Origin: Sphingomonadaceae bacterium
GTDB taxonomy: Bacteria > Pseudomonadota > Alphaproteobacteria > Sphingomonadales > Sphingomonadaceae
Assembly (NCBI GenBank): GCA_020847445.1
Contig: JADLBY010000190.1
Span: 1-36,102, forward strand
Direction: 5' to 3'
Length of the DNA: 36,102 nt
The notes under the pieces are model-generated. The model did not search any database and was not told the DNA's origin. It saw only the letters and a list, made by a program, of their open reading frames with translations. Of the stretch, positions 1 to 36,102 are shown one piece after another. How positions within the stretch are numbered: position 1 is the stretch's first letter; each line of letters begins with the position of its first letter. The position numbers and the translations under genes are program-made.

Positions 1-344
1 ACGAACTCGATGCGCTGTTACCTCCCCTCCCCTTCAGGGGAGGGGCCGGGGGTGGGGCTGATCCGTTGGCCACCGCCTCGCCGCCCCACCCCAACCCCTC
101 CCCTAAAGGGGAGGGGCTTGAGGTTCTGCTCGGCGACATGATTCTGGGCCATGGCGTGTGCAGGGCAGAGGCGGAGGAAAAGGCCATAACGCTTGCGCGC
201 CATGTCAGCCATCTGATCGTCCACGGAACGCTGCATCTTCTGGGGCTCGACCATATCGACGATGCAGAGGCGGTGCATATGGAATCGCTCGAGGTAAAAG
301 CGCTTGCATCGCTTGGCATCGCCAATCCATATAGCGACCATTGA
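1..344 (+). CDS. ybeY: YbeY endoribonuclease, 3' part, with in-frame repeat insertion
   Basis: The reading frame is open from base 3 and ends with TGA at 342-344; the 5' end lies outside the window. YbeY is a zinc-dependent endoribonuclease for 16S rRNA maturation and ribosome quality control. The family's zinc motif H-G-x-L-H-L-x-G-x-D-H is intact (HGTLHLLGLDH), preceded by LLGDMILGHGVC, the usual lead-in. Between ELDALL and EVLLGD the frame reads through about 33 residues (...PSPKGEG) encoded by a GC-rich palindromic repeat pair that normal YbeY does not have. The repeat has no stop in this frame, so the protein may still be made with an extra loop. A corC-type gene follows, an arrangement common in alphaproteobacteria. 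Confidence 0.85.
   Translation, partial: ELDALLPPLPFRGGAGGGADPLATASPPHPNPSPKGEGLEVLLGDMILGHGVCRAEAEEKAITLARHVSHLIVHGTLHLLGLDHIDDAEAVHMESLEVKALASLGIANPYSDH
21..117. repeat. Paired palindromic repeat inserted inside ybeY
   Basis: Two GC-rich units lie head to head (21-58 and 83-117, the second close to the reverse complement of the first). Each contains a perfect 10-bp stem: 24-33 with 36-45, and 95-104 with 107-116. The type translates as PSPKGEG-like peptides and is dispersed in many alphaproteobacterial genomes (family knowledge). Here it sits inside the ybeY coding frame without breaking it. Confidence 0.85.
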
Positions 345-373
345 AAACAGCCGGAGGCAGCATAGCCAATCCC

Positions 374-1309
374 ATGACGGAGGGCGAGAGTAGTAATGGT
401 TTGCGTCCGCGCAAGGACGACACCGAAGAAGGCCGAATATGGCAGCGCATGAAATCGCTGCTGTTCGGACGCAATCATGAACCGACGCTGCGTGCGCAGC
501 TCGAAGAAAAAATCGCCGAACATGAGGAAGATGTAGAGGAAGGCGAAGCGCCCGACACCGAAGGTGATCTTTCCGCCATCGAGCGCGAAATGCTGCGCAA
601 CCTGCTCCATTTTTCGGAACATCGCGTCGACGATGTCATGGTGCCGCGCGCCGACATATTGGGCATCAGGGACGATGCCAGCTTTGACGAAGCCGTCGCC
701 GCCTTTGCCGAGCATGGCCATAGCCGTATGCCGGTCTATAAGGACACGCTCGATAACATCACCGGCATGATCCATGTGAAGGATATCTTCGCGGTGCTCG
801 CCGAGGGCAAGGAGGCGCCAGACAGTCTGGAGGCTTTCATCCGCCAGCCGCGCTTTGTGCCGCAGAGCATGGGGGTGATGGAGCTGCTCGACGAGATGCG
901 CCGCACGCGCACCCACCTCGCCATCGTCATCGACGAATATTCGGGCACCGAAGGCCTTGTGACGATCGAGGATCTGGTCGAGGAAATCGTCGGCGAGATC
1001 GAGGACGAACATGACGACGAGCCCGAAGCGCTGTTCGTCGAAAACATGCCGGGCGTCTGGGATGCCGACGCCCGTACCGAGCTGGACGATCTGGCCGACG
1101 CGCTCGACGCCAAGCTGGCCGACGTCGACGAGGATGTCGACACGATCGGTGGCCTCGCCTTTGTGCTGGCGGGGCAAGTGCCGGACGTTGGTGATATGCT
1201 GGTTCATCCGGAAAGCGGGTGGAAGATCGAGATTGTCGCTGGCGACGACCGCCGCGTCACCCGGGTGCGCCTGCACCGGCCGGAGATATTGGGCGAGGCT
1301 GCAGGCTAG
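374..1309 (+). CDS. CorC/HlyC-type CBS-domain protein
   Basis: 311 residues from ATG 374. An acidic N-terminal stretch (IAEHEEDVEEGEAPDTEG) leads into two CBS domains (about residues 75-190; R-V-D-D-V-M-V-P-R begins the first, HLAIVIDEYSGTEGLVTIEDL ends the second). A C-terminal CorC_HlyC (transporter-associated) domain follows, with the typical DTIGGLAFVLAGQVPDVGD. There are no membrane segments, as in the soluble CorC/TlyC type rather than the membrane-anchored YfjD type. Proposed roles in the family are Mg/Co efflux support or membrane integrity, not proven here. The frame is open back to a TTG at 341 that overlaps the ybeY stop; ATG 374 is chosen because the extra 11 codons look non-conserved, although the GGAGG at 353-357 is rather distant. 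The 3' end overlaps the convergent MOSC gene by 4 bases. Confidence 0.85.
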   Translation: MTEGESSNGLRPRKDDTEEGRIWQRMKSLLFGRNHEPTLRAQLEEKIAEHEEDVEEGEAPDTEGDLSAIEREMLRNLLHFSEHRVDDVMVPRADILGIRDDASFDEAVAAFAEHGHSRMPVYKDTLDNITGMIHVKDIFAVLAEGKEAPDSLEAFIRQPRFVPQSMGVMELLDEMRRTRTHLAIVIDEYSGTEGLVTIEDLVEEIVGEIEDEHDDEPEALFVENMPGVWDADARTELDDLADALDAKLADVDEDVDTIGGLAFVLAGQVPDVGDMLVHPESGWKIEIVAGDDRRVTRVRLHRPEILGEAAG

Positions 1310-1992
1310 TCCGGCAGGCTTTCGAGCAACTGCCGCGCCCGCCCGCGCCAGTTCACTGCCAGCACCTCCATGTCCGCCAGTTCGCGCAATGCGGCCTTTG
1401 CCCCGTCGATGCGGTGCATGCCGCCGATCAATAGCTGAAACACGCGCTCGACGGTCCAGCCATGGCGGGGGCGTTCGACCTGTTCGATGCCGTCATCGGC
1501 ACTTATCAGCCCTTCCTCGATCACCCTGAAATAATATCCGCTGCGCCCTGTCTGGATGACGGCGGCCAGCATGCCCTTCACACCGAAATGATGGTCGATT
1601 TTCCAGCAGGGCTGCCGGCCCTGACTGATCTCGACCAGTGCGGTGCCGATGCGGAAACGGTCGCCGATCCGCACGCGATCCTCGGTCATTGCCAAAGCCG
1701 AGATGTTTTCGCCAAAGCCGCCCAACCGGCCGAGATGGGGGTGCGGCTCGCGCCCCGCGCGCGCAAAGTCCGCCTGCCACAGCGGATAATGTTCGCCCGG
1801 ATAGAAATGCACCGCCTTGTCGGCCCCGCCATGGACCGACGGATCGCCCACCTGATCGCCTGCAAAGCCGGTGAAGGTCAGGCGGACTGCGTGCTCCGCC
1901 GGGATGCGCGAACCGATCGAACTGGCTTCGCCATCGCCTCTGAACGCAACCGGTGTGCCAACCAATAACGCGTCGATGCTCGTCCTGATCAT
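1306..1992 (-). CDS. MOSC domain protein (YiiM-like)
   Basis: 228 residues. The N-terminal half carries the MOSC beta-barrel signature: GDQVGDPSVHGGADKAVHFY, then GGFGENI and RVRIGDRFRIGTALVEIS. The conserved cysteine of the family is seen in QGRQPCWKI. The C-terminal 70 residues correspond to the helical tail of YiiM-type proteins, which reduce N-hydroxylated bases with molybdenum cofactor; by homology this could be a Moco-binding reductase or sulfur carrier. The ATG at 1992 is preferred over an upstream in-frame codon at 2103, because that would give a 37-residue extension overlapping the divergent glycosyltransferase. The stop overlaps the corC stop (CTAG). No partner molybdenum genes are nearby. 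Confidence 0.8.
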   Translation of the reverse strand: MIRTSIDALLVGTPVAFRGDGEASSIGSRIPAEHAVRLTFTGFAGDQVGDPSVHGGADKAVHFYPGEHYPLWQADFARAGREPHPHLGRLGGFGENISALAMTEDRVRIGDRFRIGTALVEISQGRQPCWKIDHHFGVKGMLAAVIQTGRSGYYFRVIEEGLISADDGIEQVERPRHGWTVERVFQLLIGGMHRIDGAKAALRELADMEVLAVNWRGRARQLLESLPD

Positions 1993-2062
1993 GGCCAAGC
2001 TTAACCCGGCCAGCGCGGCTTGGCCATTGGCAATCGCGTCACCGCTGGCTAATAGGCTGTCG

Positions 2063-3217
2063 ATGCAGATGGTGGACCTTCGCATTGCCCTGTTCAGCGG
2101 CAATTACAATTATGTGCGCGATGGCGCCAATCAGGCGCTGAACCGGCTGGTGGGCTATTTGCTGCGACAGGGCGCGCAGGTGCGTGTCTATTCGCCCACC
2201 GTTGCCGAACCCGCCTTTCCGCCCACCGGCGATCTGGTCAGCGTGCCGTCAATGGCCATCCCCAACCGCCCCGAATATCGCATCCCGCTGGCGCTGTCGG
2301 GCGCGGTCAGGCGCGATCTGGAGGCCTTTGCCCCCAATGTCGTCCATATCTCCAGCCCCGATCGGGTCGCGCGCAAGGCGGTGAAATGGGCGCGGCGGCG
2401 CAACCTGCCCGTGCTTGGATCGGTGCACACACGGTTCGAAACCTATTTCCGCTATTACAATATGTCGTTCCTCGAACCGCTGGTCGAGGCCTGGTTGCGC
2501 ACGCTGTATCGCAAATGCGATGCGCTGGTCGCGCCGTCGGAATCGATGGCACAGGTGCTGCGGCAGCAGCGGATGAACTATGATATCGACATCTGGTCGC
2601 GCGGCGTCGATCGGGAGATTTTCCATGCAGGCCGCCGGGACATGGCGTGGCGCCAAAGCCTGGGCATCGAAGACGATTTGCCGGTCATCGGCTTTCTGGG
2701 CCGTCTGGTCATGGAAAAGGGCCTCGACGTCTTTTCCGATACGGTCGATCAGCTTTGCCGCCGCAATGTCAGGCACAAGGTCCTGGTCATCGGCGAAGGC
2801 CCCGCCCGCGGATGGTTCGAGAGCCGCCTGCCCGGCGCCGCCTTTGTCGGCTTTCAGGGCGGTGCCGACCTTGCCCGCGCGGTTGCCAGCATGGATATGC
2901 TGTTCAACCCCAGCGTCACCGAAACCTTCGGCAATGTCACGCTCGAGGCCATGGCCTGCGGCCTTCCCGTGGTTGCCGCCAAGGCCACCGGCAGCCAGAG
3001 CCTTGTCGACGACAACCGCTCGGGTCGCCTGATCACCCCCGGCGCGATCGCGCAGTTCGCCGAGGCGCTGCGTAGCTATTGCGAAAACCCCGCGCTGCGC
3101 ATCGAACATGGCAAGGCCGGAGAAGACCGCAGCCTCGACTATAGCTGGGATGCAATCAACCAGACCGTCGCCGACACCTATATCCGCCTGATCCGGCAGC
3201 GCATGGTGAAGACATGA
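2063..3217 (+). CDS. GT4-family glycosyltransferase
   Basis: 384 residues with a GT-B fold. The N-terminal acceptor domain begins RIALFSGNYNYVRDGANQAL, a variant of the glycine-rich loop of GT4 enzymes, with HTRFETYFRYY and VAPSESMAQVL further on. The C-terminal nucleotide-sugar domain has IGFLGRLVMEKGLD and the E-x7-E motif in V-T-E-T-F-G-N-V-T-L-E-A-M-A-C-G-L-P-V-V. Overall it resembles bacterial mannosyl- or hexuronosyl-lipid transferases such as MgtA/PimB-like proteins, so a glycolipid product is plausible (sphingomonads make glycosphingolipids), but donor and acceptor cannot be read from sequence. ATG 2063 or 2069 are both possible starts; the frame is open back to 1871. No sugar-pathway genes flank it. 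Its stop codon abuts the inverted repeat of the next cassette. Confidence 0.85.
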   Translation: MQMVDLRIALFSGNYNYVRDGANQALNRLVGYLLRQGAQVRVYSPTVAEPAFPPTGDLVSVPSMAIPNRPEYRIPLALSGAVRRDLEAFAPNVVHISSPDRVARKAVKWARRRNLPVLGSVHTRFETYFRYYNMSFLEPLVEAWLRTLYRKCDALVAPSESMAQVLRQQRMNYDIDIWSRGVDREIFHAGRRDMAWRQSLGIEDDLPVIGFLGRLVMEKGLDVFSDTVDQLCRRNVRHKVLVIGEGPARGWFESRLPGAAFVGFQGGADLARAVASMDMLFNPSVTETFGNVTLEAMACGLPVVAAKATGSQSLVDDNRSGRLITPGAIAQFAEALRSYCENPALRIEHGKAGEDRSLDYSWDAINQTVADTYIRLIRQRMVKT

Positions 3218-3723
3218 TGTCACCCAACGCACCAACGGCACGACGCGGATCGCTTTGATGGCATCTGGCGGGCATGACGTCGAACGACTGATAACCGCCA
3301 CGATGGATTGTGGCTTTGCCATTCACCGTGCACTTGGCCCTGGGCTTCTTGAATCGGCTTACGAGATATTGCTGGCGGCAGCGCTTGCCAAGCGTGGCCT
3401 TCGGGTTCAGCGTCAGGTTGCTACACCATTGTCGTTCGAAGATGTGACGATCGAAGATGTATATAAAATCGACCTTCTGGTGGAAGGCCTGCTCATTGTG
3501 GAACTCAAATCCGTCGAGCGCCTCGCGTCCGTACATCGCAAGCAACTCCTCACTTATCTGCGGATCACCGGTCACCCTGTCGGCTTGCTAATGAATTTTG
3601 GCGAAGCCATGCTGAAAAACGGAATCCACCGCGTTATCAACGACCGGAGCGATTATATTGCACCTAAAATTGGCAGAGCAACATATCATGAATAAGCGGC
3701 GGTCGTTGGTGCGTAGGGTGACA
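3218..3723. mobile_element. Possible small element: GxxExxY gene bounded by 20-bp inverted repeats
   Basis: The left end 3218-3237 (TGTCACCCAACGCACCAACG) and the right end 3704-3723 are reverse complements with one mismatch (19/20). The trinucleotide TGA flanks both outer ends (3215-3217 and 3724-3726), which could be a short target duplication or chance. The only gene inside is the GxxExxY ORF; there is no transposase. The unit sits exactly between the glycosyltransferase stop and the rarA start. Its mobile nature is inference. Confidence 0.5.
3258..3695 (+). CDS. GxxExxY family protein (PDDEXK-like)
   Basis: 145 residues from ATG 3258; an in-frame TTG lies one codon upstream. It shows the family's naming motif G29-x-x-E32-x-x-Y35 within HRALGPGLLESAYE. 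It also shows a nuclease-like D71...E81-x-K83 arrangement (KIDLLVEG, IVELKSVE) and the closing LLMNFGEAMLKNGIHRV. The D...ExK layout is that of the PDDEXK superfamily, but no activity or substrate is established for GxxExxY proteins. The gene is noticeably richer in A+T than its neighbours, especially in its 3' third, and is bracketed by near-perfect 20-bp inverted repeats, both hinting at acquisition. Family identification is firm; the biological role is unknown. Confidence 0.88.
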   Translation: MASGGHDVERLITATMDCGFAIHRALGPGLLESAYEILLAAALAKRGLRVQRQVATPLSFEDVTIEDVYKIDLLVEGLLIVELKSVERLASVHRKQLLTYLRITGHPVGLLMNFGEAMLKNGIHRVINDRSDYIAPKIGRATYHE

Positions 3724-3729
3724 TGAAAA

Positions 3730-5040
3730 ATGGCTGACCTTTTCGCATCCGCTGACCCTGCCCCCCCGGCAAACGCACCGCTCGCCGACCGCATTCGCCC
3801 GCAATCGCTGGCCGATGTCGTCGGACAGGAACATCTGACCGGCCCCGATGGGGCGATCGGGCGGATGGTGGCGGCGGGTCGGTTGTCGTCGATGATATTG
3901 TGGGGCCCGCCGGGAACGGGAAAAACCAGTATCGCGCGTCTGCTCGCCGATGCCGTGGGAATGCACTATATGGCGGTGTCGGCGGTATTCTCCGGGGTTG
4001 CCGACCTGAAGAGGGCCTTTGCCGAGGCCGAACAGGTTGCGCGCACCGGCAAGGCGACACTGCTGTTCGTCGACGAGATCCACCGCTTCAATCGCGCGCA
4101 ACAGGATGGATTTCTGCCCTTTGTCGAAAGGGGAATCGTGACGCTGGTCGGTGCGACCACCGAAAATCCCAGTTTCGAACTCAATGCCGCCTTGCTCAGC
4201 CGCGCACAGGTGCTGGTGCTCAGGCGTCTGGACGACATGGCTTTGGGCCAGTTGCTCGACCGGGCCGAAGCGCTGCAAGGCGAGGCGCTGCCGCTGACCG
4301 ACGATGCCCGCACTGCCCTGATCACCAGCGCCGATGGCGACGGGCGCTTCCTGCTCAACCAGGCCGAGACGCTGTTTGCCATCGCCCCGCCCGATGCACC
4401 GCTCGATCCGCAGGCGATGGCCGCCCTGCTCCATCGGCGTATGCCGGTGTATGACAAGGATCGCGAGGGCCATTACAACCTGATTTCCGCGCTGCACAAA
4501 TCGATGCGCGGTTCGGACCCGCAGGCAGCGCTTTACTGGCTGGCGCGGATGCTGGTCGCGGGTGAGGAGCCGCTCTACGTGCTGCGCCGGATCACCCGCT
4601 TTGCGGTCGAGGATGTCGGCCTTGCCGATCCGCGTGCGCTTGAACAGTGCATCGCCGCCAAGGACGCCTATGAATTTCTGGGCTCGCCCGAGGGCGAACT
4701 GGCGATCGTGCAGGCCTGCCTCTATTGCGCGACCGCGCCCAAATCGAACGCCGCCTACAAGGCGCAGAAGGCGGCATGGAAACTGGCGAAGGAAACCGGT
4801 TCGCTGATGCCCCCCGCCAATATCCTGAATGCGCCGACCAGGTTGATGAAGGATATCGGCTATGGAAAGGGCTATGCCTATGATCATGATGCCGAGGAGG
4901 GCTTTTCAGGCGCCAATTACTGGCCCGACGCCATGCAGCCGACCGAGCTGTATCGCCCCGTGCAACGCGGGCTGGAGGCAAAGATTGCCGAACGCCTTGC
5001 TTACTGGAACGGCTTGCGCATGCAGAAGGGGATGACATGA
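3730..5040 (+). CDS. rarA: Replication-associated recombination protein RarA (MgsA)
   Basis: 436 residues, normal length for the RarA/MgsA/WRNIP1 AAA+ ATPase that acts at stalled replication forks. Visible motifs are RPQSLADVVGQEHL, Walker A GPPGTGKTS (about residues 58-66), Walker B FVDEIHRFNRAQQD, sensor 1 GATTENPSFE and the arginine-finger helix NAALLSRAQV. The C-terminal tetramerisation region includes YNLISALHKSMRGSDPQAALYW, typical of the family. The preceding inverted repeat ends six bases before the ATG, so the usual leader may have been replaced. The stop overlaps the next gene by ATGA, suggesting translational coupling. Confidence 0.95.
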   Translation: MADLFASADPAPPANAPLADRIRPQSLADVVGQEHLTGPDGAIGRMVAAGRLSSMILWGPPGTGKTSIARLLADAVGMHYMAVSAVFSGVADLKRAFAEAEQVARTGKATLLFVDEIHRFNRAQQDGFLPFVERGIVTLVGATTENPSFELNAALLSRAQVLVLRRLDDMALGQLLDRAEALQGEALPLTDDARTALITSADGDGRFLLNQAETLFAIAPPDAPLDPQAMAALLHRRMPVYDKDREGHYNLISALHKSMRGSDPQAALYWLARMLVAGEEPLYVLRRITRFAVEDVGLADPRALEQCIAAKDAYEFLGSPEGELAIVQACLYCATAPKSNAAYKAQKAAWKLAKETGSLMPPANILNAPTRLMKDIGYGKGYAYDHDAEEGFSGANYWPDAMQPTELYRPVQRGLEAKIAERLAYWNGLRMQKGMT

Positions 5041-6023
5041 GCTATCGCGCGGCGGTCTGCACGGCATTGACCGGACCCGACAGCATCCGCATCGAATCCC
5101 GCGCGCGCGCGCCGCTCAACTCCGGAGAGGTGCGGGTCGCGGTAAAGGCGGCAGGGCTCAATTTCCCCGACCTGCTGATGACCTATGGCAAATACCAGTT
5201 CCGGCCCGATCCGCCCTTTGTGCCCGGCATGGAATTTTCGGGCGAAGTGGTGGAGATCGCCGCAGATGTGACCAGTTGCAAACCGGGCGATGCCGTGATG
5301 GGCGGCGGCAAAGGCGATTGCATCGCCGAAGAGGCGGTGGTTCCCGCCGCCGCGCTCGTCGCCAGGCCCGACGCCCTGTCGTGGGAAGAAGCCGCCTGCT
5401 GGCGGGCGGGCGGGGTCACCGCCTGGCACGCGCTGCACGACAAGGCCGCACTCAAGGCGGGCGAAACATTGCTGGTACTCGGCGCCGCCGGTGGTGTCGG
5501 GATGGCGGCGGTGTCGCTTGGCCGACATATCGGCGCGACCGTGATCGGCACCGGATCCAGCGAGGCAAAGCGCGCGGCCATCCTTGCGGCGGGCGCCGAC
5601 CATGTGCTTGACCCCGCTGACCCCGACCTCGCCGCCAGCGTCAAGGCGTTGACGGGCGGCGCGGGCTGCGATGTCGTCTTCGATCCCGTCGGCGGAGATC
5701 TTTCAATCACCGCCACCCGCGCCATCGGCTGGGGCGGGCGGTTCCTGATTGTCGGCTTTGCCAGCGGAACCCCGCCGCGCTTTCCCGCCAATCATGCGCT
5801 GATCAAGGGCTATAGCCTGATCGGGCTGCGCGCGGGCGAAGCCAACCGTCGCGATCCGGAGCTGCAAGGCCGCACCACGATCGAGCTGCTCAAGCTGGCT
5901 GCCAAAGGGGTAATGCGCCCGCATATTTCACACCGCCTGCCACTCGAAAACACGCACGACGCGCTGCGCATTCTCGAACGGCGCGAGGCGATCGGGCGGA
6001 TTGCCATATCGACGCCGGGCTGA
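5037..6023 (+). CDS. NADPH:quinone oxidoreductase-like MDR family protein
   Basis: 328 residues of the medium-chain dehydrogenase/reductase superfamily without catalytic zinc ligands. The N-terminal GroES-like domain has VAVKAAGLNFPDLLMTYGKYQ and PFVPGMEFSGEVVEI. The Rossmann domain carries the glycine-rich loop VLGAAGGVGMAAVSLGR (about residues 145-160). These features place it in the quinone oxidoreductase group (Qor, zeta-crystallin-like), which reduces quinones or enones with NADPH; the true substrate is unknown. ATGA overlap with rarA indicates one transcript. A strong hairpin follows the stop (6030-6054). Confidence 0.85.
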   Translation: MSYRAAVCTALTGPDSIRIESRARAPLNSGEVRVAVKAAGLNFPDLLMTYGKYQFRPDPPFVPGMEFSGEVVEIAADVTSCKPGDAVMGGGKGDCIAEEAVVPAAALVARPDALSWEEAACWRAGGVTAWHALHDKAALKAGETLLVLGAAGGVGMAAVSLGRHIGATVIGTGSSEAKRAAILAAGADHVLDPADPDLAASVKALTGGAGCDVVFDPVGGDLSITATRAIGWGGRFLIVGFASGTPPRFPANHALIKGYSLIGLRAGEANRRDPELQGRTTIELLKLAAKGVMRPHISHRLPLENTHDALRILERREAIGRIAISTPG

Positions 6024-6029
6024 AAAAGC

Positions 6030-6073
6030 CGAGTCAAATCATTGCTTTGACTCGCAAAAATGCTGCGCAGCAT
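6030..6073. terminator. Hairpin and palindrome after the quinone oxidoreductase gene
   Basis: Bases 6030-6038 and 6046-6054 form a perfect 9-bp stem with a 7-base loop, directly followed by ATGCTGCGCAGCAT (6060-6073), a perfect 14-bp palindrome. A-runs lie on both sides. The run at 6023-6027 would give a T-tract on the minus strand, whereas no T-tract follows on the plus strand. It could end transcription or be an operator for the following gene; the sequence does not decide. Confidence 0.4.
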
Positions 6074-6164
6074 GCAGGGCAGCAAAAATTTGCCAGAGTC
6101 TTGATTCTATGGTAGATTCCACTCGCTTCTAGACCCTTGTGGTCGCAATTTGGGGGGAGCGGAA

Positions 6165-7421
6165 ATGGATAGTTTTCAGATCGCGGGCTACGCTTTCGAC
6201 AAGGTTCTTTTCATGGATTGGGCGGAGAAGATATTCTTCGCCCTTGTTATTTTGGGGATCACCTGGGCGCTGGCAAAAGCGGCCAAATGGACCTTCGCCA
6301 AAATGGTGGACCAGATACCCTTTCTGCAGCGCGGAACATCAAGCGGCGAAAGCGTCGGCATGGCGCTCGGCAAAATCGTGTCGCTGCTGGTCTGGCTGCT
6401 CGGCCTGCTCGCCGTTTTGCAGCAACTGGGCTTCGACAGCGTGATTACGCCCGTGCAGGGGCTTCTCAGCAATTTTATCGGCTATCTCGACAATGTCGTC
6501 TTCGCCGCCGCCATCTTCTTCATCGGATCGATGATTGCCGGTATTGCCCGCGATCTGGTTGAAACCGCGCTGGGTGCGGTCGATTTCGACAAATGGGCGA
6601 ACAAGGGCGGGGTCGAGGCGATCACCGGCAATAATGCGATTACCAAGACCATCAGCACCATTGTCTATGTGCTGGTGATCATTCCGGTCGCGATTGCCGC
6701 GCTGCAGATGCTGGAAATCTCGGCGATTACCGAACCGGCCATGAACCTGCTCAACATGGTGTTCAAGGCCATCCCGCTGATCATCGGTGCCTGTCTGCTG
6801 CTCGGCATCGGCTTTGTCATTTCGCGCTGGATTGCTTCGCTGATCCGCGATTTGCTGCCCAGCCTGGGTGCAGACCGCGCGATTAACGAACTGGGCATCC
6901 TGCCCGAAGGCCGCAGCGCATCCGGCGTGATTGCAACCATCACCACCATCGCGATCATGATCTTCTTTGCGATCGCAGCCACCAACATGCTGGGCTTCCC
7001 GCAACTGACCAACATCCTTGAAACGGTGCTGGGACAGGCGGGCAATGTCGTGTTCGGCGCAGTCCTGATCGCGCTGGGCGTGCTGATTGCGAATATCCTG
7101 CGCAACCTAATCGCCGATGCGACCGGGCCGGGAATCGCATCGAACGTGACCTATTGGATCACGACCGGCCTGTTTGTCTTCATCGGGCTGAAACAGATGC
7201 AGATTGGCGGAATGATCGTCGACTATGCCTTTGGCGCGCTGGCCATCGGCGCGGCGGTTGCCTTCGCGCTCGCCTTCGGCCTTGGCGGCCGTGATGCGGC
7301 GGCGCGGGTGCTCACCGACCTGCGGGTTCCGGCCGCTCCGGTGGCCAGGAAGCCGGTCGCCTCGCTTGCGCCCAAGACCGTCAAGCGCGCACCGGCCCGC
7401 AAGGCGACTGCCAAGAAATAA
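6165..7421 (+). CDS. Mechanosensitive-channel-like TM-helix-repeat membrane protein
   Basis: 418 residues with many hydrophobic segments (for example ALVILGITWALAKAA, LVWLLGLLAVLQQLG, AAIFFIGSMIAGIA, LVIIPVAIAALQMLEI, IIGACLLLGIGFVIS). Repeating amphipathic units of the type F-G-A-V-L-I-A-L-G-V-L-I-A-N-I-L-R-N recall the conserved TM-helix repeats (PF05552 type) of small-conductance mechanosensitive channel relatives. A basic tail (KTVKRAPARKATAKK) faces the cytoplasm by inference. ATG 6165 follows a strong purine-rich ribosome site (GGGGGGAG at 6152-6159); a TTG at 6150 is in frame but unlikely. The gene stands alone, with a hairpin before it and a terminator after it. Channel activity is inferred from family only. 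Confidence 0.75.
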   Translation: MDSFQIAGYAFDKVLFMDWAEKIFFALVILGITWALAKAAKWTFAKMVDQIPFLQRGTSSGESVGMALGKIVSLLVWLLGLLAVLQQLGFDSVITPVQGLLSNFIGYLDNVVFAAAIFFIGSMIAGIARDLVETALGAVDFDKWANKGGVEAITGNNAITKTISTIVYVLVIIPVAIAALQMLEISAITEPAMNLLNMVFKAIPLIIGACLLLGIGFVISRWIASLIRDLLPSLGADRAINELGILPEGRSASGVIATITTIAIMIFFAIAATNMLGFPQLTNILETVLGQAGNVVFGAVLIALGVLIANILRNLIADATGPGIASNVTYWITTGLFVFIGLKQMQIGGMIVDYAFGALAIGAAVAFALAFGLGGRDAAARVLTDLRVPAAPVARKPVASLAPKTVKRAPARKATAKK

Positions 7422-7445
7422 GCTGCCTTTACCGAAGCAGCAATT

Positions 7446-7475
7446 GGGGCGGGGGAAACTCCGCCCCCTTTTATT
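7446..7475 (+). terminator. Rho-independent terminator
   Basis: GGGGCGG at 7446-7452 pairs with CCGCCCC about ten bases downstream and is followed by CTTTTATTT. It lies 25 bases after the stop of the channel-like gene. Confidence 0.8.
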
Positions 7476-7504
7476 TGCGCCGACAGCAGGGCATAGCCAG
7501 GCGC

Positions 7505-8377
7505 ATGCGCGCCTTTTCCCGCTTTGCCTGTATCGACTGGTCCGGCGCAGTGGGGGAATTTCCGCCCGGGCTGGCGCTGGCCGAAATCGGGCAATCGGAC
7601 CCGCCCCGGCTGATCGGGCCGCAACGGCGATGGTCGCGGCAGGCGATACTGGACTGGTTGCACGATGTGGCGGACGCGCAGGACGACATGCTGATCGGTT
7701 TCGATCTGTCGCTGGGCTTTCCGTTCCTCGACCATGGCTGTTATTTCCCCGGATGGGCCGACAGCCCCGCCGACGCCCGCGCGTTGTGGGCATTGATTGA
7801 CGGTCTTTGCACCGCCGACCGCCATCTGGCCGCAGGCACCTTTCTTGTCCATCCCGAAGCGCGCCGCCATTTCCGCCATGCCGGGGGCGATGTGGGCGAT
7901 CTGTTCGAAGGCGGCATCGGGCGGCTGCGCGTGGTCGAAAGCCACCAGCGCGCCACGAAGCACGCCAATAGCTGGAGTTGCTTCAATCTGGTCGGTGCGG
8001 GCCAGGTGGGCAAAAGTTCGCTGACCGGGATGCGCATGATGCACCGGCTGGGCGGGCGTATCCCGGTCTGGCCGTTCGATCCAGTGCCCGAAAAGGGGCC
8101 GCTCATTATCGAAATCTACACCAGCATGGCCGCGCGTGCCGCAGGCCTGCCCGCCAACACCAGCAAGATCCGCGATGCCGACAGCCTGACCACCGCGCTG
8201 GCGGCCTTTGCCGCGCCCGCCCCCGCCTTGCCGCACCGGCTCGACGACCATGCCACCGACGCGCTCCTTACCGTGGCCTGGCTGCGCGCGGCCAGCCGGG
8301 ATGCCGAACTATGGAACCCCAAACTTCTGACCCCGGACATTGCCCAAAGAGAAGGCTGGACCTTTGGGGTGCGTTGA
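7505..8377 (+). CDS. DUF429-like protein, predicted RNase H-fold
   Basis: 290 residues from ATG 7505. Features matching a DUF429/RNase H-like fold are an N-terminal ACIDWSGAV strand with an early aspartate, then MLIGFDLSLGFPF (the family's D-x-P-x-G-L-P-like strand), FLVHPEARRHF, LIIEIYTSMAARAAG, and a C-terminal HRLDDHATDALLTVAWLR helix with acidic residues. These acidic positions are compatible with a metal-dependent nuclease fold, but no function is proven for this group. The assignment rests on motif order, not on a search. It is a single gene between a terminator and the tRNA-Thr gene. Confidence 0.55.
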   Translation: MRAFSRFACIDWSGAVGEFPPGLALAEIGQSDPPRLIGPQRRWSRQAILDWLHDVADAQDDMLIGFDLSLGFPFLDHGCYFPGWADSPADARALWALIDGLCTADRHLAAGTFLVHPEARRHFRHAGGDVGDLFEGGIGRLRVVESHQRATKHANSWSCFNLVGAGQVGKSSLTGMRMMHRLGGRIPVWPFDPVPEKGPLIIEIYTSMAARAAGLPANTSKIRDADSLTTALAAFAAPAPALPHRLDDHATDALLTVAWLRAASRDAELWNPKLLTPDIAQREGWTFGVR

Positions 8378-8401
8378 CGCTAAAGGGCCAGCCATTGGTG
8401 C

Positions 8402-8477
<76 letters not shown>

Positions 8478-8561
8478 TATTTCCCGGAAACGCCATTCCC
8501 GTTTTTCGCCGCCCCGCCAGCCCGTGGCAAATCTTCTGCTTGTCGGCATCCGCCAACGGGG

Positions 8562-8589
8562 CGGGTTCGAATCCTGTAGCCGGCACCAT
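8562..8589 (+). repeat. Duplicate of the tRNA-Thr 3' end (att-like direct repeat)
   Basis: These 28 bases repeat 8451-8478 exactly: the T-arm, acceptor 3' strand, CCA and one further base. They start 111 bases further on. The rest of the tRNA is not duplicated. A 3'-end copy downstream of an intact tRNA is what integration of a tRNA-targeting element leaves behind; the intervening 83 bases hold no integrase gene. Confidence 0.85.
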
Positions 8590-8723
8590 TTTTCAAGGGT
8601 TTAGCGCCATCTCTAGAATCGCGAGCCGGAAAAATGCGGAACAAAGCGGCATTTCGCGGCACAGTAATGGCACAATTTGCGGCACAGTGATTTTGGAGGA
8701 AACGCCCATATCGACGCAGGCAG

Positions 8724-8800
8724 TGGTGCACCCGACAGGATTCGAACCTGTGGCCCCCAGATTAGGAATCTGATGCTCTATCCTGCTGAGCTACGGGTGC
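8724..8800 (-). tRNA. tRNA-Arg (CCT)
   Basis: A 77-base cloverleaf read on the minus strand: acceptor GCACCCG...CGGGTGC, D-arm with AGCTCAGCAGGATAGAGC, anticodon stem-loop TCAGA-TTCCTAA-TCTGG (anticodon CCT) and T-arm CAGGTTCGAATCCTG. CCA is encoded at 8724-8726. It decodes AGG, a rare arginine codon. Confidence 0.96.
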
Positions 8801-8835
8801 GCCGCCGCAGGCTTTAGCCGCGCTGCGCAGAGGCG

Positions 8836-9318
8836 TCAATTTTTGGCTTCGGGCGGGACAAAGGGCAAGGGCAGCGGTGCGACCGCGATGCCTTCGTCAT
8901 GCAGTTCGCGCGCGTCGTCGATGGTGGTGCTGCCATGGATCGTGCGGTCGGGCGCATCGCCATAATGGATGGCGCGCGCCTCGTCGGCAAAGCGGTCCCC
9001 CACCCAATCGGATTTTTCGAGCATTTTGGACTGCATTTCGGCGATCCGGCCGATCATCTCCACCATCTCTGCGGGCATTTCCGGCATATTTGCCACCGCA
9101 ACCGATTCTTCGCCATCGGCGCTGCGCCGCGCCGTCGAAGCCTGATTGCCCTTGCGGCCGACATTGGGGGCCATCACCGCCTTGTCGACTGCGACATCGC
9201 CGCACACCGGGCACGACAGCAAGCCGCCAAGCTTCTGCTGTTCAAAATCATCCGAACTGCCAAACCAGCCTTCGAAGCGGTGCGCACCCGCCCTGCAAAC
9301 CAGATCGAACGCAATCAT
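8836..9318 (-). CDS. DUF1178 family protein
   Basis: 160 residues. It begins MIAFDLVCRAGAHRFEGWFGSSDDFEQQ and has LLSCPVCG, the two-cysteine knuckle usual in DUF1178 (the first cysteine at position 8 plus the CxxC suggest a small zinc site). The C-terminal part has FADEARAIHYGDAPDRTIHG, also a family hallmark. Function is unknown; it may be a small zinc-ribbon regulator. It is the last gene of the comF-glutaredoxin-DUF1178 run, 4 bases after the glutaredoxin stop, so almost certainly co-transcribed. Confidence 0.88.
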   Translation of the reverse strand: MIAFDLVCRAGAHRFEGWFGSSDDFEQQKLGGLLSCPVCGDVAVDKAVMAPNVGRKGNQASTARRSADGEESVAVANMPEMPAEMVEMIGRIAEMQSKMLEKSDWVGDRFADEARAIHYGDAPDRTIHGSTTIDDARELHDEGIAVAPLPLPFVPPEAKN

Positions 9319-9322
9319 GCGA

Positions 9323-9583
9323 TCAATGGCCTGCCAGCATCAGATCGAGCTTGCCCGCGCTTTCCAGCGCCACCAGATCGTCACAGCCGCCGACATGATA
9401 TCCGTTGATGAAAATCTGCGGCACCGTCGTCCGCCCATTGGCACGCGCCAGCATGTCATCGCGCGCGGCGCCGCCACTGGCATCGCGTTCGGTATAGGCT
9501 ACGCCCTTGGAATCCAGCAGTGCCTTTGCCCGATAGCAGAAGGGGCAGGCAAATTTGGTGAAGATTTCGACATTCGCGCTCAT
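9323..9583 (-). CDS. grxC: Glutaredoxin 3 (GrxC type)
   Basis: 86 residues with a thioredoxin fold. The dithiol active site CPFC (a variant of CPYC) lies in FTKFACPFCYRAKALL near the N-terminus. The cis-proline loop is T-T-V-P-Q-I-F-I-N and the glutathione-binding G-G-C-D-D-L follows. It should reduce glutathione-mixed disulfides in the cytoplasm. ATG 9583 is chosen; a GTG three codons upstream (9592) is also in frame. Neither has a strong ribosome site, which fits coupling to comF, whose stop lies 31 bases upstream. Confidence 0.93.
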   Translation of the reverse strand: MSANVEIFTKFACPFCYRAKALLDSKGVAYTERDASGGAARDDMLARANGRTTVPQIFINGYHVGGCDDLVALESAGKLDLMLAGH

Positions 9584-9614
9584 GGCTGACACATGGGAAG
9601 CTGCCGCCCGCTAG

Positions 9615-10379
9615 TCAAGAGAGGGCATGATCCGGTGACACCTGTTCCAGCGCGTCGGGCAGCACACGTGCCCAGCAGAATATGGTCACGCTCGCTGCAC
9701 CCGCCTTTCGCAGCGTCTTCACACAGGCATCGGCGGTCGCGCCGCTGGTATAAACATCGTCGACCAGGATCAGGGCACGGTTGGCGATCCGGCCGCGCTG
9801 CCGTTCGTTGATGGCAAAGACGCCGCTGACCATCGCCGCCCGTTCCCGCGCCGTCAGCCCACCCAGGGGGCGTGTGCGTCGCGTGCGCAGCAGCATATCC
9901 GGGCAATGGTCGCACCCCGACAGTCTGGCGAGTTCGGCCGCAATCAGCGCGGACTGGTTGTAGCGGCGATACCAAAGCCGGGTCCAGTGCAGCGGAACCG
10001 GCACGATCAGCGCGCCTTGGGGGATCGATCCGATGTGCCGCCGCAGCGTCGCGGCAATCAGCCGCGCAAGGCCGATCTTGCCGCCATGCTTCAGTTTGAG
10101 GGCAATCTCACGCGATATGTCGCCATAGGCAACCGCAGCCTTGATGCCTGCATGGCGCGGCGGCTGGACAAGGCAGGCCGCACATTGCGCAGCATGATCT
10201 GCGGCAAAAGGCAAAGGCAGATCACAGGTCGCGCAACAGGGTTGCGACAGCAGGTGCAGCTGCTGCCAGCAGCCCGGGCAAAACTGGTCCTGCGCGGGGG
10301 TGATCTGGCCGCAACCGGGGCAACGCGGCGGCAGGGCAAAATCGGCAAGGATTTTCAGCGGATAGGTCAACGCCTGCAT
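9615..10379 (-). CDS. comF: ComF family phosphoribosyltransferase-like protein
   Basis: 254 residues. N-terminal zinc-ribbon-like cysteine pairs (PPRCPGCG, FCPGCWQQL, CCATCDLPL, QCAACL) precede a type I phosphoribosyltransferase domain with VPVPLHWTRLWYRRYNQS and the PRPP loop ALILVDDVYTSGATADAC. In Gram-positives ComF serves DNA uptake; in alphaproteobacteria its role is unclear. ATG 10379 is preferred to the frame's 44-codon upstream extension, which would overlap the divergent methyltransferase gene. First gene of the comF-grxC-DUF1178 operon. Confidence 0.92.
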   Translation of the reverse strand: MQALTYPLKILADFALPPRCPGCGQITPAQDQFCPGCWQQLHLLSQPCCATCDLPLPFAADHAAQCAACLVQPPRHAGIKAAVAYGDISREIALKLKHGGKIGLARLIAATLRRHIGSIPQGALIVPVPLHWTRLWYRRYNQSALIAAELARLSGCDHCPDMLLRTRRTRPLGGLTARERAAMVSGVFAINERQRGRIANRALILVDDVYTSGATADACVKTLRKAGAASVTIFCWARVLPDALEQVSPDHALS

Positions 10380-10421
10380 ATCGCCCTTGTCGGATATTAT
10401 TGCACACGGCACAAGCGCGGC

Positions 10422-11249
10422 ATGGACCAACCCTCGCCGCCCGAAATATTCGACCGTCGCCGCCGTCGCGCGCTGCAATTGCGCGCGGCACAGCGGAGCG
10501 TGGCGACACATTTCCTTTGGGCGCTATTGGCCGAGGATATTGCAGACCGGCTGGCCTGCACCACGCGCAATTTCGATAAATGCCTGCTTGTCGGGCCGCT
10601 GGCACCCCAGGCCGCCACGATCGTCGGCACCAAGGCGGCAACCGTGGAAACAATCGCCGTTGCCGACGAGGACCGGCTGAATCCCGAACCCGGCAGTTAC
10701 GACCTGATCATCGCTGCCGGGGCGCTGGACAGCGTCAACGACCTGCCGGGCGCATTGGTGCAGTTTCGCCGCGCGCTTCGCCCCGACGGCCTGTTTCTGG
10801 GCGCGATGTTCGGCGCAGGAACGCTCGCCAGCCTGAAAAAGGCGATGATGGTCGCCGATGGCGCTCGCACGATGCCGCATATCCATCCGCAGGTCGAATT
10901 GCGGGCTGCAGCCGATCTGCTGGCGCGCACCGGCTATGCCATGCAGGTGGCGGACAGGGCCGGGACGGACGTCCGCTATGGCGACTGGCGGACATTGGTC
11001 GCCGACCTGCGCGATGCCGGTGTCGGCAACAGTCTGGCCGGACCGCGAGGCTATATGGGCCGCGCCTATCCGCATCGTCTCGACGCAGCCTGGGCCGTCA
11101 TGCGCGATGGGTCGGGCAAGGTAAGCGAGCGCTTCGAATTCCTGCACCTCAGCGGCTGGGCCCCCGCGCCTGACCAGCCCAAACCGGCGCGCCGGGGCAG
11201 CGCCACCGTCTCTTTGGCGGCGGTGCTCGACAGGTCGGACAGGATTTGA
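10422..11249 (+). CDS. Methyltransferase-like protein (NDUFAF5/BioC-like) with atypical SAM motif
   Basis: 275 residues from ATG 10422. The opening EIFDRRRRRALQLRAA, followed by FLWALLAEDIADRLACTTRNF, is the hallmark of the alphaproteobacterial relatives of the mitochondrial complex I assembly factor NDUFAF5. Later motifs fit class I methyltransferases (YDLIIAAGALDSVNDLPGAL, RRALRPDGLFLGAMFG), and the tail is HLSGWAPAPDQPKPARRGS. Motif I, normally LDLGCGTG, reads CLLVGPLAPQA here, so SAM binding may be weakened or altered. The gene is divergent from comF with only 42 bases between them. It may have no methyltransferase activity; it may be an arginine hydroxylase-like factor, as reported for NDUFAF5. 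That functional link is inference. Confidence 0.75.
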   Translation: MDQPSPPEIFDRRRRRALQLRAAQRSVATHFLWALLAEDIADRLACTTRNFDKCLLVGPLAPQAATIVGTKAATVETIAVADEDRLNPEPGSYDLIIAAGALDSVNDLPGALVQFRRALRPDGLFLGAMFGAGTLASLKKAMMVADGARTMPHIHPQVELRAAADLLARTGYAMQVADRAGTDVRYGDWRTLVADLRDAGVGNSLAGPRGYMGRAYPHRLDAAWAVMRDGSGKVSERFEFLHLSGWAPAPDQPKPARRGSATVSLAAVLDRSDRI

Positions 11250-11325
11250 TCTGCCTGCAAGCACACGTCGCTTCGAAAGCAACGCCATTTTGACGCCTCA
11301 ACGCGGATTTGGACAGATTCTGACC

Positions 11326-11742
11326 CTAATCCTGTAAAATCTTCTCCAGCAAGGCGATCAACGGCAGGTCGGCGGGGGGCATCGGCAGGCTGTGCATCTG
11401 ATCGAGGCCGAACCATCCCAGCTCCTGCCCCTCCAGCGGCTCAGGCAGGCCCGCCCACGCCCGGCAGACATAGAGCAATAGCAGCAGGTCGCGTTCGCCG
11501 ATCGACGCGCTGGCAAAGCAGGCAGGCACAAGATCGGCCGGTTCGGCGACGATGGCCAGTTCTTCGGCAAGCTCGCGCGCCAGCGCCGCCTCGGGCTGCT
11601 CCCCGGCTTCCAGCTTGCCGCCGGGAAACTCCCAAAGCCCAGCCATTTCGCGGCCTTCCGGGCGTTTTTGCAGCAGAATATGGCCGTCGTCGCGAACCAG
11701 CGCGGCGGCCACCACCAGCAATAATGTCGGATTTTTTTTCAA
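11326..11742 (-). CDS. mutT: MutT-type Nudix hydrolase (8-oxo-dGTP diphosphatase)
   Basis: 138 residues, the usual MutT size. The Nudix box runs from GGKLEAGE to RELAEELAI; the glycine near its end is alanine here. LLQKRPEGREMAGLWEFPGG is the typical MutT lead-in. It is expected to hydrolyse oxidised dGTP in the nucleotide pool. The start is TTG 11742, supported by GGAG five bases upstream on the minus strand; no better ATG is available. Divergent from the Flp pilin gene. Confidence 0.9.
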   Translation of the reverse strand: MKKNPTLLLVVAAALVRDDGHILLQKRPEGREMAGLWEFPGGKLEAGEQPEAALARELAEELAIVAEPADLVPACFASASIGERDLLLLLYVCRAWAGLPEPLEGQELGWFGLDQMHSLPMPPADLPLIALLEKILQD

Positions 11743-11808
11743 CTTCGCTCCGCTTGGAAAGATTTTGTTAACGGGTCTGTGAAAAAACAGGGGGGTCGGA
11801 ACCCTGAC

Positions 11809-12003
11809 ATGAAATGGAACCAGATCATGTTGAAGTTTTTTATGGGCATTGTGAAGTGCCAGAATGGGGCGACGGCAGTGGAATATGGACTGATATTGTC
11901 ATTGCTCGTGATTGCCATGATGGCAGCACTGGGAAATGTCGCCGGTTCGACGACCAATATGTGGAACGATGTTTCGAACGATATAACCGAAGCATCGGAT
12001 TGA
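11809..12003 (+). CDS. Flp/Fap-type pilin, copy 1
   Basis: 64 residues: a short basic leader ending in CQNG, then ATAVEYGLILSLLVIAMMAALG, the hydrophobic helix of Flp pilins with the conserved Glu five residues after the cleavage glycine. Prepilin peptidase would release a mature peptide of about 44 residues. The tail is acidic (NDVSNDITEASD). The start could be ATG 11809, ATG 11827 or GTG 11779; 11809 is chosen as a compromise. No tad/cpa secretion genes are in the window, so its secretion system must lie elsewhere. It differs from copy 2 in its leader and tail, so this is not a recent duplication. Confidence 0.85.
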   Translation: MKWNQIMLKFFMGIVKCQNGATAVEYGLILSLLVIAMMAALGNVAGSTTNMWNDVSNDITEASD

Positions 12004-12106
12004 ACGACCACATTAACGAATTGGTAGGAGAGTCGGTTTTATCAGTTCATGGACAGCCAGTTTTCTTGCCGGCTGCCGGGTGAACAAGTTGAACAGGAGA
12101 CCTGAG

Positions 12107-12271
12107 ATGAAAATGATCAAGAAGCTTTTCAAGAACGAAGAAGGTGCAACCGCCATCGAATACGGCCTGATCGCTGCGCTGATCGCCGTTGCTGCTATCG
12201 CAGCCATGTCGAGCCTCGGCAACAATCTGTCGAACACCTTCAACGACGTGAACAACGAACTCGACGGCTAA
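12107..12271 (+). CDS. Flp/Fap-type pilin, copy 2
   Basis: 54 residues with leader MKMIKKLFKNEEG and cleavage before ATAIEYGLIAALIAVAA. The mature pilin would be about 41 residues, ending NDVNNELDG. The ribosome site AGGAGA (12094-12099) is well placed seven bases before ATG 12107. This is the canonical Flp pilin of the pair and is followed by two hairpins, the second a clear terminator; a highly expressed major pilin is likely. Copy 1 lies 103 bases upstream. Confidence 0.93.
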   Translation: MKMIKKLFKNEEGATAIEYGLIAALIAVAAIAAMSSLGNNLSNTFNDVNNELDG

Positions 12272-12281
12272 TCGCCGCGGT

Positions 12282-12359
12282 CGTTGGGTCCGGCAACCGC
12301 CGGGCCAACGTTTGAAGAAATGAGGGCGGGAACCGAAAGGTTTCCGCCCTTTTTCTTTT
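12282..12359 (+). terminator. Tandem hairpins ending the Flp pilin unit
   Basis: A first strong stem-loop spans 12282-12310 (CGTTGG...CCAACG outer stem). A second at 12323-12350 has a 12-bp stem with one G-T pair and a GAAA loop, followed by TTTTCTTTT. The second is a canonical rho-independent terminator; the first may stabilise the pilin mRNA. Confidence 0.85.
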
Positions 12360-12452
12360 AATTTTTCAGTGGCCCATATTAACCAATTGGCAGCCAATCG
12401 CTGCTAGGCCATGCATAGAAGCAGCCAATCTTACCGAGTGCAGCGATACGCC

Positions 12453-12860
12453 ATGAACAAGCCGGTTGAACAAGTGACGATGAACGACGCGCCCGAATCG
12501 CAACGCACGAACGGTCGTAACAGCTTGTTGCTGAAGGCAGTTCTGCGCTTCCCCAACAGCGGACAGGAACGTGAAGTGCGCGTTCGCAACCTTTCGTCGG
12601 GTGGTTTGATGGCTGAGGCCCCGGTTCAGGCGAGTCGCGGCGAAGTCGTTGAAGTGAACCTGAAAAATCTTGGCTGGGTCACCGGCAAGGTCGCCTGGGT
12701 CGCCGAAAGCCGCTTTGGCATCGCCTTTGATTGCCCGGTCGATCCGAAGGCCGCCCGCCAGAATATATCGACGGGCGCGGCCGACGAAAACATGCCGCAT
12801 TATCTGCGCAAGCTGAACAATCAGGCGCAGGCGCCCAAGCCGCCGCTGCGCCGGATCTGA
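12453..12860 (+). CDS. PilZ domain protein (c-di-GMP binding)
   Basis: 135 residues. The N-terminal c-di-GMP loop R-T-N-G-R fits R-x3-R, and the second motif is V-R-N-L-S-S-G-G-L (D/N-x-S-x-x-G). The remaining strands follow (VVEVNLKNLGWVTGKVAWV, RFGIAFDCPVD). It is a stand-alone PilZ receptor, so probably an adaptor acting through protein contact. Placed just after the Flp pilins, it may tune pilus or surface behaviour, but it is separated from them by a terminator. ATG 12453 and ATG 12480 are both possible starts. Its stop lies two bases from the convergent pgl stop. Confidence 0.85.
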   Translation: MNKPVEQVTMNDAPESQRTNGRNSLLLKAVLRFPNSGQEREVRVRNLSSGGLMAEAPVQASRGEVVEVNLKNLGWVTGKVAWVAESRFGIAFDCPVDPKAARQNISTGAADENMPHYLRKLNNQAQAPKPPLRRI

Positions 12861-12862
12861 CC

Positions 12863-13570
12863 CTAGCCGTTCAGGCAGTAGATATCGACCGGAACGGTCA
12901 GCGCATCGATAACGCGGCCGACCGGATAGGCCGATTTCTTCCCATCCTCGATCGCCTGTTCCAGCAGCTGCTGCTTTTCGGCACCGCTGATGACGAACAT
13001 CGTTGTGCGCGCCTCGGCAATCGCCGGTGCGGTCAGGGTAACCCGGTCGACCGGCGCTTCGGGCGGCAAGGGATCGGGACGCACGCCGATGGCACGCACC
13101 GATTTCGCCGGATTCATCGCTTCTTCAAGGTCGGCACCGGGAAAAATCGAGGCTGTATGGCCATCGGCGCCCATGCCGAGCCAGACCAGATCGGGTGGCC
13201 AGTGCAGATCGGCAAGACGCGCATTGGCCGCACCACCCGCCAGCTTGTAATCCGCCGCTTCGCTGTTCAGCGGCAATACGCGCGCACCTTTGGGCAGGAA
13301 AATCTTCGCCAGCATCGCGACATTGGACAGCGGATCGCTGACCGGAACCAGCCGCTCGTCGGTCGGGATGATCGTCACGCCTTTCCAGCGCAGCGGCGCT
13401 TCCGCCAGTTTTTCGAGGATCGGTCGGGGCGTGCTGCCGCCGGGAAAGGCGACCAGCGCCTGCCCGCGCGCATCGAGCGCGCTTTCGATGATGAAGGTCA
13501 CGTCACCGACGACGCCCTCGACAAATTCTTCGGCCGAATCAAATTCCCACCACTCGATTTCTTCGGCCAT
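12863..13570 (-). CDS. pgl: 6-phosphogluconolactonase
   Basis: 235 residues of the DevB/Pgl (SugarP isomerase-like) family. Signature stretches are ALVAFPGGSTPRPILEKL, IIPTDERLVP and W-L-G-M-G-A-D-G-H-T-A-S-I-F-P-G, which holds the active-site histidine. It hydrolyses 6-phosphogluconolactone, linking Zwf to Edd. It is the last gene of the minus-strand Entner-Doudoroff operon, 18 bases after eda, with a purine-rich ribosome site. Confidence 0.94.
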   Translation of the reverse strand: MAEEIEWWEFDSAEEFVEGVVGDVTFIIESALDARGQALVAFPGGSTPRPILEKLAEAPLRWKGVTIIPTDERLVPVSDPLSNVAMLAKIFLPKGARVLPLNSEAADYKLAGGAANARLADLHWPPDLVWLGMGADGHTASIFPGADLEEAMNPAKSVRAIGVRPDPLPPEAPVDRVTLTAPAIAEARTTMFVISGAEKQQLLEQAIEDGKKSAYPVGRVIDALTVPVDIYCLNG

Positions 13571-13588
13571 GTCGCCTTTTCCCCAGAA

Positions 13589-14203
13589 TTATGGCGCGAG
13601 CGCTGAAGCCGCGCGTGCCGCAGCCTCTATCGCCGCGACGTCCGGCGTTCCTTTAGCAACAAGCCAGCTTCCGCCAACACATAAAATCTCGGGCACCGCC
13701 AGCCAGTCGGCGGCGCTATCCTGCCGGATGCCGCCGGTGGGGCAGAATTTGCACTGGCCAAAGGGGCCGATCAGCGATTTCAGCGCGGGCAAGCCGCCAT
13801 TGGCCTCTGCCGGGAAGAATTTGAAATGCGTCAGGCCGAGGTCGAGCCCGCGCATGATATCACCGGCATTGGCCACGCCGGGCAGGAAGGGGATTCCCTT
13901 TTCCACTGCCGCCGCGCCCAGCCGGTCGGTCAGCCCCGGCGAAACGATGAATTCGCTGCCCGCCGCAATCGCGCTTTCCAACCCGGCAATGTCGACCACC
14001 GTTCCCGCGCCGACAATCGCGCCCGGAACCTTCTTCATCTCGCGGATCGCATCGAGCCCGGCTGCGGTGCGCAACGTCACTTCAAGCACACGCAGCCCGC
14101 CCGCGACCAGCGCTTCGGCAATGGGCCGGGCATGGGCGACATCGTCGATCACCAGCACGGGGATGACGGGCGCGGTGCGCATGATGGTTTCGATTGCTTT
14201 CAT
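13589..14203 (-). CDS. eda: KHG/KDPG aldolase
   Basis: 204 residues, standard length. It cleaves 2-keto-3-deoxy-6-phosphogluconate to pyruvate and glyceraldehyde 3-phosphate. Class I aldolase residues are visible: the glutamate in VLEVTLRT, the Schiff-base lysine in THFKFFPAEA, and the phosphate-binding CPTGGI. It starts at ATG 14203, six bases after AAGGA, nine bases downstream of the glk stop. Confidence 0.95.
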   Translation of the reverse strand: MKAIETIMRTAPVIPVLVIDDVAHARPIAEALVAGGLRVLEVTLRTAAGLDAIREMKKVPGAIVGAGTVVDIAGLESAIAAGSEFIVSPGLTDRLGAAAVEKGIPFLPGVANAGDIMRGLDLGLTHFKFFPAEANGGLPALKSLIGPFGQCKFCPTGGIRQDSAADWLAVPEILCVGGSWLVAKGTPDVAAIEAAARAASALAP

Positions 14204-14212
14204 TGGGTGTCC

Positions 14213-15184
14213 TTATCCATGCTGGCGGGCAAAGGCCGCCGCCGCGCCGAACAGCCCCGGCTGCGGGTGGGTGATCAGCTTGACCGGCAGCCCGGCCATC
14301 AGGCCTTCAAAGCGCCCCTTGGCGCGGAAGCGTTCGGCAAAGCCCGAACGCAGCAGCGTATCCTTGATCCGCAGGCCAAGCCCGCCTGCGATCACGACCC
14401 CGGCAAAGCCGCCCTGCGCAAGCGCGATATCGCCTGCAACGCTGCCGAGCGAAAGGCAGAAGCGGTCGACCGCCGCGGCGGCCAGGCTGTCTTCGCCCGA
14501 GGTGCCGAGCGCCCATAATGCCTTGTCGTCGAGCTGCTGGATCGCGCGCCCCTCGATACTGGCGAGCGTTTCGTAAATCTCGACCAGCCCCGGCCCCGAA
14601 ACCACGCGTTCGGCCGACACACGGCGATGGCGTTTGCGCAGCCGCGCCAGGATCGCATCCTCGATCGCGTCGAGCGGGGCGAAATCGATATGTCCGCCCT
14701 CGGTCGCCTGCACATGATAGCCCGAATCGACCCGCAACACATGCGCCACGCCAAGCCCGGTGCCGGGGCCGATGATGCTCACCGTTCCGGTTTCGGCCAA
14801 AGGCGCGTCGGGCCCGCACAGATGCACGAAATGTTCGGCCCCCGCCTGCGCCACCGCATGCCCGACCGCCTCGAAATCGTTGACCAGCGTATAGGCATCG
14901 ACCTTCAGCTTTTCGCCGATCAGCGCCGGGCGGATGATCCACGGATTGTTGGTGAACTTGATCACCTCGGCATTGATCGGCCCGGCAATCGCGATCGCCA
15001 CCGCCTGCGGGATCGGCGCGTCGAGCATCGCGTCAAACGCCTCCCACGCGGTCTGGAAAGAGGCATGTTCGGCGGTTTTCATCGTCACCGGTTCGCCCAG
15101 CGACACCACCTTGCCGCCTGCCACCGTGGCCAGGGCAAAGCGCGCATGGGTGCCGCCGATATCGACCGTTACAATCGACCTCAC
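14213..15184 (-). CDS. glk: Glucokinase
   Basis: 323 residues of the proteobacterial Glk family (PF02685 type). Phosphate-1 motif [11 protein letters not shown] lies at the N-terminus, with [12 protein letters not shown] and [11 protein letters not shown] further on, and [12 protein letters not shown] near the end. The start is GTG 15184, whose last two bases form the edd stop (GTGA), so translation is coupled to edd. Longer in-frame starts up to 15316 would sit inside edd and are rejected. Presence of a kinase in this operon implies that free cytoplasmic glucose is the entry substrate, as in Zymomonas. Confidence 0.94.
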
Positions 15185-17010
15185 AGCCCCGCCTCCGAAA
15201 GCATCGCCGATCCGCCCCGTTCGGCTTCGTCGGCATGGTGGCGCATGATCGCGAAAAGTTCGCGACCGACGCCGGGGGCTACGGGCGGCTGCCTTGCCGG
15301 TTCGCGCGCGGCCCATTCGCCAGCGTCGACCAGCGCCTCAAGACTGCCGCGATTGGCGCACAGGCGGACAATATCGCCGTCGCGCAGCCGGGCGAGCGGG
15401 CCGCCCTTGACGGCTTCGGGGCTGATATGGATCGCGGCGGGCACCTTGCCGCTCGCCCCCGACATCCGGCCATCGGTGACGAGCGCAACCCTGAAGCCCT
15501 TGTCCTGCAGCACGCCCAAAGCGGGTGTCAGCTTGTGCAATTCGGGCATGCCATTGGCGGCAGGCCCCTGAAAGCGCACCACGACCACAACGTCGCGGTC
15601 GAGTTCGCCCGCCTTGAAGGCGGCGAGCACTTCATTCTGGTCGGCAAATACGCGCGCCGGGGCCTCGATCGTCCAGCGCGCTTCATCGACCGCGCTGGTC
15701 TTGAAGGTGCCGCGCCCCAGATTGCCCTGCACCAGCCGCATCCCGCCATCGGGGCGGAAGGGATCGGCAACCCCGCGCAGGATCGATTCATCGCCGGACG
15801 AGGCCGGAGCGGCATCCCAGACCAGCGTGTCGCCATCGATCCGCGGCTCGCGCGCGCCCGCGCTGAGGCCGCCGCCATAGACGGTCAGGATGTCGTCATG
15901 CGCCAGCCCCGCCTCGACCAGCTCGCGGATAACAAAGGGCATGCCGCCTGCTGCCGCGAAATAGTTCACATCGCCCGGGCCATTGGGATAGACCCGCGCG
16001 ATCAGCGGCACCACCGACGACAGATCGTCCATATCCTGCCAGTCGACAATGATCCCCGCCGCGCGCGCAATCGCGGGCAGATGCAGCACATGGTTGGTCG
16101 ATCCGCCCGTTGCCAGCAGCCCGACAATCGCGTTCACAATCGCCTTTTCGTCGACGCATTGCCCCAAGGGGCGGTAATCCTCATTTGGCTGATCGTCGCT
16201 GGCCCAGCCGATTTCGGTGATCCGGTGCGTCGCCGCGCGCGTCAGTTCCTGCCGCAGCTTCGTACCGGGGTTGCAGAAACTGGAGCCGGGCATGTGGAGG
16301 CCCATCATCTCCATCATCATCTGGTTCGAATTGGCGGTGCCGTAAAAGGTGCAGGTGCCCGCGCCATGATAGGAGGCGGCTTCGGCCTCGAGCAGTTCAT
16401 CACGCCCGACCTTGCCCTCGGCAAACAACTGGCGGACGCGCTGTTTTTCCTTGTTGGCAAGGCCCGACGGCATCGGCCCTGCCGGGATCAGGATCATCGG
16501 CAAATGGCCAAAGCGCAGCGCGCCGATCAGCAGGCCGGGGACGATCTTGTCGCACAGCCCCAGCAGCAGCGCGCCTTCGAACATGCCGTGGCTGAGGCCG
16601 ACGGCGGTGCCCATCGCGATCGTGTCGCGGCTGAACAGCGACAGCTCCATCGACAACTGCCCCTGCGTCACGCCGTCGCACATCGCCGGAACACCGCCCG
16701 CGACCTGCGCGGTCGCGCCCCGTTCGCGCGCCCACAGCTTGATCTGTTCGGGATAGCGGCCATAGGGCTGATGCGCCGACAGCATGTCGTTATAGGCGGT
16801 GATGATCCCGATATTCATCGCCTTGCCGCCACGGATAGCCGCCTTGTCGTCGCCGCTGGCGGCAAAGCCGTGCGCGAGGTTTCCGCACGACAGCGTTGGC
16901 CGGTTCACCCCGGCATCGCGCGCGCGCGCGATTATATCAAGATAGGCAGTGCGCCCCGGCCGCGACCGTTCGATGATGCGGTTGGTGACGGCTTCAACGA
17001 CGGGGTTCAT
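15181..17010 (-). CDS. edd: Phosphogluconate dehydratase
   Basis: 609 residues, full length for Edd. This is the iron-sulfur dehydratase making KDPG from 6-phosphogluconate. Conserved cysteine regions are seen: [21 protein letters not shown] and [20 protein letters not shown]. The C-terminal [20 protein letters not shown] is the IlvD/Edd signature. ATG 17010 follows GAGGAGA. The frame is open 47 codons further upstream through a dispersed repeat, which is not part of the protein. It is the second gene of the operon, separated from zwf by 192 bases containing the repeat. Confidence 0.96.
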
Positions 17011-17019
17011 CGGACAATC

Positions 17020-17192
17020 TCCTCTCTCCCCTCGCGGGAGAGAAAGACTTGGCTTGGCAACTTGTTGCCTAGCAAGTCTTGTGTGGGGGCTGCACTCCTG
17101 GTTGGCGAGCCTGCGGCTCGCGCACCCACACCAACTCTGCCTAGGCAGCAAGCTGCCAAGGCTCCGTATCCTCTCCCGTCAAGGGAGAGGAA
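17020..17192. repeat. Composite palindromic repeat between zwf and edd
   Basis: Outer hairpins CTCTCCC...GGGAGAG (17024-17042) and CCTCTCCC...GGGAGAGG (17170-17190) flank inner inverted arms. TTGGCAACTTGTTGCCTAGC on the left matches the reverse complement of the right arm at 17 of 20 positions. The architecture is the same paired-unit layout as the ybeY insert but with a different sequence. It lies within an operon and could fold in the transcript between zwf and edd. Confidence 0.75.
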
Positions 17193-17202
17193 GTTCACCA
17201 AC

Positions 17203-18648
17203 TCACTCATGCCAGCTCACCCCGTCACGTTCGGCGAGCGCGATCGCCGCGCTCGGGCCCCAACTGCCCGCGCCGTAATTTTTCGGTTTCAGCCCGGCAT
17301 CGGCCCAAAGCTTGCGGATCGCATCGACCCAGCTCCATTGCGCCTCCACCTCGTCGCGGCGGACGAACAGCGTCTGATCGCCCTCGATCAGGTCGAGCAG
17401 CAGCCGTTCATAGGCGATGCGGCGGCGCGATCCGGCAAAGGCAGTGGTCAGCGACAGGTCGAGCGGCACTTCGCGCAATGTTACCCCGCCGCGATCGAGC
17501 CCCGGTTCCTTGGCCATCACCAGCAGGCGGACATATTCCTCGGGCTGCAGCCGGATGATGAGGGCGTTGGCCTCCAGTCGCCCGCCGCGGTCGCGGAAAA
17601 TATTGTGCGGAACCGGCTTGAACTGGATCACGATTTCGCTGCGCCGTTCGGCCAGCCGCTTGCCGGTGCGCAGGTAAAAGGGCACGCCCTGCCAGCGCCA
17701 GTTATCGACATAGGCCTTGATCGCGACAAAGGTTTCGGTGTCCGAAAGCTTGCCCAGATCGCTGTCATAGCTTGCGACCGGGGCACCCTTGACCGCGCCG
17801 TCCCCATATTGCCCGGTGACGACATCGCCCTCGACCACGCGGCGCAAAGCCCGGAGAACCTTGACCTTTTCGTCACGGATTGCGGTCGAATCGAGATTGG
17901 CCGGGGGCTCCATCGCGGTCAGCGCGAGCAGTTGCAGCATATGGTTCTGCACCATGTCGCGCAGCGCACCGGTATCGTCATAGAAACCGGCGCGGCCTTC
18001 AAGCCCGACGGTTTCGCTGACGGTGATCTGCACATGTTCGATCGCATTGGCATTCCACAGCGGCTCGAACAGCATGTTGGCAAAGCGCAGCGCCATCAGG
18101 TTCTGCACCGTTTCCTTGCCCAGATAATGGTCGATGCGGAAGGTGCGGCTTTCGGGAAAAACCGCATTCACGGCATCGTTGATCGACCGGCTGGAGGCAA
18201 GATCGTTGCCCAGCGGCTTTTCAAGGCCGATGCGGACATTTTCACCGGCCAGCCCCGCCGCGTGCAGCCCCTTGATCGTCGGTTCGAACAGGAAGGGTGC
18301 GGTCGACAGAAAGATCGAAAGCCCGCCCGAAATATCGCCAATCTTGTCCGCCAGCGCGGCAAACCCCTCCGGCTTTGAGGCATCGAGCGCCTGATAGCGC
18401 AGCCGCGTGAGGAACGCATCGATCTTGCCTTCATCCTTGCGGTCGTCGGGCAGGAATTCGCACAGCGCCGCCTTTGCAAAGGCGCGAAAGCTATCATCGT
18501 CATGGTCGCTGCGCGCGGTGCCGAAAATGCGCAAACCGGGCGCGATCAGTTCGTCCGAATGCAGCGCATATAGCGAAGGCAGCAGCATCCGCCGCGACAG
18601 ATCGCCGGTCGCGCCGAACAGCAACAGGGTCTGGCTATGCTGGCTCAT
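17203..18648 (-). CDS. zwf: Glucose-6-phosphate dehydrogenase
   Basis: 481 residues, normal length. The NADP-binding motif is FGATGDLSRRMLLPSLY at the N-terminus, EKPLGNDLASS follows, and the substrate-binding R-I-D-H-Y-L-G-K-E lies about residue 175. It catalyses the first oxidative step into the Entner-Doudoroff route. It is the first gene of the operon zwf-edd-glk-eda-pgl. GAGGA upstream of ATG 18648 serves as ribosome site. The operon promoter should lie in 18649-18780; I cannot place -35/-10 boxes with confidence. Confidence 0.96.
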   Translation of the reverse strand: MSQHSQTLLLFGATGDLSRRMLLPSLYALHSDELIAPGLRIFGTARSDHDDDSFRAFAKAALCEFLPDDRKDEGKIDAFLTRLRYQALDASKPEGFAALADKIGDISGGLSIFLSTAPFLFEPTIKGLHAAGLAGENVRIGLEKPLGNDLASSRSINDAVNAVFPESRTFRIDHYLGKETVQNLMALRFANMLFEPLWNANAIEHVQITVSETVGLEGRAGFYDDTGALRDMVQNHMLQLLALTAMEPPANLDSTAIRDEKVKVLRALRRVVEGDVVTGQYGDGAVKGAPVASYDSDLGKLSDTETFVAIKAYVDNWRWQGVPFYLRTGKRLAERRSEIVIQFKPVPHNIFRDRGGRLEANALIIRLQPEEYVRLLVMAKEPGLDRGGVTLREVPLDLSLTTAFAGSRRRIAYERLLLDLIEGDQTLFVRRDEVEAQWSWVDAIRKLWADAGLKPKNYGAGSWGPSAAIALAERDGVSWHE

Positions 18649-18799
18649 TTAAATCGTCCTCACAGACACGCGGTTTCGCGCGCCTTCGACAACCTTATAG
18701 CAGCGAAGTCAAATGGCCAGCAGCAGAAGTCAGCGTTTATTCGTATGTAAGCGCTGCATGGGGTGCGATCCAAAGTGCAGTCGTTCAAACGCAAGACAA

Positions 18800-18891
18800 T
18801 GTCACCCCCGACTTGATCGGGGGGCCATGGCCTGAACCGTAAGTTTAAACCTTGACCTCAGACCATGGATCCCCGCTTTCGCGGCGATGAC
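18800..18891. repeat. Pair of dispersed palindromic repeats
   Basis: A first unit at 18800-18830 has the stem CCCCCGA/TCGGGGG and ends at CCATGG. A second, opposing unit at 18863-18891 begins CCATGG and has a CCCGC-TTTC-GCGG-like stem. Both resemble short intergenic repeats common in alphaproteobacteria. They lie between the 3' end of the malonyltransferase-like gene and the zwf promoter region and may serve as a transcript end. Confidence 0.7.
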
Positions 18892-18908
18892 ATGTTCGTG
18901 AGCAAAAA

Positions 18909-19946
18909 CTACGGTGTCACCACGGCGCGCTGCGCATCCATCCCCATCGAAACCAGTATCGGGTCCGCCGCCTGCCGTTGCTGAAAGTCCGCCTTGCCCG
19001 AAAGCCCGCGCCAGCCGCAGGCGATCAGCGCCTGTGCGACCGGGGCGCCCAGGGTCGTTCCGGGGCCGAGCACCACGATGCGATCGGGGCAGAATTCGCG
19101 CGCGGCAACCTGCACCGCACGGGTGAAATCATAGGTCCGGTTAATCTGCGCGCCGAGCGTGTAATCGTAGATTGCCTCGCTATCGAAGGCAGCGGGGGAC
19201 CAGAGCCTGCCGGTGCCATCGACCGCCGGAATCGCGCCCTGGCCGAAATCCGCAACCGGGTTCGCATCCTGCGCCATCGGAACGATATGGTCGAGCAAGG
19301 GCGAGTGGAACGCGGCATGATGATTGAGCTTCATCGGGAAACGGTCATCCTTGGGGAGCCGTTCGATCAGCCATTTCATCCCTGCATCGTCGGCGGCGAA
19401 AACGATCATCGCGCCCAGCCGGATCGAGACATGAACGGCAATGTCGCTGCGCGCCGCCGCTTCGGCCAGCACAGCCGCCACCACGGCCGCCCTGGCAGGA
19501 TCGACGCGCCAGTCGGCATCCGCCATCGACCAGACGATCTGCCCGCCCTGCCCCTTTTCGTGCATCAGCCCGCCCATGCGGTTGACCAGCCGCGCGCCTG
19601 CATCGAAACCGACCACGCCCGCACAGGCGAGCGCGAGATACCAGCCCATCGAATTGCCGGTGACCGCTACGACCTCGAACCGGTCGCGGTCGATTGCGGC
19701 AAAATCGGCAAGCGCGCAGGCGTAAATCAGCAACGAGGCATTGTCGCCGGGCATATGCAGCGACGGACTGTATTTTTCCGCGCCGTCGAGCGCCGAAACT
19801 GTCGGCTGGCCAAGGCTGGCGCGATAGGCATCGAGCCGCGCGACCATATCACCGCCGCCATTGTGGTGCCGCTTCAGATAGCCAAGTTCGGTCGCGTTAT
19901 AGGTGCCGCGCCCCGGGCAGATGACGAGGAGTTTCTCTTTCACCAT
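18909..19946 (-). CDS. ACP S-malonyltransferase-like (FabD-fold) protein
   Basis: 345 residues from ATG 19946, which follows GGAAGG. The acyltransferase nucleophile motif is AVTGNSMGWYLAL (Ser99; FabD has GHSxG). The region NRMGGLMHEKG matches the FabD R-G-x-x-M loop, and HAAFHSPLLDHIVPM matches the catalytic histidine segment GxFHS. LVICPGRGTYNATELGYL replaces the usual FPGQG start. Substitution of the first glycine-histidine pair and the unusual N-terminus make it a divergent homologue, not the housekeeping FabD. It follows the E1 gene on the same strand, 160 bases on, with repeats between. It may transfer a branched or unusual acyl group; that is inference. Confidence 0.75.
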   Translation of the reverse strand: MVKEKLLVICPGRGTYNATELGYLKRHHNGGGDMVARLDAYRASLGQPTVSALDGAEKYSPSLHMPGDNASLLIYACALADFAAIDRDRFEVVAVTGNSMGWYLALACAGVVGFDAGARLVNRMGGLMHEKGQGGQIVWSMADADWRVDPARAAVVAAVLAEAAARSDIAVHVSIRLGAMIVFAADDAGMKWLIERLPKDDRFPMKLNHHAAFHSPLLDHIVPMAQDANPVADFGQGAIPAVDGTGRLWSPAAFDSEAIYDYTLGAQINRTYDFTRAVQVAAREFCPDRIVVLGPGTTLGAPVAQALIACGWRGLSGKADFQQRQAADPILVSMGMDAQRAVVTP

Positions 19947-19967
19947 TTGCCACCTTCCCAAACATTG

Positions 19968-20073
19968 TCATTCCCGCGAAAGCGGGAATCCATGGTCTGA
20001 GGACGACGTTTCGACCAACATTGTCGTGTAAACAAAGTGGTGAGGCCATGGATTCCCGCTTTCGCGGGAATGA
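19968..20073. repeat. Perfect 28-bp inverted repeat pair
   Basis: 19968-19995 and 20046-20073 are exact reverse complements, each containing the ATTCCCGC-GAAA-GCGGGAAT-type stem and CCATGG. They are related to the unit at 18863-18891, so the malonyltransferase-like gene is bracketed by members of the same repeat family. The 50-base spacer has no gene. Confidence 0.9.
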
Positions 20074-20106
20074 CCGATCTCTGGAAGAGATGCAGCGTTG
20101 CCATCG

Positions 20107-22302
20107 TCACTTTCCTACTGCCTTCAGCGCGGCATCGATGATCGACGCCTTGCTGGGGAGTGTCAGTTCGGCGGCCGGCCCGAGCGCGATGAAGCAATCG
20201 TCGGCGGTCAGGCGGCTGCTGTCATTGCCGCGACCGGCCTCGGCAAGGATCGTCAGCAGCTTTTCCGACGGGCTGCCCGCGCGGCGACATTCGTCGACCA
20301 CCAGGATTTTCTGCGCCGAAGCGACCGCCTCGACAATCGCCGCCTCGTTGAGCGGATGGAGCCAGCGCAGGTCGATGATCCGCAGATCGACGCCCCTGGC
20401 GCGCAATTCCGCCTCGGCCTGGCGCGAGAGATAATAGCCATTGCCATAGGTGACGATGGCAAGGTCCCTGCCCTCGCCATGCACGCCCGGCTCACCCAGC
20501 CGGATCGGCGGCGCATCGGCAGGGGTGGCATAATCGGCGGTCCAGCCGCCATCGCCCGCACCGGCCAGATCGGTGGTGTGATACAGCGCGATCGGTTCGA
20601 CAAAAACGATCACCCGCCCGTCCTCATGCGCGAGCCGCACACATTCGCGCAGCATCGCGGGGGCATCGGCGGCGCAGCTTGGCACTGCGACAATGATGCC
20701 CGGAATATCGGTCAGCACCGCAAGGCTGTTGTCGTTGTGGAAATGCCCGCCAAAACCCTTTTGATAGGGAAGCCCGGCGATGCGCACCACCATCGGGTTG
20801 CGATATTGCTGGTTCGAAAAGAAGCTGAGCGTTGCCGCCTCGCCGCGTATCTGATCCTCCGCATTGTGCAGATAGGCGAGGAACTGGATTTCGGGGATCG
20901 GGACAAAGCCGTTATGCCCCATGCCGATCGCCAGCCCCAATATCGTCTGTTCGTCGAGCAGCGTATCAAAGACCCGCGCCGCGCCAAACTTGTCCTGCAA
21001 CCCCTGCGTGACGCCGTAAACGCCGCCCTTGCGCGCCACATCCTCGCCAAAGAGCGAGACATTGGGATAGCGCAGCATCAGATCGGCGAGCGCGAAATTG
21101 ATCGATTTGGCGAGCGTCACCGGCTTTGCCAGATTGCGCGCGTCCTTCACGAACAGCGCGTCGCGCGCGTCGGCCGAAGGCAGGGGCGGCGATGCCTTGC
21201 CACCGACCGCAGGCGTGATCGGCGCCATGATCGCTTCCCTGGTCGAAAGCCGCGGCTTGGTCAGCGCTTCGACAGCAACGCGCTCGACCCGCTGGCGCAT
21301 CTCCTCATAGCGGCCGACAATATCCTCGCGGCTCAGCCCGCCATGTTGCAGCAATATGCGCGCGCTGTGCAGCAGGGGATCCTGCGCCTCATTGGCCTCG
21401 ATCGCCTCCAGCGCCGAATAGCTCGCCTCCACATCGGCCCCGGCATGGCCCATCAGCCGCACCGTCCGCATGTGCAGGAACACGGGCTTGCGGCGGCTGC
21501 GCGCATAGGTGACCGCTTCCTCGCAGCCGCGCATGCTGTCGAGCATGTCGACCCCGTCGCACTGGATATAGTGCAGCGCGGGGCGGTGCGCGAAATTCGC
21601 CTCCACCCAGCCGCCGGGGGTGCGCACCGAAATGCCGATGCCATTATCCTCGCACAGGAAGATCAGCGGCATCGGCAGGTGCTGATAGGCCGCCCAGCAG
21701 GCCGAGTTGATCGCGCCCTGCGAGGTCGAATGATTGGCCGAGGCGTCGCCGAACGAGCAGAGGATCACGGCATCGTGCGGCAGCGCGGCATCGGCAAGCT
21801 TCAGCCGTTGGGCCATGCCGATGCTGTGCGCCGCGCCCACCGCCTTGGGCAGATGCGAGGCGATGGTGCTCGTCTGCGGCGGAACGAAGGTCTGCGCGCA
21901 GCCCAGCACCTTGTGCCGCCCGCCCGAAATCGGATCCTCGGCAGAGGCGGCAAAGCTCAGCGCCATGTCGTAGAGTGGGGTCAGCCCGCCCGCCTGCTTC
22001 TTGCGCTGGATCAGGAAGGCGGCATCGCGATAGTGCAGGAACGCCATATCGGTTGCGCGCGTGGCCGCCGCCATCGCCGCTGTGCCCTCGTGCCCCGAAC
22101 TGCCGATCGAATAGAATGTCTTGCCTTTTGAACGCCTTGCCCACAGGTCGAGATGGCGCGACATGATCTGGCTGTCGAACAGATCGACCAGCTGATGCGC
22201 GGGCGGGACGTGGAAATTCTGGTTGCTGCGCGATGCAGGCAGCTCACCCGCGAGAACGCGCCTGGCAAAACCTTCATCGATAATCGTCGGACGGTCAAAC
22301 AT
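20107..22302 (-). CDS. 2-oxoacid dehydrogenase E1, fused alpha and beta subunits
   Basis: 731 residues from ATG 22302. The N-terminal half is E1-alpha: FYSIGSSGHEGTAAMAAA, AAFLIQRKKQAGG, and the thiamine diphosphate motif beginning FGDASANHS (about residue 184) and closing FLCEDNGIGIS. The C-terminal half is E1-beta: SLFGEDVARKGGVYGVTQGL, LDEQTILGLAIGMG, VVRIAGLPYQKGFGGHFHNDNS. Fused E1 of this sort is seen in branched-chain-like 2-oxoacid dehydrogenases. No E2 or E3 gene is near, so it either uses a distant E2 or works with another acyl acceptor. Its partner gene downstream is a malonyltransferase-like protein. Divergent from the TonB receptor gene over a 206-base spacer. Confidence 0.88.
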   Translation of the reverse strand: MFDRPTIIDEGFARRVLAGELPASRSNQNFHVPPAHQLVDLFDSQIMSRHLDLWARRSKGKTFYSIGSSGHEGTAAMAAATRATDMAFLHYRDAAFLIQRKKQAGGLTPLYDMALSFAASAEDPISGGRHKVLGCAQTFVPPQTSTIASHLPKAVGAAHSIGMAQRLKLADAALPHDAVILCSFGDASANHSTSQGAINSACWAAYQHLPMPLIFLCEDNGIGISVRTPGGWVEANFAHRPALHYIQCDGVDMLDSMRGCEEAVTYARSRRKPVFLHMRTVRLMGHAGADVEASYSALEAIEANEAQDPLLHSARILLQHGGLSREDIVGRYEEMRQRVERVAVEALTKPRLSTREAIMAPITPAVGGKASPPLPSADARDALFVKDARNLAKPVTLAKSINFALADLMLRYPNVSLFGEDVARKGGVYGVTQGLQDKFGAARVFDTLLDEQTILGLAIGMGHNGFVPIPEIQFLAYLHNAEDQIRGEAATLSFFSNQQYRNPMVVRIAGLPYQKGFGGHFHNDNSLAVLTDIPGIIVAVPSCAADAPAMLRECVRLAHEDGRVIVFVEPIALYHTTDLAGAGDGGWTADYATPADAPPIRLGEPGVHGEGRDLAIVTYGNGYYLSRQAEAELRARGVDLRIIDLRWLHPLNEAAIVEAVASAQKILVVDECRRAGSPSEKLLTILAEAGRGNDSSRLTADDCFIALGPAAELTLPSKASIIDAALKAVGK

Positions 22303-22508
22303 GGGCCGAGGGTTTAGCCGGATGCTGCATAAATACCACAGCAAAAAACTATTATTAAGTGGGCGGTTAATCCGCTGGACAGCCAGACTTCGCCGGTTAA
22401 GTAATGCAGGGTTCCAGCTAATCCCCAGGAGAATCCGTTACGAAAAGCTAGACTTACTCCCAGACCGGCAAACGGCGGGATCAATGACACGCAACAAAGG
22501 AGAGGTTA

Positions 22509-25102
22509 ATGCGTCGATTGAACCGACTTAGTGCGCTCGCACTCAGTTCCACCATGCTTGCGACATTCGCAATCGCACCGGCCTATGCGCAGGACGCCCA
22601 GGCTGACGAAGAATCCAACCAGAACGAACCGATCATCGTCACCGCGACCCTGCGCGCGATGGACGTTCAGGACATTCCGATCGCGGTCACGGCCGTTGCG
22701 CCTGAAACGCTGGAGCGTCAGGGCGTTGCCGACATCAAGACGCTTTCGGCGATTTCGCCAAGCTTCAACATCCAGTCTTCACAGACCGAAACCCAGGGCA
22801 CCTCGATCAAGATTCGCGGCGTCGGCACCACGGGCAACAATACCGGCCTCGAAAGCTCGGTCGGCGTTTTCATCGACGGCGTGTATCAGTCGCGCCCCGG
22901 CGTTGCCCTTGGCGACCTTGTCGATCTCGAACGACTTGAAATCCTGCGCGGCCCGCAAGGCACGCTGTTCGGTCGCAACACCTCGGCTGGTGCGCTGAAT
23001 ATCACGACCCGCCGCCCGAACCTGTCGGAACTGGAAGGCTTTGTGAATGCCAGCTATGGCAATTACGACTTCATGAACGTGCAGGCCGGTGTCAGCGTTC
23101 CGGTTGCCAAGGATGTGGCTGCGGTCCGCCTGTCGGGCACATGGCGCAAGCGCGACGGCTTCCTGAAAAGCGCGACCGGCGCAACCAGCAACGACCGCGA
23201 CCGCTACATGCTGCGCGGCCAGCTCTATGTCGAGCCCAACGCCGATGTCAGCATCCGCATCCTCGCCGACTATTCGAAGGTCGATGAAAAATGCTGCGAC
23301 GCGGTCATCGTGCGCGAAACCGAATTGCAGCCCTTTTTCGCATTTCACGGCCTGACCAGCGACGGCGTTGATCAGTTCGGACGGCCTGCGCTGCAGAACC
23401 TGTCGACCAACGCGCAGCAGTTCCTGAACAGTTCCAAGCAATGGGGCGTTTCGGGCGAACTGAAATGGGATTTTGGCGGCGCCAAGCTGACCTCGATCAC
23501 CGCCTATCGTGACTTCAAGTCTGAATCGAGCCAGGACGATTTTGTCGGCCTGCAGATTTACTCGGTCGGCACCCATGGCATCACGGCTGCCCCGGGCACG
23601 CCCAGAAATGGCGACAATATCAAGGCCTTCACCCAGGAACTGCGTCTGCAGGGTACAGCCTTTGATGACAAGCTCGACTGGCTGATCGGTGGCTTCTACG
23701 GCAAGGAAGACATTCAGGCGCAGGGCGTGATGACGCTGGGCGCGGATTTCCAGCGTGCCAACAGCGCCTTCAACTTCGCCAACCTGGCGGGCGTAAACCC
23801 CCTGTTTGCACTGACCGCGCTGGGCAATGGCGGTATCCCCGTCAATGCCAATGGTGCCACTGCCGTCAACCTGTTCGATCAGGAAGCAACCACCTTCTCG
23901 ATATTCACCCACATGTGATCAACTTCACCGACAGGCTGAGCCTGACGCTGGGTGCGCGTTATGTCGATGAGAAGAAAACTGCCAGTTTCGATCAGCTGTC
24001 GGCATCGAACGGCGCATGCCAGGCCAGCACAAATGCTGTCCTTTCCGGTGCCATCACCAATGCAACGATTGCCAATGGTCTTGTCGGCCTGAATTGCTTC
24101 CCCTTTGTCGCTCCGGTCACCCTGACCGCACCGGCGGCGCTGGGTGGCGGTCTTGCAAGCCGCTTGCTGCCGCTGCCGCGCGAATGGGGGCAGACCTTCA
24201 AGGATGATGAAATCACCTATACCGGCCAGCTCGGATACAAGGTGACCGACGATGTCCTGCTCTATGCCGGTTACAGCCATGGCTTCAAATCGGGCGGCTT
24301 CAATCTTGATGCCACCTCTGCCAACCTGCTGAACTCGGCCGCGATACTCGCCGGTTTGCGCCAACCGACACCCGTCATCGTTGCACCGCAATATGCCGAT
24401 CCGTCGTTCAAGTCGGAAAAGGTCAACCAGATCGAAGTCGGCGTGAAGGCGACGCTGGGCCGCTTCAAGGCCAATCTGGCGTTGTTCGACATGAAGATGA
24501 GCGACTTCCAGGTGCTGGAGTTCACCGGCATCCAGTTCCTCACCTTCAACGTCCATTCGGCCCGTTCGACCGGTGCCGAACTCGAAGTCTTTGGCAGCCT
24601 GAGCGACTATATCACCGGTAATGTCGCGGTGACCTATGCTGACTCGCGCTATCCGAGCGATTGTGCGGTCGGTGTGGCACCGGCAGCAGCGGCTTCGGCG
24701 GCCCGCCTGTGCGGCGGCAGCCTGACCAACGCGCCCAAATTCACCGGCGTGATGGGGCTGACCTATGACGGTCCGCTCGACAGTTCGGGCTGGGGCCTGC
24801 TGGTCAACGGCAACATCAACTATTCAAGCAAGCGGCGCACCAGCACCGTTCCGCTCGATTCGAACAACTTGCCGGTTCCGCTCGACTATCAGGACGCCTA
24901 TTTCAAGATGAACGCCCGTATCGGCCTGACCACGCCCGACGAGCGCTTCACCTTTGAACTGTGGGGCACCAACCTGAACAACGAAATCACCCGCGGTGTT
25001 ACCGCCAACACCCCGCTGCGCGGTGGTGCCGGCACCCGCTCGCGCGTCGGCTTCGTTGAAGAACCCCGCATGTACGGCCTCACCGTTCGCGCCAAGTTCT
25101 GA
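22509..25102 (+). pseudogene. TonB-dependent receptor interrupted by a frameshift
   Basis: The first frame, 22509-23918, encodes a signal peptide ending AYA-QDA, a TonB-box-like EPIIVTATLR and a plug domain (IKIRGVGTTGNNTGLESSVGVFIDGVYQ; ILRGPQGTLFGRNTSAGALNI). It stops after FSIFTHM. A second frame, 23915-25102, continues with VINFTDRLSLTLGARYVDEKK through the beta-barrel strands to the C-terminal aromatic strand ending VRAKF. Loss of one A in the CACATGTG at about 23908-23915 explains it: CAC-AAT-GTG would restore H-N-V. Repaired, the protein is 864 residues, normal for a sphingomonad outer-membrane receptor. It could be a true pseudogene, phase variation or a sequencing error. A good ribosome site (AAGGAGAGG) precedes ATG 22509 and a terminator follows. 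Confidence 0.85.
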
Positions 25103-25118
25103 TACAGGCACAAAAGAA

Positions 25119-25154
25119 AAAGGGCCGGTCACCTTATGGTGGCCGGCCCTTTTC
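25119..25154. terminator. Bidirectional terminator after the TonB receptor
   Basis: AAGGGCCGGTCACC pairs with GGTGGCCGGCCCTT around a TTAT loop, with one mismatch. A-rich sequence lies on the left and TTTTCT on the right, so it can serve the receptor gene and the convergent CoA-transferase gene. Confidence 0.88.
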
Positions 25155-25169
25155 TATGGGGTAAGCGGC

Positions 25170-26309
25170 TCAGCCGGTAACGACCGCGCCGCCCGAAACC
25201 AGATTTTCGACCTCGGCAGAGGCCAGACCCGCCTCGCCCAGTATCGCGGCATAATCGCCACCGCGCGACGCAATCGTGAAGCTGTCGGCCCGGCTCTGGC
25301 TCGACAGGCGCGGGGCGATCTGGGGATGCAGCCATTTTCCGTCCTGCACCACCGCGCTGCGCTCTGCATTGGCCGGATGTGCCGCCGCCTCGGAATAGTC
25401 GAGCACCGGCGTGACGCAGGCGTCGGTCAGCGCAAACACCGCCTCCCACTCGTCGCGCGTTTTTGAGGCGAACACCGCCTCCAGCTGTGCGTGCTGCTGT
25501 GCCCATTTCGAACGGTCGTGCTGGCCGCCATAGGTGTCGGCATCGATCGGCAGCCGCTCCATCATCGCGGCGAAGAATTGCGGTTCGATACAGCCGACCG
25601 CCACATATTTGCCATCGCTGGTCGCATAGCAGCGATAGAAGGGCGCGGCACCATCGAGCAGGTTTGCCTCGCGGTCGGTGCGCCATTGGCCAAGCCCTGC
25701 CATGCCGTGGACGAAGCTCATCAGGCTGTGGGTGCCATCGATGATCGCGGCATCGACGATATTGCCCTTGCCGGTGGTCGCACGCTCGACCAGCGCCGCC
25801 AGGATACCGGTGACAAGGAACATCGTGCCCCCGCCAAAATCCCCTACCATGTTGAGCGGCGGCACCGGCGGCTGGCCTGCCTTGCCGATCGCGTTCAACA
25901 CGCCGGTCATGCTGATATAGTTGATGTCATGTCCCGCCATCTGGCTCCACGGGCCGGTCTGGCCCCAGCCGGTCATGCGGCCATAGATCAGCCCCGGATT
26001 GACCGCATGGCAGGCATCGGGGCCGACCCCCATGCGCTCTGTCACGCCGGGACGCAGCCCTTCAATCAGAATATCGGCCCCGGCGACCAGCTTGAGCAGC
26101 GCCTCAACCGCTTCGGGTTTTTTAAGGTCTAGCATGATCGATCGCTTGCCGCGCCCGTCAACCGCCTTGGGCAGCGCGGGGCCGGGCCGGTCGACGACGA
26201 TCACATCCGCACCCATATCTGCCAGCAACTGCCCCGCATAGGGGCCGGGGCCGATCCCCGCCAGTTCGATTACCTTGATGCCGTTCAGCGGGCCTTGACG
26301 TGCGGACAT
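25170..26309 (-). CDS. CaiB/BaiF family protein, alpha-methylacyl-CoA racemase-like
   Basis: 379 residues from ATG 26309 (GGAGAGAG upstream). Family motifs are GIKVIELAGIGPGPYAGQLLADMGADVI at the N-terminus, KRSIMLDLKKPE, ADILIEGLRPGVTERMGVG, MTGWGQTGPW followed by GHDINYISMTG (catalytic-type histidine), and the DGTHSLMSF aspartate segment. These match AMACR-type racemases more closely than formyl-CoA transferases, by the G-P-G-P-Y-A start and the overall length near 380. Such enzymes epimerise 2-methylacyl-CoA esters during degradation of branched chains, including sterol side chains. Upstream in-frame extension to 26480 runs into low-complexity repeat and is rejected. Confidence 0.85.
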   Translation of the reverse strand: MSARQGPLNGIKVIELAGIGPGPYAGQLLADMGADVIVVDRPGPALPKAVDGRGKRSIMLDLKKPEAVEALLKLVAGADILIEGLRPGVTERMGVGPDACHAVNPGLIYGRMTGWGQTGPWSQMAGHDINYISMTGVLNAIGKAGQPPVPPLNMVGDFGGGTMFLVTGILAALVERATTGKGNIVDAAIIDGTHSLMSFVHGMAGLGQWRTDREANLLDGAAPFYRCYATSDGKYVAVGCIEPQFFAAMMERLPIDADTYGGQHDRSKWAQQHAQLEAVFASKTRDEWEAVFALTDACVTPVLDYSEAAAHPANAERSAVVQDGKWLHPQIAPRLSSQSRADSFTIASRGGDYAAILGEAGLASAEVENLVSGGAVVTG

Positions 26310-26438
26310 GCGCTCTCTCCGTTTAATCGCTCGATTAAACCTGCTTAGGATGGAGCGGAGGCGACGGCAAGGGTGATTTGCGACTGCCGGGTGCGGGTTT
26401 GTTTTCGGCGGTGTGACTGTTGGGGTGGGTTTGTTTTT

Positions 26439-26562
26439 CTTAGAAGAAAGAAGGAAATAAGAAAGAAGCGCGTAGCGCAATCAAATCAATCATCGCATAT
26501 ATAGGATGCGTTCTTATTGTTGGGCTGCGCCCCTTCTTCCTTCTTTCCTTCTTTCTTCTGAG
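26439..26562. repeat. Long purine-rich inverted repeat between acs and the racemase-like gene
   Basis: The left arm starting at 26439 and the right arm ending at 26562 match as reverse complements at 27 of 30 positions. The arms consist of GAAGAAAGAAGGAAA-like runs on one strand, with short GC patches inside. The loop is about 60 bases. It fills most of the 280-base gap 26310-26589, in which no gene is visible. It could act as a termination or RNA-stability structure downstream of acs. Confidence 0.75.
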
Positions 26563-26589
26563 GGAATCATAAACAACATTCCCACCGCA

Positions 26590-28551
<1,962 letters not shown>

Positions 28552-28653
28552 TCATTCTCTCCCGCTGATCGCCTCTTCACCACCAGCATTGCTGGAGTCA
28601 GCCGGACGTTTCAAGGGGAAAGAGCAGGCTCGGCTACCGCCCGGGGGCAGGAC

Positions 28654-29781
28654 CTAGTCGACATCCTCGACCGCAACCGCCTCACCGGTCACGCGCTGCG
28701 CCAGCGCGGCGGCGATGAAATCGTCGAGATCACCGTCGAGCACGTCGGCAGGCGTCGGGCTGGTCACGCCGGTGCGCAGATCCTTCACCATCTGATAGGG
28801 TTGCAGCACATAGGAACGGATCTGGTGGCCCCAGCCGATATCGGTCTTCGCCGCATGTTCGGCGCTCGCCGCTTCCTCGCGCTTGCGCATTTCGGCTTCG
28901 TACATCCGCGCCTTCAGCATCCCCATCGCGATTTCGCGGTTCTTGTGCTGGCTGCGGTCGACCTGGCTGGCGACGACGATGCCCGAAGGCATATGGGTGA
29001 TGCGCACCGCCGAGTCGGTGGTGTTGACGTGCTGGCCGCCCGCACCGCTCGCCCGGTAGGTATCGATTTTCAGGTCGGCGGGGTTGATGTCGATTTCGAA
29101 ACTGTCGTCGATCACCGGATAGACCCAGACCGAGCTGAACGAGGTGTGCCGCCGTGCCGAGCTGTCATAGGGCGAAATGCGCACCAGACGGTGCACGCCG
29201 CTTTCGGTCTTGGCATAGCCATAGGCATTTTCGCCCTTGACCTGGATGGTCGCGGCCTTGATGCCTGCGGTGTCGCCCGCCTGATATTCGATGGTATCGA
29301 CCTTGAAGCCGCGCTGCTCGGCCCAGCGTGTGTACATGCGGAACAGCATTTCGGCCCAGTCCTGGCTTTCGGTGCCGCCTGCGCCTGCATGGATTTCGAT
29401 GAAGGTGTCGAGCGGATCGGCCTCGCCCGAAAGCAGCGCCGAAACCTTGTCCCTGTCCGCCCGGTCGGCGAGCGCCTTCAAAGAGGCGACGCCTTCGTCG
29501 GCCAGCGCTTCGTCGCCCTCCATTTCGGCCAGTTCGATCAGTTCGACGGTGCCGCTCTTGTCGGCATCGATTTCGCGTACCGTCGCCACCGCAGCCTCGA
29601 GACGGCGGCGCTCGCGCATCACTTCCTCGGCCTGTTTGGGGTTATCCCACAGCTTGGGGTCCTCGACCCGCGCGTTCAGCTCGTCGAGACGGCGCAGCGC
29701 GCGATCCCAGTCGAGCGACATCTTGACGAGGTTGAGGGCGGCGTCGATCCGGTCGACCAGGGCTTGCGCATCGGCGCGCAT
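28654..29781 (-). CDS. prfB: Peptide chain release factor 2
   Basis: 375 residues. The GGQ catalytic loop is SGAGGQHVNTTDSAVRITH, and the class signature is GVHRLVRISPYDSSARRHTSFSSVWVYP. The stop-codon reading tripeptide, SPF in E. coli RF2, is SPY here. The N-terminal helix (MRADAQALVDRIDAALNLVKMSLDWD) reads straight through where E. coli has the internal TGA frameshift site, so no programmed frameshift is needed. It terminates at UGA and UAA. It stands alone on the minus strand. Confidence 0.96.
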   Translation of the reverse strand: MRADAQALVDRIDAALNLVKMSLDWDRALRRLDELNARVEDPKLWDNPKQAEEVMRERRRLEAAVATVREIDADKSGTVELIELAEMEGDEALADEGVASLKALADRADRDKVSALLSGEADPLDTFIEIHAGAGGTESQDWAEMLFRMYTRWAEQRGFKVDTIEYQAGDTAGIKAATIQVKGENAYGYAKTESGVHRLVRISPYDSSARRHTSFSSVWVYPVIDDSFEIDINPADLKIDTYRASGAGGQHVNTTDSAVRITHMPSGIVVASQVDRSQHKNREIAMGMLKARMYEAEMRKREEAASAEHAAKTDIGWGHQIRSYVLQPYQMVKDLRTGVTSPTPADVLDGDLDDFIAAALAQRVTGEAVAVEDVD

Positions 29782-29867
29782 GGGGAAACTCCAGAATATC
29801 AGGCTTGGTTACAGGATGCGGCCTTTAGCCGAAAGCGTTGGCGAGTCAAAGCTGGCAGAACAAAATG

Positions 29868-30581
29868 TCAGTCGGCCCGCCGCGTCATTTCCACCCACAG
29901 CCCGGTGCCGCCATATTGTGCCGTCATCCCGCCCAGCACCCCCGCCCAATAGGCATCATTGCCATGGTCGGACCGCCAGTCGAGCAGCGCGCCGGTCAGG
30001 CTGTGCAGATCATATTCCTGCGTGAAGCCGATGGCGCCATGCACCTGATGCGCAATCGACGTCGCTTGCCCGATCGCCCGGTTGGTGCGCAGTTTCGCGC
30101 AGGCGATCTCGAACAGCACCGCCTCTGCATCGCCGCCTGCCCGGTCGAGCGCCGCCGCCGCCGCCGCGCCTGCGACATTGACCGCCGCCGCCTCGGTCGC
30201 GAAGATGGCGAGCACCTGCTGCACCGCCTGGAATTTGCCGAGCGGTTTGCCGAACTGCTGGCGCGTGTTGACGTGGTCGATGCTCATCGCCAGCGCGGCG
30301 TCGATCGCGCCTGCCGCCTGCGCGACGCGGATGAAGGCCCCGATCGGGCGCGATACCTCCCCGCCGACAATCGCCTCGCCAACCGGAAGATGCGGCACTT
30401 GCGCCCCCGCGCGGCGCAACACCGCGAACAGATCACCCCAATCCCCGCCAAAACCGCCATCGGCTTCGGGAACCAGCAACTGGCCGAAACCCGCCGCCTC
30501 GATCGGTGCCATGCCGACGGTCGCGGCTTCGGCGAAAACCGCCTCGGCGGTATCGCATAACAGGCTGCGCTGCTCGCTCAT
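29868..30581 (-). CDS. Acyl-CoA dehydrogenase homologue lacking the middle domain
   Basis: 237 residues, against about 330-390 in the family. The N-terminal helical part (AAGFGQLLVPEADGGFGGDWGDLFAVLR) is followed, after a short link (LPVGEAIVGGEVSRP), directly by the C-terminal helical domain (IDHVNTRQQFGKPLGKFQAVQQ; IAHQVHGAIGFTQEYDLHSLT). The central beta-barrel that lines the flavin site is missing. Ten bases after the full-length dehydrogenase gene, so co-transcribed; it probably forms the second subunit of a heteromeric enzyme as in steroid-degrading FadE pairs. The internal loss could instead mark decay, but no stop or frameshift is seen. Confidence 0.78.
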   Translation of the reverse strand: MSEQRSLLCDTAEAVFAEAATVGMAPIEAAGFGQLLVPEADGGFGGDWGDLFAVLRRAGAQVPHLPVGEAIVGGEVSRPIGAFIRVAQAAGAIDAALAMSIDHVNTRQQFGKPLGKFQAVQQVLAIFATEAAAVNVAGAAAAAALDRAGGDAEAVLFEIACAKLRTNRAIGQATSIAHQVHGAIGFTQEYDLHSLTGALLDWRSDHGNDAYWAGVLGGMTAQYGGTGLWVEMTRRAD

Positions 30582-30591
30582 CCCGACACCC

Positions 30592-31725
30592 TCATCTCAG
30601 GCCGAGCCCCCTTGCGATGATGCCGCGGATGATCTCGCGCGTGCCGCCACGCAGCGAGAAACTGGGCGCAGCGATCAGCAGCGCGCGCATCAGCCGCGCC
30701 AGATCGTCCTGCCGGGTCGCGGGGCAATCGATCAGCGCCTGTACCCGTTGCGGCAGGCTCTGTTCGAAACTGTTGCCCAGATCCTTGACCATCGAGGCCT
30801 CTACCATCGGATCCTCGCCCGCCGCAAGCTTGGCGGCGGTCGACATGGACATCTGCCGCAGCGTCCACAATTCGGCGGTCAGTTCGCCGATCAGGGCGCG
30901 CAATTGCGGGTCCGGATCAGCGCCCGCCGCGTCGATCAGCGCGGTCATCAGCACATGGCTCGACAGGTAGCGCTCCGGCCCCGACCGTTCGAGCGCAAGT
31001 TCGGCGGTTGCCTGCGCCCAGCCCTGCCCGCGCGTGCCGACCAGCGCCCATTCGGGCAGCAGCACATCATCGAAAAACACTTCGTTGAAATGATGATCGC
31101 CGCCCATGTCGATGATCGGGCGGATGGTGATGCCGGGGGCATCCATCGGGATCAGGAATTGCGACAGCCCGGCGTTGCGCTCGCTGCCTTCCTCGCTGCG
31201 CACCAGCGCGAGCATGACATGGCTGATATGCGCGCCCGAGGTCCAGATTTTCTGCCCCGAAAGCCGCCAGCCATCGGCGCCGTGCCGCGCCGTGCTGCGC
31301 ACCGCCGCCAGATCGGACCCGGCCCCCGGTTCGGAAAGCCCGATACAGGTATAGATTTCTCCCCTGCAGATACCCGGCAGATAGGCCGCCTTTGCCGCAT
31401 CGCTGCCATAGCGCAGGATCAGCGGCGCGGTCTGCCGGTCGGCGATCCAGTGCGCCCCGACCGGCGCGCCCGCCGCCAGCAGTTCCTCGATCACGACATA
31501 GCGTTCCAGGGGATGGCGCGCATGGCCGCCGACTTCGCGGGGCAGGATCATGCCGAGAAAGCCCGCCACCCCCAGTGCGCGTGAAAATTCGGGATCGCCG
31601 ACGACCCAGCAATTGGGCACGCCCAGTTTCGCCTGATGCCGCGCCAGCAGGTCGCGCACCTCCTGCCGCAGCCGCGCAACATCGCCCGGCGGATCAAATG
31701 GATAGATGCTGAAGCTCTGCTGCAT
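30592..31725 (-). CDS. Acyl-CoA dehydrogenase
   Basis: 377 residues with the full three-domain fold: N-terminal helices (GFLGMILPREVGGHARHPLERYVVIEEL), the middle barrel with YTCIGLSEPGAGSDLAAVRS and GQKIWTSGAHISH, and C-terminal helices (GTRGQGWAQATAELALERSGPER; SFSLRGGTREIIRGIIARGLGL). It should oxidise acyl-CoA esters at the alpha-beta position with FAD. The C-terminal GGTREI-type end is that of family members acting on bulky substrates such as sterol-derived side chains. It is transcribed first of the pair. The MITE-like element lies 82 bases upstream. Confidence 0.88.
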   Translation of the reverse strand: MQQSFSIYPFDPPGDVARLRQEVRDLLARHQAKLGVPNCWVVGDPEFSRALGVAGFLGMILPREVGGHARHPLERYVVIEELLAAGAPVGAHWIADRQTAPLILRYGSDAAKAAYLPGICRGEIYTCIGLSEPGAGSDLAAVRSTARHGADGWRLSGQKIWTSGAHISHVMLALVRSEEGSERNAGLSQFLIPMDAPGITIRPIIDMGGDHHFNEVFFDDVLLPEWALVGTRGQGWAQATAELALERSGPERYLSSHVLMTALIDAAGADPDPQLRALIGELTAELWTLRQMSMSTAAKLAAGEDPMVEASMVKDLGNSFEQSLPQRVQALIDCPATRQDDLARLMRALLIAAPSFSLRGGTREIIRGIIARGLGLR

Positions 31726-31806
31726 TGCCCTCTCTTATGCGCTGCCATGCCAGCCGCAAAGGGGCGGCGCAAGAGCGCACTCTCCCCTGTTGCCCGCGTC
31801 TGTGCC

Positions 31807-31947
31807 AGAGCCTGTCCCGTGTAGTTGGCAGCGTCGGCACGGCGCCGATTTTGGCCCAGCACGAGGAATGAGGACGGAGCCATGCTGATGCATAGTGACC
31901 GACGAATGACGCGATGACGATGCTTCCAACCAAGCGGGACAGGCTCT
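31807..31947. mobile_element. MITE-like element, 141 bp
   Basis: Perfect 13-bp terminal inverted repeats AGAGCCTGTCCCG (31807-31819) and CGGGACAGGCTCT (31935-31947). Similarity continues inward for about 25 more bases with scattered mismatches. There is no coding capacity. It lies in the 233-base gap between the acyl-CoA dehydrogenase start and the DUF167 gene; the remaining sequence of that gap shows nothing clear. No obvious target duplication is seen. Confidence 0.7.
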
Positions 31948-31958
31948 AAAGCCCCTGC

Positions 31959-32240
31959 ATGGCCCGCCCCGCTTCCCCCACGGCTGACGAGATCCTCGCG
32001 CTTCTGGACGCCAGCGGAGCGATGACGCTGCGCGTCGTGCCGGGCGCAAGGATCGAAAAGGCGGCGATCGAAAACGGCGCGCTCAAGCTGTGGACGCGCA
32101 CCGCGCCGGAGGACGGAAAGGCGACCCGGGCGGTGCTCGCGCAACTGGCGGCACTGCTCGACCTGTCTGTGCGCCGGATCGAACTTGTCAGCGGCGCAAC
32201 CTCGCGCGAAAAACGGGTGCGGATACTGGCCGACGCATAG
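31959..32240 (+). CDS. DUF167 (YggU family) protein
   Basis: 93 residues. The typical strand MTLRVVPGARIEKAAIENGALKLWTRTAPEDGKA is followed by A-V-L-A-Q-L-A-A-L-L-D-L and VSGATSREKRVRI, which match the family's V-x-P-x-A and SGxxSRxK motifs. Function unknown; homologues are small single-domain proteins. ATG 31959 lies 12 bases beyond the MITE-like end, so its promoter may have been supplied or replaced by that element. Confidence 0.9.
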   Translation: MARPASPTADEILALLDASGAMTLRVVPGARIEKAAIENGALKLWTRTAPEDGKATRAVLAQLAALLDLSVRRIELVSGATSREKRVRILADA

Positions 32241-32263
32241 GGTGCCGCAAACGGCCTGTGCCC

Positions 32264-32291
32264 GTTGCGCAGCCAGCCGGGCTGGCGCAAC
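32264..32291. terminator. Hairpin between convergent genes
   Basis: GTTGC pairs with GCAAC and GCCAGC with GCTGGC, around CGG with a small bulge. It lies between the DUF167 stop and the lipoprotein stop. No T-tract follows, so it is only a possible terminator. Confidence 0.4.
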
Positions 32292-32292
32292 C

Positions 32293-33042
32293 CTATTCGG
32301 GCGCTACCGCCTCCCAATCATAGATCCCCGCATCGGCCATCAATGCAAGGCTCAGCCTGGTGCCGCGAATGGTATAGCTGCGCACAAAACCCATATCGCG
32401 CGCAATCTGCGTATCCATCGCGCCCGGCTGACACATGGCGCGCGTCATCCCCCCGCCTTGTATCTCCAGTCCGCCCCCCGTCGGCGAACCGGGTGTCGCC
32501 GCCCATTTGCCCGCCAGCCTGTTGCAGTCGAGTTGCGCCGACAGCGAACCGTCGCTGGCAAAGTGCAGCAGATATTTTTCCGGGTTTGGCGGAATTCGGG
32601 TGCCGATGCTGTCGTCCGACGACTGGAAATGCACCAGACGCCAGCGCGTTCCGGGCAGACCGCGCGTGACCGGCGGGGAAACAGGCGGCTGGATTCCAGG
32701 CGGATTGGCCGGGTCGATTTCGGTGCAGCTCAGCTCGTCGCCATCGGGCGCGGTCCACGTCGTATCCCTGCCTTTTCCGCGCAGGATGTAGCCGCCACCG
32801 GCATAGGCATAGCCCGAACCCGACGGCTGCTGGGTCAGGACATGGCTCTCGGTGCCCCGCTTCACCACGGCCTTGTCGCCTGAAAAGGCCACATCCAGCC
32901 GCGTTCCTTCACCGCACATGAAACTCGCCTCGATCGCGTCGGTGGGCGGCTCCGCAATCCCGTCGCCATGGGTGGCACATCCGGCAAGCATCATTGTCGT
33001 GCCAGCCAGTAATCCGGCAAATTTCAATGCCGTTCGCTTCAT
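32293..33042 (-). CDS. Lipoprotein with MliC-like and META domains
   Basis: 249 residues from ATG 33042 (AGGAG upstream). A basic start and hydrophobic stretch end in the lipobox M-L-A-G-C, so the mature protein is lipidated at Cys. The first domain (about 35-110), with SFMCGEGTRLDVAFSGDKAVVKRG and GGGYILRGKGRDTTWTAPDGDELSC, matches the MliC/PliC C-type lysozyme-inhibitor fold, including its paired cysteines. After a proline-rich linker, LPGTRWRLVHFQ and LQLDCNRLAG-like SAQLDCNRLAGKW mark a META (HslJ-like) domain. Fusion of the two suggests an envelope-defence or stress lipoprotein. Lysozyme inhibition is inferred. It is monocistronic. Confidence 0.8.
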   Translation of the reverse strand: MKRTALKFAGLLAGTTMMLAGCATHGDGIAEPPTDAIEASFMCGEGTRLDVAFSGDKAVVKRGTESHVLTQQPSGSGYAYAGGGYILRGKGRDTTWTAPDGDELSCTEIDPANPPGIQPPVSPPVTRGLPGTRWRLVHFQSSDDSIGTRIPPNPEKYLLHFASDGSLSAQLDCNRLAGKWAATPGSPTGGGLEIQGGGMTRAMCQPGAMDTQIARDMGFVRSYTIRGTRLSLALMADAGIYDWEAVAPE

Positions 33043-33114
33043 AACCGAATCTCCTTGTTCCGCCCGGCTATGGCCTGACCGGCGGCGGCGCATGCGCAAC
33101 AATAGATGCCGACC

Positions 33115-33909
33115 CTAGTTCCGGAAGCTGGAATCGATCCGGTCGAGCTTGCGCAGCAGCGCGGGCCAGGCCAGGCCCTGGGCGACCATCGCCATGCCAC
33201 CGGCGGGCGATTGCCCCTCCACCTTGCCCTCGACGCCCTGCGGCGGCGTGTGCAGATTTTCGCGGCCCGCCGACAGCATCCTGACCTGCGCGTCGCAGGC
33301 GCGTTCGAGGAAATAGAGCCGCAGGAAACAGTCGGCCACGCTCTGCCCCACCGCCAGCGTGCCGTGGTTGCGCAGGATCATCGCATGCTTTTCGCCCAGA
33401 TCCTGCACCAGCCGCTCACGCTCGTCGAGGTCGGTCGCGATGCCTTCATATTCATGATAGGCGACATTGTGCTTGGCGATCATCGCGGTCTGGGTGTGCG
33501 GCAGCAGCCCTTCAGCCATCGCGCTGACCGCCTGCCCGGCAGGGGTGTGGAGGTGCATCACCGCATGCGCATCCTCGCGCGCCATGTGGATCGCCGAATG
33601 GATGGTGAAACCGGCGGGGTTCACCGGATGCGCGGTCGGCACCACCGGCTGGCCTTCGACATCGATCTTGACGAGGCTCGACGCGGTGATTTCCTCAAAC
33701 ATCATGTCATAGGGGTTGATCAGGAAATGATGTTCCGGCCCCGGCACACGGGCCGACAAATGGGTGAAGATCAGATCGTCCCAGCCATAATGCGCGACAA
33801 GCCGATAGGCAGCGGCGAGATCGACCCGAACCGCCCATTCCTCTTCGCTCACCGTATCGCGGATATGCTCGTCATTGGCGGCGGTGGCCGTGTTCATCAT
33901 TACCGACAT
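33115..33909 (-). CDS. Class II aldolase/adducin family protein
   Basis: 264 residues with the family's zinc-binding H-x-H in AVMHLHTPAGQA and a third histidine in MILRNHGTLAVG. WDDLIFTHLSARVPG and FLINPYDMMFEEITASSLVKID are typical of the adducin-head aldolases. Such proteins cleave or epimerise sugar- or hydroxyacid-like substrates with a metal ion; the substrate here is unknown. ATG 33909 follows AAGGAGAG. It is the third gene of an operon with the HD protein (22 bases upstream) and the membrane hydroxylase. Confidence 0.9.
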   Translation of the reverse strand: MSVMMNTATAANDEHIRDTVSEEEWAVRVDLAAAYRLVAHYGWDDLIFTHLSARVPGPEHHFLINPYDMMFEEITASSLVKIDVEGQPVVPTAHPVNPAGFTIHSAIHMAREDAHAVMHLHTPAGQAVSAMAEGLLPHTQTAMIAKHNVAYHEYEGIATDLDERERLVQDLGEKHAMILRNHGTLAVGQSVADCFLRLYFLERACDAQVRMLSAGRENLHTPPQGVEGKVEGQSPAGGMAMVAQGLAWPALLRKLDRIDSSFRN

Positions 33910-33931
33910 GGGTCTCTCCTTGATCTTCGCT

Positions 33932-34519
33932 TCAATCCATCGCGGCCTTGTAGACGCTGTTTTTCGGGCGTTCGAACAGCCGCATCACCATCGGTTCGAA
34001 AAATTCCAGCGGTTCGCTGTCATAATCCGGATCAAAGGCGGGGCAGTCATATTTCTCGATAAATTCTGCGGTGGCGGCATAATAGGGATGGTCGGCAAAC
34101 TGATCGCGCATGTCGCGGTTCAGGCCCAGATAGTGGAAGAAATTATAGCCCTGGAAAATCCCGTGATGCTGCACGATCCAGTGCAGTTCCTCCGACACAA
34201 AGGGCTTCAATATCGCGGCGGCGATATCGGGGTGGTTATAGGCCCCCAGCGTATCGCCAATATCGTGCAGCAGCGCCATCACCACATAATCCTCGCTACG
34301 TCCGTCGCGGTGCGCGCGGGTTGCGGTTTGCAGGCAATGTTGCAGCCGGTCGATCGCAAAGCCGCCGCAATCGCCCTCCAGCAGCCGCAGATGGTCAAGC
34401 ACGCGCGCCCCGCCATTGGCGGCAAAGGGCCGCAAATGCGTCATGATGATATCCCAGTCCTCCTGGGTGCCCTCGCTCATCGTGTGGAACCGGGCGGTCT
34501 TTTCCATCAGATCGGTCAT
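33932..34519 (-). CDS. HD-domain protein with PhnZ/MIOX-type metal ligands
   Basis: 195 residues. Metal-ligand pattern: His61 (DRLQH), His85-Asp86 (LLHDIGD), His96 (AYNHPD), His118/119 (VQHHG) and Asp158 (EKYD). Ordinary HD phosphohydrolases need H...HD...D. The two extra histidines match the six-ligand di-iron sites of PhnZ, TmpB and myo-inositol oxygenase, and the 24-residue step from His61 to His85 equals that of PhnZ as I recall it. The PhnZ substrate-anchoring glutamate is not evident. An oxygenase cleaving a C-C, C-P or similar bond is therefore plausible, but the substrate is unknown. An in-frame TTG at 34537 is less likely than ATG 34519. It sits between the membrane hydroxylase and aldolase genes, 25 and 22 bases away. 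Confidence 0.82.
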   Translation of the reverse strand: MTDLMEKTARFHTMSEGTQEDWDIIMTHLRPFAANGGARVLDHLRLLEGDCGGFAIDRLQHCLQTATRAHRDGRSEDYVVMALLHDIGDTLGAYNHPDIAAAILKPFVSEELHWIVQHHGIFQGYNFFHYLGLNRDMRDQFADHPYYAATAEFIEKYDCPAFDPDYDSEPLEFFEPMVMRLFERPKNSVYKAAMD

Positions 34520-34544
34520 GGCGCTCTCCTTGGCCAAATCTTAG

Positions 34545-35399
34545 TCACAATGCGTTGCGGATTGCAACCGGCGATGCGCCGGGCACCTTGCGACCCATAT
34601 CTTCATTTTCCGGAAAGATCGGCCACAGCAATTGCTGGCCCAGTGTGGCATCGGGCAGGTTTTCGACGCCATAGCTCTGGGGAAAGGTACGGGTGATCTT
34701 GGCCGTGCCGAACAGAACATCCCAGAAGAACAGCAGATTGCCATAATTGCCCTTATAGTTGACCGCAGGATCGCTCAGATGGCGCCCATGATGCGCATGG
34801 TGCGTCGCCGGGGTCGAAATGGTGCGTTCGACGACCCACATCAGCGGCGAGAGCCATTTGATCCGGTACAGCGGCGCATCCCATTTCACATCGCTGTGCG
34901 CGCCGATGATGACCAGCATCTTGACCACCAGATAGCCTGCATAGAACCAGCCGAGCCCGAGATAGATCAGCGCAGCGGCAAACCACAGGCTGGGCATCAT
35001 CGCATAATAGATGATGTTGTTCCGGTAGACGAGGCGCACGCTCATATAACGGGCATTATGGTGCGCGCGGTGCAGGTTGTAGAGCCAGGCAAAGCTGTGC
35101 GAGGCGCGGTGCCACCAATATTGCATCATGTCTTCAAGGATCAGGAACAGCGGAATCGCCAGGAAGATGCTGATCCCTTCCAGAACCCCCTGATATTGCG
35201 GGAAAAAGGCCCGACCCAGATAATTGACCAGCAGGATGATGCCCGGCTGGGTCAGCGTCAGCAACAGCACCGTCGAGACGATTTCGACAATCGCGTCATG
35301 CGTGCATTGCTCGCGCTTGGTGAACAGATCGGACCGGAACAGTTCGAGCAGCCCGAACGAAATATAGATGGCGATCACCGCCCAGCTTGAAACCGGCAT
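34545..35399 (-). CDS. Sterol desaturase/fatty acid hydroxylase family membrane protein
   Basis: 284 residues from ATG 35399, just after GGGGAGAG. Four or so membrane helices (IAIYISFGLLELF, LLLTLTQPGIILLVNYLG, IFLAIPLFLILED, FAAALIYLGLGWFYAGYL) enclose the histidine boxes of the superfamily: H97-R-A-S-H101, H110-R-A-H-H114, H168, and THHAHHGRHL (200-207). These bind two irons, giving an O2-dependent hydroxylase or desaturase; relatives include sterol C5/C4 oxidases, carotenoid hydroxylases and alkylglycerol monooxygenase. The substrate cannot be read. It is the first gene of the three-gene operon and divergent from the Crp-family regulator. Confidence 0.88.
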   Translation of the reverse strand: MPVSSWAVIAIYISFGLLELFRSDLFTKREQCTHDAIVEIVSTVLLLTLTQPGIILLVNYLGRAFFPQYQGVLEGISIFLAIPLFLILEDMMQYWWHRASHSFAWLYNLHRAHHNARYMSVRLVYRNNIIYYAMMPSLWFAAALIYLGLGWFYAGYLVVKMLVIIGAHSDVKWDAPLYRIKWLSPLMWVVERTISTPATHHAHHGRHLSDPAVNYKGNYGNLLFFWDVLFGTAKITRTFPQSYGVENLPDATLGQQLLWPIFPENEDMGRKVPGASPVAIRNAL

Positions 35400-35479
35400 A
35401 TTCTCTCTCCCCGACACAAGGCCATCAACCGGCCTCGCCTTGCCAATCGCGACTCGATAGGCGAAAAGCGCGCTCTGAA
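35400..35479. promoter_or_regulatory. Divergent promoter region
   Basis: Only 80 bases separate the hydroxylase start and the Crp-family start, so both promoters must lie here or overlap the genes. A weak inverted motif (GGCC-ATCAACC-GGCC near 35421-35435) is visible. No convincing TGTGA-N6-TCACA or TTGAT-N4-ATCAA box is seen. Confidence 0.45.
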
Positions 35480-36102
35480 ATGCAAAGAACTTATCATTTG
35501 GATTTGACGCCGCACACGGCGCTGGCCCCCGAAATCGCGCAGCGGCTTTCGCAGCGCGGCCAAAGACGGCGCTTTTCTGCGGGCAGCTGGGTCCAGCAGC
35601 GCGGCGATGACGGCAATGGCTTCTGGCTGATCGAGGGCGGCAGGGTTGCCTTCTGCCGCCATGGCATCGAGGGCGAGCAGACGATTTTTGCGGTGCTGGG
35701 CGCTGGCGACCTGTTCGGCGAACTTGCCTATTTCGCCGGAACCGCAAGGCAGGTCGATGCCATCGCGCAGGTCGAATCGGTGCTGGTGTGGATCGGCGAC
35801 GGCGTCATCCGGCAGATGCTCGCCGACGATCCCGGCTTTGCCGCCAGCCTGCTCGCCTCGCTCGCCAACCAGTTGCGCACGGCGCTGAACCGGATCGACA
35901 TCGCGCGGCACGGCAGGGCGGAAACGCGGCTGGCGGCGGCGCTGATCGACATGGCGGGCGATGTCGGCGGCCGCATCGTCTGCACGCAGCAGGAGCTATC
36001 GGGCCTGATCGGTGTCTCGCGCGTGCGCACCGGCGCGCTGCTCGCGCAGTTTGCGCGCGACGCGTTGATCGTCCGCGGCTATGGCTGGATCGATGTTGTA
36101 AA
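35480..36102 (+). CDS. Crp/Fnr family transcriptional regulator, 3' end beyond window
   Basis: The frame is open from ATG 35480 to the window end (207 codons). A cyclic-nucleotide-binding beta-roll occupies residues about 15-110, with GNGFWLIEGGRVAFCR and the phosphate-loop-like DLFGELAYFAGTARQVDAIA (CRP has FGELGL...RxA). A dimer helix follows, then a helix-turn-helix at about 168-190 (TQQELSGLIGVSRVRTGALL). No Fnr-type N-terminal cysteine cluster is seen. The glycine-glutamate of the loop is present, but the arginine-serine pair of true cAMP binders is replaced by RQ, so the ligand is uncertain. Its divergent position suggests control of the hydroxylase-HD-aldolase operon. Confidence 0.88.
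   Translation, partial: MQRTYHLDLTPHTALAPEIAQRLSQRGQRRRFSAGSWVQQRGDDGNGFWLIEGGRVAFCRHGIEGEQTIFAVLGAGDLFGELAYFAGTARQVDAIAQVESVLVWIGDGVIRQMLADDPGFAASLLASLANQLRTALNRIDIARHGRAETRLAAALIDMAGDVGGRIVCTQQELSGLIGVSRVRTGALLAQFARDALIVRGYGWIDVV

Follow-up and report, generated by a model that had tools for sequence, protein, structure and literature searches.

GxxExxY nuclease genes in inverted-repeat cassettes: a candidate minimal mobile element of bacteria

Introduction

TIRtrons and REPtrons are TIRYT and RAYT tyrosine-transposase genes that are flanked by long inverted repeats or by REPs (PMC3733652). The GxxExxY cassettes described here share several traits with them: one small nuclease gene stands between long inverted repeats (hereafter arms), the repeats are dispersed singly, as dimers and in clusters, and genomes hold several gene copies, each accompanied by a repeat of its own. 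Like the GxxExxY cassettes, REPs also lie close behind the 3' ends of genes (PMC3733652). The enzymes however are unrelated, an HUH/Y1 transposase in TIRtrons and REPtrons and a PD-(D/E)XK protein in the cassettes, and the GxxExxY arms differ in being built mostly from tandem 8-bp units and in co-varying with the protein. The layout criterion of a REPtron or TIRtron (long inverted repeats and dispersed copies) was met, while the criterion of an HUH/Y1 gene was not. By analogy, the cassette may work like a REPtron or TIRtron, but it fails membership, and a class of its own could perhaps be deserved once activity has been shown.

DDE insertion sequences and MITEs offer another likeness, namely a gene between terminal inverted repeats and internally deleted derivatives. 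The cassette differs from DDE insertion sequences in that neither a DDE transposase nor a target duplication was detected, and in that its arms are far more variable between copies; of the traits that define DDE elements, the inverted repeats were met, and the target-site duplication and the DDE transposase were not. PD-(D/E)XK homing endonucleases, such as I-Ssp6803I, belong to the same superfamily and are likewise selfish genes, but no intron or intein was found at the locus analysed here and the unit is bounded by its own arms. Finally, S23 (TIGR02436) four-helix-bundle genes are known from intervening sequences (IVS) of 23S rRNA (PMC4990558), which resemble the cassette in their length of about 430 nt, their one small ORF and their terminal stem of about 28 bp. 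The IVS lies inside 23S rRNA, whereas our cassette has protein genes on both sides and its product (PF13366) is unrelated, so that membership of this group (23S rRNA location and S23 ORF) was not met.

GxxExxY proteins are widespread, but in the family libraries that we searched they had no stated role, and the TIGR04256 and PF13366 family descriptions mentioned neither a cassette nor arms (the curator's full note, which was not included, may mention repeats). In the open-access literature that we searched, inverted-repeat cassettes around GxxExxY genes were not described. We examined one such gene in a stretch of 36,102 nucleotides from a Sphingomonadaceae bacterium (hereafter the window), and compared it with its relatives in the same genome, genus, order and beyond, each species being represented by a single genome.

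Results

The cassette of the window

The whole arm-bounded cassette occupies positions 3217..3724 on the forward strand (508 bp); that the mobile unit extends from arm to arm was shown on relatives and not on this copy. The left arm (3217..3237, forward strand, 21 nt) is complementary at 20/21 positions (95%) to the right arm (3704..3724, reverse strand), and 466 nt separate the two. The GxxExxY/PDDEXK_3 nuclease gene (3258..3695, forward strand) encodes 145 aa with intact H-E-D-ExK-QxxxY residues, counted from the ATG at 3258, with a TTG present at 3255. It is preceded by a glycosyltransferase-like host gene (1871..3217, forward strand), whose TGA stop codon (3215-3217) ends on the first base of the left arm, and followed by a rarA-like AAA ATPase gene (3730..5040, forward strand), which starts six bases after 3723. 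The cassette sits between protein genes, outside 23S rRNA.

An earlier note, made from sequence alone, had placed repeats with 19/20 matches at 3218-3723, immediately after one stop codon and six bases before the next start. Both claims held, the repeat being the same one drawn one base shorter per side, with the TGA at 3215-3217 and rarA at 3730. The note had also reported no transposase and only a PDDEXK-like ORF; no transposase was found between the window arms, and the mechanical ORF list additionally contained an antisense ORF (3156-3575), for which no Pfam family was detected at E<=0.1. The TGA that it had seen on both outer sides is real as sequence, but we read it as a coincidence and not as a target duplication, because 167 cassettes showed no consistent excess of flanking direct repeats. 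The comparison of the glycosyltransferase-rarA junction that the note had proposed was carried out in 29 genus relatives, out of 39 with a rarA match: 28 of the 29 junctions were without the cassette, and one genome (G030) alone contained it. In the cassette-free relatives the two genes mostly overlapped or lay within about 140 nt of each other, with another ORF between them in two cases, and in close relatives rarA began at or overlapping the glycosyltransferase stop.

The inverted repeat of the window scored 18.5, against a 99th percentile of 14 and a maximum of 19.5 for random placements in the loci of the census described below (n=543). Taken alone, the arm pair is rarer than 1 in 100, yet it remains within the most extreme control; we take it as certain because the GxxExxY family as a whole shows arms. 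The left-arm units, CACCCAACG-CACCAACG, are a deviant form of the 8-bp family unit RCRCNRAG, and the related cassette of G030 (L042) carries the units CACCCGACG-ACCCTACGG-CCCAACG; both keep the family skeleton, with AACG replacing AAAG. A short palindrome with related arms was found elsewhere in the same genome (C13:17724-17771; L009 1225-1272), with the opposite arrangement of arms around a 10-nt centre, and one of its sides agreed at 29/34 bases with the window sequence read inwards from the left arm. In the lowest-energy fold predicted for a transcript of 3205-3735, the two arms of the window paired with each other. The search for a sigma-70-like promoter in 3100-3800 gave no match, which is weak evidence given that 0.4 matches were expected by chance, and an Rfam search of positions 3000-4000 gave none at E<=1.

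The GxxExxY protein

The window protein was assigned to TIGR04256 (GxxExxY; 1.4e-36) and to PF13366 (PDDEXK_3; 4.7e-36), and passed the curated cut-offs of both (125.4 bits against 35, and 124.2 against 22). Residues E32, D72, E82, K84 and Q96 (window numbering) were kept in at least 173 of 175 sequences, H23 in 99% and Y100 in 170/175; the conservation of the nuclease-site residues (97-100%) indicates that selection keeps the nuclease site. The test for the PD-(D/E)XK superfamily (E...D...ExK, QxxxY and core fold, in the RecB/Cas4-like branch) was met. No solved structure related by sequence was found at E<=1. The AlphaFold2 model of the protein (pLDDT 87.9) weakly matched 4ic1 (SSO0001, which we take to be a Cas4), lambda exonuclease and LHK-Exo in Foldseek (E 0.03-0.07, none <=0.001), while viral PD-(D/E)XK nucleases fitted the model better, with six matches at E<=0.001 (the best being 1.3e-8 for an unnamed and 2.1e-6 for a named protein). 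PADLOC returned Cas4 only, with weak similarity (E=0.003).

The scan of species genomes for relatives of the window protein confirmed at least 521. No match was obtained by tblastn against 50,697 phage records, nor in the PHROGs search, and only 7 of 72,556 plasmid records matched; on these counts a phage or plasmid gene was rejected. One of the matching plasmid records is an 880-kb Sphingomonas plasmid with a fabD-cassette-fabG layout.

Arms across the GxxExxY family

Our census comprised 203 distinct GxxExxY genes or gene fragments, 198 of which had enough flank to be tested. Inverted repeats above the 99th percentile of the control were detected at 183 of these 198 loci, in several phyla, and 143 loci exceeded the control maximum (19.5). 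The threshold was passed by 4/4 loci of the window's own genome, 35/40 of the genus, 74/77 of the order, 68/75 of other genomes and 2/2 from plasmid records; in a first, smaller test, 97 of the 106 loci that could be tested had scored higher than the 99th percentile of random placements in the same loci. Genus and order loci were gathered by profile, blind to repeats, and every listed match was examined, while the other-genome set was drawn from the 521 relatives of the window protein by taking the best 80 and is therefore biased to close relatives. Many of the 198 loci share sites, so they do not represent 198 independent origins.

Fifteen loci remained under the threshold (L017, L021, L310, L315, L317, L268, L318, L319, L074, L061, L043, L102, L100, L109 and L046). 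Three of them (L317-L319) are each the second piece of a split gene, the other piece of which exceeds the threshold, and in several others arm-like sequence is visible by eye; a few, such as L315 and L100, may be truly armless. When the left flank of one cassette was paired with the right flank of another, the median score was 10 and the 99th percentile 24, higher than for random placements because the arms resemble one another.

The three other GxxExxY genes of the window's genome have inverted repeats of 40-43 nt that are 84-95% complementary, each of a different sequence. Among the 167 cassettes with a clear repeat, an outer TCnCnC anchor was recognised in 132 left and 133 right arms, and the left and right consensus were identical (TC-RC-RC-RRAG-RCGC-RRAG-RCGC-RRAG). 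This consensus, common to most arms, is the 8-bp unit RCRCNRAG in tandem with a T/G-rich edge outside, and the unit recurs as sequence across phyla. Some arms are purine-rich instead, for example two in the window's genome (C84, C117). We also noted four loci (L053, L087, L095 and L103) with a complete short hairpin on each side of the gene in place of a single arm per side, and one in a Pirellula MAG (L090) with the same arm-spacer-arm sequence in both flanks, as if the cassette and its spacer had been duplicated in tandem.

Arms follow the protein and mates co-vary

Arm similarity was correlated with protein similarity over 107 genus and order cassettes (r=0.64; 0/300 shuffles as high). With same-site and same-genome pairs removed, the correlation was 0.53 over 4822 pairs, a value that was reached by none of 300 arm shuffles within genomes (maximum 0.386). 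The pair removal and the within-genome shuffles together show that the link between arm and protein is due neither to host composition nor to inheritance at single sites. The window protein and its same-site sister in G030 are set apart by the longest inner branch of the protein tree (1.21, support 100/100), and share the changed arm unit as well as the branch.

The two arms of a cassette also change together. The true mate was the best-matching arm in 81 of 107 cassettes. Covariation was tested on the 94 of 135 anchored cassettes that kept register: between cassettes at the same site, 806 of 1119 left-arm changes were matched by a compensating change in the right arm (164/216 pairs in register), and for disjoint same-site pairs the fraction was 55/92, or 0.60 (18/26 pairs), compared with a mean of 0.17 and a maximum of 0.35 when right arms were re-dealt within sites (200 deals). 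Arm mismatches on the coding strand were G.U in 66 cases and A.C in 56 (p=0.42). This absence of a significant bias is easier to reconcile with a DNA-level constraint, whether through protein contact, a cruciform or copying from one arm to the other, than with an RNA stem. A conserved RNA was rejected, given the lack of a significant G.U bias and of any Rfam match at E<=1 in 3000-4000.

Boundaries of the mobile unit and empty sites

We compared cassettes with similar proteins at different places. In three deltaproteobacterial genomes (L085, L057 and L091), the proteins are 85-92% identical with no detected homology between the flanks, and the three sequences resemble one another over the stretch that begins with CTCACGC and ends with GCGTGAG, but not outside it. 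Only the three-way comparison gives a clean left boundary, because L085 and L057 additionally share a 7-bp tandem repeat of GGATTMR type (simple sequence) to the left of the left arm. A repeat of this kind is also found around S23 genes. In L047, L079 and L086 the similarity is likewise bounded by the arms to within a few bases, and two copies at different places of one genome (L266 and L267, 82% protein identity) are alike from TATTTCACGC in the left arm up to a point inside the right arm. Since the similarity between cassettes without detected flank homology sets in and breaks off at the ends of the arms or close to them, the mobile unit runs from arm to arm, as shown by this comparison of relatives and not on the window copy.

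No consistent excess of flanking direct repeats, as expected of a target-site duplication, was found in 167 cassettes (k=2-9 bp, nine offsets). At the L035 site, two genomes (G010 and G012) hold 3 nt where three others (G017, G023 and G004) hold about 470 bp with the cassette; to the right of their right arm, the filled copies carry about 16-19 further bases, which are missing from the empty sites and are not accounted for by a simple arm-to-arm insertion. A tail starting with CAAAAT after the right arm was seen in several cassettes and solo palindromes (the L035 site, L352 in G004, L187 and L189), and is absent from the empty L035 sites. As 71 of 72 cassette pairs within one genome were at most 62% identical, no transposition burst was caught.

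Genomic position and long residence

The upstream gene was codirectional in 137 of 183 cassettes, opposite in 37 and absent in 9, according to a crude gene caller. Codirectionality (137/174) was modestly higher than the local background of neighbouring gene pairs (319/446); a binomial test against 50% was dropped, because neighbouring genes are already codirectional at this background rate. For the 137 codirectional upstream genes, the median distance from stop to arm was 5 nt, with 102 within -5..25 nt, and a stop-codon scan of the 122 doubly anchored cassettes (ORFs of >=100 aa) found a same-strand ORF ending within -80..+25 nt of the TC of the left arm in 111, none of them inside the first 25 nt of the arm. 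The striking feature is the closeness to a stop codon and not the codirectionality, although these cassette distances lack a random-placement control.

Shared sites, with homologous flanks on both sides, accounted for 103 of 175 cassettes, which fall in 19 sites (29, 12, 12, 5, 5, 5, 4, 4, 4, 3, 3 and 3 cassettes, and seven sites of 2), the remaining 72 being single. The largest is fabD|fabG; other flanking genes, named from the look of the sequence, we take to be nspC, rnr, proS and the like. In the protein tree (108 rows, few columns), cassettes cluster strongly by site. The six largest sites needed 9 changes on this tree, against a shuffled mean of 34.1 and a least possible number of 5, on which ground pure vertical inheritance was rejected, and four sites were forced to at least two changes by well-supported branches. 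The identity of flanks and that of cassette proteins were correlated at some sites (1.00, 0.81, 0.79) and not at others (0.38, 0.01, -0.15). Our reading of the site and tree data, which is an inference, is that the cassettes reside for long, move rarely and re-occupy the same gene joints. Within one order movement is likely to be rare, because the cassettes are mostly faithful to their sites (103/175 in 19 sites; 9 site changes).

Solo palindromes and deletion derivatives

We also searched for arms without the gene. Matches to the triple-unit arm pattern were present in 35 of 45 genus genomes, with up to 47 matches, compared with 0-4 per genome for the reversed-pattern control. Solo palindromes, of which 20 stretches were examined, showed both orientations and loops of varying length and sequence. 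Across the 297 genomes of the order, at least three arm matches were found in 45/57 gene-bearing genomes and in 18/240 gene-free genomes (odds ratio 46, p=1.6e-27); when two matches per gene were subtracted for the genes' own arms, 38/57 remained (p=2e-20). The richest example (G321) combined eight GxxExxY genes with 172 arm matches. The link was weaker inside the genus (p=0.007), and some arm-rich genomes had no detected GxxExxY gene (17-26 matches; G040 26, G034 18, G021 18, and G029). Possibly the gene was lost there, or something else spreads the arms.

Short solo palindromes lay within 60 nt of a stop reading towards them in 22 of 28 cases, compared with 71 of 280 random placements, which were not limited to intergenic DNA. 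No gene remnants were detected at E<=1 in 26 of the 28. Two short palindromes in G026 (L357) keep both gene ends and lack the middle, and in G006 at the L035 site the first codons of the gene lie between the arms; these three are deletion derivatives of cassettes. The L357 locus (G026:C13) is a tandem array that includes internally deleted copies.

S23 genes outside rRNA

S23 genes were absent from the 45 genus genomes (0/45), and the control genomes likewise gave no match. They were present in 21 of 29 searched genomes of other groups that hold GxxExxY cassettes. We collected 30 S23 loci (L203-L232) and tested 28, leaving out two weak partial matches (L222 and L223); 27 had enough flank, and 20 of these 27 showed inverted repeats above the control maximum (12; n=80). 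By eye, 7-bp tandem units make up the arms, and many sequences occur among them (GGATTCA, AGGCACT, GGTCTTT). No Rfam match at gathering score was found for 20 of the S23 loci, and thus no recognised 23S rRNA. The S23 genes outside rRNA share the cassette layout, but with 7-bp units in place of the 8-bp units of GxxExxY arms. Repeats of the heptamer TAACTGA are described in PMC4679880, where S23 is not mentioned in the passages that we searched on this point.

Discussion

The observation of a GxxExxY cassette is confirmed and proves far wider than a single window, in that it is an element of the whole family. The earlier note had suggested a non-autonomous or self-mobilising element, with terminal repeats that would be a strong clue to the role of GxxExxY genes, and the family-wide comparison supports both. 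It had named two observations that would refute this. Relatives with the gene and without the repeats do not do so, as only 15 of 198 testable loci fell under the threshold. Repeats without the gene were indeed found, so that this condition is partly fulfilled; the solo arms, however, are dispersed palindromes and do not mark one conserved regulatory place.

We lean, with some reserve, towards reading the 508-bp unit as a minimal selfish mobile element that belongs to a widespread family and in which one PD-(D/E)XK gene, RecB/Cas4/lambda-exonuclease-like, stands between co-evolving arms. Comparison shows the arm-to-arm unit, the absence of a detectable duplication, the place behind stop codons and the arms that go with their own protein, and it also shows that internally deleted copies and solo palindromes build up chiefly in gene-bearing genomes. 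The part played by the enzyme is inferred, without biochemical data. In the mechanism that we propose, the GxxExxY protein would bind the 8-bp repeats in the arms of its own cassette, probably in an extruded hairpin or cruciform form, and would nick or cut where the arms end; host repair would then join the arm-to-arm DNA, whether released or copied, to a new break behind a gene. The gene would probably be read through from the host operon, for which the missing promoter-like match is only weak evidence. Solo palindromes would be deletion derivatives, MITE- or REPIN-like.

An alternative at the level of mRNA is that the cassette is an intervening sequence, whose arms form an RNA stem that is cut from operon transcripts by host RNase III; in a variant, the stem hides the gene start until an upstream ribosome opens it. 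The unit would spread by unknown means and the stem would protect the host operon. In its favour, the predicted transcript fold pairs the two arms, codirectional genes flank many cassettes, which lie directly behind stops, the Coxiella IVS (428 nt, its small ORF enclosed by a 28-bp terminal stem) is cut by RNase III in vitro (PMC4990558), and S23 genes outside rRNA also have flanking inverted repeats (20/27 above the control maximum). Nevertheless, the expected preference of G.U over A.C was not significant (66 vs 56, p=0.42), the whole fold was only weakly better than shuffles (z=-1.77; 5/100 as good), and the 8-bp unit recurs across phyla and tracks the protein, neither of which a mere stem needs; we consider this explanation, with its variant, unlikely as a whole. 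Homing also seems improbable to us. Here the nuclease would cut solo palindromes as empty targets, and repair from an occupied copy through arm homology would insert the gene. The L027 site, with the gene in G017, G010, G019 and G033 and a solo palindrome in G012, G014, G015, G023 and G029, speaks for it, as do the separate protein lineages found at one site (at least 2-3 changes forced for groups s0-s3), and other PD-(D/E)XK homing enzymes exist, I-Ssp6803I being an example. Against it, the L027-site palindromes have CGCAGAG arms and the G017 and G010 cassettes CACAAAG arms, so that arm homology would be poor, the L035 site in G010 and G012 is empty without any palindrome, and solo loops vary in sequence and length, three of them being plainly deleted cassettes.

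It could also be argued that the gene is cargo, with another enzyme of the cell mobilising arm-bounded DNA and GxxExxY serving in repair or phage defence. Arms are indeed found in the absence of the gene, enclosing unrelated DNA, and the protein has weak Cas4 similarity (PADLOC E=0.003). However, no second gene recurs in the cassettes examined, the arm sequence is tied to the GxxExxY protein of its own cassette and not to the host genome alone, and Y1 transposases were unmatched in 41 of the 45 genus genomes; we regard cargo as a doubtful explanation. A RAYT was rejected as the mobiliser, with Y1_Tnp in only 4/45 genus genomes. A chance inverted repeat around an ordinary gene can be set aside almost entirely: the window pair alone is rarer than only about 1 in 100, but 183 of 198 GxxExxY loci show repeats.

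Returning to the reading as a selfish mobile element, a bolder form of it would make GxxExxY genes the engine of an undescribed autonomous class of bacterial mobile elements. The nuclease would recognise its own tandem-unit hairpin arms and move arm to arm without target duplication, landing a few bases behind stop codons, spawning MITE-like palindromes and re-occupying operon joints over the long term, and S23 genes, whose arms have 7-bp units, would form a second class by convergence. For these statements taken jointly, we find it as easy to believe that they hold as that they fail. If true, they would link the 23S rRNA intervening sequences with a more general type of 'hairpin cassette'.

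Should the cassette reading be correct, GxxExxY genes and dispersed palindromes with units of CTTTGCG, CTCCGCG or CTTCGTG type, which occur in Sphingomonadales and beside such genes in Planctomycetes, Verrucomicrobia and deltaproteobacterial genomes, would receive one explanation. The role of GxxExxY would become directly testable, because each protein brings its own candidate substrate, the two arms, and a new type of nuclease would join the drivers of minimal mobile elements.
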